In this document: piece by piece, positions 1 to 64,000 of the stretch | Layout of the letters: each line of letters starts with the position of its first letter | Position numbering within the stretch: the first letter of the stretch is position 1 | Assembly (NCBI GenBank): GCA_025353585.1 | Contig: JANXOM010000312.1 | Coordinates: 1 to 64,000, forward strand | DNA: 64,000 bases | Direction: 5' to 3' | Source: Deltaproteobacteria bacterium | GTDB taxonomy: Bacteria > Myxococcota_A > Polyangia > Haliangiales > Haliangiaceae | The notes under the pieces: generated by a model | Database searches by the model: none | What the model saw: the letters and a program-made list of their open reading frames with translations, nothing else | Told to the model about the DNA's origin: nothing | Made by a program: the position numbers and the translations under genes

Positions 1-267
1 CGCGCTGCGTGTAGAGCTGCTCGAACTCCATCTGCTTGCCGACGGTCTTGAGCGCCTCGGAGAACTTCGCGAGGAAGAGCTCCTCGAACGTGGACTGCTG
101 TGACGCGCGCACGCAGCCGATCGACGTGCTCCGCGTGGCGCAGTCGATCGGCTGCGTGCGCGCGTCACAGCAGTCCACGTTCGAGGAGCTCTTCCTCGCG
201 AAGTTCTCCGAGGCGCTCAAGACCGTCGGCAAGCAGATGGAGTTCGAGCAGCTCTACACGCAGCGCG
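1..267. repeat. Perfect 125-bp inverted repeat at the window edge
   Basis: Bases 1-125 are the exact reverse complement of 143-267, with a 17-base spacer (126-142). The right arm reads in frame as flotillin-like protein; the left arm is the same coding sequence turned round, so the open frame that begins at base 36 carries about 30 nonsense residues. A perfect fold-back inside a coding sequence at a sequence end is typical of an assembly or amplification artefact. A genuine inversion is possible but less likely. Confidence 0.9.
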
Positions 268-2009
268 ATCATTTCAAGGATCGGATCATCCAGGTCATCG
301 GCAAGGACCTCAACGGCTACGTCCTCGACGACTGCGCGATCGACTTCCTCGAGCAGACGCCGCTCGACATCCTCGATCCCGCCAACGTCCTCGACGCGCT
401 CGGCATCCGCAAGATCACCGAGATCACGACGGGCGCGAACATCGATACGAACCAGCTCAAGCAGCGCGAGCGCATGGAGCTCGGCAAGCAGAACCTGACC
501 TCCGACGAGGCCATCTTCCGCTTCGAGCAGCAGCGCTCCGAGGCCGAGGCAAAGAAGAACAAGGAAATCGCGATCGCGAACGCGCGCGAGCAGAACGAGG
601 CGAACCGCTTCCAGCTCGAGGAGGAGAAGCGCACGCACGTCGAGCGGCAGCGCGCCGAGGAGGCCATCCAGATGGCCGAGCAGGCCAAGCTCCGCTCGGT
701 GCAGGTCTCCGAGCAGGGCCGCATCCGCGAGGTCGAGGTCGAGAAGGTGCGCGTCAGCAAGGCGCATGACCTCGAGGAGGTCGGCCGGCAGCGCGAGGTC
801 GAGCTGACGAACATCGACAAGGAGAAGGCGCTCGAGGTCGAGCGGCGCTCGATCGCGGACATCATCCGCGCCCGCATCGCCGTCGACAAGACGGTGGCTG
901 TCGAGGAAGAGGCCATCAAGGACCTCCGCATGGACGCCGATGCCAAGCGCCACAAGCAGATGACGATCACCAACGCCGAGGCCGCGGCGCAGGAGCTGTT
1001 CATCAAGGACATCAAGCAGGCGGAGGCGCAGCAGCAGGTCGCCACCGCCACCGCGAAGAAGCAGATCATCCTGGCCGACGCCGCGATGGAGGCGAGCGAC
1101 AAGGAGGCGCGGGCGATGATCCGCCGCGCCGAGGGCACGCAGGCCGAGGCGGCGGCGGAGGGCCTCGCCCACGTGCGCGTCAAGGAGGCCGACGCGATCG
1201 CCCACGAGAAGCAGGGCATGGTCGAGGCGCGCATCCGCGAGGCGCAGGTCGCCGTCACCGAAAAGGAAGGCGTGGTCATCGCCGAAAACGTGCGGCGCAA
1301 GGCGCTCGCCGAGGCGCAGGGCCGCGAGGCCGAGGCCATCGCCATCGAGAAGACCGGGCTCGCGCAGGCCGTCGGCAAGCGCGAGGGGCTGCTCGCCGAG
1401 GTGACGGCGAAGCAGGCGGAGGCGGGCGCGATCGAGGCCCGCATGATGGCGGAGGCCCACGGCATCGCCGAGAAGGCGAACGCGATGAAGCAGCTCGACG
1501 GCCAGGCGCGCGAGCACGAGGAGTACCGGCTGCGCCTCGACAACGATCGCGTGATCGCCCTCGAGCAGATCAAGGCGCGCGTGCTGATGACCGAGCAGCA
1601 GGCCAAGGTCATGGCCGAGGCGATGACGCATGCCGACATCAAGATCGTCGGCGGCGACGGCCAGTTCTTCGACCGGTTCGTGCGGGCGGTGTCGCTCGGC
1701 AGCTCGATCGACGGCGTCGTCGAGAACAGCGCGGTCGCGCGCAAGATGCTCGGTGACTACGGCGGCGGGGACGGCGGCGGCAATGGGAGCGGCGGCGGCG
1801 GCGGGCGCGCGAAGCTCCTCGCCGACGTCAAGGACATGGTCCGCGCGGCGAGCGGCAACGGCGGCGCGGCGGCGGCGGGCGACAACGCCACGGTCTCCCA
1901 CCTGCTCGCGAGCCTGATGACCAAGGCCGACGACGCGCAGAAGAACAAGCTCAAGGCCCTCCTCGAGCAGGCCCGGCAGCTCGGCGCCACCGACGACAAG
2001 GTGAGCTGA
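126..2009 (+). CDS. Flotillin-like SPFH/band-7 protein, 5'-truncated
   Basis: Genuine coding sequence begins about base 126, where the fold-back arm ends; roughly the first half of the SPFH domain and any membrane anchor are missing. The remaining ~627 residues have the end of the SPFH fold (TFEELFLAKFSEAL, then LDALGIRKITEIT), a very long Ala/Glu/Lys/Arg-rich coiled coil, a Gly-rich stretch near bases 1762-1806 and a polar tail. This matches bacterial flotillins (YqiK/FloT type), which form membrane-bound scaffold rings. The gene lies 7 bases before a giant AAA+ ATPase, so the two are probably one operon. An open frame from base 36 includes the artefactual arm and should not be used. Family call firm; the biological partner and substrate are unknown. 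Confidence 0.85.
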   Translation: MLRVAQSIGCVRASQQSTFEELFLAKFSEALKTVGKQMEFEQLYTQRDHFKDRIIQVIGKDLNGYVLDDCAIDFLEQTPLDILDPANVLDALGIRKITEITTGANIDTNQLKQRERMELGKQNLTSDEAIFRFEQQRSEAEAKKNKEIAIANAREQNEANRFQLEEEKRTHVERQRAEEAIQMAEQAKLRSVQVSEQGRIREVEVEKVRVSKAHDLEEVGRQREVELTNIDKEKALEVERRSIADIIRARIAVDKTVAVEEEAIKDLRMDADAKRHKQMTITNAEAAAQELFIKDIKQAEAQQQVATATAKKQIILADAAMEASDKEARAMIRRAEGTQAEAAAEGLAHVRVKEADAIAHEKQGMVEARIREAQVAVTEKEGVVIAENVRRKALAEAQGREAEAIAIEKTGLAQAVGKREGLLAEVTAKQAEAGAIEARMMAEAHGIAEKANAMKQLDGQAREHEEYRLRLDNDRVIALEQIKARVLMTEQQAKVMAEAMTHADIKIVGGDGQFFDRFVRAVSLGSSIDGVVENSAVARKMLGDYGGGDGGGNGSGGGGGRAKLLADVKDMVRAASGNGGAAAAGDNATVSHLLASLMTKADDAQKNKLKALLEQARQLGATDDKVS

Positions 2010-2016
2010 GGGCGCA

Positions 2017-5000
2017 GTGGTCTCCTCCTCGTCGGCTCCGCCGACCCGAAGTGAGCGAAGCGAACCAGGTCGTGACCGGAGCGCAGCTCCAGGCGACGCC
2101 GCTCTTGCGGGCGGTAAAGATCCCGACGCCGCCCTGTCGGGCGGAAATTATCAAGTCTTGCGCGCGCGACTCGGCGCGGCGGGCACCGAGCTCGCCCAGC
2201 GCGCCGATGGCCTGAACGCGCGGCGCAAGGCCCTCTTCGGCACGACCGAGCCGCAGCTCGTCGCCACCGAGCGCGTCCGGACCGACCACAACTGCGCGCC
2301 CGTCGACATCGTGGGCGTCGGCGAGCACCTGCTGCTCGGCTACAACGTCTTCCTCGGCCTCAAGGCCGAGACCAAGATCAGCGACGTCCTCGCGCTCCAC
2401 AAGTTCGAGGCGAACCCGGACGGCACCTTCGACACCGCGCCGCTCCCGGAGGACGCGCTCGGCGGGTTCCTCACGAGCGCCGAGCTCCAGCGCGACTTCG
2501 CGAACCTGTACCGCTACTACCGCGACGCGCGCCTGATCCAGCTCGTCAAGCGCGACACCCAGCTCCTCGCCGTGTTCCAGGCCGGCGCGACCAGGAAGGA
2601 CAACAAGGTCCTCCGCTGGCGCATCGAGCCCGACGGCAAGCTCGTCTATGTCGACGACCGCGGCGACCGCGACTACGCGCAGCTCGCGCCGCCGCCGTAC
2701 GACTTCGAGTGGCGCGAGGTCACGCGCGAGAACCAGGTCTCGGGCCGGCACCCGCACTACAACATCCTCGACGCGGTGTTCGTCGAGTGCGTTCACGGCG
2801 ATCTGACGATCAAGGTCGAGGACAACACGGAGACGGGGCAGGGCATCTACAGCGAGCCGGTCGACGACGCGAACCAGACGCTCGACGACGCGCGCATCTT
2901 CTATGCGCCCATCGGCAGCAAGCCGGGCGGCCTGATCGTCATGAAGCTCCTGCCGTTCCGCGAGACGGTGTGGCGCTACCTCGTGTTCGACGCGCGGTCG
3001 CGCAAGGTCGTGCGCGCCGATGGCATCGGGCAGGGCTGCCGCTCGCTCCCCGAGGATCACGGCATCGTCTTCCCCGGCGGCTACATGCTCGTCGGCGGTG
3101 AGCACAAGCTCTTCGATCACACCGCGCCATCCGGTGGTGCTGCCAGCCGCGGTCAACCCGCGGCGGGCGAGGGAGATCAATCGGACTACGTCCTCGAGCA
3201 CGAGCTGCGCTCGCCCAACGGCGAGGACGTCCTCTACGTCTATCACCGCGGGCGCGATGGGACGTACGTCCTCTATACGTACAATCTCATCGAGAAGGCC
3301 ATCGCCGCCCCGATCGAGTGCCGCGGCTACTCGCTGTTCGCCGACGGGCGCACCGTCATCATGCGCAACGCGTCCGCCGAGCCCGCGCGCGTGCATCCGA
3401 TGCAGGTGTGGCGCACGCCCTTCACCTCTGCGGAGTTTTCCGCGAGCGCGCCGACCGACGGCAGCTACCTCGGCAAGGTCGGCAACGCGGACCTCGTGCG
3501 TGGCCTCTCCGACGCGCTCGCCATCGCGCGCCTCGCGAACGCCGAGTCGCCGCAGCGGACCACGTTCGACGACATCCTCACGCTGACCACGCGCGCCTCC
3601 GATGCGTACTACTGGCTCGGCCACGCCGACGCCGGCGACATCAAGGGCGCCGTCGCCGAGGTCCGACGCGTCGCGAAGCTCATCCTCGACGAGTACGACA
3701 AGGTCGTCGCCCTCGAGGCCGAGGCCCGGCGCGTACTCGCCGAGGTCGAGGCAAAGGTCGCCGAGCGCCTGACCGCGACGCGCTCCGAGGGCTTCGATCG
3801 CGTCGACGCGTTCCTCGACGCGCTGACCTCGCTCCGCAGCCTGCGCGGCGAGCTCATCACGAAGAAGGACGTGCGCTTCATCGACCTCACCCGCCTCGCG
3901 GCCCTCGAGGGCGAGGTCACGGCCGCGTTCGAGCGGGTGACGGTGGATTGCGCGGCCGTTCTGGCGAAGGGCGACGCGTTCGGCGAGCTCGTGACGCGCG
4001 CCGATACGCTCGCGGTGCGGGTCGGCGAGCTCCAGACCGCCGCGCTCGTGAGGGACATCCGCGTGGAGATCGATCGCGTCGCGACCGGCGTGGATCTCCT
4101 CGGCGGCGTGATCGGCTCGCTCAAGATCGCCGACACGACGAAGCGCACGTCGATCCTCGAGAACATCACGGACGCGTTCGGGCGCGTGAACCGCGCGCGC
4201 GCGACGATCGAGGGCCGCTACCGCGAGCTCGCGACGAAGGAGGGCCGCGCGGAGTTCGGCGCGCAGGTGAAGCTGCTCGCGCAGAGCGTGGCGTCGGGCC
4301 TCGCGCAGTGCGATACGCCGGAGCGCTGCGACGCCGAGCTGACGCGGCTTCTGGTCCAGCTCCAGGAGCTCGAGGGGCGGTTCGCCGACATCGACGAGCT
4401 GACGGCCGAGCTCGTCGTCAAGCGCGAGGAGATCGTGGAGGCGGTCGGCGCGAAGAAGCAGCTGCTCGCGGCGGAGCGGCAGCGGCGGTCCGGCAACCTC
4501 GCGAAGGCGGCGACGCGGATCATCGAGGGCGTGGCCCGGCGCGCGACGCAGCTCGCCACGGCCGACGAGGTCAACGCGTACTTCGCGTCCGACGCGATGG
4601 TGCAGAAGCTCCGCGACATCGCGGCCGAGCTCGGAGCGCTCGGCGACGCGGTCAAGGCGGACGAGCTCGAGTCGCGGCTCAAGGCCGCGCGACAGGACGC
4701 GCTCCGTGGGCAGCGCGACAAGGCGGACCTGTTCGAGGGCGGCGGCGGTGACTTGATTCGATTCGGCGAGCACCGGTTCTCGGTGAACACGCAGCCGCTC
4801 GAGCTGATGATCGTTCCGTACGAGGACGGCCTCGCGGTGCACCTGACCGGCACGGACTTCTACGAGCCGCTCGTGGACCCGCGCCTCGAGGCCGCGCGCG
4901 AGCTCTGGTCGCAGGACCTGCCGAGCGAGTCGGCGACCGTGTACCGCGGCGAGTACCTCGCGGCGAGCGTCCTCGCGGACGCCGACGCGGGCAAGGCGGG

Positions 5001-7548
5001 GCTGACGCGCGCGGCGCTGGTGGACGCGGCGCGGACCGGCACGCTCGAAGAGATCCTGCGGGCAGCGGCGCAGACGCGCTACGACGAGGGCTACGAGCGC
5101 GGCGTGCACGACGCCGATGCCGCGAAGATCCTCGAGCGCCTGCTGGCGATGCGCGAGGGCGCGGGGCTGCTCGCCCATCCGGCCGCGGCGCGGGCGCTCG
5201 GCGTCCTGTACTGGGCCTCGGCGAGCGCCGATCCGGGTTCGCGCGATCGCTGGCAGCGCGCGGCGAGGAGCCTCGCGCGCCTCGCCGACGTGCTCGGGGA
5301 GCGCGGCGGGCGCGGCGTCCTCGCCGATGACCTCGCGCGCGGCATCGCGAAATTCGTCAAGCGCGAGGAGCTCGCCGGATCGTTCACGGCGGGCGACGTC
5401 ACGCGCGCGGCCACGTACCTGGTGCACGAGCTCGCCGCCGCGGCGCCGCGCTTTGTCACGAGCGGCGGGGCGGCCGCGGTCGTCGACGCGCTGTACGCCG
5501 AGCTGGCCGCCCGCGGGGCCCGGGTCGCGTTCGACGAGGATCTCGCCGCGCTCGCCGGTGCGCCCGCGGCCGCGCTCGCGCTCGCGCGCGCCTGGGTCGA
5601 CGGCATCGTGGCCACGCGCCCCGAGTACGCCGGCGCCTCCATCGAAGCGGCGGCGCTCCTGGCCACGCCGGGCCTGCCGCGCGAGACGTCGAGCGCGCTC
5701 GTCGAGACGACGGTCACCGGGCTGCTCGGTCGGCACGCGCGCATCACCGGCGGCGCGCTGACGTTCCGCCTCGACGAGCTGAGCGCGCGCCTCGACCAGT
5801 TCCGCGCCGAGGTCGTGCCCGCGTTCCGGGCTCATCGCGCCGTGCGGATCGAGATCGCCGAGCGCGAGCGCAAGCGGCTGCGGATCGGCGAGCTGACGCC
5901 GCGCGTGATGTCGTCGTTCGTCCGCAACCAGCTCATCGACCAGGCGTACCTGCCGCTCGTCGGTGCGAACCTCGCCAAGCAGCTCGGCGCGGCGGGCGCG
6001 AACAAGCGCACGGATCAGATGGGCATGCTGCTGCTCGTCTCGCCGCCCGGCTACGGCAAGACGACGTTGATGGAGTACGTCGCGGCGCGGCTCGGCCTCG
6101 CGTTCGTCAAGGTGAACGGTCCGGCGCTCGGACACGGCGTCACGTCCCTCGATCCCGCCGACGCGCCGAACGCGACCGCGCGCGAGGAGATCGAGAAGGT
6201 CAGCTTCGCGCTCGAGATGGGCACGAACGTGATGCTCTACCTCGACGACATCCAGCACACGTCGCCGGAGCTCCTGCAGAAGTTCATCTCGCTCTGCGAC
6301 GCGCAGCGCAAGATCGAGGGCGTGTGGCGGGGCAAGACGCGCACGTACGACCTGCGCGGCAAGAAGCTGTGCGTGGTCATGGCCGGCAACCCGTACACCG
6401 AGAGCGGCGAGACGTTCCGCATCCCCGACATGCTCGCGAACCGCGCCGACGTCTACAACCTCGGCGACGTGCTCTCGGGCAAGACGGACGCGTTCGCGCT
6501 GTCCTTCCTCGAGAACGCGCTGACCTCGTCCCCGACGCTGGCGCCGCTCGCCACGCGCGAGCTGTCGGATGTCTACAAGATCATCCGCATGGCCAAGGGC
6601 GAGCCCATCCCGACGACGGAGCTCGCGTACGGCTACTCCGGCATCGAGCTCGCGGAGATCCTCGCCGTGATCCGGCACCTGTTCGTCGCGCAGGAGACGC
6701 TGCTCGCCGTCAACGCCGAGTACATCCGCTCGGCCGCCCAGGCCGACGCGTATCGCACCGAGCCGCCGTTCAAGCTGCAGGGCAGCTACCGCAACATGAA
6801 CAAGATCGCCGAGAAGGTGGTCTCGGCGATGACGGCCCAGGAGCTCGACGCGCTCGTCGACGACCACTACCGCAACGAGTCGCAGACGCTGACGACGGCC
6901 GCGGAGCAAAATCTGTTGAAGCTCGCCGAGCTCCGCAAGCGTCTGTCGCCGGAGCGGGCGGCGCGGTGGGGCGAGATCAAGGGCGAGTACCTGCGGCAGC
7001 GGCGGCAGGGCGGCGGTGACGCCGATCCGGTGACGCGGCTCGTCGGCACGCTGACGGGCCTCGGCGCCGATCTGACGGCGGGCTTCGGCACGCTGCGCGA
7101 CACGATCGGCGGCTCGAAGCCCGAGGAGCTGACGCGCGAGGTGCGCGAGCTGCGGGAGGCCTTGCTCCGGGCGCTGCTGAAGTCGTCGGCGGACGCGGCG
7201 CAGCGCGATCCGGAAGGCTGGCTCGGCCCGCGCCTCGATGCGCTCGCCGAGGGCCTCAAGCGCCAGGCGCAAGCGCACGTGATGCAGGCGCAAGCCGCCA
7301 CGCAAGCGGCGACGATGCACGCCGAGCAGACCGCGGCGGCGGCGCAGGCCACCGCGAAGGGCTCGATGGTCATCGACGCGGAGAAGCTGCTGTCTCAGGT
7401 GCGCCGCCTCGAGCAATCGCTCGGTCCGGTGATCAGCGCGGCGGCGGATCAGCGCGGCGGCGACACGCTGCTCGCGAACAAGATGGTGCAGATCATCGAG
7501 CTGCTCGAGCAACTCGACGCGCGCCTCGAAGGAGCAAGACCAAGATGA
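2017..7548 (+). CDS. Giant AAA+ ATPase of the 'DNA repair ATPase' family (1843 aa)
   Basis: GTG start 4 bases after a GAGGG, 7 bases past the flotillin stop. The first ~500 residues are a conserved beta-rich region (LGYNVFLGL, VHPMQVWRTPF). About 540-900 is predominantly helical, probably coiled coil. An AAA+ domain follows with Walker A PPGYGKTT near residue 1345, Walker B VMLYLDD near 1405-1411 and a sensor-1-like VVMAGNP. The last ~250 residues are helical, with Ala/Gln-rich runs. The family is labelled 'DNA repair ATPase' in databases; I know of no firm experimental basis. Being next to a flotillin suggests a membrane-linked remodelling machine (inference). Two low-complexity inserts carry short DNA palindromes: residues ~8-45, and ~370-388 at bases 3127-3180. 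Conserved sequence starts only near residue 45, so the true start could be further downstream. Confidence 0.85.
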   Translation: MVSSSSAPPTRSERSEPGRDRSAAPGDAALAGGKDPDAALSGGNYQVLRARLGAAGTELAQRADGLNARRKALFGTTEPQLVATERVRTDHNCAPVDIVGVGEHLLLGYNVFLGLKAETKISDVLALHKFEANPDGTFDTAPLPEDALGGFLTSAELQRDFANLYRYYRDARLIQLVKRDTQLLAVFQAGATRKDNKVLRWRIEPDGKLVYVDDRGDRDYAQLAPPPYDFEWREVTRENQVSGRHPHYNILDAVFVECVHGDLTIKVEDNTETGQGIYSEPVDDANQTLDDARIFYAPIGSKPGGLIVMKLLPFRETVWRYLVFDARSRKVVRADGIGQGCRSLPEDHGIVFPGGYMLVGGEHKLFDHTAPSGGAASRGQPAAGEGDQSDYVLEHELRSPNGEDVLYVYHRGRDGTYVLYTYNLIEKAIAAPIECRGYSLFADGRTVIMRNASAEPARVHPMQVWRTPFTSAEFSASAPTDGSYLGKVGNADLVRGLSDALAIARLANAESPQRTTFDDILTLTTRASDAYYWLGHADAGDIKGAVAEVRRVAKLILDEYDKVVALEAEARRVLAEVEAKVAERLTATRSEGFDRVDAFLDALTSLRSLRGELITKKDVRFIDLTRLAALEGEVTAAFERVTVDCAAVLAKGDAFGELVTRADTLAVRVGELQTAALVRDIRVEIDRVATGVDLLGGVIGSLKIADTTKRTSILENITDAFGRVNRARATIEGRYRELATKEGRAEFGAQVKLLAQSVASGLAQCDTPERCDAELTRLLVQLQELEGRFADIDELTAELVVKREEIVEAVGAKKQLLAAERQRRSGNLAKAATRIIEGVARRATQLATADEVNAYFASDAMVQKLRDIAAELGALGDAVKADELESRLKAARQDALRGQRDKADLFEGGGGDLIRFGEHRFSVNTQPLELMIVPYEDGLAVHLTGTDFYEPLVDPRLEAARELWSQDLPSESATVYRGEYLAASVLADADAGKAGLTRAALVDAARTGTLEEILRAAAQTRYDEGYERGVHDADAAKILERLLAMREGAGLLAHPAAARALGVLYWASASADPGSRDRWQRAARSLARLADVLGERGGRGVLADDLARGIAKFVKREELAGSFTAGDVTRAATYLVHELAAAAPRFVTSGGAAAVVDALYAELAARGARVAFDEDLAALAGAPAAALALARAWVDGIVATRPEYAGASIEAAALLATPGLPRETSSALVETTVTGLLGRHARITGGALTFRLDELSARLDQFRAEVVPAFRAHRAVRIEIAERERKRLRIGELTPRVMSSFVRNQLIDQAYLPLVGANLAKQLGAAGANKRTDQMGMLLLVSPPGYGKTTLMEYVAARLGLAFVKVNGPALGHGVTSLDPADAPNATAREEIEKVSFALEMGTNVMLYLDDIQHTSPELLQKFISLCDAQRKIEGVWRGKTRTYDLRGKKLCVVMAGNPYTESGETFRIPDMLANRADVYNLGDVLSGKTDAFALSFLENALTSSPTLAPLATRELSDVYKIIRMAKGEPIPTTELAYGYSGIELAEILAVIRHLFVAQETLLAVNAEYIRSAAQADAYRTEPPFKLQGSYRNMNKIAEKVVSAMTAQELDALVDDHYRNESQTLTTAAEQNLLKLAELRKRLSPERAARWGEIKGEYLRQRRQGGGDADPVTRLVGTLTGLGADLTAGFGTLRDTIGGSKPEELTREVRELREALLRALLKSSADAAQRDPEGWLGPRLDALAEGLKRQAQAHVMQAQAATQAATMHAEQTAAAAQATAKGSMVIDAEKLLSQVRRLEQSLGPVISAAADQRGGDTLLANKMVQIIELLEQLDARLEGARPR

Positions 7549-8156
7549 AGCTCGCCATCACGACCGCGATCACGCTGCTCGCCGCGAGCTCGGGCGCGCG
7601 GGCCGACACCCCGAGCCGCTGCGCCGTCTCCGTCGAGACCAAGGCCGACAGGGGCCGCACGACCGGCAAGGTCACCACGCTCGACGGGAAACCCGACCAG
7701 CGGGACGTCCACGTCGATGACGGCAAGGCCGGGCTCGACTTCACGCTGCGCGCGCAGCTCACGCCGTTCGCGGTCGGCGACACGATCACCGTCACCTACG
7801 CGTGCGGTGGCTGGGGCCACTACTGCGACGCGCGCATCGACGACGCGAAGGGCGAGCCGCTGATCCTCGCGATGGGGCTCGGCGGGGATGCCCTCGCGGC
7901 GGGGTGGACGAGCGCGCGCGGCAAGGTGCTCGAGGAGCGCCAGAACCCGAACACCGAGAACAAGTCGATCGAGCGGACCTACGCGCTGGTGCTCACGAAG
8001 GGTAAGGTCTCGGCGACCGTCACGCCCGGCGCGTGCGTCACGATCAAGGACGGCGCCACGACGTGGTTCGCCGGCGGCAGCGCGCACGCGTGGGAAGGCG
8101 AGCGGCCGCCCGAGGGTGTGGACTCTCAGATGTACGGGTTGATCAGAAAGCGCTGA
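7545..8156 (+). CDS. Small secreted protein of unknown function
   Basis: 203 residues; the ATG overlaps the ATPase stop codon (ATGA), implying translational coupling. Residues 1-20 form a clear Sec signal peptide ending in ARA. The mature part has four Cys (RCAV, YACGG, HYCDA, GACVT) compatible with two disulfides in an exported beta-rich domain. I recognise no family. Its position makes it the third gene of the flotillin/ATPase operon, so it may act on the outer face of the same membrane site (inference). Confidence 0.75.
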   Translation: MKLAITTAITLLAASSGARADTPSRCAVSVETKADRGRTTGKVTTLDGKPDQRDVHVDDGKAGLDFTLRAQLTPFAVGDTITVTYACGGWGHYCDARIDDAKGEPLILAMGLGGDALAAGWTSARGKVLEERQNPNTENKSIERTYALVLTKGKVSATVTPGACVTIKDGATTWFAGGSAHAWEGERPPEGVDSQMYGLIRKR

Positions 8157-8165
8157 CCCGTTCGA

Positions 8166-8564
8166 TCAATGTCCGCCGCCCGGCGGGGTGCCGCCCGCGC
8201 CGCCCGTGCCGCCCGGCGTCATGCCGCCGTTACCGCCGGTGCCACCGGGCGTGGTGCCCGGCGTGCCGCTCGGGCCGCGCGGCGTGGTGCCGCCGTTGCT
8301 CCCCGTGCCGTTGCCCGTGCCGCCCGAGCCGCGTCCCGAGCCCGTGCCGGGACCCGGCGAGCGGTTGCCCGAGCCGTTGCCGGAGCCCGCGCCGGGGCGC
8401 ATGCCGCTGCCCGAGCCGCGGCCGCTGCTGCCCGAGCCGACCTGGGTCGGGGAGCCCGTGTCGTCGGCCTGCGACGTATCGAAGCCGACGAACGCGAGCG
8501 TGGTCACCGCAGACAGCGCGACCGCGAGGATGGAGGCGAGGCGAGTGCTCTTGGTGGTGGTCAT
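8166..8564 (-). CDS. Gly/Ser/Pro-rich secreted low-complexity protein
   Basis: 132 residues from the ATG at 8564 (a GTG at 8573 is an alternative). A signal-peptide-like N-terminus (TRLASILAVALSAVTTLAF) is followed by an almost pure Gly/Ser/Thr/Pro/Asn tail with repeats such as GSGNGSGN and TPGGTGG. A TTAGGT hexamer seven bases upstream of the ATG fits the leaderless promoter pattern of this window and favours that start. Similar Gly-rich exported peptides are common in myxobacteria; function unknown. It converges with the secreted-protein gene ending at 8156. A Pro-rich open frame on the opposite strand (8188-8577) is its shadow. Confidence 0.6.
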   Translation of the reverse strand: MTTTKSTRLASILAVALSAVTTLAFVGFDTSQADDTGSPTQVGSGSSGRGSGSGMRPGAGSGNGSGNRSPGPGTGSGRGSGGTGNGTGSNGGTTPRGPSGTPGTTPGGTGGNGGMTPGGTGGAGGTPPGGGH

Positions 8565-8681
8565 GCGAAGCACCTAAGCAACACGCGTGCGCGCCGCCAG
8601 AGCCCTCGGGGTGGCTGTGGCGATCCGAACGGGCGTCGGTCGCGTGCGCGCATGCCCGGTGTCGCCGGCGCGCGCATCGGC

Positions 8682-8687
8682 TATGGT
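8682..8687 (+). promoter_or_regulatory. -10-like TATGGT, leaderless type
   Basis: TATGGT lies seven bases upstream of the GTG at 8695, placing the expected transcript start at or next to the start codon. It favours that GTG over upstream ATGs. Confidence 0.5.
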
Positions 8688-8694
8688 CGCCGCC

Positions 8695-9852
8695 GTGAGG
8701 CGGCTGGCCTGGCTCGTTCCGCTCGCAGGCGGCCTGGTCGGGGGCCTTGCGTGCGGCGGACCCGGCACGCCGCCCCGGGAGGACGCGGCGGTCGTCGCGG
8801 CCCCCGCCCCGGTCCCCCGGCCGCGCGACGCCGCCGTCGTGGCGCTCGACGCGCCAGCGCCGCCCGCGATTCCGCCGGCCGCGATCGCGATCACGCTGGT
8901 GACCGACAACGTCTCCACGCCGCTGCGGTGGGGCTATGCGGTCGGCGTGAGCGACGGGCTCGAGATCGCGCTCTTCGATCGCCCGGTCGATTGCGCCACC
9001 GCCAACATGCTGAACGAGCGCGAGCTCGGCGGCGCCGAGCTCCGGATCGACGTGCGGTCGGGGCCCGGAGGCCGGTTCTTCGCGGGCCACCCGGCCTCGG
9101 CGAAGCTGTTCGTCTGGAACGACCAGGCGGCCGACGTGCCCGCGCCGGTCACGCAGCGGCTCGGCGCGCTCTCGTTCCAGCTCTCCCTGAGCGACGCGTC
9201 CGACCGCGTGACGCTCGAGCCCGTCGGCCCGAAGGCCGGCGCGCACGTGCGTGGCACGGTCGAGGCCGCGTCCGCGACGCTCGTCGGCGCGGCGGAGGCC
9301 CACGGCACGTTCGATGTCCTCCTGTGCGACGACCTCGAGCCGCAGCCGCCGCGGCTGCGCACGAGCGCCCCCGCCGGACCGGCGCGGGGCACGCGCGGCG
9401 GCAAGGTCCTCGCGCCGCGCTCCTGGCAGGCGATCGTCTGGAGCCTGCCGGCGACGAGGGACGAGGCGGTGAGCGCCGCGATCGACCGCGGGCCGGGCAG
9501 CCTCGCGGAGATCTTCATGCTCGTCGGCTACCCGGGCGAGCACGTGCCGTGTCCGGCGTCGGGGCAGCGGTACGTCGCGGAGGCGCACCCGATCGTCGCG
9601 TTCCAGGGCATCGGTGGCGCGTCGCGCGAGCACCCGCTCGTCGGGACGCCGCAGCCGACGACGTTCCTGGTCCCGACGCCGGGCGAGCTCGACTATCCGA
9701 TGGCCGTGTGGCCGGCGTGGATCCAGCTCGACGAGCTGACGTTCGCGCCCGGCGAGCGCGTGCACGCGACCGTCTGGGCGGAGGCGTCGACGAGCGAGGA
9801 TGCGAAGGGCACGTTCGGCGGCCACCTCGACGCGGTCGTGTGCGCGCCATGA
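8695..9852 (+). CDS. Lipoprotein, first of two tandem paralogs
   Basis: 385 residues. The N-terminus (RRLAWLVPLAGG) leads to a lipobox ending LAC, so the mature protein is probably anchored through that Cys. An Ala/Pro-rich linker precedes a beta-rich domain with a few conserved Cys. The C-terminal half shares VPCPASG, IGG, PQPT, WPAWIQ, WAEA and KGTFGG...DAVVC with the next gene, so the two arose by duplication. I do not recognise the family. The GTG is chosen because a TATGGT hexamer sits seven bases upstream; an ATG at 8683 would add four residues. The next gene overlaps by ATGA. Confidence 0.75.
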   Translation: MRRLAWLVPLAGGLVGGLACGGPGTPPREDAAVVAAPAPVPRPRDAAVVALDAPAPPAIPPAAIAITLVTDNVSTPLRWGYAVGVSDGLEIALFDRPVDCATANMLNERELGGAELRIDVRSGPGGRFFAGHPASAKLFVWNDQAADVPAPVTQRLGALSFQLSLSDASDRVTLEPVGPKAGAHVRGTVEAASATLVGAAEAHGTFDVLLCDDLEPQPPRLRTSAPAGPARGTRGGKVLAPRSWQAIVWSLPATRDEAVSAAIDRGPGSLAEIFMLVGYPGEHVPCPASGQRYVAEAHPIVAFQGIGGASREHPLVGTPQPTTFLVPTPGELDYPMAVWPAWIQLDELTFAPGERVHATVWAEASTSEDAKGTFGGHLDAVVCAP

Positions 9853-10922
9853 GCGGCCCGAGGCTCGCGGTGGTCGCGGCGCTGGCGGCGTGCGGGCGCG
9901 ACGCTCCGTCTGCGCCCCTGCCACCGGCGGATGCACGCCTGGCCGTGGTGCCGGCGCCCGACGCGGTGGGCCCCGAGCTCTTGCACGACGGCGCGGCGCA
10001 CCCGCTCGCGTACGGCATCGCCGCGGCGGGGCTCGGCGGCAACCTGTACGTGGCGCTCTCGTCCACGCCGAGCCACTGCGCCGACGATCGCACGCGGGAG
10101 CCGACGAGCGGCTACACGCTCAGCTTCGAGGTGCCGAGCGGGCCGGGCGGCGCGCACTACGCCGGCCACCCGACCGGCGTCCTCGCGACGGCGGCAGGCC
10201 ACGGCCAGAGCGCCACGCTCCCCGGGCCGGGGACCTTCCGCGTCCCGCTCAGCGACATCGTGCCCGCGCTCGTCACGCTCGATCCAGCGTCGTCGCACGC
10301 GCACGCGCGGCTCACGGGCGCCGTCGATCTCGACGCGGTCACGCTCTTCGCCACGTGGGGGTTCCACGCTCGCTTCGACGTCGAGCTGTGCGACGAGCTC
10401 CCGCGCGATCCGCACCCGCTGCGCGCCACCGCGCCGAGCACACCGCTCGCCGGCGCACATGGCCGCACGCCGCTCGCTCCGAGGACCGTGCACGCCATCG
10501 TCGGGCATCGTTGGACGTCGCGCCGCGAGCTCCTCGCACATCGCGACGACGCCACGCCCGGCCCGATCGCCGAGCTCGATCGCCTCGTGTTCTATGCGGA
10601 CGCGAGCGTGCCGTGCCCCGCGAGCGGGGAGCTCGTCGCCGGCCGGCACCTCCTCGGCTCCATGCGCGGCATCGGCGGCACGAACGGCGCGCACCCGGCG
10701 CTCGGCGCGCCGCAGCCGACGCAGCTCGCGTTCGCGGCCGCGGGCGACGCGAAGCTCGACGACATGGGCGACCTCTGGCCCGCGTGGGTGCAGATCACGG
10801 CGCCGCTCGCGTACGCGACCGGCCGCCCCGTGCACGGCGCGCTGTGGGCCGAGGCGCCCGCGTACCTCGACGTCAAGGGCACGTTCGGCGGGCAGTTCGA
10901 CGCGGTCGTGTGCGATCGCTAG
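9849..10922 (+). CDS. Lipoprotein, second tandem paralog
   Basis: 357 residues; ATG overlaps the previous stop (ATGA). A short signal peptide ends in a lipobox LAAC. The C-terminal part repeats the pattern of the upstream paralog (VPCPASGE, IGGTNGAHP, PQPTQ, WPAWVQI, WAEAPAY, KGTFGGQFDAVVC), while the N-terminal parts have diverged. Function unknown. The stop codon overlaps the start region of the downstream DNA polymerase by 13 bases, so the polymerase is probably co-transcribed; I see no functional reason for that link. Confidence 0.75.
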   Translation: MSGPRLAVVAALAACGRDAPSAPLPPADARLAVVPAPDAVGPELLHDGAAHPLAYGIAAAGLGGNLYVALSSTPSHCADDRTREPTSGYTLSFEVPSGPGGAHYAGHPTGVLATAAGHGQSATLPGPGTFRVPLSDIVPALVTLDPASSHAHARLTGAVDLDAVTLFATWGFHARFDVELCDELPRDPHPLRATAPSTPLAGAHGRTPLAPRTVHAIVGHRWTSRRELLAHRDDATPGPIAELDRLVFYADASVPCPASGELVAGRHLLGSMRGIGGTNGAHPALGAPQPTQLAFAAAGDAKLDDMGDLWPAWVQITAPLAYATGRPVHGALWAEAPAYLDVKGTFGGQFDAVVCDR

Positions 10923-13222
10923 CCGACGACTGGCTGTGGGGCTGGGATCCGACGCCGGGCATCGTCTCGGTGTGGGCCGACGGGACCGGGCGGGCGACGG
11001 TGTGGCGGCGCGTCGGCGGCGCGCTCGTCCGCGAGGAGGAGCGCTTCGAGCCGTGGCTGCTGCTCGCGAACGGTGACGACCTCGGCCCCGATGTGTCGGT
11101 GCACGCGCTCGCGGGGCCGGGCGCGCTGCGGTTCGTCGCGCGGGCGGGGGACCTGCGCGTGCTGACGGCGGCGGTCCTGCGCGCAGCGTCGCGGCGGCTC
11201 GGTCAGCCCGTGCGCCACGTGCGCGAGCTGCCGGCCGACGCCGTGCTCGCGTTGCCACCCGAGGAGCAGTACCTCGTGGCGACGGGGCGCGTGTACTTTC
11301 GCGACCTCGCGTTCGACGCGCTGCACCGCCTGCAGCTCGATCTCGAGACGACCGGCCTCGACCCGGCGCGCGACCGCATCTTCCTCGTGGCGATCCGCGA
11401 TCCGGCGGGCCGGGCGCGCGTCATCGAGGTCCACGGCGATGGCGATGCCGCCGAGGCCGCGCTGATCGCCGAGCTCGTGGCGCGCGTGCGGCAGGCCGAT
11501 CCGGACGTCATCGAGAACCACAACCTCCACGGGTTCGATCTGCCGTTCCTCGAGCGGCGCGCGCGGCTGCTCGGCGTGCCGCTCGCGCTCGGCCGCACCG
11601 GGCCGCCGGGCCTCGGGACGCGGGCCGCCCGCCGCGGCGTCCCGCGCGACGCGAGCGATCCGGCTCGCCGGATCCGCTACACGATCGCGGGGCGCGAGCT
11701 CGTCGACTCCCTCGATGCCGTCCTGCGCCACGACTTCTCCGCGCGCGATTTACCGGGCCACGGGCTCAAGCAGGTCGCGCAGCACATGGGCCTTCGCGGC
11801 CCCGCGCGCGAGCTCATCCCCGGCGCCGAGATCTATTCCGTGTGGCGGCGCGATCCGGCGCGGGTCGCGCGCTACGCGATCGCGGACGTCGAGGAGGCGG
11901 CGGGGCTCGCGCGGATGCTCGGCGGCGCGGCCTTCGCGCTCGCGCAGATGGTGCCCCGGCGCTACGAGCGGCTCGCCGACGCGGGCCCGGCGACGGGCAT
12001 CATCGACCCGCTGCTGGTGCGCGCGTATCTGCGGCGCGGCGCGGCGCTGCCGGGGCACGAGCGCGGCGACGGCACGGAGCACACGGGGGCCGGGCTCCAC
12101 CTGTTCGCGGCCGGCGTGGCCGAGCGCGTGGTCAAGGCGGACGTGGCGAGCCTGTACCCGTCCCTCATGCGGGCGTACCAGATCGGCCCCACGCGCGACC
12201 GGCTCGGGGCGCTGCTCGCGCTCGTGGACCGCCTCGTGGAGCAGCGGCTCGCCGCGAAGGCGGCCGGGCGCGCGGCGGCGCCGGGCTCGGCGGAGCGCTT
12301 CGGACAGGAGGCGCTGTCGGCGGCGATGAAGCTCGTCGTGAACTCGGCGTACGGCTACCTCGGCGCGGGGAGCCTGACGCGCTTCGCCGACGTCCACGCG
12401 GCGAACGAGGTCACGCGGCGTGGGCGCGAGGTGCTCGATCTGTTGTGTCGCGAGCTCGCCGCGCGCGGGACGACGCTGCTCGAGGCCGACACCGACGGCG
12501 TGTACTTCGCCGTGCCCGCGGCATGGACGGAGGTGGACGAGCGGCGCTGCGTGGCGGAGGTCGCGGCGCTGCTGCCGGCGCGGGTGACGCTCGAGTACGA
12601 CGGGCGGTACGCGGCGATGCTGTCGCACGAGCCCAAGAACTACGCGCTGCTCTCGTACGGCGGCGAGCTGACGCTGCGCGGGGTCGCGTTCCGGTCGAGC
12701 CGGGCGGAACCGTACGGCGAGGCGTTCCTGCGGGCGGCGCTGGCGCGCCTGCTCGCGGGGGACGTGGCGGGCGTGCGCGACGTGTACCTGGCGACGGTGG
12801 GGGCGCTGCGCGCGCGCGCGGTGCGGACGTCCGACGTGACGTCGCGCGTCCGGCTGACGAAGGCGCCCGCCGACTACCTGGCCACGCGCGAGGCGCGGCG
12901 CGAGCTGTCGTACGAGGCCGTGCTGGCGAGCGGCCGCACGACCTGGGCGAGCGGCGAGCGCGTGCGCGTCTACCGGGCGGGCCGGGGCCGCCCGACGCTG
13001 CTGCCGGACACGGACGCGGACGACGACGCGCCCGATCCGCGCGACTACGACATCGACCACTACGTGCGCCTCCTGCGCGACACGTTCGCGACCCGGCTGG
13101 TGCGCGCGCTCGCGCCCGAGGACTACACGGCCGTGTTCGCGGACCCAGACCAGCTCTCGCTCTTCGCGCGGCCGCTGGCCGCCGCCCGCCCCGTCCTCAC
13201 GCTCCTGAACCCCCATCACTGA
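10910..13222 (+). CDS. polB: Family-B DNA polymerase with 3'-5' exonuclease
   Basis: 770 residues from a GTG overlapping the lipoprotein stop by 13 bases; the conserved N-terminus (ADDWLWGWDP) follows at once. Exonuclease motifs are intact: Exo I LDLETTGLD (D144, E146), Exo II ENHNLHGFDLPFL and Exo III YAIADVEE. Polymerase motifs are also intact: A (KADVASLYPSL, about residue 411), B (KLVVNSAYGYLG, about 474) and C (EADTDGVYF, about 527). All metal-binding aspartates are present, so it should be an active proofreading polymerase. In bacteria, family-B enzymes (Pol II type) work in repair or lesion bypass rather than bulk replication. Topoisomerase III is encoded 1.3 kb downstream on the same strand. 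Confidence 0.92.
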   Translation: MRSLADDWLWGWDPTPGIVSVWADGTGRATVWRRVGGALVREEERFEPWLLLANGDDLGPDVSVHALAGPGALRFVARAGDLRVLTAAVLRAASRRLGQPVRHVRELPADAVLALPPEEQYLVATGRVYFRDLAFDALHRLQLDLETTGLDPARDRIFLVAIRDPAGRARVIEVHGDGDAAEAALIAELVARVRQADPDVIENHNLHGFDLPFLERRARLLGVPLALGRTGPPGLGTRAARRGVPRDASDPARRIRYTIAGRELVDSLDAVLRHDFSARDLPGHGLKQVAQHMGLRGPARELIPGAEIYSVWRRDPARVARYAIADVEEAAGLARMLGGAAFALAQMVPRRYERLADAGPATGIIDPLLVRAYLRRGAALPGHERGDGTEHTGAGLHLFAAGVAERVVKADVASLYPSLMRAYQIGPTRDRLGALLALVDRLVEQRLAAKAAGRAAAPGSAERFGQEALSAAMKLVVNSAYGYLGAGSLTRFADVHAANEVTRRGREVLDLLCRELAARGTTLLEADTDGVYFAVPAAWTEVDERRCVAEVAALLPARVTLEYDGRYAAMLSHEPKNYALLSYGGELTLRGVAFRSSRAEPYGEAFLRAALARLLAGDVAGVRDVYLATVGALRARAVRTSDVTSRVRLTKAPADYLATREARRELSYEAVLASGRTTWASGERVRVYRAGRGRPTLLPDTDADDDAPDPRDYDIDHYVRLLRDTFATRLVRALAPEDYTAVFADPDQLSLFARPLAAARPVLTLLNPHH

Positions 13223-13254
13223 CAAATGGGCCAGGCCCCTGTCAGTCCCTGTCA

Positions 13255-13269
13255 GTCCGGTTGCCGGAC
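13255..13269. terminator. Small hairpin between convergent genes
   Basis: GTCCGG-TTG-CCGGAC forms a six-pair stem in the 66-bp gap between the polymerase stop and the opposing gene's stop. There is no T-run on either side, so intrinsic termination is only possible. A direct repeat CCTGTCAGTC precedes it. Confidence 0.25.
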
Positions 13270-13288
13270 AGAAGGGGGGCGGGGCCGT

Positions 13289-14446
13289 TCAGGCGGGCTC
13301 GTCGGGGACGCCCTCGTAGGCCTCGAGCCGCTCGAGGCGCAGGCTCGCGTGCTTGATCGTCTCGAGGATCGTGCCGCCGCAGCCGGGGCAGGTCGGCTCC
13401 GCGGTCGGCATGTGGTGGCGGCAATTGGGGTCGGAGCACACGAAGTAGCGCGCGCCCAGGAGCCAGCCGCCGATGCCGCCGGCCACCATGGCGAACGGGC
13501 CCGCGACGAGCCCGATCCCGGGGATCGCAAATGCCGCCGCGCCGCCGAGGAATCCCAGCCAGAGCCGACCGTGGCCGCGCTCGGGGATTCGAAACGTCTT
13601 CTGCCCCACGTTGAACTGTTCGAGGCTGCGCTCGACCGCGGCCGCCGGCTCGCGGGGCGCGGCGGGCCGGGCGAGCACCGGGCCCGGCGACGCGTCGGCC
13701 AGGCCGAGCAGCGCGCGCAGCTCGTCCTCGTGCGGATCGAGCACGTCGAGCCAGCGCTCGAACCACTCGGCTTGCGGCGGCAGGAGCGTCGCGAGCGCCG
13801 GCGAGTGCTCGTCGCGCACGAGGTCCTGGATCGCCAGGAGCAGTGTCGCGTCGGCGAGGGGGAGGCCGCCGGTCTCCTCGATGTACTCCTCGCTGACCAC
13901 GGCACGGCCGCGCATCTCCGACGCGCTGCGCCGGTACATCGACGAGTTCGCGACGAGCACGCCGAGGCCCACATACACGGCGGCGGTCGACGCCTCGGCC
14001 GCGGTCACTTCGCGGCCCGCATCGCGGAAGGGATCGACCGGGGCGAGGGCCAGGAAGGCGTCGCCGATCGCATGAGCGGCCCGGCCGGCGACATCGTCGT
14101 TGCCGAGCTGGGCGACGTCGAACGTGGCCGTGCCGGGGACCGCCGAGAGCAGCTCCACCTCGCTCTTCTTGAGCATCCGGCGCTCGGGCGGCCTCGCGGC
14201 GCGGATGTCGTTGGCGACGATCTCCACGTCGAGGAACGCGTGCCACGCGACCCGATAGAGGAGCCGGTGCATCGCCGTCATCGTCGGCGTCCAGGGCTCG
14301 GGGAAGTCCGCCGTGGTCGCGCCGATCACCCGCGCCTTTATGAAGCGGTCCGCGCCGGCGCGCTGGATGAGCCCGGCGAGGATGGCGACGAGCTCGCCCT
14401 GGGCGGTCGTGAGGGGCCAGCCGACGACGGGCAGGGGCGCGGGCAT
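13289..14446 (-). CDS. Hypothetical membrane protein with C-terminal zinc ribbon
   Basis: 385 residues. The first ~290 are soluble and resemble no family I know. Around residues 300-345 there is a Gly/Ala-rich hydrophobic hairpin (FLGGAAAFAIPGIGLVAG, then AMVAGGIGGWLLG), probably two membrane passes. A Cys/His cluster follows (CSDPNCRHH ... CPGCGG), which looks like a zinc ribbon. The ATG at 14446 is chosen because a TACGCT hexamer lies six bases upstream; the open frame runs further upstream without homology-like sequence. It faces the topoisomerase gene head to head across 106 bp. Confidence 0.65.
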   Translation of the reverse strand: MPAPLPVVGWPLTTAQGELVAILAGLIQRAGADRFIKARVIGATTADFPEPWTPTMTAMHRLLYRVAWHAFLDVEIVANDIRAARPPERRMLKKSEVELLSAVPGTATFDVAQLGNDDVAGRAAHAIGDAFLALAPVDPFRDAGREVTAAEASTAAVYVGLGVLVANSSMYRRSASEMRGRAVVSEEYIEETGGLPLADATLLLAIQDLVRDEHSPALATLLPPQAEWFERWLDVLDPHEDELRALLGLADASPGPVLARPAAPREPAAAVERSLEQFNVGQKTFRIPERGHGRLWLGFLGGAAAFAIPGIGLVAGPFAMVAGGIGGWLLGARYFVCSDPNCRHHMPTAEPTCPGCGGTILETIKHASLRLERLEAYEGVPDEPA

Positions 14447-14452
14447 CGTCGC

Positions 14453-14458
14453 AGCGTA
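14453..14458 (-). promoter_or_regulatory. -10-like TACGCT, leaderless type
   Basis: On the minus strand TACGCT is followed by six bases and then the ATG of the zinc-ribbon protein. No Shine-Dalgarno site can fit between them. Confidence 0.45.
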
Positions 14459-14540
14459 ACGCGGTTGCCGGCCGGGCGGAGCGTCGGCGGCTGCACCTGG
14501 GTTGCAGGCCGACGGCTGCACCGATGACAGGGCGGGCGTG

Positions 14541-14546
14541 TAGCGT
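14541..14546 (+). promoter_or_regulatory. -10-like TAGCGT, leaderless type
   Basis: TAGCGT lies six bases before the GTG of the topoisomerase gene and supports that start. I see no convincing -35 element. Confidence 0.45.
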
Positions 14547-14552
14547 GCTCCC

Positions 14553-16853
<2,301 letters not shown>

Positions 16854-16890
16854 TTCGGTGGGGCCGAGAGTCGATAAATCCGGGGGGCCG

Positions 16891-16919
16891 TTAACCTGCG
16901 AGTCCGAGGTCGGTATAGC
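16891..16919 (+). promoter_or_regulatory. Candidate sigma-70 promoter of the hemerythrin gene
   Basis: TTAACC (16891-16896) and TATAGC (16914-16919) are separated by 17 bases. A transcript from here would have a leader of about 38 bases that includes AAGGAG at 16951, seven bases before the ATG. This leadered arrangement contrasts with most first genes in the window. Confidence 0.45.
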
Positions 16920-16963
16920 GGATGCATTGACGTGGCGGCAGGACCTTTCCAAGGAGCTGTCAG

Positions 16964-17479
16964 ATGCCGAATCCACTCGATCAGATGATCTCGAAGGGCG
17001 CGGGACTCGCCCATGAAGTGAAGGCTCGCCTGGCCGGCCTGGTCGGCGTATTCGAGGCGCTCGCCGAGCAGCACGGCGAGGCAGGCGCACTCCTCGTGCG
17101 CGCGCAGGCCGACGTCGACAAGCGCGCCGAGCTGTGGCCGACGATCCGCGCCTCGCTGCGCGCGCACGAGAAGGGCGAGCTCGCGGAGGTCTACCCCGTG
17201 TTCCGCGAGTACCCCGAGCTCGTTGCCCTGGCCGACCAGCACGAGAAGGAGGCGAGCGAGCTGAGCATCACGATCGATCAGATGGATGCGATGGAGCCGG
17301 CGGGCGCGCAGTTCGGCGCGCTCCTCGACCGGCTCGTCACCCTGGTCGAGGCCCATGTCGTCGAGGAGGAACAGCAGATCTTCCCGAAGGGCCAAGCGGT
17401 CATGGGCGACGCGCGCGCGAAGGAGCTCGCGCCGAGATTTGCGGCCACGGCCAAGAAGGTCAAGCAGAGCGACCTCTAG
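16964..17479 (+). CDS. Hemerythrin HHE-domain protein
   Basis: 171 residues with a strong ribosome site AAGGAG ending seven bases before the ATG. The probable di-iron ligands are H37 (AEQHGEA), H68/E72 (RAHEKGE), H93 (DQHEKEA) and H131/E135 (VEAHVVEEE), arranged in the helices expected of a four-helix HHE bundle. Such proteins bind non-haem iron and are used for oxygen, NO or peroxide sensing, storage or repair of iron centres; which applies here cannot be told. A cytosolic stand-alone gene convergent with pth2, 18 bases between stops. Confidence 0.88.
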   Translation: MPNPLDQMISKGAGLAHEVKARLAGLVGVFEALAEQHGEAGALLVRAQADVDKRAELWPTIRASLRAHEKGELAEVYPVFREYPELVALADQHEKEASELSITIDQMDAMEPAGAQFGALLDRLVTLVEAHVVEEEQQIFPKGQAVMGDARAKELAPRFAATAKKVKQSDL

Positions 17480-17497
17480 TCGACGCATCACTGAGCG

Positions 17498-17881
17498 CTA
17501 GAGCAGGGGCAAGCCGCCGGTGATGGCGTCGACCTCGTCGACCCACGCCGGACCGATGGCGCAGCACGTCTTCGTGGGCACGCCGTGAAACTCGGTCGCG
17601 CCGCTGTCCGTGACGAGCGCGCATGGCACCCCCGCGCGGCGCGCCGCCTCGACGATCGCCTCGAGCGCAGCGTCGCTGTCGACGGACACGCAGATCTTGG
17701 TGAAGCGCTCCGTGAGCCAGCTCGTCATCGCGTCCGTGACGGCGAAGGCGAACCAGCCGTCCGCCAGCGTGCCGCCCTCCACCAGGACGCGCAGCGACGC
17801 GTGAGCGCCCTGCGCGATCATCTTGCCCTTGCGCATGCCGAGGTCTTTGCGCATGACGATCACCTGCTTCGCGAGCCGCAT
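17498..17881 (-). CDS. pth2: Archaeal/eukaryotic-type peptidyl-tRNA hydrolase (Pth2)
   Basis: 127 residues, close to the usual ~115-125 of the family. The Pth2 signature is intact: K5, R11-x-DL, MRKGKMIAQGAHAS (residues 16-29), then FTKICVSVDS and ALVTDSGATEFHGVPT and a final IGPAW. Pth2 releases tRNA from dropped-off peptidyl-tRNA. It is the standard enzyme in archaea and eukaryotes, while most bacteria use the unrelated Pth; it does occur in scattered bacteria and phages. It is divergent from two nucleotidyltransferase genes (90 bp apart), which hints at a tRNA- or RNA-directed neighbourhood. TAGGAT six bases upstream of the ATG fits leaderless expression. Confidence 0.9.
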   Translation of the reverse strand: MRLAKQVIVMRKDLGMRKGKMIAQGAHASLRVLVEGGTLADGWFAFAVTDAMTSWLTERFTKICVSVDSDAALEAIVEAARRAGVPCALVTDSGATEFHGVPTKTCCAIGPAWVDEVDAITGGLPLL

Positions 17882-17887
17882 CGGCCC

Positions 17888-17893
17888 ATCCTA
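17888..17893 (-). promoter_or_regulatory. -10-like TAGGAT, leaderless type (pth2)
   Basis: Minus-strand TAGGAT, then six bases, then the pth2 ATG. It shares the 90-bp divergent region with the promoter of the first nucleotidyltransferase. Confidence 0.45.
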
Positions 17894-17959
17894 CGGCCTT
17901 CGCTGCCGCCTCGCGAATCGTTCGAGCGTCCGCGCGTCATCGGCGCTGCGCGTGACTGA

Positions 17960-17965
17960 TATCGT
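17960..17965 (+). promoter_or_regulatory. -10-like TATCGT, leaderless type
   Basis: TATCGT is followed by six bases and the ATG at 17972. Confidence 0.45.
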
Positions 17966-17971
17966 CGCGCC

Positions 17972-19213
17972 ATGGCATATCGGCTCGGTGGGCTCGCGGA
18001 CCTGGATTCCACGGCGGTGCCGCTGCCGACCGGCACGGAGGTCACGACGCGCGTCGACCGCGTCGTCGACGGTGAGGTCCGCCCGCAAGGCGCGACCGGG
18101 CGGGTGTCGCGCATCGACGGCGAGCGCGTGGACGTCACGTTCATCGACGGACGCCACGCGACGTACCTCCGCGCCGAGGTCACGCCGCGCAAGCTCGGCG
18201 TCGCGCGCTATGCGCAACGGCGCGCGGCGGCGTGGGACGAGCTGCGGCCGTGCGTCGTGCTCGACGCGGTCGTCGGCTCGCGGGCGTGGGGCGTCGCCGG
18301 CGACGACGCGGACGAGGACCACCGCGGCGTGTTCGTCCTGCCGTTCTCGTGGACGACCGGGCTCGTCGATCCGCCGCAAGATCTCGTCTCGCTCGATGGC
18401 TCGCAGACGTACTGGGAGATCGGCAAGACGATCCGCCAGGCGCTGCGCGCCGACCCGAACACGCTCGAGATGCTGTTCGCCGCGCCCACCGTGGTGGATC
18501 CGCTCGCCGAGCCGCTCGTCGCGATCCGCGGCGCGTTCTTGTCGCACGAGATCTACGGCAGCTTTGGCCGCTACGCGCTGTCGCAGCTCGATCGGCTCGA
18601 GCACAACCAGCGGCTCGCCGATCATCGCGCGATCGTGCTCGGGTGGCTGCGCGAGAACCCGGCGCTCGGCATCGATGCGGCGGCGGAGCGACTCGCGGAC
18701 TCCGCGCGGGTCGAGGCGCCGTCGCGCGCGGACGCGGTGGCCCGGGCGCGCGACTACCTCAAGCAGCTCTATCGCTCGATGTACGACCAGGGCCTGATCG
18801 CCGCGAACGACTGGGTCTCGCTGCGCGTCGCGGCGAAGACGGAGCTGCCGCTGCCGCGCGATCTGCGCCCGAAGAACGCCTACAACCTGATCCGGCTCCT
18901 GGACCTGGCGATCCGCTGGCTCGGCGGGGAGGCGCCGGATGTCCGCGCCTCGGACGCGATCCGACCGACGCTGCTGGCGATCAAGGCGGGCGAGGTGCCG
19001 ATGGACGACGTCATGACGCTCGCGCGCGAGCTGACGCCGCGGCTCGAGACCGCGCGCCAGACGAGCAAGCTGCCGCGGCGGGCGGATGTCGCGCAGGCGG
19101 ATCGCGTGTTGCGCGAAGCTCGCGCCGAAGCCGCGCGCCGGTCGCTCGGACGCGCGCCCGGCCCCTGGGGCGACGCGGCCCCCGCGCCGCAAGAGGCTCG
19201 GTATGACGAGTGA
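17972..19213 (+). CDS. Nucleotidyltransferase-superfamily protein, RlaP/PF10127-like (413 aa)
   Basis: An N-terminal ~75-residue beta-rich region (TGRVSRIDGERVDVTFIDG) looks like a small SH3/Tudor-type module. The nucleotidyltransferase core has VVGSRAWGVAGDD at residues 100-112 and the acidic D114-E-D116, matching the GS...DxD signature of the pol-beta superfamily. Helical sequence follows (NTLEMLF, LLDLAIRWL) and a charged C-terminal tail. Proteins of this type (PF10127, predicted nucleotidyltransferases, including RNA-ligase-associated RlaP) transfer a nucleotide to an unknown RNA or small molecule. It overlaps the next, related gene by 11 bases and is divergent from pth2. Family call by motif; no RNA ligase is visible in the window. 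Confidence 0.72.
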   Translation: MAYRLGGLADLDSTAVPLPTGTEVTTRVDRVVDGEVRPQGATGRVSRIDGERVDVTFIDGRHATYLRAEVTPRKLGVARYAQRRAAAWDELRPCVVLDAVVGSRAWGVAGDDADEDHRGVFVLPFSWTTGLVDPPQDLVSLDGSQTYWEIGKTIRQALRADPNTLEMLFAAPTVVDPLAEPLVAIRGAFLSHEIYGSFGRYALSQLDRLEHNQRLADHRAIVLGWLRENPALGIDAAAERLADSARVEAPSRADAVARARDYLKQLYRSMYDQGLIAANDWVSLRVAAKTELPLPRDLRPKNAYNLIRLLDLAIRWLGGEAPDVRASDAIRPTLLAIKAGEVPMDDVMTLARELTPRLETARQTSKLPRRADVAQADRVLREARAEAARRSLGRAPGPWGDAAPAPQEARYDE

Positions 19214-19988
19214 GGCGAGCCCCGATCCCTGGCGCGTGCTCATCGCGCACCAGGCCACGGTCGCCCGCACGTTCCTTGCCGCGCGGGCCGGCGAGCGGGA
19301 GCACGTCGTCGTCTACCTCTCGGGTGCCCACGCCTACGGCTTCCCGTCACCCGACAGCGATCTGGATCTCAAGTGCGTCCACGTGACGCCGACGCGCGAG
19401 CTTGTCGGACTCGATCCGCTCGAGCCGCCGAACGAACGCATCGACGTCGTGGACGGTGTGGAGCTCGACTACGGCAGCAACGAGCTCGGGCCCGTGCTCC
19501 GCGGGATCATCAAGGGCAACGGCAATTACCTCGAGCGGATCCTCGGGGATCTTGTGCTCGAGGCGTCGTCGCCGGTCCTCGCGCGCGCGCGGACGGTCGT
19601 GCGTCCGCTGCTGTCGCGGCGAACCGCCAGGCACTACGGCGGATTCGCGACGAGCCAGCTCCGAGCGTTCGACGAGCGGCCGACGGCGAAGTGCGCGCTC
19701 TACGTGCTGCGGACCGCGGCAACCGGACGTCGCCTGCTCGCGCACGGCGAGGTCGTGACCGACGTGGGGCGGCTCGGCGCGTTCTTGCCAGCGGAGCTGG
19801 GCGAGCTGATGGCGATCAAGCAGAGCGGCGAACGGGCCGAGCTCGAGGCCCTCTGGCGCACCCGCCTCGTGTCCGCGGTCGCCGCTCTCGACGGCATCTC
19901 CGCCTCCGTCCTGCCCCCCGAGCCGCCCGCCGCCGCCATCACCGCCGCGGACGCCTGGTTGCGTGAGGTCCGGCAGGCCCACTGGTAG
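19203..19988 (+). CDS. Second nucleotidyltransferase of the pair (261 aa)
   Basis: ATG at 19203 overlaps the upstream stop by 11 bases. The motif YLSGAHAYGFPSPDSDLDLK (residues 38-57) gives the acidic pair D53/D55 and lies in a fold like PF10127 proteins. The usual Gly-Ser of the GS loop is reversed here (S40-G41), which is worth noting when judging activity. Downstream, YGSNELGPVLRGIIKGNGNY and LERILG are typical of this group. Two non-identical family members in tandem suggest a heteromer or sequential action on one substrate (inference). Confidence 0.72.
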   Translation: MTSEASPDPWRVLIAHQATVARTFLAARAGEREHVVVYLSGAHAYGFPSPDSDLDLKCVHVTPTRELVGLDPLEPPNERIDVVDGVELDYGSNELGPVLRGIIKGNGNYLERILGDLVLEASSPVLARARTVVRPLLSRRTARHYGGFATSQLRAFDERPTAKCALYVLRTAATGRRLLAHGEVVTDVGRLGAFLPAELGELMAIKQSGERAELEALWRTRLVSAVAALDGISASVLPPEPPAAAITAADAWLREVRQAHW

Positions 19989-20021
19989 GAGCGAGCAGGA
20001 GAGGTGGCGACCGGGGATTGG

Positions 20022-20082
20022 CCGCCCATGACGCCCATGACGCCCATGACGCCCAGGCCGCCCAGGACGCCCAGACGCCATG
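20022..20082 (+). repeat. 9-bp tandem repeat, about seven copies
   Basis: Units of the form (a/c)cgccca(t/g)g run from 20022 to about 20082 in the gap between two convergent genes. No real gene reads through it. It could be a variable-number repeat. Confidence 0.8.
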
Positions 20083-20132
20083 CCGCGCAAAGAAGAAGGT
20101 CATGGCACGGTCCTCACCGCTGCTTGCTCCGG

Positions 20133-20825
20133 TCAGCCGCGCAACCGGAGCAAGTGCGCGTCCACTGCCGCCTCGCGCGCGGCGGCTTGCTCCGCCAGCC
20201 GCGCGTCCACGATCGCGCGCACGTGGGCCGGCGCCGTCTCCGGCCGCCCTGCGTCGAACGGCGGCGCGGGCGCGTACTCGAGCGTCAACTGCACCGCCTG
20301 CGCGACGTCCGCCCCGAACACCTCGGCCGCCACCACGAGCGCGAAGTCGATTCCCGCCGTGACCCCGCCGCCGGTGATCACGTTCCCGTCGCGCGCCACG
20401 CGACTTGGATCCGACGTCACCCCGGGAAACCGCTCGAGCAACCCGCGCCATGCCCAGTGACATGCCGCCCGCCGGCCCGCGAGCAGCCCGGCACCCGCGA
20501 GCAGGATCGACCCGGTGCAGACCGACGTGACGTATCGCGCCCGGCTCCCGAGCCGGGCCAGCTCGCGCAACAGCACGAGATCGACGAGCTGGTCGCTCGC
20601 CCCCGCGCCGCCGGGGACGCACAGCAGATCGCAGCTCTCCACAGCGCCGAGCCGCGCCAGTCCGGCCAGCGGCAGGCCATCGGCCTCCAGCCCGCCGCCC
20701 ATCGCGCTCGCGAGCGTGATCCGCACGCCCGGCAGCCGGGAGAACACCTGCAGCGGCCCGGTGAAGTCGAGCTGAGTGACGCCCGGGAACAGCGCGAACA
20801 CGATGTGGAACGGCGGCGCGGTCAC
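20133..20825 (-). CDS. DJ-1/PfpI-family protein, isonitrile hydratase-like
   Basis: 230 residues. It starts FHIVFALFPGVTQLDFTGPLQVF and has the nucleophile elbow TSVCTGSILLAGAGLL (C103), with D20 near the start and HWA shortly after, the pattern of isonitrile hydratase (InhA) and related enzymes. InhA converts isonitriles to N-substituted formamides; other family members are regulators or glyoxalases, so the substrate is uncertain. GTG start; TAGCCT lies six bases upstream, supporting it. It lies 27 bases downstream of the permease start on the same strand's far side, i.e. the permease gene ends at 20853 just upstream of it, so the two may be co-transcribed as well. Confidence 0.82.
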   Translation of the reverse strand: MTAPPFHIVFALFPGVTQLDFTGPLQVFSRLPGVRITLASAMGGGLEADGLPLAGLARLGAVESCDLLCVPGGAGASDQLVDLVLLRELARLGSRARYVTSVCTGSILLAGAGLLAGRRAACHWAWRGLLERFPGVTSDPSRVARDGNVITGGGVTAGIDFALVVAAEVFGADVAQAVQLTLEYAPAPPFDAGRPETAPAHVRAIVDARLAEQAAAREAAVDAHLLRLRG

Positions 20826-20831
20826 CGCCCG

Positions 20832-20837
20832 AGGCTA
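20832..20837 (-). promoter_or_regulatory. -10-like TAGCCT, leaderless type
   Basis: Minus-strand TAGCCT, six bases, then the GTG of the DJ-1/PfpI gene. It sits in the 27-bp gap behind the permease stop codon. Confidence 0.45.
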
Positions 20838-20852
20838 CCGCACCGACCGCGG

Positions 20853-22127
20853 CTACAGCAGCCAGAGCAGCAGCAGCGACACCGCGAGCGTCGGCAGCAA
20901 CACCACGGTGCCGACCTTCACGAACTTGCCGATGCTGATCTGCACACCGGCGCGCCGGAGCAAGTCCATCCACAGGAGGCCGGCGAGCGAGCCGATCGGC
21001 AGGAGCCGCGGGCCGATGTCGCCGCCGACCAGCGCCGCCAGCAGCGGGCGCGTCCCGTGCGCGCCGCTGATCGCGAGCATGTTGAGGATCGACATGGGGT
21101 GATTGTCGACCAGCGCCGACCCGAGCGCCGACGTCGTGCCGACCAGCGCCAGGTGCGCGCCGCTGCCGACCGGCACCGACGCGTACACTCCCGACAGCGC
21201 CTCGACGACGCCGACCGTGCGGAGGCCCTGCACCACGAGGAAGATGCCCCACAGGAAGATCAAGATGTCGGGCGAGACGTGGGCCGCGACCTTCTTCGCC
21301 GGGGCCACGCGATACACGCGCGAGATCAGCAGGGCGCCGAGCGCGCCGCCGACCGAGACGAACCAGATCTGCGCGCCGAAGGCCGCCGCGATCGGGTAGG
21401 CGCAGAACACCGCGAGCATGAGGATCACGGCGGGCCGCTCGCCGGCGTGGCGGTGCACCGTCGTGCGCGGCGCGCTCGTCGGGGTCGTGGTCCGCAGCAC
21501 CGCGCGGAAGAGGAGCCGCAGGAGCCCGTACGTCAGCGCCGCGCCCGCGAGCGAGAGCGGCAGCATCACGGCCGAGTAGCCGTTGAAGTCGAGGCCGGCG
21601 AACTCGGCGACGATCATGTTCATCGGGTTCGACACGATGAACGGCGCCACGCCCGGCGCGAGGAACACGGCGAACGCGAAGGCGAGCGTCGCGCGCGGGT
21701 TGTCGGGGTAGAGCCGTCGCGTGAGCGCGATGACGGCGGGCGTGAGGATCAGGATCGCCGCGTCGTTGTTGAGGAGCGATGGCGTGATCAGGCTCAAGAG
21801 AAAGATCACGGAGAACGTGTGCGTCGCCGAGCGCGTGCGAGCGCGCGTCTCGATCCAGCTCGCGAGCCGATCGAACGCGCCGACCTCCTGCACGACGCCC
21901 GTCGTGATCATGATGCACGTCAGGGCGAGCAGCGGACGCCACTGCAGGCGCGCGGCGGCCAGCAGCTGCTCTGGCGTCAAAAGCCCCGTCAGCAGGAGGA
22001 CCGTCACCCCGAACAGCGCCGCCGTCCCCGGGGTGAACCGGAGCTGGGTCCACCAGCCAAAGCGGGGGCGCAGCACCGCCAGGCTGACGGTGACCCCCAG
22101 CGTCGAGTAGGCGACGACCTGCTCCAT
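20853..22127 (-). CDS. ArsB/NhaD-superfamily membrane permease
   Basis: 424 residues, about eleven to twelve hydrophobic segments. Ion-transporter superfamily motifs are clear: PSLLNNDAAILILTP, VSNPMNMIV, VDNHPMSILNML and GGDIGPRLLPIGSLAGLLW, the last close to the end region of ArsB arsenite efflux proteins. It is therefore probably an anion (possibly arsenite or a carboxylate) carrier. No arsR, arsA or arsC is nearby, so an arsenic role is not supported by context. A perfect 17-bp palindrome lies directly upstream of the ATG and may regulate it. Confidence 0.82.
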   Translation of the reverse strand: MEQVVAYSTLGVTVSLAVLRPRFGWWTQLRFTPGTAALFGVTVLLLTGLLTPEQLLAAARLQWRPLLALTCIMITTGVVQEVGAFDRLASWIETRARTRSATHTFSVIFLLSLITPSLLNNDAAILILTPAVIALTRRLYPDNPRATLAFAFAVFLAPGVAPFIVSNPMNMIVAEFAGLDFNGYSAVMLPLSLAGAALTYGLLRLLFRAVLRTTTPTSAPRTTVHRHAGERPAVILMLAVFCAYPIAAAFGAQIWFVSVGGALGALLISRVYRVAPAKKVAAHVSPDILIFLWGIFLVVQGLRTVGVVEALSGVYASVPVGSGAHLALVGTTSALGSALVDNHPMSILNMLAISGAHGTRPLLAALVGGDIGPRLLPIGSLAGLLWMDLLRRAGVQISIGKFVKVGTVVLLPTLAVSLLLLWLL

Positions 22128-22144
22128 GCAGTAGCGGCTACTGC
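22128..22144 (-). promoter_or_regulatory. Perfect 17-bp palindrome abutting the permease start codon
   Basis: GCAGTAG-CGG-CTACTGC (seven-base arms) ends exactly at the ATG of the permease. It could be a protein-binding operator or, if transcribed, a hairpin masking the start. Confidence 0.5.
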
Positions 22145-22413
22145 ACCACGCAGGCCACCCGTGACGCCACCGGTCAATACGCGGATCGTCCTCGGGCCGT
22201 TACGCGGTTGTAACATCCGAGATCCGCTGCAGATCGCCGCGCCTGGGGGGCGTACATCCCGGCGCCGGTCGCCGGGGCCCCGGTCGACGCGGGCCGCGCG
22301 ATCTCTGGTGGCGCAAAGCCCCAACGTTAACGACGGTTTATCAGCCCCGTGACGGGCGCCATGGACCGGACGGCGCCACCGCTTTTCTCGTGGGCCCGCA
22401 CTGCACCGCGATG
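22145..22413. other. Intergenic region between divergent permease and PLD-like gene
   Basis: No gene seen. The left part is AT-poor with GC-rich inverted stretches (around 22258-22292); a more AT-rich patch (about 22315-22340) precedes the PLD-like gene. Apart from the flanking promoter signals I cannot assign a function. Confidence 0.5.
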
Positions 22414-22419
22414 TACCGT
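22414..22419 (+). promoter_or_regulatory. -10-like TACCGT, leaderless type
   Basis: TACCGT is followed by seven bases and the GTG at 22427, selecting that codon over upstream and downstream alternatives. Confidence 0.45.
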
Positions 22420-22426
22420 GCGCGCC

Positions 22427-23512
22427 GTGCGCCATTCCATGCTGTTCCTGTACGGGCTCGCGGGCTGCACGACATCCGGCCCGGCCGATCACCCGGACGC
22501 GCAGGCGCCGCACGACGGAGACGGCGGCAGCGGGAAGGCGGACGCGCAGGTCTTCAACCCGGACGGCTCGCTGCCCACCACGCAGGCCGTGACGATCATC
22601 GTCGAGCCCAACGGACAGCACGGCGACGAGCTGGTCGCCGCGATCGCGGCCGCCACGCAGTCTGTCTACATGACGATGTACGAGATGAGCGATAGCGATG
22701 TGGTCAACGCGCTCGTCGCGCGCAAGGCGGCCGGCCTCGACGTGCAGGTCATCCTCGACGGCTCCACGACCAACAAGTCGTTCAACGCCAATTCGTTCAA
22801 CGCGCTCCACAGCGCCGCCATCCCGGTCGTGTGGTCGAACCCGACCTTCACCTTTACCCACGAGAAGACCGTCATCATCGACGGCACGTCCGCGTGGATC
22901 ATGACGATGAACGCGAACACGTCCTCGCCGAACAGCAACCGCGAGTACCTCGCGATCGACACGGACCCCGCAGACGTCGCCGAGGCGACCGCGGTGTTCA
23001 AGGCCGACCACGCGATGACCGCGATCACGCCGACCGGCGACCTGGTCGTTGCCGACGCGAACGCCCGCGCGAAGCTCGTCGCGCTCATCGACGGCGCGCA
23101 AACCACCCTCGACGTCGAGGGCGAGGAGTTCACTGACACCAACAGCAACGGCATCGTGCCCGCTGTCGCGCGCGCCGCTCGCCGGGGCGTGCAGGTGCAC
23201 GTCGTCATCGGCAACAGCTCGCCGAACGCCAACGCGATCGCGCTGGTCAAGAACTCGGGCGGCCGCGTCGTCGTGACGGGCCCGAAGTCCGGCAACGGCA
23301 GCCAGGCCAAACCGTACATCCACGCGAAGGCGATCGTCGTCGACTGTCCAACCACCTCGACGTGCGCGCGCGGCTACATCGGCTCGGAGAACTTCTCGGC
23401 CGGCTCGCTCGGGTACAACCGCGAGCTGGGCGTGCTCTTCGATGTCCCGGCGGAGCTCGGGAAGGTGAAGTCGACGATCGACATCGACTTCGCCGCCGGC
23501 ACCGCGCAGTAG
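22427..23512 (+). CDS. Phospholipase D-like lipoprotein with two HKD motifs
   Basis: 361 residues from GTG. A short signal peptide (MLFLYGLAGC) ends in a lipobox, followed by an Asp/Gly-rich linker. Two PLD half-sites follow: THEKTVIIDGTSAWIMTMN and IHAKAIVVD ... GYIGSENFSAGSL, each with the His-Lys pair; the first has the following Asp-Gly. The fold makes phosphodiester-cleaving or phosphatidyl-transferring enzymes, here exported and membrane-tethered, so substrates may be lipids or extracellular DNA. The second motif has a short Cys-containing insert (CPTTSTCARG), possibly a disulfide loop. The chosen start is supported by TACCGT seven bases upstream. Confidence 0.85.
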   Translation: MRHSMLFLYGLAGCTTSGPADHPDAQAPHDGDGGSGKADAQVFNPDGSLPTTQAVTIIVEPNGQHGDELVAAIAAATQSVYMTMYEMSDSDVVNALVARKAAGLDVQVILDGSTTNKSFNANSFNALHSAAIPVVWSNPTFTFTHEKTVIIDGTSAWIMTMNANTSSPNSNREYLAIDTDPADVAEATAVFKADHAMTAITPTGDLVVADANARAKLVALIDGAQTTLDVEGEEFTDTNSNGIVPAVARAARRGVQVHVVIGNSSPNANAIALVKNSGGRVVVTGPKSGNGSQAKPYIHAKAIVVDCPTTSTCARGYIGSENFSAGSLGYNRELGVLFDVPAELGKVKSTIDIDFAAGTAQ

Positions 23513-23522
23513 CGGCCCCGCG

Positions 23523-25342
<1,820 letters not shown>

Positions 25343-25346
<4 letters not shown>

Positions 25347-26761
25347 AGGCCGCTCCAGACGTCGCGCTGGGCGGCGCCCGGATCGTCCTCGACGCGACAC
25401 GACTTGTCGATGATGAGCGTCCGGCGGCGCGCGGCGTCGTAGCGCGGCCACGCGGGCAAGCCACCGCCGGCCGGCTCGCCCGTCTTGATGTACGCAGCCC
25501 ACGTGTCGTGAACCTGATCTGCGATCGGCTGGAGCGGCGCGGTGTCGCCGCCGAGGAGCAGCTTCGCGAGCGGGTTGGCCAGCTGGTTCCACACGAACGG
25601 CAGCTCCAGCGCGTGGGCGGCCCCGAACACGGGCGACGCCACGTCGAAGCGGTAGACATGCACCGGCGCGTGGTGCGCGTCCGCGAGCCGCAGCATCGGG
25701 ATGCGGAACACCAGATCGCCGAGGAGGTCCGACGCGCTCGCGTACGCGGCCAGCATCGGGCCGAACGCCGCGCCGAGCCGCCGCTCGAGCGCCCCGCGCA
25801 GCGCCGCCGTCGCGTCGGGCAGGATCAGGTCGAACAGCTTCCACTCGTCGCGGTTCGTGCCGAGCAGCAGCGGGACCTGCGCGCACGTCCCGGCGCGCAC
25901 GAGCTCGATCGGCACGCCGGGGATCGTCACGCCATCGACGAACGGCGCGAACGCGGCGAGCCCGCGCTCCTTGGTCAGCTGTCCCTGCAGCGCGAGGAGT
26001 CGCTCGACCGGGACGTCCGCGAGCCCCGCGACATCGGTGTCGAGCGCCGCGAGCGTGGCGCGCGCTGCCGCCGTCGCGTCGGCGCGGGTCGGCGGCTCGA
26101 GCGAGCCGGCGCCGCTCTGCAGGATCGCGCGGTGGAAGAGCCCCCGCGCGGCCGGCATCACCAGCAGGTTCGCGATCGACATCCCGCCGGCCGACTCGCC
26201 CATGATCGCGACGTCGTCGGGGTCGCCGCCGAACGCGCCGATGTGATCGCGCACCCACGCGAGCGCGGCCACCTGATCGAGGAGGCACGCGTTGCCCGCC
26301 GGGTCGCCGCCGAGGTCGCCGAGGTAGAGGAGCCCCAGGAGCCCCAGCCGGTAGTTCAATGTCACGGTCACGATGCCGTGCCGCGCGGCGAACGACGTCC
26401 CGCTGTAGAGCGGCATCGAGCCCGAGCCCATCACGAACGCGCCGCCGTGGATCCACACGACCACGGGGAGCTTCGCGCCATCGGCGGGCACGGCCGGCGC
26501 GAAGACGTTGAGCGTCAGGCAGTCTTCGCTCATCGCGGTCTTGTCGCTGACCCCGCTCATCATCGACTCGCGACCCTGCACCGCGACCGCGCCCGAGCGC
26601 GTGGCATCGCGCTCGCCGGTCCACGGGAGGGGCGGTCGGGGCGGCCGGAAGCGGAGGGGGCCCACCGGCGGCGCGGCGTAGGGGATGCCCTTCCAGATGC
26701 AGGCCCCGTCGCGGCAGAGGCCGCGTACGGTTCCGAGGCCGGTCTCGACTGCGAGGCGCAT
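25343..26761 (-). CDS. Type-B carboxylesterase
   Basis: 472 residues. Family signatures are intact: [12 protein letters not shown] (residues 78-89), the oxyanion motif IHGGAF (104-109) and the nucleophile elbow MGESAGG with S190. No signal peptide is seen, so it is probably cytosolic. It hydrolyses carboxylic esters; p-nitrobenzyl esterase-like enzymes and cholinesterase-like proteins share the fold, so the natural substrate is unknown. First gene of a two-gene operon with an acyl-CoA dehydrogenase; divergent from the encapsulin gene across 206 bp. Confidence 0.88.
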
Positions 26762-26850
26762 GCCTCACTATGGCCTGGCGATCGTGACCTCGGGCGTCCC
26801 TGGCACGCGGATCGCCCCGCACGTCTCGCCGGCGCACGGCCGATCGACCC

Positions 26851-26869
26851 GACCTGACCGCGTCAGGTC
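26851..26869. promoter_or_regulatory. 19-bp palindrome upstream of the encapsulin gene
   Basis: GACCTGAC-CGC-GTCAGGTC is a perfect inverted repeat in the divergent region between the esterase and encapsulin genes. One half-site, GTCAGGT, recurs at 26951-26957, 11 bases before the encapsulin ATG. This looks like a dimeric regulator's operator plus an auxiliary site; the regulator is not identifiable here. Confidence 0.5.
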
Positions 26870-26967
26870 CGGCGTTCGGACGGGTCTCCGCGATGACGGA
26901 GCAAAGCGCCGTGCGATCTCGCACATGGAGCCGGCGCGCACACCGTGCGTGTCAGGTACGACTCTCA

Positions 26968-27906
26968 ATGGCCGACACCGCCTCTGGACCGATGCTGGGC
27001 GAAGCCGCCGCGCGGCAGCTCTCGAACACGACGAAGACGCCGCCGCAGTGGCTCGGCTCGACCCCGCGCTGGTTGACGCAGCTCCTGCCGTGGACGCCGG
27101 TCGAGGCGGGCGTCTACCGGCTCAACCGCGTCATCGACGGCAAGTTCGCCGCGGAGTGCAGCCCGCCGGACGGCACGATCCTGCCGGTCGCGCTCGTCGA
27201 CTACGAGAAGAAGCCGCGCGAGTACGTCCTGTCGACCTGCACGACCACGATCGAGGTCCACACCCGGATCTCCGATCTGTTCCGCAGCCCGATGGACCAG
27301 ACGAAGGAGCAGCTGACGATCGCGGTCGAGCGCATGAAGGAGAAGCAGGAGGACGAGCTGCTCAACAACGGCAGCTACGGCCTCCTCAACAGCGTGCACG
27401 ACTCGATGCGCGTCAAGCCGCGCGGCGCCGCGCCGACGCCGGACGACCTCGACGAGCTGCTCGCGCGCGTGTGGAAGGAGCCCTCGTTCTTCCTCGCGCA
27501 CCCGCGCGCCATCGCCGCCTTTGGCCGCGAGTGCACGCGCCGCGGTGTTCCGCCGCCGACGGTCACGCTGTTCGGCGCGCCGATGCTGACGTGGCGCGGG
27601 CTCCCGCTCGTGCCGTGCGACAAGCTGCACGTCAACGGCGCGAAGACGGACATCCTCCTCATGCGCACGGGCGAGAAGAAGCGCGGCGTCATCGGCCTGT
27701 TCCAGCCCGGCATCCCGGGCGAGGTCAGCCCGAGCCTGTCCATGCGCTGGATGGGGATCAGCCAGAACGGCGCGGCGAGCTACCTCATCTCCCTGTACTG
27801 CGCGGCGGCGGTGATGGTCGAGGACGCGCTCGGCGTGCTCGAGAACGTCCACGTCGACCGCTACCACGAGTACGCGGAGCCGGTCGGCGAGACGAAGAAG
27901 GGCTGA
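26968..27906 (+). CDS. Family 2A encapsulin shell protein (SrpI / MMP-I type)
   Basis: 312 residues, the usual size. The sequence follows the 35-kDa major membrane protein I of Mycobacterium leprae and cyanobacterial SrpI throughout: PRWLTQLLPWTPVEAGVYR, REYVLSTCTTTIEVHTRISD, PSFFLAHPRAIAAFGRE, LTWRGLPLVP, LMRTGEKKRGVIGLFQPG and a C-terminal HVDRYHEYAEP. These proteins have the HK97 phage-capsid fold and assemble into hollow protein shells. Family 2A shells enclose a cysteine desulfurase through its disordered N-terminus, and such a gene follows here. The ATG at 26968 matches family N-termini; an upstream ATG at 26893 adds non-homologous residues. No Shine-Dalgarno site is obvious. Confidence 0.93.
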   Translation: MADTASGPMLGEAAARQLSNTTKTPPQWLGSTPRWLTQLLPWTPVEAGVYRLNRVIDGKFAAECSPPDGTILPVALVDYEKKPREYVLSTCTTTIEVHTRISDLFRSPMDQTKEQLTIAVERMKEKQEDELLNNGSYGLLNSVHDSMRVKPRGAAPTPDDLDELLARVWKEPSFFLAHPRAIAAFGRECTRRGVPPPTVTLFGAPMLTWRGLPLVPCDKLHVNGAKTDILLMRTGEKKRGVIGLFQPGIPGEVSPSLSMRWMGISQNGAASYLISLYCAAAVMVEDALGVLENVHVDRYHEYAEPVGETKKG

Positions 27907-27958
27907 GCCCGACCCGATGCCGACGGACGACTAGCTCCCCCCGCACGAGCTGCGCGGC

Positions 27959-29611
27959 ATGCTCGGCCAGCTCGGCGATGCGGGCGGGGGCGTCACGCCG
28001 GCGCTCGAACGCCCGCCGCTGCCCTCCGCGATCGCCAACGCGAGCCCCGGGCTGGCGACGAGCGCGGCCACGCCGGGGCTCCCGGTCGGCGGCGGGCCCG
28101 CGCTGCCGAGCGACGATCCGGCGGCGATGGCGCGCGTGCTCGCGCAGATGGCGAACGAGATGTTCGGCGGAGGCGGTGCGCCGACCAGCGCGGCGCCGGT
28201 GCCGGCGCCGAGCGAAGCGCTCGGGGCGGTGACGTCGCCGCCGCCGGCGTGGGACGGAGCGCTCGCCGCCATGCGGCCGGGGGAGCCTTCGGCGGCGTTT
28301 GCCCCCGGCGGTGGGGCAGGGTTCGGCGTGCCGGCGCTCGACCTGCCCGGGCCGACGGCCATCGACGCCCCGCCCGCGTATGCCGTGCCGGCCCAGCGCG
28401 CGCCCGATCGCGGCTCGCCGCCCTCGCCGGGCACGTCGTCACCGGGCACGTCATCGCCGGGACCGCGCGACGGCGCCCCCGTGCGCGACCTCGGGGGCGA
28501 CGCGTTCGACGCGCGCGCCATCCGCAAGGACTTCCCGATCCTCGAGGAGCGGGTCGCCAGCGGGGAGCGCCTCGTCTGGCTCGATAACGGGGCCACCACG
28601 CAGAAGCCGCGCGCGGTCATCGACCGCCTGACGTACTTCTACGAGCACGAGAACTCGAACATCCACCGCGCCGCGCACACGCTCGCCGCGCGGGCGTCCG
28701 ATGCGTACGAACAGGCGCGCGAGATCACGCGAGAGTTCCTGAATGCCCCGGCGGCGTCGGAGATCATCTTCGTCCGCGGCGCGACCGAGGGCATCAACCT
28801 CATCGCGCAGAGCTGGGGCCGCCGCAACATCCGCAGCGGCGACGAGATCGTCATCACGCACCTCGAGCACCACGCGAACATCGTCCCGTGGCAGATGCTG
28901 TGCGCCGAGACCGGCGCGAAGCTGCGCGTGGCGCCCGTCGACGATCGCGGGGACGTGATCCTCGAGGCCTACGAGCGGCTCCTCTCGCCGCGGACGCGGC
29001 TCGTCGCGATCACGCAGGTGTCGAACGCGCTCGGCACGGTGACGCCCACGCGCGACATGGTCGCGATCTTCGCGCCCACCGGCATCGGCGTGGTGCACGG
29101 CAAGCGCGCGGTCCTCGACGCGATGCCGCCGTGGGAGGGCGGCGGCAACATGATCGCCGACGTCACCTTCGAGCGCACGGTGTACCAGCCGCCGCCGGCC
29201 CGCTTCGAGGCCGGCACCGGCAACATCGCGGACGCGGTCGGCCTCGGCGCCGCGCTCGACTACGTGATGAAGATCGGGATGGACGTCATCAGCCGCTACG
29301 AGCACGAGCTGCTCGGGTACGCGACCGAGCGCCTCGCGACGGTCCCGGGGCTCCACATGATCGGCACCGCGCGCGAGAAGGCGGGCGTGCTGTCGTTCGT
29401 GCTCGACGGCCAGCGGACGGAGGACGTCGGCGCGCTCCTGGACAAGGACGGGATCGCCGTCCGCTCGGGCCACCACTGCGCGCAGCCGATCCTGCGGCGG
29501 TTCGGCGTCGAGGCATCGGTCCGGGCGTCGCTCGCTTTCTACAATCTTCCCGCGGAGATCGACGCGCTCGTCGAATCGCTGCGGAAGATCCAGGGCGGCC
29601 GGCGGGCGTAA
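27959..29611 (+). CDS. Encapsulin cargo: SufS-like cysteine desulfurase lacking its PLP-lysine segment
   Basis: 550 residues. The first ~180 are Ala/Pro/Gly-rich and disordered-looking, with an amphipathic patch AQMANEMFGG, as expected of a family 2A encapsulin cargo. The rest is a group II cysteine desulfurase: LDNGATTQKP, RGATEGINLIAQ, HLEHHANIVPW, VSNALGTVTP, MPPWEGGGNMI, FEAGTGN and the catalytic-Cys loop SGHHCAQP (C507). However, MVAI (ending at base 29068) runs straight into FAPTGIG. By comparison with E. coli SufS about 38 residues are absent, including the PLP-contacting Asp and Gln and the Schiff-base Lys of SGHK, which occurs nowhere else in the protein. Upstream, ATG at 27917 is in the same frame but is closed by an amber codon (27932-27934). 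The protein as written cannot be a normal PLP desulfurase. Confidence 0.85.
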   Translation: MLGQLGDAGGGVTPALERPPLPSAIANASPGLATSAATPGLPVGGGPALPSDDPAAMARVLAQMANEMFGGGGAPTSAAPVPAPSEALGAVTSPPPAWDGALAAMRPGEPSAAFAPGGGAGFGVPALDLPGPTAIDAPPAYAVPAQRAPDRGSPPSPGTSSPGTSSPGPRDGAPVRDLGGDAFDARAIRKDFPILEERVASGERLVWLDNGATTQKPRAVIDRLTYFYEHENSNIHRAAHTLAARASDAYEQAREITREFLNAPAASEIIFVRGATEGINLIAQSWGRRNIRSGDEIVITHLEHHANIVPWQMLCAETGAKLRVAPVDDRGDVILEAYERLLSPRTRLVAITQVSNALGTVTPTRDMVAIFAPTGIGVVHGKRAVLDAMPPWEGGGNMIADVTFERTVYQPPPARFEAGTGNIADAVGLGAALDYVMKIGMDVISRYEHELLGYATERLATVPGLHMIGTAREKAGVLSFVLDGQRTEDVGALLDKDGIAVRSGHHCAQPILRRFGVEASVRASLAFYNLPAEIDALVESLRKIQGGRRA

Positions 29612-29629
29612 CTCACGGCGCAGCGCGTC

Positions 29630-29658
29630 ATCCGTTATTGCGGATCCGTCCCAACGGA
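29630..29658. promoter_or_regulatory. Two adjacent palindromes upstream of the rhodanese promoter
   Basis: ATCCG-TTATTG-CGGAT (29630-29645) abuts TCCGT-CCCA-ACGGA (29645-29658). The first contains TCCGTTAT, repeated 50 bp later inside the promoter palindrome. They may be operator sites or, for the desulfurase transcript, hairpins near its 3' end; no T-run follows. Confidence 0.4.
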
Positions 29659-29662
29659 CCCC

Positions 29663-29698
29663 TTGCCAACCATAGCGGTGTCCGTTATAACAGACACC
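29663..29698 (+). promoter_or_regulatory. Rhodanese promoter with overlapping 22-bp operator-like palindrome
   Basis: TTGCCA (29663-29668) and TATAAC (29686-29691) are spaced by 17 bases. Seven bases then separate the -10 from the ATG at 29699, so the transcript should begin at or next to the start codon. Bases 29677-29698 form an inverted repeat (GGTGTCCGTTA / TAACAGACACC) with one mismatched pair, centred on the -10. A bound regulator would block the polymerase directly. Confidence 0.65.
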
Positions 29699-30034
29699 AT
29701 GGTCGCGACGCTCACCGCCCTCGAAGCCGCAGCGCTGATTGCCAGCTCGCGAGTCGAGGTGATCGACGTCCGGGACTACGACGAGTTCAACGCCGGCCAA
29801 TTGCCGGAGGCCCGCGCGGTGCCGCTCGACCTCCTCCGCGCCGACACCGATGCCGAGCTGCACGGCACGAAGGCCGGCGTCCTGTTTGTCTGCGCGCGCG
29901 GCTCGCGCAGCCTGTCCGCGGCGAAGATGGCGGAGCGTCTCGGCTACGAGAACGTGTACAGCCTCGACGGCGGCACGAGCGCGTGGGCCGCCGCTGGCCT
30001 GCCGATCGTGGCCGGCCAGCGTCACGCGGCGTGA
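29699..30034 (+). CDS. Single-domain rhodanese (sulfurtransferase)
   Basis: 111 residues from the ATG at 29699. It has the compact rhodanese fold: ALEAAALI, VEVIDVRDYDEFNAGQLPEA, then the active loop CARGSRS with C65, and SLDGGTSAWAAAGLP. Such proteins carry sulfur as a Cys persulfide between donors and acceptors. It lies 87 bases downstream of the desulfurase and has its own strong promoter overlapped by a palindrome, suggesting separate, possibly sulfur- or stress-dependent control. Rhodaneses are plausible partners of family 2A encapsulin/desulfurase loci, so it may move sulfur to or from the compartment (inference). Cytosolic. Confidence 0.88.
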   Translation: MVATLTALEAAALIASSRVEVIDVRDYDEFNAGQLPEARAVPLDLLRADTDAELHGTKAGVLFVCARGSRSLSAAKMAERLGYENVYSLDGGTSAWAAAGLPIVAGQRHAA

Positions 30035-30072
30035 CCCGGTAGCCGCGCCGGGCGCGAGCGCCTGCGCGACGC

Positions 30073-30222
30073 TTACCGCAGAGCAAGGGAGCACGCAAAG
30101 AGTGAGGAGCAGATCGAGAGGGGTTGGTTCGCCTGTTCCCATGGGCGCGCAGGCAAAGCCCCTGGGATCAAACCCTCTCGCGCTGCTCCTCACTCTTTGC
30201 GTGCTCCTTTGCTCTGCGGTAA
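30073..30222. repeat. 150-bp imperfect palindromic element between convergent genes
   Basis: Outer arms of 40 bases (30073-30112 and 30183-30222) are inverted copies with one mismatch. An inner pair, CGAGAGGGGTT (30115-30125) and AACCCTCTCG (30171-30180), continues the stem, and a small hairpin around TTCCCATGGG closes it. It fills the gap between the rhodanese and glycosyltransferase-like stops. It looks like a REP/MITE-type structured repeat and may also act as a two-way terminator. No target duplication is certain. Confidence 0.8.
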
Positions 30223-30237
30223 ACGTCTCGCCCGCGC

Positions 30238-31101
30238 TCACCCCTCGGTGGCCACCGCGTCATTTCTGACCCTCGCGACCGCCGCGGCGATCGTGGCCGT
30301 CGGATCCAGCGCGCGGAACGCCGCGACCTGCCGCGCGGCCACCGCGAGGAAGCGCGCGCGGTCGGCGAGCAGCGCCGCGACGTCGTCGGCGAACGCCGCA
30401 GTTCGGGCCCACGCGATCGCGTCGTCATATGCCGCGGCGGTCGGATCGGTGCTCGGCTCGCTGATCACCGGGCAGCCTCGCAACAGCGGATAAAAGCAGC
30501 GGATCGGCTCGAACAACGCGTCGTCGTCCGTCTTGTGCAGGTTGATCACCGCGAGCGCGCGGTCGATGCGCGCGTCGCGGACGGGGCCGTACTCGCCGAA
30601 CACCGCCGTCACGGCGAGCCCGCGCGCGGCCACCGCGTCGAGCAACGCCGCGCGCCGGGGCGTGATGACGCCGTAGAACAGGAGCTCGTCGCCGGGCTCG
30701 CGGGCCACACCAGGCGCGAGCGCCGCGCACGTCCAGAACGGGATGACCGACGCGCGCGCGTGCCCGAGCTCGCGGATGTTGCGCGCCGAGTAGTCCCAGA
30801 CGCGGTGACGCGCGAGCAGGCCGCGATACACCGGCGACGCGAGCGGCCAGTCCGTCGGCGGCACGAGGCGCTCGCTGTTGAAGATGATCGTGTCCGGCGG
30901 GAGCGCGGCCGCGTGCCCTGCGTCGAGGAGGTGCGCGCACGCGACGATGTTGATGGCGCCGCCGTCGATCGTGTTGTCGGCCTGCGTGACCGCTTCGCCG
31001 CACGCGCCGAGGCTCGCGTGGAGGTACGCGACCGCCTCGGCGACCGCGTGGGCGTGCGGATAGTCGGCCGGCTGGATCCGCGTGATGTGGAACGGCTTCA
31101 C
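30238..31101 (-). CDS. Glycosyltransferase-like protein of unknown specificity
   Basis: 287 residues from the GTG at 31101 (an ATG at 31149 is possible). It has the flavour of a GT-B glycosyltransferase C-terminal half: DTIIFNSERL, VWDYSARNIREL, DELLFYGVITPRRAALLDA, VINLHKTDD and RCFYPLLRGCPVISEPS, the last resembling the donor-binding region. No classical EX7E pair is certain. TATCGT 16 bases upstream of the GTG lies inside the longer reading, arguing for the shorter start. No sugar genes are adjacent, so the acceptor is unknown. Confidence 0.5.
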   Translation of the reverse strand: MKPFHITRIQPADYPHAHAVAEAVAYLHASLGACGEAVTQADNTIDGGAINIVACAHLLDAGHAAALPPDTIIFNSERLVPPTDWPLASPVYRGLLARHRVWDYSARNIRELGHARASVIPFWTCAALAPGVAREPGDELLFYGVITPRRAALLDAVAARGLAVTAVFGEYGPVRDARIDRALAVINLHKTDDDALFEPIRCFYPLLRGCPVISEPSTDPTAAAYDDAIAWARTAAFADDVAALLADRARFLAVAARQVAAFRALDPTATIAAAVARVRNDAVATEG

Positions 31102-31188
31102 GGGGCGCTTTGTCCCGACGATAGCGCCGGCCCGGGCCCCGCCGGCCAAGAAGTTGCCTCCGTTCGCCGCGCGGCGTCAGCTACGAAC

Positions 31189-31710
31189 ATGAAGCGCCCC
31201 TGGCCGAGCGTGGCCGCGTCGTACCTGAACTACGCCGAGAGCGGCGTCCTCGTGTTGATCGGGGCCGTGCTGGTGATCCTGGCCGTGCTGCTCCTCGGGA
31301 CGGGCGTCATCGCGCTGATCGAGGCCACGCAGAACCACACCGTCGGCCACGAGGCGATCGAGATCCTCAACAGCGTGCTGCTGGTCATGATGACGATGGA
31401 GATCGTCTACACGGTCGCCATCTCGCTGCAGTCGCACACGCTGGTCGCCGAACCGTTCCTCATCATCGGCACGATCGCGGCCATCCGGCGCATGCTCGTC
31501 ATCACGGCCACCAGCGTCGACAACGAGAACAACCCCGCGGTCTTCGGCAATACGCTGATCGAGCTCGGGCTCCTCGCGGCGATGGTGATCGCGCTCGCGA
31601 TCGCGATCTGGATCCTGCGTCACAGCAAGACGCTCAAGAGCGTCGAGCCGCTCCCCGTCGTCGCGCATGACGACGAGGGTGGCGCGCACGGCAGCGGCCA
31701 CGCCGAGTAA
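31189..31710 (+). CDS. PsiE-family small membrane protein
   Basis: 173 residues with about four hydrophobic segments (VLVLIGAVLVILAVLLLG, SVLLVMMTMEIVYTVAI, EPFLIIGTIAAIRRMLVI, LGLLAAMVIALAIAIWIL). The EPFLIIG...IRRMLVIT block is the hallmark of phosphate-starvation-inducible PsiE proteins. The His/Asp-rich tail (HDDEGGAHGSGHAE) may bind metal. Role unknown even in E. coli. Nothing nearby connects it to phosphate uptake. Confidence 0.8.
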   Translation: MKRPWPSVAASYLNYAESGVLVLIGAVLVILAVLLLGTGVIALIEATQNHTVGHEAIEILNSVLLVMMTMEIVYTVAISLQSHTLVAEPFLIIGTIAAIRRMLVITATSVDNENNPAVFGNTLIELGLLAAMVIALAIAIWILRHSKTLKSVEPLPVVAHDDEGGAHGSGHAE

Positions 31711-31780
31711 AAGCCGGCGCGGCGCCCCGGCCATCGCATGCGCGCGCGTCCTCCGGACCGGCGCGCCTCCTCGAGCCGTG

Positions 31781-32071
31781 CTACTTCACGGCGAGGAGGT
31801 CGACCTTGCGGATGTCGGGCGGCGAGGCGAGGAGCTCGTCCGCCTTGCCCATCAGCGCCGCGGCGATGCGGCCCTGCAGGTGGGCGGTGCGGCCGGCCTC
31901 GTCCGCGAACGTGTCGAAGATGCCGAACGTGGTCGGGCTCGCCTGGAACGCGTACCAGGCGACCGTCTGGGCCTCGTCCCGCGCGAGGGCCTGGGCGCTC
32001 TTCAAGAGCTCGGCGACGGCGGATTCTTTCCCGGGCTTGGCTTCGAGCAGAGCGAGGATGCCGAATTTCAT
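31781..32071 (-). CDS. Antibiotic-biosynthesis-monooxygenase (ABM) domain protein
   Basis: 96 residues: MKFGILALLEAKPGKESAVAE, then TVAWYAFQASPTTFGIFDTF and an amphipathic C-terminal helix, the dimeric ferredoxin-like ABM fold. These small proteins are quinol- or small-aromatic-modifying monooxygenases or simple binding proteins. The open frame runs upstream to 32143, but homology begins at MKF. A CATGCT hexamer six bases upstream is a weak leaderless signal. Confidence 0.75.
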   Translation of the reverse strand: MKFGILALLEAKPGKESAVAELLKSAQALARDEAQTVAWYAFQASPTTFGIFDTFADEAGRTAHLQGRIAAALMGKADELLASPPDIRKVDLLAVK

Positions 32072-32172
32072 GTCCGCAGCATGCGTCCCCGGCGCGGCGC
32101 GCGGCAGAGGCGGAAACGACACAGATGGTATCGAGAGCGCCATCGCGCGGTCCGGGCGTGGTATCGCCGGGC

Positions 32173-33126
32173 ATGCGCGCCTACGCGAGCGACAAGTTCG
32201 GCGAGATCTCGGATCTCCGGCTACAGGACGTGCCGAAGCCGGTACCCACCGCGGACCAGATCCTCGTGGAGGTGCGCGCGGCCGCCGTGAACCCGGCGGA
32301 CCTCAAAGTGCTCGGGCACAAGGACGGCGGCCGCTTCCTGCACGCCGCGAGCTTCCCGTTGATCCTCGGCTACGACTTCAGCGGCGTGGTGCGCGAGGTC
32401 GGCGCGGCGAGCGCGCCCCACGCGGTCGGCGACGAGGTCTACGGCTTCTTGCCGTACGCGCGCACCACGCGCGGGGGCACGTACGCGGAGTTCGTGGCGG
32501 TCGGCGCGGCCGCGGCGGCGAAGAAGTCGGCCGCGGTCACCCACGAGCAGGCGGCGGCAGCGGCGACGGCGGCGACGACCGCGCTCCAGGCGCTCCGCGA
32601 CAAGGGCCGGCTGGCCGCCGGTCAGCGCGTGCTCGTGAACGGCGGGTCGGGCGGCGTCGGCGGCTTCGCCGTGCAGATCGCGAAGGCGCTCGGCGCCACG
32701 GTGTCCGCGACGTGCAGCGCCGGCAAGATGGCCCACGTCACCGAGTCCGGCGCCGATCAGGTCATCGACTACAAGGCCACGCCGCTCGGCGCGCTCACCG
32801 AGACGTTCGACCTCGTGCTCGACGTCGCGTCCACGTCGAGCTACGGCACGTGCGCGCATCTCCTGAACCCGGGGGGCGCGTACGTCACGCTCATGCCGTC
32901 GGTGGGCCTGGTTTTCGGGCTGATGCGCACGCTGTTCTCCTCGCGGCGCTGCGGCTTCGTGATGGTGAAGCCGGTCGCGGCGGACTTCGCGCAGATCTCG
33001 ACGTGGTTCGACGAGGGCAAGCTGCGGCCGCAGGTGGACTCGACGTTTCCGCTGGCGGACCTGCCGCGCGCGCTCGAGCACCTGCACTCCGGCGGGGTGC
33101 GCGGCAAGATCGCGATCACCATCTAG
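32173..33126 (+). CDS. Quinone-oxidoreductase-like medium-chain dehydrogenase
   Basis: 317 residues. GroES-like N-terminal domain with VEVRAAAVNPADLKVL and LGYDFSGVVREVG, and a Rossmann domain with LVNGGSGGVGGFAVQIAKALGA (NADPH-binding glycine loop). Structural-zinc cysteines are absent, as in zeta-crystallin-type NADPH:quinone or enone reductases. It is followed 18 bases later by a GlxA-type regulator on the same strand, which may control it. Confidence 0.87.
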   Translation: MRAYASDKFGEISDLRLQDVPKPVPTADQILVEVRAAAVNPADLKVLGHKDGGRFLHAASFPLILGYDFSGVVREVGAASAPHAVGDEVYGFLPYARTTRGGTYAEFVAVGAAAAAKKSAAVTHEQAAAAATAATTALQALRDKGRLAAGQRVLVNGGSGGVGGFAVQIAKALGATVSATCSAGKMAHVTESGADQVIDYKATPLGALTETFDLVLDVASTSSYGTCAHLLNPGGAYVTLMPSVGLVFGLMRTLFSSRRCGFVMVKPVAADFAQISTWFDEGKLRPQVDSTFPLADLPRALEHLHSGGVRGKIAITI

Positions 33127-33144
33127 CGAGCGGAGAGCCACCCG

Positions 33145-34083
33145 ATGCGCATCGCCGTGCTCGCTCTGGACGAGGTCTTCGACACAGGCCTCGCGTCCAT
33201 CCTCGACACGTTCTCCGCCGCCAATGACCTCGCCGGCGAGCCGCGGTTCGTCGTCTCGCTCATCGCGGTGCGGCCGGCGGTGCGGACGGGGCAGGGCCTC
33301 ACGGTGCCGGTCGCCGCGCCTCCGCGGCGGGCGCCCGATCTCGTGATAGTGCCGGCGCTGGCGTGCAAGCAGCCGGAGACGATCGTCGCGGCGCTGGCCC
33401 GCCCGGACGTCGGCGAGGCGATGGCGCTCGTCCAGCGCTGGTACGCGCGCGGGGTCCGGGTGGCGGCCGCGTGCACGGGGACGTTCGTGCTCGGCCGCGC
33501 CGGCGTGCTCGACGGCCGCCGGGCCACGACGAGCTGGTGGCTCGGGCCCGCGTTCCGCAAGGAGTTCCCGGCGGTGGAGCTCGACGAGGCGGAGATGCTG
33601 ATCGCCGACGGTGCCGCTCTGACGGCGGGGGCGGCGCTGGCGCACGTGGACCTCGCGCTCGCGGTCATCCGCGAGAAGAGCCCCGATCTCGCGAGCGTGG
33701 TCGCGCGGTACTTGCTGTGCGAGCAGCGGCCCTCGCAGGCGCCGTTCATCGCGCCCGGTCACCTCGCGCACGACGACGAGCTCGTGAAGGCGTTCGAGCG
33801 CTGGATCCGCCGCAACCTGCGCGAGCCGTTCGAGCTGGCCCGCGCCGCGCGCGCCGTCGGCTCGAGCGAGCGCACGCTGCAGCGCCGCATCCGCGCCGTG
33901 CTGGGCAAGCCGCCGATCGCGTTCGTGCAGGACCTGCGGCTCGAGCGCGCGGTACACCTGCTCCGCGTCACCCGCGACAGCGTGGACGCGATCGCGGGGT
34001 CTGTTGGCTACGGCGACGGCTCCACGCTGCGCGCGCTGCTGCGGCGCAAGTTGCGCACCGGGGTCCGCGAGCTGCGGAGCTAA
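33145..34083 (+). CDS. GlxA-type transcriptional regulator (DJ-1/PfpI + AraC HTH)
   Basis: 312 residues. The N-terminal half is a DJ-1/PfpI-like sensor (AACTGTFVLGRAGVLDGRRATTSWW, Cys in the nucleophile position). The C-terminal half is an AraC/XylS DNA-binding domain (LARAARAVGSSERTLQRRIRA ... DSVDAIAGSVGYGDGSTLRALLRRKL). GGAGAG about nine bases before the ATG serves as ribosome site, fitting an internal operon gene. It likely regulates the oxidoreductase upstream; the inducer is unknown. Confidence 0.88.
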   Translation: MRIAVLALDEVFDTGLASILDTFSAANDLAGEPRFVVSLIAVRPAVRTGQGLTVPVAAPPRRAPDLVIVPALACKQPETIVAALARPDVGEAMALVQRWYARGVRVAAACTGTFVLGRAGVLDGRRATTSWWLGPAFRKEFPAVELDEAEMLIADGAALTAGAALAHVDLALAVIREKSPDLASVVARYLLCEQRPSQAPFIAPGHLAHDDELVKAFERWIRRNLREPFELARAARAVGSSERTLQRRIRAVLGKPPIAFVQDLRLERAVHLLRVTRDSVDAIAGSVGYGDGSTLRALLRRKLRTGVRELRS

Positions 34084-34162
34084 CGCTCCCGCCTCGGACC
34101 GATCGGCCACGGCGTCCACGCGCCCCGGACGTCAAGAGGGAAGCCGAGGAGGTCCGCGAGGC

Positions 34163-34924
34163 TCAGCGCGCGGTGAGGCCGCCGTCGACGACCATCTCCG
34201 CGCCCGTCACGAACTTGGCCTCCTCGCTCGCGAGGTAGAGCACCAGGTAGGCGACGTCGTCGACCTCGCCGATGCGGCGCAGGGGGGCCGCGTTCTCGAG
34301 GAGCTTCTTCATCTTCTCCGGCTCCTCGGAGCGCGTGATCAGCGCCTGCACCATCGGCGTGTCGATGAACGACGGGTGCACCGAGTTGCAGCGAATGTTG
34401 TAGCCGCAGCGCGCCGCGTGGAGGGCCACCGACTTCGTCAGGAGCCGCACGGCGCCCTTGCTCGAGCAGTACGCCGGCGTGTTCGGATCCGCGACGAGCC
34501 CGGCCACCGACGACAGGTTGATGATCGATCCGCCGCCGGTCGTCTTCATCACGCGCACGGCGTTCTGGCAGCCGAGGAACGTGCCGTCGGCGTTGACCGC
34601 GTGCTGCAGCCGCCATTGCTGGAGCGTCACCTTCTCGATGTCGCCCCACACCGCGATGCCGGCCGCGTTGACGAGGATGTCGAGGCGCCCGAACAAGGAG
34701 ACGGTCTCGTCGACGAGCGCGATCCACGCGGCCTCGTCGGTGACGTCGAGCGCGCGAAAGACGTGCGGGGCTCCGAGCTCGGCCGCGGCCGCCTCGCCCT
34801 GCGGCACGTCGCGATCGGTGAGCCCCACGCGCGCGCCCTCGGCGGCGAGCCGCCGTGCACAGCCTCGACCGAGCCCCGATGCGGCGCCGGTCACGATCGC
34901 TACCTTGTCCTGGACGCGTCCCAT
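34163..34924 (-). CDS. Short-chain dehydrogenase/reductase
   Basis: 253 residues, classical SDR: TGAASGLG (12-19), NAAG (86-89), Ser138/139, Y152-x3-K156 and the C-terminal VTGAEMVVDGG. D37 after beta-2 (GLTDRD) suggests NAD rather than NADP. Substrate unknown. The promoter hexamer TAACGT lies seven bases upstream, partly inside the end of the following methyltransferase gene region. Confidence 0.88.
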   Translation of the reverse strand: MGRVQDKVAIVTGAASGLGRGCARRLAAEGARVGLTDRDVPQGEAAAAELGAPHVFRALDVTDEAAWIALVDETVSLFGRLDILVNAAGIAVWGDIEKVTLQQWRLQHAVNADGTFLGCQNAVRVMKTTGGGSIINLSSVAGLVADPNTPAYCSSKGAVRLLTKSVALHAARCGYNIRCNSVHPSFIDTPMVQALITRSEEPEKMKKLLENAAPLRRIGEVDDVAYLVLYLASEEAKFVTGAEMVVDGGLTAR

Positions 34925-34931
34925 GCGCGGG

Positions 34932-34937
34932 ACGTTA
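34932..34937 (-). promoter_or_regulatory. -10-like TAACGT, leaderless type
   Basis: Minus-strand TAACGT, seven bases, then the SDR ATG at 34924. The hexamer overlaps the last codons of the upstream methyltransferase gene. Confidence 0.45.
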
Positions 34938-35549
34938 CGCGAGTTCCATGATGTAGACAGGCTGCACCGGATCGGCGCGCAGCGCGCGGAGCGAGAAGCC
35001 GACGCCGCGGGCGAGCGCGGCGATGGTGGTGGCGGGTGGCGCCGTGCGCAGGACCAGCGGGCCGAACGCGTGGCGCAGGATCGGGGAGCGGATGTGATCG
35101 GCGTGCGCGTGGAGGCGCGTCGCGCTCGCGGCGGGATCGAGCTCCACGATCACGAGCCGCTGGCGCACCACGCGGCGCAGCTCGCGCAGCGTGCGCGCGC
35201 GATCGCGGACGTGCCGGATCGACGACAGGCAGATCGCGACGTCGATCGACGCATCGGCCAGCGGCAGGGCCTCGCCGCTCGCGCGGACGACGCCGGCGCG
35301 CGCGAAGTCGCGGCTCGGCTCCACCGCCACCACGCAGAGGCCCGGGTGGCGCGCCCGGGCCGCGCGCGCGAACGTGCCAGGTCCGCAGCCGAGGTCGAGC
35401 AGCCGCTCGGTGCCGGTCAGGCCGAGACCGTCGAGGAGGCGCTCGTCGAGATCCCCGAACGCCGGCCGCTCGGCCCGGGCGTATCGCCGCGCGCTCTCCC
35501 CCTCGAACGGGCGGCGGTAGAGCAAGCGGTCGAGGAGGGCCACGAACAC
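34935..35549 (-). CDS. Class I SAM-dependent methyltransferase
   Basis: 204 residues from the GTG at 35549 (another GTG at 35543). Motif I LLDLGCGPGTFARAA, an acidic residue at the end of beta-2 (VVAVEPSRD), and a UbiE-like GEALPLADASIDVAICLSSIRHV. The substrate cannot be predicted. The open frame extends to 35864 with unconserved sequence. TAGCGT (35561-35566) lies 11 bases upstream of the GTG, leaving a very short leader. The SDR gene follows on the same strand. Confidence 0.8.
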   Translation of the reverse strand: MFVALLDRLLYRRPFEGESARRYARAERPAFGDLDERLLDGLGLTGTERLLDLGCGPGTFARAARARHPGLCVVAVEPSRDFARAGVVRASGEALPLADASIDVAICLSSIRHVRDRARTLRELRRVVRQRLVIVELDPAASATRLHAHADHIRSPILRHAFGPLVLRTAPPATTIAALARGVGFSLRALRADPVQPVYIMELA

Positions 35550-35980
35550 GGGAGGCGCCGACGCTACCCCGGTCGCGACAAACGTGTCGGCACGGCGCCC
35601 GTGAAGCGACAGGTGTCGCGCCGGCTGGCAATCGCCTGCCGTTCTGGCAGCGGGACCGCAGTTTTGCGGCGGTCCTTCTCGGAAGTCCGCGTACTTGCGC
35701 GTGACGAGGGGTGGTCCCAGGTTTGCTCTACCTGCGCGCATGAAGTTCACGAAGCTCGGGATCACCTGCTTCCGCCTCGTCGCCATCGCGGGCCACGATC
35801 CGGGCGAGCCGCCGTTCCAGCCCGTGCGCCTCCCGCGCCTGTCGAGCCGGATGCGGGCGTTCAAGGCCGCGTCGCTCGCGGCCTGACCGCGCCTTCGCGG
35901 GCCGTCGCCGCCCTCATCAGGCGCGGGTGAGACCGCGGCATCCGGGGGGCGTCCGCCAGTGCCGATCGGGCCGTCCGGCG
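35550..35980. other. Gene-poor stretch between divergent methyltransferase and lemA genes
   Basis: Over 400 bp with no convincing gene except a weak 48-codon frame at 35740-35886. The region near 35560 carries the methyltransferase promoter hexamer and the right end the lemA promoter. I see no terminator, repeat or structured RNA that I can support. Confidence 0.45.
35740..35886 (+). CDS. Possible 48-residue basic peptide
   Basis: A short frame beginning MKFTKLGITCFRLVAIAGHD, with one Cys and a basic C-terminus (RLPRLSSRMRAFKAASLAA). It is not preceded by a clear ribosome site or TANNNT hexamer. It may be chance; recorded because the surrounding stretch is otherwise empty. Confidence 0.2.
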   Translation: MKFTKLGITCFRLVAIAGHDPGEPPFQPVRLPRLSSRMRAFKAASLAA

Positions 35981-35986
35981 TATGGT
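35981..35986 (+). promoter_or_regulatory. -10-like TATGGT, leaderless type (lemA)
   Basis: TATGGT, six bases, then the ATG at 35993. The same hexamer occurs before the lipoprotein gene at 8695. Confidence 0.45.
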
Positions 35987-35992
35987 GCCGGC

Positions 35993-36589
35993 ATGCTCAG
36001 CCTCCGCGTCCGTTCGCTGCTCTTACTCGTCGCCTGCGTGCTCGCGACGAGCTGTGCGAAGTACGACTCGCTCGTCGAGGCGAACGCCACCTGCGACCAG
36101 AAGTGGGCCGACCTCGACGCCCAGCTCCAGCGCCGCTACGACCTGATCCCGAATCTCGTCGCGACGGTGAAGGCGTACGCGAAGCACGAGGCCGACGTCC
36201 TCGAGCAGGTGACCGCCGCGCGCGCGAACGCGACGCAGATCAAGCTCACCGCCGATGACCTGAGCGATCCGGCCAAGATGGCCGCGTTCCAGAAGGCGCA
36301 GGACGCGCTGAAGGGCTCGCTGTCGCGTCTGCTCGTCACGCAGGAGCAGTACCCGGACCTCAAGGCGAACCAGCAGTTCCACGACCTGACCGTCGAGCTC
36401 GAGGGCACCGAGAATCGGCTCCTGCGCGCGCGCGAGGAGTACAACGCGGCGGTCAAGGACTACAACGCCGAGCTCGCGAAGGTCGGCGGCAAGGTCCTCA
36501 ACAAGATCACGGGCACGCCGTTCAAGCCGCGCATCTACTTCAGCGCCTCGGCGGACGCGCAGCAGGCGCCGAAGGTCAACTTCCAGTGA
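35993..36589 (+). CDS. lemA: LemA-family lipoprotein
   Basis: 198 residues. A signal peptide with lipobox ATSC is followed by the LemA pattern YDSLVEANATCDQKWADLDAQL, RRYDLIPNLVATVKAYAKHE, LLVTQEQYPDLKANQQF and EGTENRLLRAREEYNAAVKDYN. LemA proteins are membrane-anchored all-helical proteins of unclear biochemical role, usually next to a TPM-domain protein, as here. The family often lacks a lipobox; the extra Cys indicates outer-envelope tethering. Confidence 0.92.
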   Translation: MLSLRVRSLLLLVACVLATSCAKYDSLVEANATCDQKWADLDAQLQRRYDLIPNLVATVKAYAKHEADVLEQVTAARANATQIKLTADDLSDPAKMAAFQKAQDALKGSLSRLLVTQEQYPDLKANQQFHDLTVELEGTENRLLRAREEYNAAVKDYNAELAKVGGKVLNKITGTPFKPRIYFSASADAQQAPKVNFQ

Positions 36590-37389
36590 CCGGCCGCGCG
36601 ATCGCCCTGGCGGTCGCGCTGATCGCCGCGCTGCCTGCCGACGCTGGCGCATCCGGCTCGGCGGACGTGCCGCTCCCTCCGCTGTCGAGCCACGTCATGG
36701 ACCTGGCGCACGCGCTGACGTCCGACGCCGTCATCGAGATCGACGCGCGCCTCGAGTCGTATCGCGAGCAAACGGGCTACGCGATCGTGGCCGTCGTCGT
36801 CGGGCCGCTCGGCGGCGAGCCGATCGAGGACTTCGCGTATCGAGCGTTCAACACGTGGGGCATCGGCGCCGCGAAGCGCGACGACGGCGTGCTGCTCGTC
36901 CTCGCGCCGAGCGATCGCCAGGTGCGCATCGAGACCGGCAAGGGCGTGGGTGGGCCGCTGACCGATCTGCAGGCCAACGACATCCTCAAGACGGTGGTCG
37001 AGCCGCCGCTGGTCGCCGGCAAGGTGCGCGAGGCGATCGACGGCGGCACGCTCGCGATCCAGGCCGCGCTCGACAAGGAGCTCGCGGCGGACCCCGAGCG
37101 CGCGGCGAGGCTGCGCCCGGCGGGCGGCGGCGCCCCGCAACCGGTAGATCGCGGCCCGGTCCTCTTGTGGCTCGGCGGCTTCGTCGCCGTGCTGGTCGTG
37201 CTCGGCCTCCTATCGATCAAGTTCCCGCGGCTGCGCGGCGTGTTCTTCATCGTCTTTCGGATCCTCGGGTACCTGATGTGGATCTTCTCGTTCGGTCGCA
37301 CCGGCGGCGGCGGCGGGTTCGGTGGTGGCGGCGGCTACTCGGGCGGCGGCGGACGCTCCGGTGGCGGTGGCTCGAGCGATCGGTACTAG
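36586..37389 (+). CDS. TPM-domain membrane protein (YgcG type) with Gly-rich tail
   Basis: 267 residues; GTG start overlaps the lemA stop (GTGA). Signal peptide, then a TPM domain (VMDLAHALTSDAVIEIDARL, YAIVAVVVG, WGIGAAKRDDGVLLVLAPSD, RIETGKGVGGPLTD). Two hydrophobic segments follow (LLWLGGFVAVLVVLGLL and a second near FIVFRILGYLMWIF) and a Gly/Ser tail (GGGGFGGGGGYSGGGG). The lemA-TPM pair is a widely conserved couple of unknown envelope function. Confidence 0.9.
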   Translation: MTGRAIALAVALIAALPADAGASGSADVPLPPLSSHVMDLAHALTSDAVIEIDARLESYREQTGYAIVAVVVGPLGGEPIEDFAYRAFNTWGIGAAKRDDGVLLVLAPSDRQVRIETGKGVGGPLTDLQANDILKTVVEPPLVAGKVREAIDGGTLAIQAALDKELAADPERAARLRPAGGGAPQPVDRGPVLLWLGGFVAVLVVLGLLSIKFPRLRGVFFIVFRILGYLMWIFSFGRTGGGGGFGGGGGYSGGGGRSGGGGSSDRY

Positions 37390-37392
37390 ACT
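37387..37392 (+). promoter_or_regulatory. -10-like TAGACT, leaderless type
   Basis: TAGACT begins on the TPM gene's TAG stop codon and is followed by six bases and the ATG at 37399. The alcohol dehydrogenase may thus have its own promoter. Confidence 0.4.
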
Positions 37393-37398
37393 CGAGAG

Positions 37399-38709
37399 AT
37401 GACCTGCGGACACCTCGCCGCGGCGGCCGCGGGCTGCGACACGGCGTTCACGATCGATGCTTCGCGGGTCACGTTCGGGTCCGGCGCGCTCGGCGAGGTC
37501 GGGGACCGCGCGCGCTCGTACGGCATCCGCCGCGTCGCGCTGTTCACCGATCCTCGCATCCGCGCGCTGCCATGGTTCGCCGAGGTCGCGCACGCGCTCG
37601 CCGCCGCGGGCGTCGATGCCGCCGTGTTCGACGCGGTCGCCGTGGAGCCGACCGACGTCTCGTTCGACGACGCGGCTCGCTTCGCGCGCGACGCGAAGGT
37701 CGATGGCTATCTCTCGCTCGGCGGCGGCTCCGTCATCGACACCTGCAAGGCCGCGAACCTGCTCGCGACGTATCCGGCGCCGCTCCGCGCGTACGTCAAC
37801 GCGCCCGCGGGTGACGGCGCGCCCGTCCCCGGCGCCCTCGCTCCGCACCTGGCGTGTCCGACGACCTCGGGGACCGGCAGCGAGGTCACGGGCATCGCGA
37901 TCTTCGACTGGCTCGCGCTCGGCGCGAAGACCGGCATCGCGTCCGCGCGGCTCCGCCCGAGCGAGGCGATCGTCGATCCGCGGACGACGCGGACCTTGCC
38001 GGCGGCCGTCGTCGCGGCGAGCGGCATGGACGTGCTGTGCCACGCGCTCGAGTCGTACACCGCGCGGCCCTACGCGCTGCGGGCGGCGCCGGCCTCGCCG
38101 GCGGCGCGGCCGATGAGCCAGGGCGCGAACCCGTGGAGCGACCTCGGCTGCCGCGAGGCGATCCGGCTGGCTCACGCGTACCTCGCGCGCGCCGTCGCGG
38201 ATGCCACCGACACCGAGGCGCGCACGCAGATCATGTGGGCCGCGACGCTCGCCGGCATCGCGTTCGGCAACGCCGGTGTCCACGCGCCGCACGCCATGGC
38301 CTACGCCGTCGCGGGCCGTGTGCGCGACTTCGCGCCAGCGGGCTATCCCGCCGAGAGCGCGCCGCTCGTGCCCCACGGCATGGCCGTGTCGGTGAACGCG
38401 CCGGCGGTGTTCCGCGCGTTCGCGACGTTCCAGCCCGCGCGGCACCTCGAGGCGGCGGCGCTCCTCGGCGCCGAGACGCGCGGCGCGGCCGCCGGCGATG
38501 CGGGCGAGCTCCTCGCGCAGGCCATCATCGCGCTCTCGCGGGCGAACGGGATCCCGAACGGCCTCGCCGGTGTCGGCTATGGCGAGGCCGATATCGGCGC
38601 GCTCGTCGCCGGGACGCTGCCGCAGCAGCGCTTGCTCGCGAACGCGCCCTGCGTCGTCGACGCGGCGTGCCTCGGCGCGCTGTTCCACGCCGCGCTGACG
38701 TACGGGTGA
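37399..38709 (+). CDS. Iron-containing alcohol dehydrogenase, hydroxyacid-oxoacid transhydrogenase-like
   Basis: 436 residues. Type III alcohol dehydrogenase pattern: [21 protein letters not shown] (NAD-binding loop), [37 protein letters not shown] (metal Asp/His) and [14 protein letters not shown] (second His cluster). The length and the long middle insert ([19 protein letters not shown]) resemble ADHFE1-type hydroxyacid-oxoacid transhydrogenases. A thioesterase follows at 16 bases; the exact substrate is open. Confidence 0.85.
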
Positions 38710-38725
38710 CCGCAGGAGCCGTGCC

Positions 38726-39172
38726 ATGCCGCCCGCCGACCGTCCTCTCCTCGCCGCGTATCCGTACCGCTGCGCGCTCACCACGCGCTGGATGGACAAC
38801 GACATCTACGGCCACATCAACAACGTCGCGTACTACAGCTTCTTCGATACGGCCGCGAACCGGTTCCTCATCGAGCGCGGCGGGCTCGACATCGCCGGCG
38901 GCGCGACGATCGGCCTCGTCGTCGAGAGCAAGTGCGCTTATCACGCCCCGCTCGCGTTCCCGCAGGAGCTGCGCGCGGGCGTGCGCGTCGATCACCTCGG
39001 CACCCGCGCGGTGACCTACGGCATCGCCATCTTCACGGCGGACGATGACCGCGCCGCGGCCCACGGGTACTTCGTGCACGTGTTCGTGGACCGCGCGACG
39101 CGCGCCTCGACGCCGATCCCCGCATCGCTCCGGGCGGCGCTCGCCTCGATCGCCCCGCTCACCGCGCCGTAG
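38726..39172 (+). CDS. 4HBT-type hotdog acyl-CoA thioesterase
   Basis: 148 residues. The motif TRWMDNDIYGHINNVAYYSFFDTAA places it with YbgC/FadM-like 4-hydroxybenzoyl-CoA thioesterases, with the catalytic Asp in MDNDIYGHINN. Ribosome site CAGGAG about eight bases before the ATG; an internal operon gene. Likely hydrolyses medium or long acyl-CoAs. Confidence 0.87.
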   Translation: MPPADRPLLAAYPYRCALTTRWMDNDIYGHINNVAYYSFFDTAANRFLIERGGLDIAGGATIGLVVESKCAYHAPLAFPQELRAGVRVDHLGTRAVTYGIAIFTADDDRAAAHGYFVHVFVDRATRASTPIPASLRAALASIAPLTAP

Positions 39173-39286
39173 CTCGGCGGCGCGCGCACGGCGTCACATG
39201 CTCGCGCACGCTCGCTCTGCCCTCGGACCCGCGCGCCGGACCATCACTGACCGGGCGCAGGACCGCGCGCGGCGGACGCGGCCGGT

Positions 39287-39292
39287 TACGCT
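39287..39292 (+). promoter_or_regulatory. -10-like TACGCT, leaderless type
   Basis: TACGCT, six bases, then the ATG at 39299. It identifies the thioesterase/carboxylase pair as a separate transcript from the preceding genes. Confidence 0.45.
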
Positions 39293-39298
39293 AGCGCG

Positions 39299-40105
39299 AT
39301 GTCGTTGCCGGATCCCGCGTCGCCGTTCGACGTCCTGTGCACGCCCGAGCTCCTCACGCCCGGTCGCGCGCGCATCGCGATCCCCGCGACCTGGGACCAG
39401 GGCCGCGGCGCGTTCGGTGGGCTCGTCACGAGCATCCTCGTCCGCACGCTCGAGGCGAGCGCGCCGGACCGTCCGCTGCGGAGCCTGACGGCCGAGCTGT
39501 GCGGGCCGACGCGGCCGGGCGAGGCCGTGCTCGAGCTCGACGTGCTGCGCGCCGGCAACGCCGTGACGACGACCGCGATCCGGCTCGTCCAGGGTGGCGA
39601 GGTGCAGGCGCACGGCGTCGGCGTGCTCGGGCACGCGCGCGGGGCCGGGACGGATCGCGTCGAGCTCGCGCCACCGGTGATGCCACCCTGGCGGGGGGCG
39701 CCCGTCCTCGGGAGCACCGGACCGGGGCCGGGGTTCGCGCAACACGTCGAGTTTCGCTCGACGGGCCCGCGGCCGTTCGGCAGCGGCCGCGACGGCGTCG
39801 TCGAGGGCTGGATCCGGTTCGTGAACCCGGGCGTGCGGCGGGACGCGGCGTACCTCGCGGGCTCCATCGACGCGTACTGGCCCACGCTGTTCTCGACGCT
39901 GCCGGCCGCGCGCCCGATGGCCACCATCGCGTTCACGTTCCAGCCGCTGCTCGGCGAGGGGCTGCCGGTCGGGGACGAGCCGCTGTTCTTCCGCGCCCGG
40001 CTCGCGGCCGCCGAGGCCGGGTACTGCGTGGAGTACCGCGAGCTGTGGACCGCCCACGGCCGGCTCGTCGCGCTGAACCAGCAGACGATGGTGGTGATCA
40101 AGTGA
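39299..40105 (+). CDS. TesB-like double-hotdog thioesterase family protein
   Basis: 268 residues with two hotdog halves: TWDQGRGAFGGLVTSILVRTLE ... RSLTAELCGP in the first and VEGWIRFVNP ... ATIAFTFQPLL in the second. It resembles acyl-CoA thioesterase II-like proteins (PF13622). Its stop overlaps the start of an acyl-CoA carboxylase subunit (GTGA), so the two are translationally coupled. It may act on carboxylated or related acyl-CoAs (inference). Confidence 0.78.
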   Translation: MSLPDPASPFDVLCTPELLTPGRARIAIPATWDQGRGAFGGLVTSILVRTLEASAPDRPLRSLTAELCGPTRPGEAVLELDVLRAGNAVTTTAIRLVQGGEVQAHGVGVLGHARGAGTDRVELAPPVMPPWRGAPVLGSTGPGPGFAQHVEFRSTGPRPFGSGRDGVVEGWIRFVNPGVRRDAAYLAGSIDAYWPTLFSTLPAARPMATIAFTFQPLLGEGLPVGDEPLFFRARLAAAEAGYCVEYRELWTAHGRLVALNQQTMVVIK

Positions 40106-41679
40106 GCGGGGCGGGGGACGACGAGCCGGTTCGCCCCGAGCTGGCCGAGCTGCGCGCGCGCGTGGCGGCGACGCTCGACGCGGGCCGGCCCGAGGCGGTC
40201 GCGAAGCGGCGCAAGACCGGCCAGCGCACGGCGCGCGAGAACCTCGCCGCGCTCCTCGATGCGGGCAGCTTCATCGAATATGGCGGGCTCGCGCTCGCGG
40301 CGCAGCACCAGCGACTCTCGCCGGCCGACCTCGAGGCGGCCAGCCCGGCCGATGGCTTCATCTGCGGCATCGGGACGGTCAACGCGGCGACCTGCGACGC
40401 CGAGCGCGCCCGGACGCTCGTGATGGCGTACGACTACAGCGTCTTCGCCGGCACCCAGGGCGGCATGGGCCACAAGAAGCTCGACCGGATGCTCGGGCTC
40501 GCCGCGCGCTGGAAGCTGCCCGTCGTGCTGTTCGCGGAGGGCGGCGGCGGGCGCCCGAACGATACGGACCTGCCGATCATCGCCGGCCTCGATACGCCGG
40601 GCTTCTATCTGTTCGCGGGGCTCGCCGGTCTCGCGCCGCGCGTCGGCATCGTGTCGGGGCGCTGCTTCGCGGGGAACGCCGCGCTGCTCGGCTGCTGCGA
40701 CGTCGTGATCGCGACGGAGAACAGCTCCATCGGCATGGGCGGCCCGGCGATGATCGAAGGGGGCGGCCTCGGGACGTTCCGGCCCGAGGAGGTCGGGCCG
40801 ATCGACATGCAGACCAGGAGCGGGGTGGTCGATGTCCGGGTAGCGGACGAAGAGGCCGCGGTGCGCGTGGCGAAGCAGTACCTCGGCTACTTCCAGGGCC
40901 CGGCGCCGAGCGTCGGGTGCGCGGACCAGAAGATCCTGCGCACCCTGGTCCCCGAGCAGCGCCGGCGCGCGTACAAGGTGCGCCCCCTGATCGAGGCCCT
41001 CGTCGACACCGGCTCGGTCCTCGAGCTGCGCCGCGAGTTCGGGCTGGCGATGGTGACAGCGCTCGTGCGCATCGACGGCAAGCCGTTCGGGCTCGTCGCG
41101 AACAGCTCGCAGCACCAGGGCGGGGCGATCGACGCCGACGCCGCAGACAAGGCCGCGCGCTTCTTGCGCCTCTGCGACGTGTTCGGCCTGCCGATCGTCT
41201 CGCTGTGCGACACGCCGGGCTTCATGGTCGGCCCGAAGGCCGAGGCGACCGGCCTCGTGCGCCACGCGTCGCGGCTGTTCGCGGTCGCGGCGAGCCTGCG
41301 GGTCCCGTACTTCACGGTGGTGCTGCGGCGCGGGTACGGCCTCGGCGCGCAGGCGATGGCGGGCGGCCACTTCCACGCGCCCGTGTTCACCGTTTCATGG
41401 CCGACGGGCGAGTTCGGGGCGATGGGCATCGAGGGCGCGGTCCGCCTGTCGCTGCGCCGTCAGCTCGCGGCGCTGCCCGACGAAGTGACGCGCGAGGCGC
41501 TGGTGGCCGAGCACGTGGCCGTGGCCACCGAGCGGGGCAAGGCCATCAGCATGGCCTCCTACCTCGAGCTCGACGCGGTCATCGATCCGGCCGAGACGCG
41601 GGGGTGGATCGCGCGTGGGCTGGCGGCGATGCCGGCGGGGGCCACGGCGCGCCAACCAGGATTCCTCGACACCTGGTAG
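40102..41679 (+). CDS. Acyl-CoA carboxylase beta subunit (carboxyltransferase)
   Basis: 525 residues from an overlapping GTG. Both crotonase-like halves are present: RKTGQRTARENLAALLD, YDYSVFAGTQGGMGHKK, GRCFAGNAALLGCCDVVIA, SSIGMGGPAMIEGGGLG, then ANSSQHQGGAIDADAADKAARF, LCDTPGFMVGPKAEATGLVRH and VLRRGYGLGAQAMAGG. It transfers CO2 from carboxybiotin to an acyl-CoA such as propionyl-, acetyl- or methylcrotonyl-CoA. The biotin-carrying alpha subunit is not in the window, so it must be encoded elsewhere. Confidence 0.92.
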   Translation: MSGAGDDEPVRPELAELRARVAATLDAGRPEAVAKRRKTGQRTARENLAALLDAGSFIEYGGLALAAQHQRLSPADLEAASPADGFICGIGTVNAATCDAERARTLVMAYDYSVFAGTQGGMGHKKLDRMLGLAARWKLPVVLFAEGGGGRPNDTDLPIIAGLDTPGFYLFAGLAGLAPRVGIVSGRCFAGNAALLGCCDVVIATENSSIGMGGPAMIEGGGLGTFRPEEVGPIDMQTRSGVVDVRVADEEAAVRVAKQYLGYFQGPAPSVGCADQKILRTLVPEQRRRAYKVRPLIEALVDTGSVLELRREFGLAMVTALVRIDGKPFGLVANSSQHQGGAIDADAADKAARFLRLCDVFGLPIVSLCDTPGFMVGPKAEATGLVRHASRLFAVAASLRVPYFTVVLRRGYGLGAQAMAGGHFHAPVFTVSWPTGEFGAMGIEGAVRLSLRRQLAALPDEVTREALVAEHVAVATERGKAISMASYLELDAVIDPAETRGWIARGLAAMPAGATARQPGFLDTW

Positions 41680-41784
41680 GGTCGTCGTCCACGGTTGCCT
41701 GGGCGCGCGGCGGCCGCGCGCACACCGACGGCGGGCGCGTTGACCGGTCGCGCGTTGCCTGCGGCAACCCCGCCCTCGGTCGGC

Positions 41785-44700
41785 CTAGCGCCGCCGCGAG
41801 CGCGGATCGGCGCGCCGGGCTCGCAGCTTGCGCCGCGCCGCAAGGTAGCCCTCGCTCGCGGCCAGCTGGACCAGGTGCCGGGCCACGGCCGGGCCGCCGG
41901 CGAGCTCGATCGCCAGATCGGCGCGGCCGCACGCGAGGAGGCCTGCACGATCGGCGGCGCGCGTGCACGCCTCGCGATACGCGCTCGCGTCGAGCCCCTC
42001 GATCGAGAGCGTGGCGAGGCGCTCGCCGAGCCGGCGCCGGAGCGCCACGGGGAGCGCCGCGTGCAGGCGCTGCGCCGTCTGCTCGACCTGGCGTGGTGGC
42101 GGCGGACCGGCGGCCGGGGCGGGGGGCCCGAACGCGAGCACGAGCCCCGCGACGAGCTCGCCGAGCGGCGTGGCCGTGCCGCGCGTCGCGACCAGCCGGT
42201 GGGGCCGCGCGAGCTCGACCATGCGCCCGAGCGCGAAGCGGAGCTCGGCATCGGACCGCAGCTCGGCGTCCGCGTGCGAGCGCGCCCGCAGCGCCCCGAG
42301 GCGTGGGCCGAGGACGAGCACCGGCGGCATCGCGAGGAGGAGCTGCAGCTCGTCGCGCGTGGCGTGGCTCGTGATGTAGAGCAGCGTCTGCGGCCCGCGC
42401 AGCGCGTTTCCGATCTGCGGATACATCGCGGCCGCCGCCCCGGCGCTCCCGGCGGACACCCGCTGCGCGTCGGCGAGATCGGCTTGCGAGAGCGCGGTCT
42501 TCGCGTCCGGAGACACGAGCGCGGCCGCTTCGCCGAGGAGCTCGAGCAGCTCGCCGAGCGCACCGTCCGCCGGATCGTCGACGAGCGCGCGGCGCTCGGC
42601 CTCGCCCAGCGGCGCGCCGTACGCCTCGTCGGACGCCATCGTCCGCCCGGCGTGGCGAGCCGCGTAGACCCCGTCGTCGCTGGTCAGCCGGGCGCTGAGC
42701 ACGCGCGCGAGCTCGTAGGCCGCGCAGGCGTCATCGGTGCGCTGGCCGCGCGCGAGCTCCCGCGCCCACGCGAGGACGTCGGCCGGCTGCTGGTCCGCCT
42801 CGACGAGCGCGATGAGCGACGACTGCTCCTCGCGCCCCGTCGACGCCGACAGCTCCACCAGGCCGCGCCGCGAGGCGAGCGCGCCGTCGGAGCGTGGCGC
42901 CGTGGCGACCGCGCGCTCGTACGCGACCAAGGCGGCCGTGGTCTCGCCGAGGCCGCGCTGCGCATCGCCCAGGCGACGCCAGAGCTCGGCGCGGCGCGGA
43001 TCGCCCGCGCCGCGATCGGCGGCCGCATCCCACGCGCCGAGCGCGCGCCGGAGCCACGCCGCCGTGCGCTTGAAGTCGAGCGCGGCCCACATGACGGCCG
43101 TCGCCGCGTCGATCGCGTCGACGTCGAGCGGATGGGCGGCGACGAGGCGCTCGGCCACGCCGCGGGCGCGCGCGAAGTCCGCGCCGTCGGCGTACGCGGT
43201 GGCCGCCTCGGCGAGGAGGGGCTTGGCCTGCGCGGGCGCGAGCTCGGCGAGGCGCTCGCATGTCGCGGCCCGCTCGAGCGTCGCGCCGCGGGCTCGCTGC
43301 GCCGCGAGGAGCTTGCCGAGGACGCTCGCGCTGCCCGCGTCGGCGACCTGCGCCCAGCAGCTCTCCGCGCGGGCCGGGTCGCCGAGGACGCCGGCGGCGA
43401 GATCGCCGAGCGCGTCGAACAGGCGCAGGCGTTCGCGGGGGGCGCTCGTCGCGTGCGCCTCGCGTTCGAGGCACAGCGCGGCGCGCTCGAGGTCCCCGCG
43501 CTCGCTGGCGAGCTCTCCGAGCGCGTGCCACGCGGGCGCGCACGCGGGATCGAGCTTCACGGCCGCCTCGTACCGCCGCTCCGCGTTCGCGGGCCGCAGC
43601 GCGCGGGTCTCGGCCATCGCCGCGTGCACGAGGCCGGCCGCGACGGCGATCGCGTGGGCGGGCGCGTCGGAGTGCTCGGCAAGCGAGCCGAGGTGGAGCG
43701 CGGCCTCGCGCCAGAGCCGGCGCTGGAAGCAGCTCTCGCCGAGCGCGAGCTTGATCGGCAGCGCGCGGCGGTCGAGCCGGTGCGCCTCGTGGAGGAGCTG
43801 GTGGGCCTCGTCCGCATCGCCCTGCGCGGCGACGAGCAAGGCGTACCGGTGCACGAGCGGCGCGAGCGGCGCGGGCGGCGTCTGCTCGGGCGCGGCCGCC
43901 AGCGTGGCGCGCAGGTGCTCGCACGCGTCGGCGAGCCGGCCGCTGCCGGCGAGGAGCTCGGCGAGCGCGAGGTTCGCGGCCGCGTGGGTGGGGTGCGAGC
44001 GGAGCAGGGTGCGCAGCACGCGCTCGGCGCCGGCGACGTCTCCGGCCTCTGCCCCCGCCGCCGCCGTCTCGACGGCGAGCTGGGTGCGGGCGTCGTCGAG
44101 CTCGTGGCGAACGTCATCGTCGTCGGGCAGGAGCTCGGTCGCCGTCTCGAACGCGCGGACGGCGGCGCGTCCGTCGTGCGCATCGCGGAGGCGGCGCGCG
44201 GCCTCGAGCACGGCGGCGGCCTGCTCCGGCCCGGCGGGCAGGGCCTCGGCATGGCGGAGGAGAGCCGCGGCGTGGACGCGCGGGTCCGGGTCATGCGAGG
44301 CGTGCCAGGCGTTGCGCTCGAGCGCGGGCAAATAGGCGGGCGCGTCCGCGAGGAGTCGCGCGAGGACGGCGGCGGCGGCGGGGCGATCGCCGCACGCGTC
44401 CTCGAGGATCCCGGCGAGGCGGGCGCGCAGCGCGGCGACATCGTCGCCGGCCGCCCCACGCTCGAGCGCATCGGCGATGCGCGCGCGCAGGATGTCGGCC
44501 GCCTCGCGACCCTGGCCGCCGCGCGCGAGGACCGTCGCGTAGTCGACGAGGCCGCTCACGTCGGCGGGCGCGTGGCTCGCGGCGCGCGCGACGACCTCCG
44601 CCGCGGCCTCGGCATCGCCCGCCTGCTCGTAGGCGCGGGCCTGCGCGCGAAGGAGCGCCGCCTTCTCGACGCCGGTCGCGACGCGGCTCGCGAGCGCGCC

Positions 44701-45312
44701 CCGCACCTCGGCCGCCTCGGCCCAGCGCCCGAGCTCCGTGAGCACCTCGTCGAGCGCGCGCCACGCCGCGCCATCCGACGGCCGCCGCGCGACGATCGCG
44801 CGATACGCGGCGACCGCGGCCTCGCGGCGCCCGTGCTCGCGATAGAGGCGCCCGGCGGCGTGCAGCGCGGCGCGCGCGAGATCGCCGGTCGCGAGCCGCG
44901 CGACCTCATCGAACGTCTCGGCCGCCTTCGCCCACGCGCCCGCCTTGCGATAGAGCCACGCGAGTCGGTCGCGGTGCGGCGTGAGGTCGGGCTCGAGGCG
45001 CACGACGGCCTCCATCGCCGCGATCGTCTCGAGCGGCTGGTCGAGGTTCTCGTGCACGTCGACGAGCTCCTCGTAGAACGCGACCTCGGCCGGCTCGCCC
45101 GCGGCGCCGCGCGCCTCGTCGGCGAGCAAGCGCGCGAGGCGGTCCCATGCGTCGTGCTCGGCCGCGAGCGCGCGCAACCGCCGGCGCGCCTCTGGATCCT
45201 GCGGGGCCCGACGGATCGCCGCGATGCAGGTGCGCAGCGCGTGCAGGGGCTCCGAGTCGGTAGCCGGCCGCGGGAGCCGCTGCCATCGCCGGGTTCGCTC
45301 GTCCTCGGCCAT
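41785..45312 (-). CDS. Large tetratricopeptide-repeat protein (1175 aa)
   Basis: Starts MAEDERTRRW with no signal peptide. From about residue 20 to 860 the sequence is a chain of TPR-like helical hairpins (for example AAETFDEVARLATGDLARAA and APAWHALGELASERGDLERA), a protein-interaction scaffold. The last ~300 residues differ: GVYAARHAGRTMASDEAYGA, LLYITSHATRDELQLLLAMP, PVLVLGPRLGALRARSHADA; I know no family for this part. Huge TPR proteins are characteristic of Myxococcota. The gene follows a hypothetical gene by 19 bases on the same strand, probably co-transcribed. A 1227-codon open frame on the opposite strand is a composition shadow. Confidence 0.8.
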   Translation of the reverse strand: MAEDERTRRWQRLPRPATDSEPLHALRTCIAAIRRAPQDPEARRRLRALAAEHDAWDRLARLLADEARGAAGEPAEVAFYEELVDVHENLDQPLETIAAMEAVVRLEPDLTPHRDRLAWLYRKAGAWAKAAETFDEVARLATGDLARAALHAAGRLYREHGRREAAVAAYRAIVARRPSDGAAWRALDEVLTELGRWAEAAEVRGALASRVATGVEKAALLRAQARAYEQAGDAEAAAEVVARAASHAPADVSGLVDYATVLARGGQGREAADILRARIADALERGAAGDDVAALRARLAGILEDACGDRPAAAAVLARLLADAPAYLPALERNAWHASHDPDPRVHAAALLRHAEALPAGPEQAAAVLEAARRLRDAHDGRAAVRAFETATELLPDDDDVRHELDDARTQLAVETAAAGAEAGDVAGAERVLRTLLRSHPTHAAANLALAELLAGSGRLADACEHLRATLAAAPEQTPPAPLAPLVHRYALLVAAQGDADEAHQLLHEAHRLDRRALPIKLALGESCFQRRLWREAALHLGSLAEHSDAPAHAIAVAAGLVHAAMAETRALRPANAERRYEAAVKLDPACAPAWHALGELASERGDLERAALCLEREAHATSAPRERLRLFDALGDLAAGVLGDPARAESCWAQVADAGSASVLGKLLAAQRARGATLERAATCERLAELAPAQAKPLLAEAATAYADGADFARARGVAERLVAAHPLDVDAIDAATAVMWAALDFKRTAAWLRRALGAWDAAADRGAGDPRRAELWRRLGDAQRGLGETTAALVAYERAVATAPRSDGALASRRGLVELSASTGREEQSSLIALVEADQQPADVLAWARELARGQRTDDACAAYELARVLSARLTSDDGVYAARHAGRTMASDEAYGAPLGEAERRALVDDPADGALGELLELLGEAAALVSPDAKTALSQADLADAQRVSAGSAGAAAAMYPQIGNALRGPQTLLYITSHATRDELQLLLAMPPVLVLGPRLGALRARSHADAELRSDAELRFALGRMVELARPHRLVATRGTATPLGELVAGLVLAFGPPAPAAGPPPPRQVEQTAQRLHAALPVALRRRLGERLATLSIEGLDASAYREACTRAADRAGLLACGRADLAIELAGGPAVARHLVQLAASEGYLAARRKLRARRADPRSRRR

Positions 45313-45331
45313 GGCGGTGCGCGCCGCGGGT

Positions 45332-45829
45332 CTAGTGGATCAGGATGCCGCGCGGCATCGACGGGATCGCCGTGTTGATCCCGCCCGCGCTCGCGGCGCG
45401 CTCCGGCATCTTGAGCGGCGAGAGCTTGGCCAGCTGCGCGTCGTCGAGCATCGTGCCGCGCTCGGGGATCTCGATGGCGCCGCCGGCGAGCTCCGGCGCG
45501 AAGATGAGCGCCTTGCCGTTGCCGTTGTAGCCGAGCTGCACGAGCTGATCGGGCTCGAACTTCACGCACTTCTTCTCGCAGCAGAACGAGGTGACCTTGA
45601 AGTGATAGAAGCCCTCGGCGGGCAGCGGCACGAGCGAGCCCGGATCGAGGTCCGGCGGCACGGTCTGACCCTTCGGCGAGAAATGCGCCCGGTTGTGCGT
45701 CCACTTCTCGGGGAAGTAGACCCCGGCGCCCGGGTCACCGTGGTTGTGGAAGTACACGAGCCGATCGGCGGGCACGCCTCCGATGGCTTGGGTGGTGCGA
45801 TACAGACCACACGGCGGGAGCTCGGCCAT
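45332..45829 (-). CDS. Conserved-looking hypothetical protein with CC-x2-KC motif
   Basis: 165 residues from the ATG at 45829. Notable segments are CGLYRTTQAIGGVPADRLVYFHN, SPKGQTVPPDLDPGSLVPLP, YHFKVTSFCCEKKCVKFEPD and LGYNGNGKALIFAP. The Cys cluster could bind metal. No signal peptide. I do not recognise the family. It heads an operon with the large TPR protein; a CATAGT hexamer six bases upstream fits the leaderless pattern. Confidence 0.65.
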   Translation of the reverse strand: MAELPPCGLYRTTQAIGGVPADRLVYFHNHGDPGAGVYFPEKWTHNRAHFSPKGQTVPPDLDPGSLVPLPAEGFYHFKVTSFCCEKKCVKFEPDQLVQLGYNGNGKALIFAPELAGGAIEIPERGTMLDDAQLAKLSPLKMPERAASAGGINTAIPSMPRGILIH

Positions 45830-45835
45830 GGCGCG

Positions 45836-45841
45836 ACTATG
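45836..45841 (-). promoter_or_regulatory. -10-like CATAGT, leaderless type
   Basis: Minus-strand CATAGT, six bases, then the ATG at 45829. It deviates from TANNNT in the first base. Confidence 0.3.
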
Positions 45842-45901
45842 CCGCCGACTCCGCCCGGCGGCTAGCGCCAAACCGGTCAGAGCGCGGCGTCGATCGCCCC
45901 G

Positions 45902-46690
45902 CTACTCCGGGTTCGCGAGGCCGGCCTTGATGAAGGCGAGCGCGGCGGGAAACTGACTCGCGAGCTCCGGTTGCGCGAGGAGCACCGTCTGCACCACGCC
46001 CTCGAGGCGGAAGCTCGTCTGGGTCCCGCTGTCCGCCGAGGCCTGGACGAGCGTCTTCGCCAGCGCCAGCGCGACCGGCGGGTGCGCCGCGAGCGCGGCC
46101 GCGCGCCGGGCCACGAGGGCGTCCAGCGCCGCCGCGTCCGCCGCCACGTCGTGCACGAGCCCGTAGCGCTCCGCCGTGCGCGCCGTCACCATGCGGCCGG
46201 TCAGGATCAGCTCGCGCGCCCGCGCCTCGCCGACGGTGCGCACCAGCCGCGTCGTGCCGCCGACGTCGGGTACGATGCCGAAGGCGATCTCCGGGAGCCC
46301 GAAGATGGCGTCCTCGCTCGCGAGGCGCACGTCGGCCGCGAGCACGAGCTCGCAGGCCATGCCCACGCACGCGCCGTGGATCGCCGCGATGACGGGCTTG
46401 CCGAGCCGCGCGAGGCGATGAAACGTCTCCTGCAGCTCGTGGTGCACGTGCTGGAACGGGATGCGCTTCGACTCGGCCATCACCTCGATCAGCAGCTGGT
46501 GATCGATGCCGCTCGAGAACACCGGGCCGCGCCCGCGCAGGACCAGCACGCGTGTCGCCGCGTCGGTCGCCACCTCGTCGATGGCCGCACCCAGCTCGCG
46601 CATCAGCGCGCCGTCCATGGCGTTGCGCTTGTCCGCCCGGTCGAGCCAGAGCGTGGTGATCGGGCCGCGGTCGAGGTGGATGCGGGGCAT
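45902..46690 (-). CDS. Enoyl-CoA hydratase/isomerase family protein
   Basis: 262 residues. Crotonase fold: DKRNAMDGALMRELGAAIDE, LVLRGRGPVFSSGIDHQLL (oxyanion loop), GKPVIAAIHGACVGMACELVLAADVRLASEDAIFGLPEIAFGIVPD and VGEARARELILTGRMVTARTAERYGLV. The catalytic region GLPEIAFGIVPDVGG keeps a Glu and an Asp. Likely a fatty-acid or aromatic degradation step. The start at 46690 is supported by TAGACT five bases upstream. Confidence 0.9.
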   Translation of the reverse strand: MPRIHLDRGPITTLWLDRADKRNAMDGALMRELGAAIDEVATDAATRVLVLRGRGPVFSSGIDHQLLIEVMAESKRIPFQHVHHELQETFHRLARLGKPVIAAIHGACVGMACELVLAADVRLASEDAIFGLPEIAFGIVPDVGGTTRLVRTVGEARARELILTGRMVTARTAERYGLVHDVAADAAALDALVARRAAALAAHPPVALALAKTLVQASADSGTQTSFRLEGVVQTVLLAQPELASQFPAALAFIKAGLANPE

Positions 46691-46695
46691 AGCGC

Positions 46696-46701
46696 AGTCT
46701 A
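46696..46701 (-). promoter_or_regulatory. -10-like TAGACT, leaderless type
   Basis: Minus-strand TAGACT, five bases, then the enoyl-CoA hydratase ATG. It overlaps the 3' end of the upstream membrane-protein gene. Confidence 0.4.
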
Positions 46702-47091
46702 CGCGCGGCGTCGGTAGCGGAGAAGGAACAGCACGTTGAGCCCGGCGCCCAGGAGATCGAGGCCGACGAGGCCGGCGACGCCCGCGTCGGGGAGCCCGAA
46801 CCGCGCGATCGCGACGAGCCGGCTCGCGGCGATGCTGCAGAGGACGAACGCCCCGGCGGTGAGCCCGACCCGCGTGCGGTCCGCGGACCGCGCGCAGGAG
46901 CCGAGGAACAGGCCGAGGCCGAGCTCGAGGCCGCCGTAGATGCCCTGCACGTCGATCAGCGCGGCACCGTTCGCCATCGAGACGCCGACCTTCGCGGCCA
47001 TCTCCTGCGGGATGACCCAGTAGGCCGCGCCGAACGCCGCGAAGAGCAGCGCGTCGAGCGCGAGGACGATCCGGCCGCCGCGAAGCTCCAT
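46699..47091 (-). CDS. DUF4345-like small membrane protein
   Basis: 130 residues with four hydrophobic segments (IVLALDALLFAAFGAAYWVI, YGGLELGLGLFLG, VGLTAGAFVLCSIAASRLVAI, GLVGLDLLGAGLNVLFLL). The order and the motif DVQGIYGGLELGLGLFL resemble DUF4345 proteins; function unknown. TAGCGT five bases upstream supports the ATG at 47091. Divergent from the Ser/Thr kinase gene. Confidence 0.65.
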   Translation of the reverse strand: MELRGGRIVLALDALLFAAFGAAYWVIPQEMAAKVGVSMANGAALIDVQGIYGGLELGLGLFLGSCARSADRTRVGLTAGAFVLCSIAASRLVAIARFGLPDAGVAGLVGLDLLGAGLNVLFLLRYRRRA

Positions 47092-47096
47092 GCGCG

Positions 47097-47102
47097 ACGC
47101 TA
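47097..47102 (-). promoter_or_regulatory. -10-like TAGCGT, leaderless type
   Basis: Minus-strand TAGCGT, five bases, then the ATG at 47091. Confidence 0.4.
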
Positions 47103-47170
47103 GCACGCGCCCCGCGGCGCTCGCGCGCAACCGCCCCGGCAAGCGGCTCGCGCGGGTCGCGTCGATCCAC

Positions 47171-47176
47171 TACGCT
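47171..47176 (+). promoter_or_regulatory. -10-like TACGCT, leaderless type (kinase)
   Basis: TACGCT, seven bases, then the GTG at 47184. It shares a 92-bp divergent region with the promoter of the membrane protein. Confidence 0.45.
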
Positions 47177-47183
47177 CTGCCGC

Positions 47184-48578
47184 GTGACCGTGGATGCGAT
47201 CGGGCCGACGCTGGCCGAGACCGGCGCGCCGGCCCCCGCGCTGCCCGGCGGCGGCACGCTGGGCAAGTACCGCCTCGATCGCGTCATCGGCGCGGGCGGC
47301 ATGGGCATGGTGTGGGCCGGCTACGATCCGGATCTCGAGCGCACGGTCGCGATCAAGGTGCTGCTCGACGCCGGCGAGGCGGTGCTGCGCACGCGGCTCC
47401 TGCGCGAGGCCCACGCGATGGCGCGGCTCAAGCACCCGAACGTGCTCGTCGTCTACGACGTCGGCACCGACGCGAACCGCGACTACATCGCGATGGAGCT
47501 CGTCGATGGCGGCGACCTCGCGGCGTGGCTGCGCGCGAAGCCGGCCCGCCCCGCCATCGTCGGCGCGCTCGTCGCGGCCGGGCAGGGGCTCGCCGCGGCG
47601 CACGACGCCGGGCTCATCCATCGCGACTTCAAGCCACACAACATCCTGCGCAGCACCGCGGGGCGCGTGTACGTCACCGACTTCGGCCTCGCGCGCGGTC
47701 AGCTCGACCTGGCCGCCGACGTGGCGCTCGTGTCGCCGGCGCGGATCGGCGACTCACCGTCGACGGGCCCGCGCGCGTATCCGGTCGATTCCGTCCTCGA
47801 CTCGGAGCTCACGCAGACCGGCGTGCTCGTCGGGACGCCGGCCTACATGGCGCCAGAGCAGTTCGCCGGGCTCGTTCCGGACCCGCGCACGGACCAGTTC
47901 GCGTTCTGCGTCACGGCGTGGGAGGCGCTCGCGGGCGCGCGGCCGTTCACCGGCGACACGCTCGACGCGCTGAAGGCCGCCGTCGGGCGCGGCGCGAGCA
48001 AGGCGCCGGGCGAGCTGCCGTCCGCGCTGCGCGCGATCCTGACGCGCGGCCTGTCCGCCGAGCCGGCGGCGCGCTGGCCGGACATGCACGCGCTGCTCGC
48101 GGCGATCGAGCACGCGGTCGCGCCGCCCCGGCCGCGGTGGCCGGCGCCGCTCGCGGCGGTGACGGTGGCCGCGATCGGCGTGGCGGGCCTCGTGCTCTAC
48201 GACCGCGGGGGCGCTGCGCCGCCGCCGCCGACCCCGCCGCCGCCGCCGGTCCTCCAGCCCGGCGCGTGCGTCCCGGCCGAGGAGGCCTTCCGCGACGCGT
48301 GGTCGCCCGAACGCCGCGCGAAGATCACCGGGCGCCACCGGAGGCAGCTGACCGGCGCGATCGCGCTCCTCGACGAGCTGGCCCACCAGTGGACGGACGC
48401 CTACGGCGCGGCGTGTCGGGCGGCGCCGACCGCGCAGACCCACACGCGGATCGCGTGCCTGCTCGCGGTGCGCGACGAGGTCGTGAACGAGACCGAGGAC
48501 CTCACCGACGAGGACGAGCGGGTCGACGTGGCGAGCCTCGGCTTGCTCGTCGCGAGCGTGCACCAGTGCACCGACTGA
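47184..48578 (+). CDS. Membrane-bound Ser/Thr protein kinase
   Basis: 464 residues. The kinase domain (about 28-310) is complete: GAGGMGMVWAG loop, VAIK (K58), HRDFKPHN (D148; Phe replaces the commoner Leu), DFG (D166) and GTPAYMAPEQF. An insert of ~35 residues after DFGLARG contains an SPSTGPR segment, perhaps an autophosphorylation loop. One membrane helix (AAVTVAAIGVAGLVLY) and a Pro linker lead to an outside domain of ~120 residues with four Cys (GACVP, GAACR, IACLL, HQCTD). Such kinases are abundant in Myxococcota; the signal is unknown. Confidence 0.92.
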   Translation: MTVDAIGPTLAETGAPAPALPGGGTLGKYRLDRVIGAGGMGMVWAGYDPDLERTVAIKVLLDAGEAVLRTRLLREAHAMARLKHPNVLVVYDVGTDANRDYIAMELVDGGDLAAWLRAKPARPAIVGALVAAGQGLAAAHDAGLIHRDFKPHNILRSTAGRVYVTDFGLARGQLDLAADVALVSPARIGDSPSTGPRAYPVDSVLDSELTQTGVLVGTPAYMAPEQFAGLVPDPRTDQFAFCVTAWEALAGARPFTGDTLDALKAAVGRGASKAPGELPSALRAILTRGLSAEPAARWPDMHALLAAIEHAVAPPRPRWPAPLAAVTVAAIGVAGLVLYDRGGAAPPPPTPPPPPVLQPGACVPAEEAFRDAWSPERRAKITGRHRRQLTGAIALLDELAHQWTDAYGAACRAAPTAQTHTRIACLLAVRDEVVNETEDLTDEDERVDVASLGLLVASVHQCTD

Positions 48579-48593
48579 CGCGCTGCGCCGGCG

Positions 48594-49910
48594 TCACCGC
48601 GAGACGCTGATGGCCACGCGCGCCTGGCCCGCGAGCGCGGTCGACAGCTCCCGGATGAACCCGGCGTCGTCGAGCGGCGAGGGGGTCGGCGGGCGACGCG
48701 GCTCGCGCGAGCGGTCGATCGTGACCGCGGTCAGCGAGTCGGGCGGAAGCATCCCGAGCGCGGCGATGAGGAGGGCCGGCTTCGGCGGATACGCGTCGCC
48801 CTGCCACGTGATGGCGAGCGCGGACCAGTGGCCATCGGCGCCGCGCGTGAAGCGCAGCGTCGGCCCCGGATCGCCGAGCCCGCGCCACCACGGCGCCGAT
48901 ACGAGCGCGGTGAGCGTGGCGGGGGCAGCCTCCGCGAGGATGCGGCCCAGGTTCGCGGCGAGCGAGTAGCTACCGTCGCGCACGACGAGCGTCGGCGCCG
49001 TGGTGATCGGAAGGATCCCCGCGAGGCGCACCTGCGTCAGCGGCGGCAACACGAGCTCGCGGAGCGCCGGCATCCGCGCGCACAGGCCAGCGACCCGCGC
49101 GACCGTCGGCGCGCCGTCCTCGCCGTCGAGCATGAGCAGCGCGAGGCGCGGGAACACCCGGGCGTCGGCCGCGAGCGCGCCGCCGACCCGGCCGGGCACC
49201 GCGAGCTGGCGGAGATCGCGGAGCTCGGGCTGCGTCACGAGGCGAGCGATGTCGCCGGGGGCGAGGAAGCTGCCGCGCGCCTCGATGGCGCGCACGGTGC
49301 GCCAGGCGCGGTGCCCGAGCGCCGGATCGACGACGCCGCTCGCCACGCGCGCGAGGGTCAGGGTGTCGAGCGCGCCGCGGTGCCAGGTCTCGGCGAACGC
49401 GACGTTCCCGACGGGTCCGAGCCAGGTGCGCCGCTCGCCCTCGAGCTCGGCGAGGCGCGCGGTCTCCTCGGGCCCGAGCGGCCGGCTCGCCGCGGCGCAC
49501 GCGAGCGCGATCAGCTCGCCCTGCGGATCGCCGCGCTGCGAGAGCCAGTCGGCGTAGACCATCCGAGGGCTGTCGTCGCCGTCGCGCGCATCCGCGATCC
49601 CGTCGAGCAGCGCGACCTCCACCGGCTCGAGCTCGGGAGCCGGCTCGCCGGCGACCGGGCGGTCCGGCTGCGCGCCGCGGAACCCGACGCTCGCGTCCAC
49701 GGCGCTCGCGGGGTCCCAGCCCTCGTCGAGGCCGCGCTCGATCGCGACGCGCACGGAGTAGGGCGTCACGAGGTTGCTGTGGTCGAACCAGGCGTAGAGC
49801 CGGCTCCCGCGGCGCGCCTCGCCGCGCACGATGACGCGGAGGCCCGCGTCGCCCGGCGTCAGGGTCCACATGTACCTCGCGTGGCGCACGACGATCTCGC
49901 GCATCGTCAT
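48594..49910 (-). CDS. TIGR02996-type repeat-companion domain protein
   Basis: 438 residues. After an N-terminal ~80-residue domain (YMWTLTPGDAGLRVIVRGEA, GLDEGWDPASAVDASVGFRG) comes the diagnostic SPRMVYADWLSQRGDPQGEL of TIGR02996, followed by LRR-like irregular repeats (LRDLRQLAVPGRVGGAL, MPALRELVLPPLTQV). Proteins with this domain are found mainly in Myxococcota and planctomycetes; role unknown, probably protein interaction. The ATG overlaps the stop of a methyltransferase gene (ATGA). Confidence 0.8.
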   Translation of the reverse strand: MTMREIVVRHARYMWTLTPGDAGLRVIVRGEARRGSRLYAWFDHSNLVTPYSVRVAIERGLDEGWDPASAVDASVGFRGAQPDRPVAGEPAPELEPVEVALLDGIADARDGDDSPRMVYADWLSQRGDPQGELIALACAAASRPLGPEETARLAELEGERRTWLGPVGNVAFAETWHRGALDTLTLARVASGVVDPALGHRAWRTVRAIEARGSFLAPGDIARLVTQPELRDLRQLAVPGRVGGALAADARVFPRLALLMLDGEDGAPTVARVAGLCARMPALRELVLPPLTQVRLAGILPITTAPTLVVRDGSYSLAANLGRILAEAAPATLTALVSAPWWRGLGDPGPTLRFTRGADGHWSALAITWQGDAYPPKPALLIAALGMLPPDSLTAVTIDRSREPRRPPTPSPLDDAGFIRELSTALAGQARVAISVSR

Positions 49911-50518
49911 CGCGGCACCGCCACGCCCGAGAAGGCGTACGAGAGCAGGCTCGCGTCGGTGTCGCGCGCGTCGAGCTCGGCGAGCCCGAAGCCCGCCGCC
50001 TCGATCAAGCGCGGGATGTCGCGGTCGAGGTGGCAGTTGCCCGCCACGGCGCGCCACGCCGGCGTCAGGCGACGCTGCCAGCGCAGGCGGCCGGCCGCCT
50101 TCGCCGCGCCGTGCTCCACGAACACGAGCTGCCCGTCGGGGCGCACCACGCGGCGCGCCTCGGCCAGCGCGCGCGCCGGATCACCGACGCTGCACAGCGT
50201 GTACGTGACGAGCACGGTGTCGAACTGCGCGGCCGGAAACGGGAGCGCCTCGGCGGCGCCCGTCACGAGCGTGGTCGGAATCTGCACCGGCCGGGCCGCC
50301 GCGCGCGCGAGCAGCGCCGGCGACGGATCGAGCCCGACGAAGCGCGTGACGACGCCCGGCAGGAGGCCCGGCAGGTTCAGCCCCGAGCCGACGCCGACCT
50401 CGAGCACCGCACCCCGCACCCGCGCGAGCCACCTCGCGCGCTCGGCGACGATCGACCGCGTGCTGCACACCCACTCCAGCAGGAGCGGGTAGACGTGACG
50501 GTCCCAGAACAACGGCAC
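49907..50518 (-). CDS. UbiE-like class I methyltransferase
   Basis: 203 residues from GTG. SAM motif I VLEVGVGSGLNLPGL, GLDPSPALL after beta-2, and GAAEALPFPAAQFDTVLVTYTLCSV. The C-terminal part (LVFVEHGAAKA, GNCHLDRDIPRLIEAAGFGL) resembles small methyltransferases grouped with phosphatidylethanolamine N-methyltransferase-like enzymes. A lipid substrate is therefore possible. It forms an operon with the TIGR02996 protein and is divergent from an acyl-CoA synthetase across 47 bp. Confidence 0.82.
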   Translation of the reverse strand: MPLFWDRHVYPLLLEWVCSTRSIVAERARWLARVRGAVLEVGVGSGLNLPGLLPGVVTRFVGLDPSPALLARAAARPVQIPTTLVTGAAEALPFPAAQFDTVLVTYTLCSVGDPARALAEARRVVRPDGQLVFVEHGAAKAAGRLRWQRRLTPAWRAVAGNCHLDRDIPRLIEAAGFGLAELDARDTDASLLSYAFSGVAVPR

Positions 50519-50553
50519 GCTCTGTCCTACCGCGCGGCGAGCCCCGAGGGGAG

Positions 50554-50559
50554 TACCCT
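50554..50559 (+). promoter_or_regulatory. -10-like TACCCT, leaderless type
   Basis: TACCCT, six bases, then the acyl-CoA synthetase ATG at 50566. Confidence 0.45.
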
Positions 50560-50565
50560 TCAGCC

Positions 50566-52137
50566 ATGGAGACGCCGCTCACGCCGCTCGAGTTTGCCCG
50601 CCGGGCGCGATCGCTCTACGGCGATCGCCTCGCGGTGGTCGACGGCGACCTCCGCCTGACGTACGCGGCGTTCTTCGCGCGCACGGATCGCTGGTCGCAC
50701 GTGCTCGCGTCCTGGGGCGTGCGCCACGGCGATCGCGTGGTGACGATCGCGCCGAACACGCACGGCCAGCTCGAGCAGTTCTACGCTGTCCCCCAGCTCG
50801 GCGCGGTGCTCGTTCCGCTCAACTACCGGCTCACCGCCGACGACTTCGCCTACATGATCGGCCACAGCGGCGCGACCATCGTGTGCGCCGACGCCGACTA
50901 CCTCGCGACCTGCGACAGCATCCGCGCGCGCTGCCCCAAGGTCACGCGCTGGGTCGCGTTGACCGGCGCCCGCGACGGCTTCGTCGACTACGAGACGACG
51001 CTCGCGGCGGCGCCCGTGGACATCCCGTACCCGCACATCGCGGAGAGCGACCTCCTCACGATCAACTACACGAGCGGCACGACCTCGCGCCCCAAGGGCG
51101 TGATGATCACGCACCGCAACGCGTGGGTGAACACCGTCGGCACGCTGCTCCATCACCCGATGACGCCGGCCGACCACTACCTGTGGACCTTGCCGATGTT
51201 CCACGCGAACGGCTGGACGTTCGTGTGGACCGTGACGGCGATCGGCGGCGTGCACGTGTGCCTGCGCAAGGTCGAGCCGGCGGCGGTGTTCGAGCTCCTC
51301 GCGCGCGAGGCGGTCACGGTGTTGTGCTGCGCGCCGACCGTGCTGATCGCGATCGCGAGCGCGCCGGCGGCGCTGCGAGCGCGCGCGCCGCGTGGCGTGC
51401 GCGTGCTGACGGCGGGCGCCCCGCCGGCCGCGGCGACGATCGAGCTCGTCGAGGGCGAGCTCGGCTGGACGGTCACCCACATCTACGGCCTCACCGAGAC
51501 GTCGCCGTTCATCACGATCTGCGAGCCGCGCGCCGAGCACGCCGCGCTGCTTCCGGCCGCGCGCGCGCGCATCAAGGCGCGGCAGGGCGTGGAGCTGGTG
51601 ACGTCCGGCGAGCTGCGCGTGGTCGACGAGGAGATGGCGGACGTCCCGTGCGACGGCGAGACGATCGGCGAGATCGTGGTGCGCGGCAACGTGGTGATGG
51701 CGGGGTACTACGACGACCCCGCGGCGACGGCCATCGCGTTCGCGGGCGGCTACTTCCACACCGGCGATAGCGCGGTCGTGCACGCGGACGGCTACTGCGA
51801 GATCCGCGATCGCATGAAGGACGTGATCATCAGCGGCGGCGAGAACGTCTCGTCGGTCGAGGTCGAGGCCGCGCTCCTGCGGCACCCCGCCGTCCAGGAG
51901 GTCGCGATCGTCGGCCGGCCGCACGAGAAGTGGGGCGAGGCGCCGCACGCGTTCGTCGTCCTGAAGGCGGGCGCGGATGCGACCGAGGCGGACCTGCGGA
52001 CGTTCGCCCGGGCGCACCTGGCGCACTTCAAGGCCCCGCACGGGGTGACGTTCGTGAGCGAATTGCCAAAGACGGCGACGGGCAAGATCCAGAAGTTCGT
52101 CCTGCGCGGCGGCCTGGCCGCGATCACGCGGCAGTAG
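50566..52137 (+). CDS. Acyl-CoA synthetase (AMP-binding, fatty-acid type)
   Basis: 523 residues. ANL-superfamily motifs are intact: YTSGTTSRPKGVM (A3), LPMFHANGW, YGLTETSPF (A5), GEIVVRGNVVMAGYY, YFHTGDSAV, IRDRMKDVIISGGENVSSVEVE and the C-terminal Lys motif PKTATGKIQK. It activates a fatty or related acid with ATP and loads CoA. Overall it looks like the FadD/DmdB-like long- or medium-chain group. It converges with a decayed LysR gene. Confidence 0.92.
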   Translation: METPLTPLEFARRARSLYGDRLAVVDGDLRLTYAAFFARTDRWSHVLASWGVRHGDRVVTIAPNTHGQLEQFYAVPQLGAVLVPLNYRLTADDFAYMIGHSGATIVCADADYLATCDSIRARCPKVTRWVALTGARDGFVDYETTLAAAPVDIPYPHIAESDLLTINYTSGTTSRPKGVMITHRNAWVNTVGTLLHHPMTPADHYLWTLPMFHANGWTFVWTVTAIGGVHVCLRKVEPAAVFELLAREAVTVLCCAPTVLIAIASAPAALRARAPRGVRVLTAGAPPAAATIELVEGELGWTVTHIYGLTETSPFITICEPRAEHAALLPAARARIKARQGVELVTSGELRVVDEEMADVPCDGETIGEIVVRGNVVMAGYYDDPAATAIAFAGGYFHTGDSAVVHADGYCEIRDRMKDVIISGGENVSSVEVEAALLRHPAVQEVAIVGRPHEKWGEAPHAFVVLKAGADATEADLRTFARAHLAHFKAPHGVTFVSELPKTATGKIQKFVLRGGLAAITRQ

Positions 52138-52139
52138 GC

Positions 52140-52656
52140 AAACGGTCAGCGCCGCGCGCAGGTGGTCGAGGGCGAACGCACAGAACCGCACGGCCTTGAG
52201 AGGCGGCTCGCCGCGGCCGGCATGCACGAGGTAGAGGCCGCCCGCCGCGGGGAAGCGTGCGTGCGGCAGGACCGCGACGAGCGCGCCCGCGCGCCCGAGC
52301 GCCCGCGCGCCCGAGCGGGTCGGCGGGGACGCCGGGGAGCGCCGCGATCCCGAGCTCCCAGCGCGCCAGCTCGCGGACCACGAGGAAGTCATCGCTGCGC
52401 AGGCTCCGGCGCCATCCACGCGGCGCCCCGGGGAGCGCGCCGGGGCCGAGGCCGATCCACGCGTGGGCGTCGTCGGCGACGGCGGCGGGGGCCCCGCGAC
52501 GTACCCCGTACCCCGGCGCGGCGAACCAGCCCATCGAGCCCAGACCCACCCGCCGCGCCTCGAGGGCCGAGCCCGACAGCGCGGGCCGCGCGGCCTGCAG
52601 GGCGACGTCGATCTCCTCGGCGGCGAGATCGATCGGCGGTCAGGTCGCCGGACACT
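52140..52656 (-). pseudogene. Decayed LysR-family regulator (effector-domain remnant)
   Basis: The three minus-strand frames together give a LysR effector domain: VSGDLTADR, then after a frame change IDLAAEEIDVALQAARPAL, GLGSMGWFAAPGYGVRRGAP, FLVVRELARWELGIAALPG, and after a second change LVAVLPHARFPAAGGLYLVH. The HTH half is gone; sequence homology stops near 52656, just before a YceI gene. The second frame change coincides with a perfect 16-bp tandem duplication (52284-52315), whose removal restores the frame. It once was probably the divergent regulator of the YceI genes. Confidence 0.72.
52284..52315. repeat. Perfect 16-bp tandem duplication causing a frameshift
   Basis: CGCCCGCGCGCCCGAG occurs twice back to back (52284-52299, 52300-52315). 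Sixteen bases shift the reading frame by one, breaking the LysR remnant. Confidence 0.85.
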
Positions 52657-52742
52657 TGTCGCGATGCGCTTACACCGCGATGAACACAGTGTCGCGTTTT
52701 GACGGGATGCGTCGAAGCTCGACATCCGGTAGCAAGGGGGGC

Positions 52743-53720
52743 GTGCGCTCTGTCTTCGCCCCCGTGCTCCTCCCGCTGCTGGCGCTCGCCGGCGCGGTGG
52801 CGCGCTGGGCGATGCAGGGATCGGGGAACCTGTACACCGCCGTGGCGAAGCGGTTCTACGTTCCGGATCCCGACCTCGGCTGGCGGATCGCGCCGCAGAC
52901 GCCAGTGTGGCTCGGCCTCGAGTTCTGCGCCGTCATCCTCGCCGTCGCCGTCGGGCTGCTCCTCGCCGCGCTCCTCGTTCGGCGCCGCGAGCGCAAGACG
53001 GCGCGGCCGGCCCGCCTGCTGCGCGGCCTCGGCTGGCTCGTCGCGGGCGCGACCCTCGCCGTGCCGATCGCGGCGGTCGCGAGCGGCGGCGCGCCGGCGG
53101 GGGCGCGCGATCAGATCCCGGCCGCGGACGCCGTGAAGCTCGAGGCCGGCATCAGCGGATCGCTGGGCGCACCGGCGGGCACGTACGAGGTGGTCACGCA
53201 CCCCGGCAGCGCCGTCACGGCGCAGCTCAAGGCGGGCGGCGAGGCGTTCGACGCGCGCCTCGGCGACGTGCGCGGCACGTGGACGGGCGATCCGGGCGCG
53301 CTCGCGTCGCCGGTGCACGCGGAGATCAGCGTCGCGGCGGACACGGTCGACACCGGCATCACCGAGCGCTCGAAGCACGCCCGCGAGGCGTACCTCCTCG
53401 CCGACAAGTACCCGCGCATCACCTTCACGCTCGGCAACATCATCGCCGCCCGGCCCGACGCACCAGGCTCGCTGGCCTTCCACGCGGCGGGCACGCTCGG
53501 CCTCATCGGCAAGACGCACACGGTCGACGTCACGGGGACGATCGCGCGGCCCGACGCCGCCGGCCTCGCGCGCCTCGGCCTCACGGGCGATGTCCTGCTC
53601 GTCAAGGCCACGTTCTCGGTTCCGATCCGCGAGACCGCGCTGGCGCCCGATGCGGGCGACTTCGACGGTGACCGCATCCCGATCCTCGTGTCTCTGGTGT
53701 TGCGCCACACCAGCGGCTGA
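52743..53720 (+). CDS. Membrane-anchored YceI-domain protein
   Basis: 325 residues from the GTG at 52743 (AAGGGGG just upstream; ATGs at 52680 and 52707 are alternatives). Three hydrophobic segments (VLLPLLALAGAVARW, FCAVILAVAVGLLLAALLV, LVAGATLAVPIAAVA) precede a YceI beta-barrel domain: VHAEISVAADTVDTGITERSKHAREAYLLADKYPRITF and LGLIGKTHTVDVTGTI. YceI domains bind isoprenoid-like lipids such as polyprenyl chains. The membrane anchoring and pairing with a second YceI gene are notable. Confidence 0.82.
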   Translation: MRSVFAPVLLPLLALAGAVARWAMQGSGNLYTAVAKRFYVPDPDLGWRIAPQTPVWLGLEFCAVILAVAVGLLLAALLVRRRERKTARPARLLRGLGWLVAGATLAVPIAAVASGGAPAGARDQIPAADAVKLEAGISGSLGAPAGTYEVVTHPGSAVTAQLKAGGEAFDARLGDVRGTWTGDPGALASPVHAEISVAADTVDTGITERSKHAREAYLLADKYPRITFTLGNIIAARPDAPGSLAFHAAGTLGLIGKTHTVDVTGTIARPDAAGLARLGLTGDVLLVKATFSVPIRETALAPDAGDFDGDRIPILVSLVLRHTSG

Positions 53721-53752
53721 TGTTTGTCCCTGGCGCCTGGAGTCACGTCACG

Positions 53753-54457
53753 ATGAAGCTTCTCACCACGCTCGCTCTCGTCCTCGCGGTCGCTGCCACG
53801 CCTGCTTGCAAGAAGAAGGAGGGCACGTCCACCGAGGCTCCGACCGCTGGCTCGGGGTCGGCTGCTGCGCCCGCGGGCTCGGCCGCCACCCCGGCCGCCG
53901 GCTCGGCCACCGCCGGCTCTGCCGCCCCCGCGCCGACGGGCCCCGCCGCGCCGCTCCACGACGAGAAGGCCGACTTCATCAGCGCCTACGCGACGCACAA
54001 GGAGAGCAAGCCGATCGACCCCGTCGAGATCAACTTCGCGTCCTTCAAGGTCACGAAGGCGAAGTTCGATCCGAAAGTCGTCGAGGGCGGCACGGCGACC
54101 ATCGAGGTCGATCTCAACAGCCTCAAGAGCCCGTCGGAGAAGCGCGACGCGCACCTCAAGAGCCCGGCGTACATCGACATCTCGAAGTTCACGACGCTGA
54201 CGATCGACGTCGACAACGTGAAGAAGAAGGACGGCGCGACCTTCACGGCCGACGCGAACGTGAAGTTCCACGGCGTCGAGAAGAAGCTGCCGGTGACGTT
54301 CGACGTCATCGACACCCAGGCCGACAGCATCCGCATCAAGGCGGACCAGCCGTTCAACCGCGGCGACTTCCAGCTCGGCAAGGACCCGTCCGACAAGGAC
54401 GAGACCGTCTCGGGTACGGTAAATCTCAAGTTGCAGCTGACGCTCAAGAACACGTAA
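53753..54457 (+). CDS. YceI-domain lipoprotein
   Basis: 234 residues from the ATG at 53753; an ATG at 53720 overlapping the upstream stop would put a polar run before the signal peptide. MKLLTTLALVLAVAATPAC is a lipoprotein signal (Cys20 approx.), followed by an Ala/Gly/Thr/Ser/Pro-rich linker and a YceI domain (VEINFASFKVTK, RDAHLKSPAYIDISKFTTLT, VKFHGVEKKLPVTF). Very likely binds an isoprenoid or other lipid at the envelope. Co-transcribed with the membrane-anchored paralog and convergent with a LysR gene six bases away. Confidence 0.85.
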   Translation: MKLLTTLALVLAVAATPACKKKEGTSTEAPTAGSGSAAAPAGSAATPAAGSATAGSAAPAPTGPAAPLHDEKADFISAYATHKESKPIDPVEINFASFKVTKAKFDPKVVEGGTATIEVDLNSLKSPSEKRDAHLKSPAYIDISKFTTLTIDVDNVKKKDGATFTADANVKFHGVEKKLPVTFDVIDTQADSIRIKADQPFNRGDFQLGKDPSDKDETVSGTVNLKLQLTLKNT

Positions 54458-54462
54458 GACGC

Positions 54463-55362
54463 CTACGCGAGGCCGGGCTTGATGAGCCCGATGATCCACG
54501 TCATCACCGCGCGGACCCGCTTGGGCACCGTGCGGCCGTGGGCGTGGACGAACGTCACGGGCATCGGCTCGCTGGCGAGCGCGGGCAGGACCTCGACGAG
54601 GCTGCCCGCGGCGAGCTCGGCGGCGACGCCGAACACGGGGGCCTGCGTGATGCCGAGGCCGGCGCGGCACGCCGCGCGATAGGCGTCCGAGCTGTTGACC
54701 GTGACGAGGCTCCGCATCGGGTAGAGCTTGTAACCGCCCGCGTCGGGGTACTCGAACGTCGGCGTGTCGCCGCCGAAGCGCAGCGAGTAGTGCACCAGCA
54801 AGTGGCGATCGAGGTCCGACAGGGTCCGCGGTACGCCGTGCTTGCGGGCGTACTCGGCGCTCACGCAGTTCGTCATGCGCAGCTCGCCGAGCCGCTGCGC
54901 GACGAGGCCGGAGTCAGCGAGCGTACCGACGCTGAGGACGCAGTCGAAGCCCTCGCGCACGACGTCGACGCGCCGATCGGTCGTGCTGATCTGCAGCTCG
55001 AGGAGCGGGTGCGACGCGAGCAGCTCGGGCAGGCGCGGGATGATCGTGTCGCGCGCGAACGCCATCGGCAGATCGACCCGCACGAGCCCGCGCAGCGTCC
55101 GCGTCCCCTGGAACATCGACGCGACCTCCTCGGCCTCGACCACGAGCCGCTGCGCGCGCGGCAGGAGCTGTTCGCCGTCGGCGGACAGGCGGACGGTGCG
55201 GGTGGTGCGCTGCAGGACGCGGCTGCCGAGGTCCGCCTCGAGCCGCTGGACGAGCTGCGAGGCACGCGCCTTCGGCATGCCGAGCGCCGCGGCCGCGCGG
55301 GTGTAGCTCGACAGCTCCGCGACCTTGACGAAGACGCGCAACGCCTCGAGATCCATCGACAT
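54463..55362 (-). CDS. LysR-family transcriptional regulator
   Basis: 299 residues, standard length. Winged helix at the N-terminus (LEALRVFVKVAELSSYTRAA, KARASQLVQRLEADLGSRVL) and an effector domain (VRVDLPMAFARDTIIPRLPEL, DRRVDVVREGFDCVLSVGTL). Divergent from an SDR gene with an operator-like T-N11-A palindrome between them, the usual arrangement for a LysR regulator and its target. The effector domain is of the CrgA-like group, which often senses aromatics or electrophiles. Confidence 0.92.
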   Translation of the reverse strand: MSMDLEALRVFVKVAELSSYTRAAAALGMPKARASQLVQRLEADLGSRVLQRTTRTVRLSADGEQLLPRAQRLVVEAEEVASMFQGTRTLRGLVRVDLPMAFARDTIIPRLPELLASHPLLELQISTTDRRVDVVREGFDCVLSVGTLADSGLVAQRLGELRMTNCVSAEYARKHGVPRTLSDLDRHLLVHYSLRFGGDTPTFEYPDAGGYKLYPMRSLVTVNSSDAYRAACRAGLGITQAPVFGVAAELAAGSLVEVLPALASEPMPVTFVHAHGRTVPKRVRAVMTWIIGLIKPGLA

Positions 55363-55445
55363 CTAGCAAATTGTATCGTTATTTCGGATAGTGTGTCGGA
55401 TCCTCGCCCAGTTGTAGGCAGCGAGCCCGGCTTTATACAGACGGC
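55363..55445. promoter_or_regulatory. Divergent lysR/SDR promoter region with T-N11-A site
   Basis: Minus strand: TACAAT (55370-55375) seven bases from the lysR ATG, with CCGACA 18 bases upstream. Plus strand: TTGTAG (55412-55417) and TATACA (55434-55439), 16-base spacer, six bases from the SDR ATG. Between them TATC-N9-GATA (55374-55390) contains a T-N11-A core and touches the lysR -10, fitting autoregulation. Both transcripts should be leaderless or nearly so. Confidence 0.65.
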
Positions 55446-56222
55446 ATGAACAATTCGACCACCTCGGCGCCTCGCATCGCAGTCATCACCGGCGGCAGCC
55501 GCGGCCTCGGCCGCAGCATGGCGCTCCACCTCGCGGACCGCGGCGTCGACGTCATCTTCACGTACGCGACCAACGCCGCCGCCGCGCGGGCCGTCGCCGG
55601 GGAGATCGAGGCGAAGGGCCGCAAGGTCATCGCCCTGCCGCTCGACGTCGGCCAGAGCGACACGTTCCCCGCGTTCGCCGACGCCGTCCGCGCCGCGCTG
55701 CGGACGGGCTGGCAGCGGGAGAGCTTCGACTACCTCGTCAACAACGCCGGCACGAGCCTGCACGCCCCGTTCGCCACGACGACCGAGGCGCAGTTCGACG
55801 AGGTCTATCGCGTCCACCTCAAGGGGACGTTCTTCGTCACGCAGCGGCTCTTGCCCCTCGTCGCGGACGGCGGCCGGATCGTGAACATCTCGTCGGGGCT
55901 CGCCCGATTCAGTTTCCCGGGCTCGTCGGCGTACGCCGCCATGAAGGGCGCCGTCGAGGTGCTGACGCGCTACCTCGCGCTCGAGCTCGGCACGCGCGGC
56001 ATCACCGTCAACACGATCGCGCCCGGCGCGATCGAGACGGACTTCAGCGGCGGCATGGTGCGCGACAACAAGCAGGTCAACGCCCAGATCGCGGACCGGA
56101 CCGCGCTCGGCCGCGTGGGGCTGCCCGATGACGTCGGCGCGGCGACCGCGCTCCTCCTCTCGCCGGACAGCCGCTGGATCACCGGTCAGCGCATCGAGGT
56201 CTCGGGCGGTTGCCTTCTCTAG
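55446..56222 (+). CDS. Short-chain dehydrogenase/reductase under divergent LysR control
   Basis: 258 residues. TGGSRGLG cofactor loop (15-22), NNAG (99-102), Ser149/150, Y163-x3-K167 and a C-terminal WITGQRIEVSGG. TYATN after beta-2 suggests NADP use, like FabG-type reductases. Being divergent from a CrgA-type LysR gene, it is probably induced by the compound it reduces or by electrophile stress (inference). Confidence 0.9.
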   Translation: MNNSTTSAPRIAVITGGSRGLGRSMALHLADRGVDVIFTYATNAAAARAVAGEIEAKGRKVIALPLDVGQSDTFPAFADAVRAALRTGWQRESFDYLVNNAGTSLHAPFATTTEAQFDEVYRVHLKGTFFVTQRLLPLVADGGRIVNISSGLARFSFPGSSAYAAMKGAVEVLTRYLALELGTRGITVNTIAPGAIETDFSGGMVRDNKQVNAQIADRTALGRVGLPDDVGAATALLLSPDSRWITGQRIEVSGGCLL

Positions 56223-56332
56223 ACGCCGCCCGAGCCTTCGCGGCCAGGCCGGTGGCGCCAGGCGAGAGTTGCACGGTCGGCAAGTCTTGCGGGCCATCGC
56301 TGCCGGCGGTCCGGGGCCAGCGCGAGCCGGGG

Positions 56333-57385
56333 TCACGAGCTCGCGGGGGACCGCCGAGAGGGCGCGGTCGAGGCCGCCTTCACCCCCTCGGCGAACAGGT
56401 TGATCCCCTGCGCCTCGTAAAAAATGCGCGCGCACCCGGTGCCGAACGCCGACGCCCGGTAGAGCGCATGCATGTCGCTCTCGCTGCGGTGGCGGAGCTT
56501 CCAGTCGAGGACGTGATCCATCACGGCCTTGGTGGGGTTCGCCGGGTGGAAGTTTCCGAGAATGACCCGCCCGCCCGGGCGGAGGGCGGCGTGGATGGCG
56601 TCGAGGAGCTTCACGACGATCTGATCGCTGAAGTAGTCGATGAGGCCGATGCTGTAGACGAGGTCCTGATCCGCGAGGTCGAGCACGCTGCGACCGAGGG
56701 CGACCTTGATGAGGTTCGCCGCGATGGGCCGGGGCGGCGTGGCCAGGCCGATGCGCGCGCTGTGGGCGGCGCAGTAGGCCAGCGCCTCGGAGTCGAGGTC
56801 GATCACCGTGGTGACGAGCGCGCCGGGGTCGGCGAGGGTGGCGTACACGTCGAAGAGCTCGCGGGCTGGCCCGGCGGCGAGGCTCGTCACCCGGGCCGGG
56901 CGTCCCTTGCAGGAGCGCAGCGTGGCGCCGATCTCGTCCGCGAGGAGGGCGCGACGGTTCTGAACGGCCTGCGCCGCGGGGAGGCGCAGGAAGCAGCGAT
57001 CGAGCAGGGCGCCGACGGCATCGGCCCCGAGCGCCACGTCGTCGTACATCTGCGCGATCGTCAGGAAGTCGCCCGCGTAGCCGCGCGGCTTGGCGTACCA
57101 GCGGAAGCCGTTTCCGGCGCGCCGGAGCAAGGGAAGGACGACGCTCTGGACGCGCGCGCCGAGCGCCGCGGCGGCGTCGGGGTTCAGGCCTCGAATCGCC
57201 TCGTCGAAGGCATGGACGAACGCATCGAACGCATGCAAGACGCGCTCGGCGAGCGTGGCCGAGACCTCGCCGAGCAGCGGCAGCGAGCGGTCGCAGAGCT
57301 CGACGAGGCGAGCGACGGCGGCGAGCTGGGCGTCGAGATCGGCAATGGGGTCGCGGTGAGGCGCGACGGCGAGCAGGTGGTCCAT
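56333..57385 (-). CDS. SAM-dependent methyltransferase with GYAGD motif, PhcB-like group
   Basis: 350 residues. A helical N-terminal region leads into YAKPRGYAGDFLTIAQMYD, then LAAGPARELFDVYATL (SAM motif I, Gly-x-Ala type), TTVIDLDSEALAYC and LGNFHPANPTKAVMDHVLDW. The GYAGD block and later layout resemble proteins annotated as 3-hydroxypalmitate methyl ester synthases (PhcB of Ralstonia), which make a fatty-acid methyl-ester signal. The similarity is by motif and memory only. Neighbouring genes give no quorum-sensing sensor. The fatty-acid enzymes elsewhere in the window make an acyl substrate plausible. Confidence 0.6.
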   Translation of the reverse strand: MDHLLAVAPHRDPIADLDAQLAAVARLVELCDRSLPLLGEVSATLAERVLHAFDAFVHAFDEAIRGLNPDAAAALGARVQSVVLPLLRRAGNGFRWYAKPRGYAGDFLTIAQMYDDVALGADAVGALLDRCFLRLPAAQAVQNRRALLADEIGATLRSCKGRPARVTSLAAGPARELFDVYATLADPGALVTTVIDLDSEALAYCAAHSARIGLATPPRPIAANLIKVALGRSVLDLADQDLVYSIGLIDYFSDQIVVKLLDAIHAALRPGGRVILGNFHPANPTKAVMDHVLDWKLRHRSESDMHALYRASAFGTGCARIFYEAQGINLFAEGVKAASTAPSRRSPASS

Positions 57386-57492
57386 GCCCGGCCGCTACAG
57401 CAACGGATGTGCCACGCCCGACCCGCGCCCGCGGGGATCGCGCCGTCCGGCACGCAGGCGCGCGGCCTCGGTCGTTCGCCGGGCCCCGCGGG

Positions 57493-59706
57493 CTACTGGA
57501 ACGCGGCCGCCAGCGAGTAGGGTCCGGCGCTCAGCGGGCCGAACCCATCAACGACGACCGTCACGCGCTCGCCGGCAGCCAGCGCGACCTGCGCTTCCTC
57601 GTTCGGACCCAGGACGCTCGAGCACGCGAGCTCCGTCAGGCCGGCCGGGGCCCCGCACCCCGCGAACACGGCGAGCCCGAGATCGTTGACACCTTGGTCG
57701 AGGGACAGCGTCAAGGTGCCCGTGGTCGGCGCGGTGAAGGTGTAGATCCGGTCGCCACCGGTCACCGGCGCGCTGCAGCTGTTGTCGTAGAGGTTCGGCG
57801 CGCCCACGGTCGTGCCCGTGTTCGGCGCCGTGACCGATAGTGGCGTCGCCAGCGCGCAGATCACGCCGTACTCGATGGTCCGGCAATCACCGCTGCAGCC
57901 GTCGCCGCTCGCGGCGTTCCCGTCGTCGCACACCTCGCGTCCCGCGACGATGCCGTCGCCGCAGACCTCGGGCACGAAGTCCACGCGGATCGTGTGCGGA
58001 CCTTCCTCGAGCACGTTGAAGGCGCCGACGCTGATCGTGACCGGCGCGGACGTCGTCAGCTGGGTCACGAGCGCGGTGGCGGTCGGCGGCGAGCCGATGG
58101 CGCACGCGACCTCGGTCGGGCTCGCCCCGCAGCTCGCGAGCACGGCCACGGAGCTCGTGCTCGCGCCGTCGACGGTGACGCTCAACCGACCCGGCGTGGC
58201 CGGCGCGAAGCGGTAGAGCTCCGTCCGGGCGCGGCCGCCCTGGCAGCTCACCTCGAACCCGTCGAGCGCGGTGCGCGTGTCGCCGGCGAGGCTCTGGCCC
58301 GACACGATCGGGCGGGCCGCGGCGCACGACCGGACATAGTCGACCGTCTGGCAGTCGGCCGAGCACGTATCCCCGCTCGTCGTGTTGCCATCATCGCAGA
58401 CCTCACCCACTTCACCGACGACGCCGTCGCCGCAAACCGGGTCCGGCAGGCACTCTCCGAGGCCCGAGGAGAACCGAGTCGCGCAGAACTGCTGGGGCGT
58501 GCAGTCACCGTCATCCAGGCACGCCTCGACGCAGCGCAGCGGATCGGCGTCGCGAAACGCGAAGCAGTAGCCCTGGAACCCGACGGCGTCCGCCGCGCAC
58601 GCCGACGCGAGCGACGCGGTCGCCGCGCACGGGCCGCCGACCGGGGCCGGGTCCGCGGCGCTCGGCGGCTCGCAGCGACCGAACAGGGAGCAGCGCGTGG
58701 CGGGGTCGCAGCCCGGCGCCGCGTCGAACAACCGGCAGGCCGCGGTGCATGTGCCGCTCTCGGCCGAGCACGCCAGGCCGGTCGTACATGAGGTCGACGC
58801 ATCTTCGACGTCGCACGCCACGCCGGTGCTCCCCGGTCCGTCGCGCAAGCACGAGCCGACGTCGGGCTGAGGACCGGATTGCCGGCACGTGAATCCCAGC
58901 GCGCAGGCCCCGGTGACGCCCGGATCGCAAAGCGTGTAGCAGGCACCGGAGAACGACGACGCGAGCTGGGGGACGCACGTCTCGGTCGCGGCGCACCCGC
59001 CCGACTCGAGATCGCACTGCGGCGCGACGCAGCGCTGGGTCGTCGGGTCGCAGACCTGGAGGAGCTCGTTCGGACAATCGGTGAGCGTCGTGCACGCGGC
59101 GTCCACGGGCGACGTGTCGAAGCTGACCCCCGCGACGCGGCGGCAGGAGCCGTCCGGGACGAAGGTCACGTGGCTGTTCGCGTCGCTCGTGGCCGCGTGA
59201 AGCTCGGCGGTCAGGTCACCGGAGAACACCGGTGTGAACGGGTCAGAGACGTCGCGCACTTGCATGGTCCCCGCGACCTGAAAGAACGAGACGTCGAGGG
59301 TTCCGTCCGGGCGCGGCTTCGCGAGGTACACGCAGTGCTGGCAGGTCGCGAGGTCGTCATCGGGGGGCGTGGCGAGGCCGAACGTGCCCGGCGCGAGCGG
59401 CGGCAAGCCCCCGGTGCTCGCGTCGTAGAGCTCGACGAGCAGCACCGTATCCGTGAGATCGGCGCTGGTGATCGGGTACCGCAGCCCGGTCAGCTGGCCG
59501 CCGAGGTTGAATTGCAGCCGCGGCGAGCCGAGCGCGAGCGCGGGGCACGGGTCAGCGGCGTCGTTCGCGCGCGCGTCGGCCAGGCTCGCGTCGGGCGCGC
59601 CGCCGTTCACCTTGGCGTTGTCTCCGCACGCGCTGACGACCAGCAGCAGCACCCAGGCGGGCACGACCGCTCGCGCGCACCCGACAGCGATCCGTGGTGG
59701 CTTCAT
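57493..59706 (-). CDS. Cys-rich lipoprotein with two myxococcal DUF4215-type repeats
   Basis: 737 residues. Signal peptide with lipobox (LLLVVSAC), a 40-residue acidic linker, then a beta-rich domain. A Cys-rich middle section (CDPTTQRCVAPQCD, CSLFGRCEPPS, CTPQQFC) resembles EGF-like or dickkopf-type disulfide modules. Two DUF4215/TIGR02232 repeats follow: CGDGVVGEVGEVCDDGNTTS and CGDGIVAGREVCDDGNAASG, each followed by a pre-peptidase-C-like beta domain (ELYRFAPATPGRLSVTVD, RIYTFTAPTTGTLTLSLD). Secreted and cell-surface-bound; probably adhesion or binding. The ATG at 59706 is supported by TACACT seven bases upstream. Confidence 0.88.
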   Translation of the reverse strand: MKPPRIAVGCARAVVPAWVLLLVVSACGDNAKVNGGAPDASLADARANDAADPCPALALGSPRLQFNLGGQLTGLRYPITSADLTDTVLLVELYDASTGGLPPLAPGTFGLATPPDDDLATCQHCVYLAKPRPDGTLDVSFFQVAGTMQVRDVSDPFTPVFSGDLTAELHAATSDANSHVTFVPDGSCRRVAGVSFDTSPVDAACTTLTDCPNELLQVCDPTTQRCVAPQCDLESGGCAATETCVPQLASSFSGACYTLCDPGVTGACALGFTCRQSGPQPDVGSCLRDGPGSTGVACDVEDASTSCTTGLACSAESGTCTAACRLFDAAPGCDPATRCSLFGRCEPPSAADPAPVGGPCAATASLASACAADAVGFQGYCFAFRDADPLRCVEACLDDGDCTPQQFCATRFSSGLGECLPDPVCGDGVVGEVGEVCDDGNTTSGDTCSADCQTVDYVRSCAAARPIVSGQSLAGDTRTALDGFEVSCQGGRARTELYRFAPATPGRLSVTVDGASTSSVAVLASCGASPTEVACAIGSPPTATALVTQLTTSAPVTISVGAFNVLEEGPHTIRVDFVPEVCGDGIVAGREVCDDGNAASGDGCSGDCRTIEYGVICALATPLSVTAPNTGTTVGAPNLYDNSCSAPVTGGDRIYTFTAPTTGTLTLSLDQGVNDLGLAVFAGCGAPAGLTELACSSVLGPNEEAQVALAAGERVTVVVDGFGPLSAGPYSLAAAFQ

Positions 59707-59713
59707 CGCCGGT

Positions 59714-59719
59714 AGTGTA
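59714..59719 (-). promoter_or_regulatory. -10-like TACACT, leaderless type
   Basis: Minus-strand TACACT, seven bases, then the ATG of the Cys-rich lipoprotein. Confidence 0.45.
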
Positions 59720-59805
59720 GCGACGCCGGTGCGATCGAGTACTCCCGGAACCTCGGCGTTTGGTGCGCGGTGACCCACCGCACGGCGCGTGTCCCGGAGC
59801 GCTCG

Positions 59806-59994
59806 GAGACCGCGAATAAATCGCGGTCTCTGTCGATCGGCTTGTCGGCTCCGCCGCCGGCGCCTGTCCGGAGGAGATCGCCCGCGAAGACGCGGGCTCG
59901 GGGCCCGCGAAAAAATCGCGGCCTCTGTCGATCGGCTTGTCGGCTCCGCCGCCGGCGCCTGTCCGGAGGAGATCGCCCGCGAAGACGCGGGCTC
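59806..59994. repeat. Two 82-bp direct repeats with hairpins
   Basis: Bases 59818-59899 and 59913-59994 are direct copies with one mismatch, offset by 95 bp. Each copy ends in a hairpin GCCCGCG-AAGA-CGCGGGC. The first copy is led by a nine-pair stem GAGACCGCG / CGCGGTCTC with a seven-base loop (59806-59830), the second by a similar one around CGCGAAAAAATCGCG. The region lies between two minus-strand genes and encodes no recognisable protein. It resembles an array of structured repeat elements; function unknown. Confidence 0.8.
59975..59992 (-). terminator. Hairpin adjoining the zinc-ribbon gene's stop
   Basis: On the minus strand the stop codon is followed directly by GCCCGCG-TCTT-CGCGGGC, a seven-pair GC stem. 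T-rich bases occur only further on, in the loop of the next hairpin, so termination strength is uncertain. Confidence 0.35.
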
Positions 59995-60538
59995 AGGCCT
60001 TGCTGCGATCGAACAGCGCCCACCACGGCGTGCGTGCGGTCGGCGGCTTGACCTTTGGCTTCGGCGTGTTCGGGTTCGGGACGTCGGGGATGATGTCGGC
60101 ACCGACGAGCGCGAGCGCGGCCGGGAACGCCGTCCGGAACGCCAGCGGCGGCCGGTCGACGCGCACCTCCACCGTGCACGTCGGGCACGCGATGCTGACG
60201 CCGCCGTTGAAGATCGTGCCCGCGAGCTTCGTCGCCTCGAAGCGGCGCCCGCAGGTGCACTTCGGCCACGCGCGCGTGGAGCTGAGCTTGACCGGGCCGC
60301 GGCCACCGGCCTGCGTCGCGCCTTCCTTCTGCGTCGCGCCGACCTTGAACACGGTGCCGAGCGGCGCCTCGAAGCTCAGGACCTCCGGCCAGCGCAGCGG
60401 TCCCTCGAGGACGGTCTCGGCCTCGCAGCTGGCGCACCGCGCGACCCGCCGCGGGCCGTTGACGGCGATCAGCTCCCCGCACCCCGCGCACTTCACCTCG
60501 ACGCTCAGCTCGACACACCAGACATCGGCCAACTTCAT
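59993..60538 (-). CDS. Zinc-ribbon protein of unknown function
   Basis: 181 residues. Two Cys pairs form a classical ribbon (VKCAGCGEL ... ARCASCEAE); a second set is CTCGRRF ... ACPTCTVE. The C-terminal third is Pro/Lys-rich (PNPNTPKPKVKPP). No signal peptide. Likely binds zinc and perhaps nucleic acid or protein. I do not recognise the family. TACGAT five bases upstream of the ATG supports the start. Confidence 0.65.
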   Translation of the reverse strand: MKLADVWCVELSVEVKCAGCGELIAVNGPRRVARCASCEAETVLEGPLRWPEVLSFEAPLGTVFKVGATQKEGATQAGGRGPVKLSSTRAWPKCTCGRRFEATKLAGTIFNGGVSIACPTCTVEVRVDRPPLAFRTAFPAALALVGADIIPDVPNPNTPKPKVKPPTARTPWWALFDRSKA

Positions 60539-60543
60539 GCGAC

Positions 60544-60549
60544 ATCGTA
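60544..60549 (-). promoter_or_regulatory. -10-like TACGAT, leaderless type
   Basis: Minus-strand TACGAT, five bases, then the zinc-ribbon protein's ATG. Confidence 0.45.
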
Positions 60550-60666
60550 CGCGCTCGCCACCCGGGCGGCGGGGCCGGCGCGCCCGAACGCGGCCGGCGG
60601 ACCGCTCGCACCGGCCGGGAGCCCGCCGGCCCGCCGCGCTCGTGGCAAGCTGCGCCCACCGTCACG

Positions 60667-61329
60667 ATGTCATCGTCATCCTCCCCGCCCATCGGATCGC
60701 TCGCCTCGCTCAACGCGTCGCTCACGATCGTCGTGTTCGACGCGAGATCGGCCACCGACTGGGTCCCGACCCGGCCCGCGGCGACGAAGGCCCAGTTCAC
60801 CGGCCACCCCGCCGAGGTCATGCGCGGCCTCGCGAAGGGCGAGGAGGTCGCCGCGATCGATGTCGGCGCCAGCGGCGGCTACGCGTTCGAGCTCGAGGGC
60901 AAGTCTGGCCGGCTCGACGTGTATCGCCTCGCCGACGACACCTTCGCGCTCGTCGCGCCGCCGCGCGACTGGTGGCTCGACGCCGCGCATCACGGCGCGC
61001 ACGCCGCCGAGGTCGACGCGCTGTTCGACGCCGCCCTCGCGGCCGACCCGGCGACCGAGGACGCCACCGAGGTCGGCCCCCTGGAGCTGCCGTCGGGCAA
61101 GCTCGCCGCGGTGTACCTCTGGCACAAGAAGATCGGGGCCGCCCGCGAGCTCGCGCTCACCGTGCCGCGCGCCGGCGCGCTCGCGTTCGGCGATGGCTAT
61201 GGCGCCGGCAACGCGGGCCTGATCGTCGACGTCGGCCCGGGCACCTACGCGCTGGCGCGCCGCGAGCTCGAGGCCCCCTGGGATCCGGCGCAGGCGCTCG
61301 TCGTCATGTACCTCACGCGCGACCGGTGA
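60667..61329 (+). CDS. Hypothetical cytosolic protein, DUF4241-like in places
   Basis: 220 residues, no signal peptide. Features are LTIVVFDARSATDWVPTRPA, VDVGPGTYALARRELEAPWD and near the middle GPLELPSGKLAAVYLW. The segment with an alternating Gly/Asp pattern (FGDGYGAGNAGLIVDVGPG) suggests a compact beta sheet; loosely like DUF4241 immunity-type proteins, but I would not rely on that. Divergent from the zinc-ribbon gene; no TANNNT hexamer or ribosome site is evident. Confidence 0.55.
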   Translation: MSSSSSPPIGSLASLNASLTIVVFDARSATDWVPTRPAATKAQFTGHPAEVMRGLAKGEEVAAIDVGASGGYAFELEGKSGRLDVYRLADDTFALVAPPRDWWLDAAHHGAHAAEVDALFDAALAADPATEDATEVGPLELPSGKLAAVYLWHKKIGAARELALTVPRAGALAFGDGYGAGNAGLIVDVGPGTYALARRELEAPWDPAQALVVMYLTRDR

Positions 61330-61343
61330 CGTCGCGCGCCTAT

Positions 61344-61808
61344 CTAGATATTCGGTCGACGAGGCGGCGGCGTCGCCAGCCAGGTGAGCACGGCCGTGCG
61401 CGAGAAGCGCCAGACCTTGCCCACCTTTCGCCCCGGGAGCTCGCCGGACTCGGCCAGCTCGGTCACCGCGCGGTCCTCGAGCTGGAGATACTGCGCCACC
61501 TGCTCGGCGGTCATGACCTCTGGCGGGTCGTACGGCTGGAACGAGTAGGAGCCGAGCGTGGGCACGGTCTCACCTTGCTCGACGACGACACGGTTCGGCG
61601 GTGCACCCGCGGCGAGCGTCCCGAGCGCGGTCAGCGCCGTGAGCCCGCGCTTGCTGTCCGGATCGACGTACGTCGACACCAGCCGCGCGACGAGCTCCTT
61701 CTTGTGAACGCCGAGCGCCTGCGCGGCGCGGTGCAGGCGGTCGACAGCCTGCGCGGGGAGCTTCACGTAGAGCGCGCCTTGCGGCTCGGTCGGTGGGGGG
61801 CGTGCCAT
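61344..61808 (-). CDS. Small regulator: ribbon-helix-helix-like N-terminus plus excisionase-type HTH
   Basis: 154 residues. Residues ~12-48 (ALYVKLPAQAVDRLHRAAQA then LGVHKKELVARLV) look like a ribbon-helix-helix DNA-binding unit. Residues ~98-145 (MTAEQVAQYLQLEDRAVTEL ... GELPGRKVGKVWRFSRTAVL) are a HTH_17/excisionase-type winged helix with the typical GRKVGKVWRF wing. Two DNA-binding modules in one short protein are unusual. Upstream lies a clear promoter (TTGACG-17-CATATT). No phage or integrase gene is near, so it is probably a chromosomal transcription factor. Confidence 0.75.
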   Translation of the reverse strand: MARPPPTEPQGALYVKLPAQAVDRLHRAAQALGVHKKELVARLVSTYVDPDSKRGLTALTALGTLAAGAPPNRVVVEQGETVPTLGSYSFQPYDPPEVMTAEQVAQYLQLEDRAVTELAESGELPGRKVGKVWRFSRTAVLTWLATPPPRRPNI

Positions 61809-61816
61809 CCGTAAAG

Positions 61817-61845
61817 AATATGCAGAAATAGTTAGCCTCCGTCAA
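61817..61845 (-). promoter_or_regulatory. Promoter TTGACG-17-CATATT with near-leaderless start
   Basis: Minus strand: TTGACG (61840-61845), 17 bases, CATATT (61817-61822), eight bases, ATG at 61808. The region is distinctly AT-richer than its surroundings. Confidence 0.6.
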
Positions 61846-61959
61846 CCGAGGAACCACCAGCGTGGGGCGGCCGCTCTCACCAGGCGCGAGATCGCGCGGC
61901 CTGGTTTCGTGGCCTTACGCCCCGACGCGGGTGGTACGCCGCGTGCTCTGGCTCACCGC

Positions 61960-62238
61960 ATGCTGTCCCGCTCGACGACGCTGATCTTCGCCGTAGTCCT
62001 CGCCGCGCTGTGCTCGGGTCGCAGTGCGCGCGCCGACACCAAGGTCGACTGGAGCTCGTACCTCGAGCCGGCCGGCTCGAAGGGCCCCGCGGTCAAGCAC
62101 GACGTCCTGGTCCCGCCGCCGAAGACGGTCGCGAAGGCCGCGAAGCCAAGCGCGGTCGCGACGCCGGTGGGGCCAAAGGCCAAGGCGAAGGCGCCGGCGA
62201 AGGCGCCGCGGAAGACCGCGGCCCGCCCGCGCGGTTAA
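61960..62238 (+). CDS. Small exported Lys/Ala/Pro-rich protein
   Basis: 92 residues from the ATG at 61960 (an open frame begins at 61909). Signal peptide TLIFAVVLAALCSGRSARA, then DTKVDWSSYLEPAG and a basic tail of Ala, Lys and Pro (KAKAKAPAKAPRKTAARPRG) like histone-tail or DNA-binding linkers. The tail may bind the cell wall or nucleic acids outside. Unrecognised family. Confidence 0.5.
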   Translation: MLSRSTTLIFAVVLAALCSGRSARADTKVDWSSYLEPAGSKGPAVKHDVLVPPPKTVAKAAKPSAVATPVGPKAKAKAPAKAPRKTAARPRG

Positions 62239-62332
62239 GAGTAAGCCAACAATCGCGCTGCGGTCCCATCATGCCCCGACGCGCGATCGGTAGTGCTTGC
62301 GTGCGCGCGCTCGCGGAGCGCATCTAGGTGCC

Positions 62333-63226
62333 ATGCGAATCGTCGTGACCTCGATTTGTTTGCTCGTCGCCTGCGGCAGCCCGACGCGCAACGGCGGTGA
62401 TGGCAGCGGAAGCGTCGACGCCACCGGCAGCAACGCCGTGGACGCGCCGAGCGGGACGCGCGACGGGGCCGATGACGGCTGCGGGGGCGTCCCCAACTGC
62501 TACAGCGTCTACGCGCACTCGGACAACACGCTGTACGTCATCGACCTGACCACGAAGGCGCTGAACACGGTCGGGCCGTTCAACGCGCCGCCGGCCGGCT
62601 CGGCGACCCATGACGTCATCACCGACCTCGCGGTCGCGCCCGACGGGACGATCTGGGCGGTGTCGGAGACGGCGCTGTACACGGCCAGCGCGGCCGACGG
62701 CCACGTGACGAAGCAAGGCTCGCTGGCGGCCTGCGGAGCGCGCGCGGTCGCGCTGACGTTCACCCCGGCGGGCAAGCTCTACACGGGCGACTTCAAGGGC
62801 GCGATCTGCCCGATCGACACGAGCGGCGCGAGCCCGGTCGTCGGCGCGCCGGTCACGCTGTCGAACGGACTCGCGTTGTCGGGCGACCTCGTCGCGGTGG
62901 GCGATGGCACGGTGTTCGGCACGCTGTACAAGCTGGCCGACGCCGCGAACCACGGCACGCAGGCGAGCAACGTGCTCGGCACGATCGACCTCGCGACCGG
63001 CCACGTGACCCAGCTCGGCGCGACCGGCTTTCCGAAGCTGTTCGGCGTCTCGTTCGCGCACGGCATGGTCATCGGCTTCACGCACGACGGCACGGGGCAC
63101 GCGGTGCAGCTCGACCCGACGACCGGCGCGGGCTCGGTCTACGCGACGTTCCTCGATCCCACGACGCACATGGGCATCTCGTTCGCGGGCGCCGGCGTCA
63201 ACGCGCTCGTCCCGATCATCCAGTAG
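62333..63226 (+). CDS. Secreted lipoprotein, probable beta-propeller-like repeat protein
   Basis: 297 residues. Lipobox LLVACG at the N-terminus; an Asp/Gly/Ser-rich linker; then repeated units of the type TLYVIDLTTKALNTVG, VITDLAVAPDGTIWAV, LTFTPAGKLYTGDF and VLGTIDLATGHVTQLG, typical of YVTN/SMP-30-like beta-propellers. Two Cys in the linker (DDGCGGVPNCY) probably form a disulfide. Function unknown; anchored outside. Its stop overlaps the opposing helicase gene's end by 11 bases. Confidence 0.72.
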   Translation: MRIVVTSICLLVACGSPTRNGGDGSGSVDATGSNAVDAPSGTRDGADDGCGGVPNCYSVYAHSDNTLYVIDLTTKALNTVGPFNAPPAGSATHDVITDLAVAPDGTIWAVSETALYTASAADGHVTKQGSLAACGARAVALTFTPAGKLYTGDFKGAICPIDTSGASPVVGAPVTLSNGLALSGDLVAVGDGTVFGTLYKLADAANHGTQASNVLGTIDLATGHVTQLGATGFPKLFGVSFAHGMVIGFTHDGTGHAVQLDPTTGAGSVYATFLDPTTHMGISFAGAGVNALVPIIQ

Positions 63227-64000
63227 CGCCGCGTGGCGTGACGGCGTCCGCGGCGGCGGCGCGGAGCAGCCGGGCCACGATGCCGGTGGGGGCGATGCTC
63301 TCGAAGTACGCCACGTCCGCGACGAGGACGAGCTTGCCGCGCGCGCGCGAGACGCTGACGTTGAGCAGGTTGGGAGCGTCGGCGAGCAGCGCGCTCTGGC
63401 GCATCGGCGCGGCGTCGACGAGGTCGAGGATCACGATGTCGCACTCGCGGCCCTGGAAGCGGTGAATGGTGCTGCACTCGACGCGGTCGGCGATGCGCTG
63501 CTGCGCAAGGAGCCGGCGGATCTCGGCGGCCTGGGCCGCGTACGGCGTGATGACGGCGATCGACGCCGCGCCGCCGTGGACCGCCTCGAGCGCGAGGGCG
63601 GCCGGGATCGCGGCGGAGGCCGGGTTGATGCGCGACGTGCCCTTCGCCGAGCGCTGGCAGCTCGTGCGGCCGGCCGTGTCTACGACCACCACCGGGCGGC
63701 CCGGGAACGGCGCGCGCGCCGCGATCGCGGCGGTCGCAGCGAGGTCCGCGCCGTGGCGCAAGCGGCCGCGATAGAACAGATCGCCGACGAGCGCGCCGAT
63801 CGCGGGGTGCATGCGGTACTGGACGTCGAGGAGCGCGACCGCGTCCGAGGTCTCGGGCTCGGGGATCGTGACGTCGAAGATGTTGCGGCCGATCGCGCGC
63901 CGCACCTGCTCGTCATCCGACTGCACGATCGGCGGCAGCTGGCGGGGATCGCCGACGACGATGGCGCGCTCGCGACAGAGGCACGCCGCGTAGAACAAAG
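63216..64000 (-). CDS. Superfamily-1 (Upf1/DNA2-like) helicase, C-terminal part, cut by window edge
   Basis: The visible 260 residues start within the helicase core: VVGDPRQLPPIVQ (motif III), LDVQYRMHPAIG (motif IV), ITPYAAQAAEIRRLL, STIHRFQGRECDIVILDLVD (motif V) and LLNVSVSRARGKLVLVAD (motif VI). This matches the AAA_12 half of Upf1-like superfamily-1B helicases, 5'-3' DNA or RNA unwinding enzymes. The ATP-binding half lies beyond base 64000, so the start and total length are unknown. Confidence 0.88.
   Translation of the reverse strand, partial: LFYAACLCRERAIVVGDPRQLPPIVQSDDEQVRRAIGRNIFDVTIPEPETSDAVALLDVQYRMHPAIGALVGDLFYRGRLRHGADLAATAAIAARAPFPGRPVVVVDTAGRTSCQRSAKGTSRINPASAAIPAALALEAVHGGAASIAVITPYAAQAAEIRRLLAQQRIADRVECSTIHRFQGRECDIVILDLVDAAPMRQSALLADAPNLLNVSVSRARGKLVLVADVAYFESIAPTGIVARLLRAAAADAVTPRGATG

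Follow-up and report, generated by a model that had tools for sequence, protein, structure and literature searches.

The SrpI encapsulin of Synechococcus was previously reported to be induced by sulfur starvation (PMC8049743), and rhodaneses are common accessories of Family 2 cysteine-desulfurase operons (PMC8346489). No regulator of the Family 2A encapsulin sulfur operon was named in the literature that we found. In E. coli, the core sulfate-assimilation genes are under the control of CysB. A role in sulfur utilisation and a palindromic motif have been ascribed to the E. coli regulator SutR (Yamamoto 2015, as cited in PMC8464067 and PMC10781874). Our literature search for the SutR binding motif and for sulfur regulators of Myxococcus returned nothing direct.

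Here, we analysed the promoter of a rhodanese gene in the window (the whole 64-kb stretch of DNA under study). The palindrome over this promoter and its upstream copies are very probably the operators of an autoregulated SutR-like XRE-cupin repressor, which would tie the sulfur handling of an encapsulin to sulfur status.

The encapsulin operon around the rhodanese gene

The genes before the rhodanese were left unnamed in the preliminary description of this DNA; family profile matches identify them as the shell gene of a Family 2A encapsulin and, most probably, the gene for its cargo, a cysteine desulfurase (Table 1). The start of the shell protein (MADTAS) was set by comparison; the listed open reading frame begins at 26893. 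Orthologous rhodaneses from the same genus and family (46–63% identity) occupied the same place behind the desulfurase. The draft genome of the window comprises 437 contigs, in which a simple caller based on composition, together with inspection by eye, was used to place gene starts.

Table 1. Positions and supporting evidence for the genes, promoter elements and putative operators (window positions unless a contig or locus is named)
Feature	Position	Strand	Evidence
Possible weak operator TCCGCGATGACGGA	26887-26900	+	3 mismatches to TCCGTTATAACGGA; 67 bp before likely shell start
Family 2A encapsulin shell (SrpI-like)	26968-27906	+	PF19307; NF041162 encap_f2a, 460 bits (cut-off 380)
Family 2A encapsulin cargo cysteine desulfurase	27959-29611	+	NF041166, 707 bits in two stretches
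Distal operator TCCGTTATTGCGGA	29631-29644	+	Palindrome, 2 mismatches to TCCGTTATAACGGA
Middle weak operator TCCGTCCCAACGGA	29645-29658	+	Palindrome, 3 mismatches to TCCGTTATAACGGA; abuts distal operator
-35 element TTGCCA	29663-29668	+	TTGcC kept in aligned orthologous promoters
Main operator core TCCGTTATAACAGA	29681-29694	+	1 mismatch to TCCGTTATAACGGA; overlaps -10; within the 22-bp repeat
-10 element TATAAC	29686-29691	+	Inside main operator; identical in 12/12 aligned promoters
Rhodanese, single-domain, 111 aa	29699-30034	+	PF00581, 61.8 bits; ATG 7 bp after -10
XRE-cupin regulator gene, same genome	G000:C404, L135:4266-4955		

Relative to 12 relatives in an alignment, the window desulfurase lacked 38 residues in frame (junction near 29068), and the PLP lysine of the SGHK motif was gone with them. 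This gap splits the NF041166 match, the score of which lies below the cut-off of 800, and the same stretch was intact in the relatives. A second copy of the desulfurase was not found in the same genome. Either the residues were truly lost or the assembly collapsed at this point; a different gap of 22 residues, lying between repeated PPW sequences in the desulfurase of one relative (G028), hints at assembly collapse.

On the 3' side of the rhodanese gene lies a 76-nt inverted repeat (30051–30126 and 30169–30244; 87% complementary, 42-nt loop). It belongs to a dispersed palindromic repeat family, with 39 similar stretches across the genome, many of them arranged as inverted pairs ~100 bp apart.

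Promoter and putative operator array before the rhodanese gene

Reading of the sequence bore out the near-consensus promoter of the preliminary description, with 17 bp between TTGCCA and TATAAC and 7 bp between TATAAC and the ATG at 29699, as well as its 22-bp inverted repeat with a single mismatch. This repeat, GGTGTCCGTTATAACAGACACC, consists of two 11-bp arms with one mismatched pair (29677–29698) and covers the -10 element of the leaderless rhodanese promoter. Weaker copies were placed 36 and 50 bp upstream of the main palindrome. The earlier statement that two upstream palindromes share one motif held for TCCGTTATTGCGGA, which contains TCCGTTAT, and was slightly too strong for TCCGTCCCAACGGA, which has only TCCGT in common. 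In the whole window, four sites had ≤ 3 mismatches to TCCGTTATAACGGA (starting at 26887, 29631, 29645 and 29681), all of them within the encapsulin operon.

By itself, the palindromicity of the 22-bp repeat was within chance for 64 kb, as 14 gapless palindromes (perfect or with one mismatch) scored at least as high in the window, compared to ~12.5 per 64 kb of simulated sequence. With about a dozen palindromes of such quality expected, one could fall over a promoter by chance and serve no regulator. This explanation was refuted by the comparative data (conservation, fixed spacing and recurrence across a regulon), and its probability is practically nil; the significance of the palindrome comes from recurrence and conservation rather than from its quality.

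A check for conservation before orthologous rhodaneses, which the preliminary description had proposed, was positive: the core was located 3–4 bp before the ATG in 12 genomes and read (T/G)CCG(T/C)TATAAC(G/A)GA across the 12 loci. The left operator half varied between TTA and CTA beside the invariant TATAAC of the right half, as expected if the right half doubles as the -10 element. In most of the 12 genomes the core formed part of a three-site array at about -68, -54 and -18 (spacing of 14 and 36 bp), in which the distal site lay at -66 to -69 in 9 genomes and the middle site at -53 to -55, 36–37 bp before the main site, in 11.

In the 22-bp repeat, the outer arms varied among the aligned promoters. 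The earlier proposal that the 22-bp repeat is the operator was thus right in part: a palindromic operator is conserved, but its conserved unit, as judged from the alignment, is the 14-bp core TCCGTTATAACGGA, and the 22-bp repeat was ruled out as that unit. The same variation bears on a hairpin in the RNA, which the repeat would form in a transcript that reads through from the desulfurase to the rhodanese and which might act in processing or attenuation. We rejected the hairpin as highly improbable because the outer arms were not kept complementary across orthologues, with no covariation, and because the site recurred at promoters of unlinked genes.

Sites ≤ 150 bp from the start of the shell gene were found at 3 of 11 loci (the window, G007 and G020; P about 4e-6 relative to local background). 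As the shell site is weak and restricted to these loci, the rhodanese appears to be the more consistently controlled outlet. At the more distant locus of G087 (L161, G087:C184), the rhodanese promoter carried a different repeat, GTGTCTCCTATCCTAGACAC, at the same place; a SutR-like gene lies downstream of the encapsulin genes there, and GTGTCTCCTATCCTAGACAC is possibly a co-evolved operator.

Genes preceded by the core and the XRE-cupin regulator

The pattern GTGTCYGTTATAAC, which had been suggested for a genome-wide scan, matched only the rhodanese site, and its two-mismatch matches were at control level. Since this pattern yielded nothing beyond control level elsewhere, the symmetric 14-bp core was required for the scan, and the core did recur before sulfur-assimilation genes. 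At ≤ 1 mismatch, TCCGTTATAACGGA gave 65 sites in 27 related genomes, compared to 6 for the reversed control. By hand count, 27 of 42 examined sites were located directly before genes for sulfate transport or reduction, cysteine or methionine, 3 were before an XRE-cupin gene, and 7 looked unrelated. Targets included a sulfate-binding protein and PHO4 and DASS permeases (sulfate transport), cysD, cysH and a NirA-like reductase (sulfate activation and reduction), cysK (cysteine), and metX and metY (methionine), with carbonic anhydrase, a serine hydrolase and DUF2325 recurring in addition. In the genome of the window itself, sites were found before cysD (C32), metX (C239), a TauD-like dioxygenase/carbonic anhydrase (C240), a porin (C315) and the XRE-cupin gene (C404). 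From their gene content, the TCCGTTATAACGGA sites mark a predicted sulfur-assimilation regulon. Some genomes speak against SutR-like control of these sites: in G004 and G011, of the same genus, the XRE-cupin regulator was present and the sites were only diverged; G020 has a regulator orthologue, and a genome scan found no site of ≤ 1 mismatch.

Two other protein families also accompanied the sites. A beta-carbonic-anhydrase-like protein was a recurrent operator target (L063, 3117–3704; L075, 3076–3654; L147, 2142–2723), and a small DUF2325-like protein recurred at L214 (3156–3518), L215 (4475–4837), L204 (3803–4126) and L093 (3203–3556), the last identified by Pfam scan and the other three recognised by eye. 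Neighbours of the DUF2325-like gene include SutR-like genes, genes for sulfate transport and Family 2A encapsulins, and the operator is often present; the product of this gene is a candidate new sulfur protein.

The XRE-cupin protein of this genome combines an N-terminal XRE helix-turn-helix (HTH_3, residues 53–105) with a C-terminal cupin domain (Cupin_2, 155–221) and shares 33% identity with E. coli SutR along its full length (E 6e-38); it reached no NCBIfam cut-off, PuuR scoring 41 of 211 bits. Its own promoter (C404) carries TCCGCTATAGTGGA, with 3 mismatches to the core. Many XRE-cupin promoters were ordered TTGAC, operator, -10, and several of those examined had no recognisable site. Among 80 XRE-cupin homologues from the genome_contigs collection, 9 were preceded by a site of ≤ 2 mismatches, compared to a mean of 0.1 and a maximum of 1 for shuffled palindromes. 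Outside the motif-bearing set, 69 genomes held only 14 sites of ≤ 1 mismatch; in two other families, 3 of them lay ~70 bp upstream of a homologue of the XRE-cupin gene. In E. coli, TCCGTTATAACGCA, with one mismatch, occurs in the sutR promoter 35 bp upstream of the ATG (chance probability 1.3e-5). Orthologue and motif co-occurred in 21/28 vs. 3/66 genomes, a statistic that ignores shared ancestry. Among culturable relatives, Anaeromyxobacter and Archangium possess the regulator. Genes of the encapsulin operon had the XRE-cupin gene next to them in G087 and G020, in one Myxococcales MAG and in two Magnetospirillum; the Magnetospirillum shell gene is preceded by an operator.

Together with the relation to SutR, these associations suggest that the operator is most likely bound by a dimeric XRE-cupin relative of E. 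coli SutR, which supports the preliminary interpretation of a dimeric repressor that plausibly senses sulfur species. The regulons of CymR and CysB are similar in content to the operator targets, and another sulfur regulator (Rrf2/CymR-like or LysR CysB-like) might bind the palindrome, with the XRE-cupin gene as only one of its targets. We consider this quite improbable, as XRE-cupin was the sole recurrent regulator gene with a site and the sole known sulfur-regulator type seen next to the sites examined, and as the link between XRE-cupin gene and operator persisted in other families, other classes and E. coli, where the other targets differ. Inspection of the genes beside these sites showed no CymR (Rrf2) or CysB (LysR) gene.

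Proposed control and relation to known systems

In the mechanism that we propose, an XRE-cupin dimer would read TCCGTTA-TAACGGA. When sulfur is plentiful, the repressor would sit on the -10 element of the leaderless rhodanese promoter and block RNA polymerase; with a site over the -10 of such a promoter, steric hindrance is the suggested means of repression. A sulfur metabolite bound in the cupin domain is the probable signal, and the fixed pair of upstream sites probably makes binding cooperative. Under sulfur shortage, the repressor would leave, so that the rhodanese would be made together with the enzymes of sulfate uptake, sulfate reduction, and cysteine and methionine synthesis, and might then provide the encapsulated desulfurase with a sulfur acceptor.

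The upstream pair also admits a different role for the same SutR-like regulator. Counted from the leaderless start, its two sites are centred near -47 and -61, at a constant distance from the promoter, and activators classically bind around -61.5. The protein could be a dual regulator, as E. coli SutR is labelled in the RefSeq annotation, activating from the upstream pair and repressing from the -10 site. This appears unlikely, as the promoters of regulator genes and most cys and met promoters carry a single site in or beside the core promoter, which fits repression. Under repression by the SutR-like protein, our best reading of the sequence comparisons is that the operator would place part of the encapsulin operon under the general sulfur control of the cell. 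A broader proposal, which we regard as evenly balanced, is that, across Myxococcota and in some Alphaproteobacteria, sulfate assimilation has a SutR-type regulator as its master switch instead of CysB or CymR, with encapsulin sulfur compartments hard-wired to this regulator through the operator and the rhodanese as the regulated outlet.

This analysis names a probable regulator and a DNA site for the Family 2A encapsulin sulfur operon, the control of which is not described in the literature that we found, and gives a testable regulon for a bacterial group for which our literature search found no sulfur-assimilation regulator. Because the operator nearly equals the site before E. coli sutR, E. 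coli K-12 offers a host in which to test the prediction.

The regulons of CymR, CysB and McbR/CysR resemble the one predicted here in their targets (uptake and reduction of sulfate, synthesis of cysteine and methionine), whereas their regulator families and operators are unrelated to the SutR-type system. The closest solved full-length XRE-cupin protein is an HTH_3 regulator of Vibrio cholerae (PDB 1y9q, E 4.4e-25), which we take to be methionine-bound and for which we know of no DNA complex. Compared to the Family 2A encapsulin operon of Synechococcus elongatus (SrpI and cysteine desulfurase), the shell family and, most probably, the cargo family match, but here the operator array is located at the downstream rhodanese and the desulfurase of the window lacks its PLP lysine. 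E. coli SutR (YdcN, b1434) shares with the regulator described here the XRE helix-turn-helix and cupin architecture, the above identity over the whole protein, a near-identical recognition helix (AMLGQIE) and the one-mismatch copy of the operator before its own gene. Unlike in E. coli, the sites here cover core sulfate-assimilation genes and an encapsulin-associated rhodanese, and many of the targets look leaderless.
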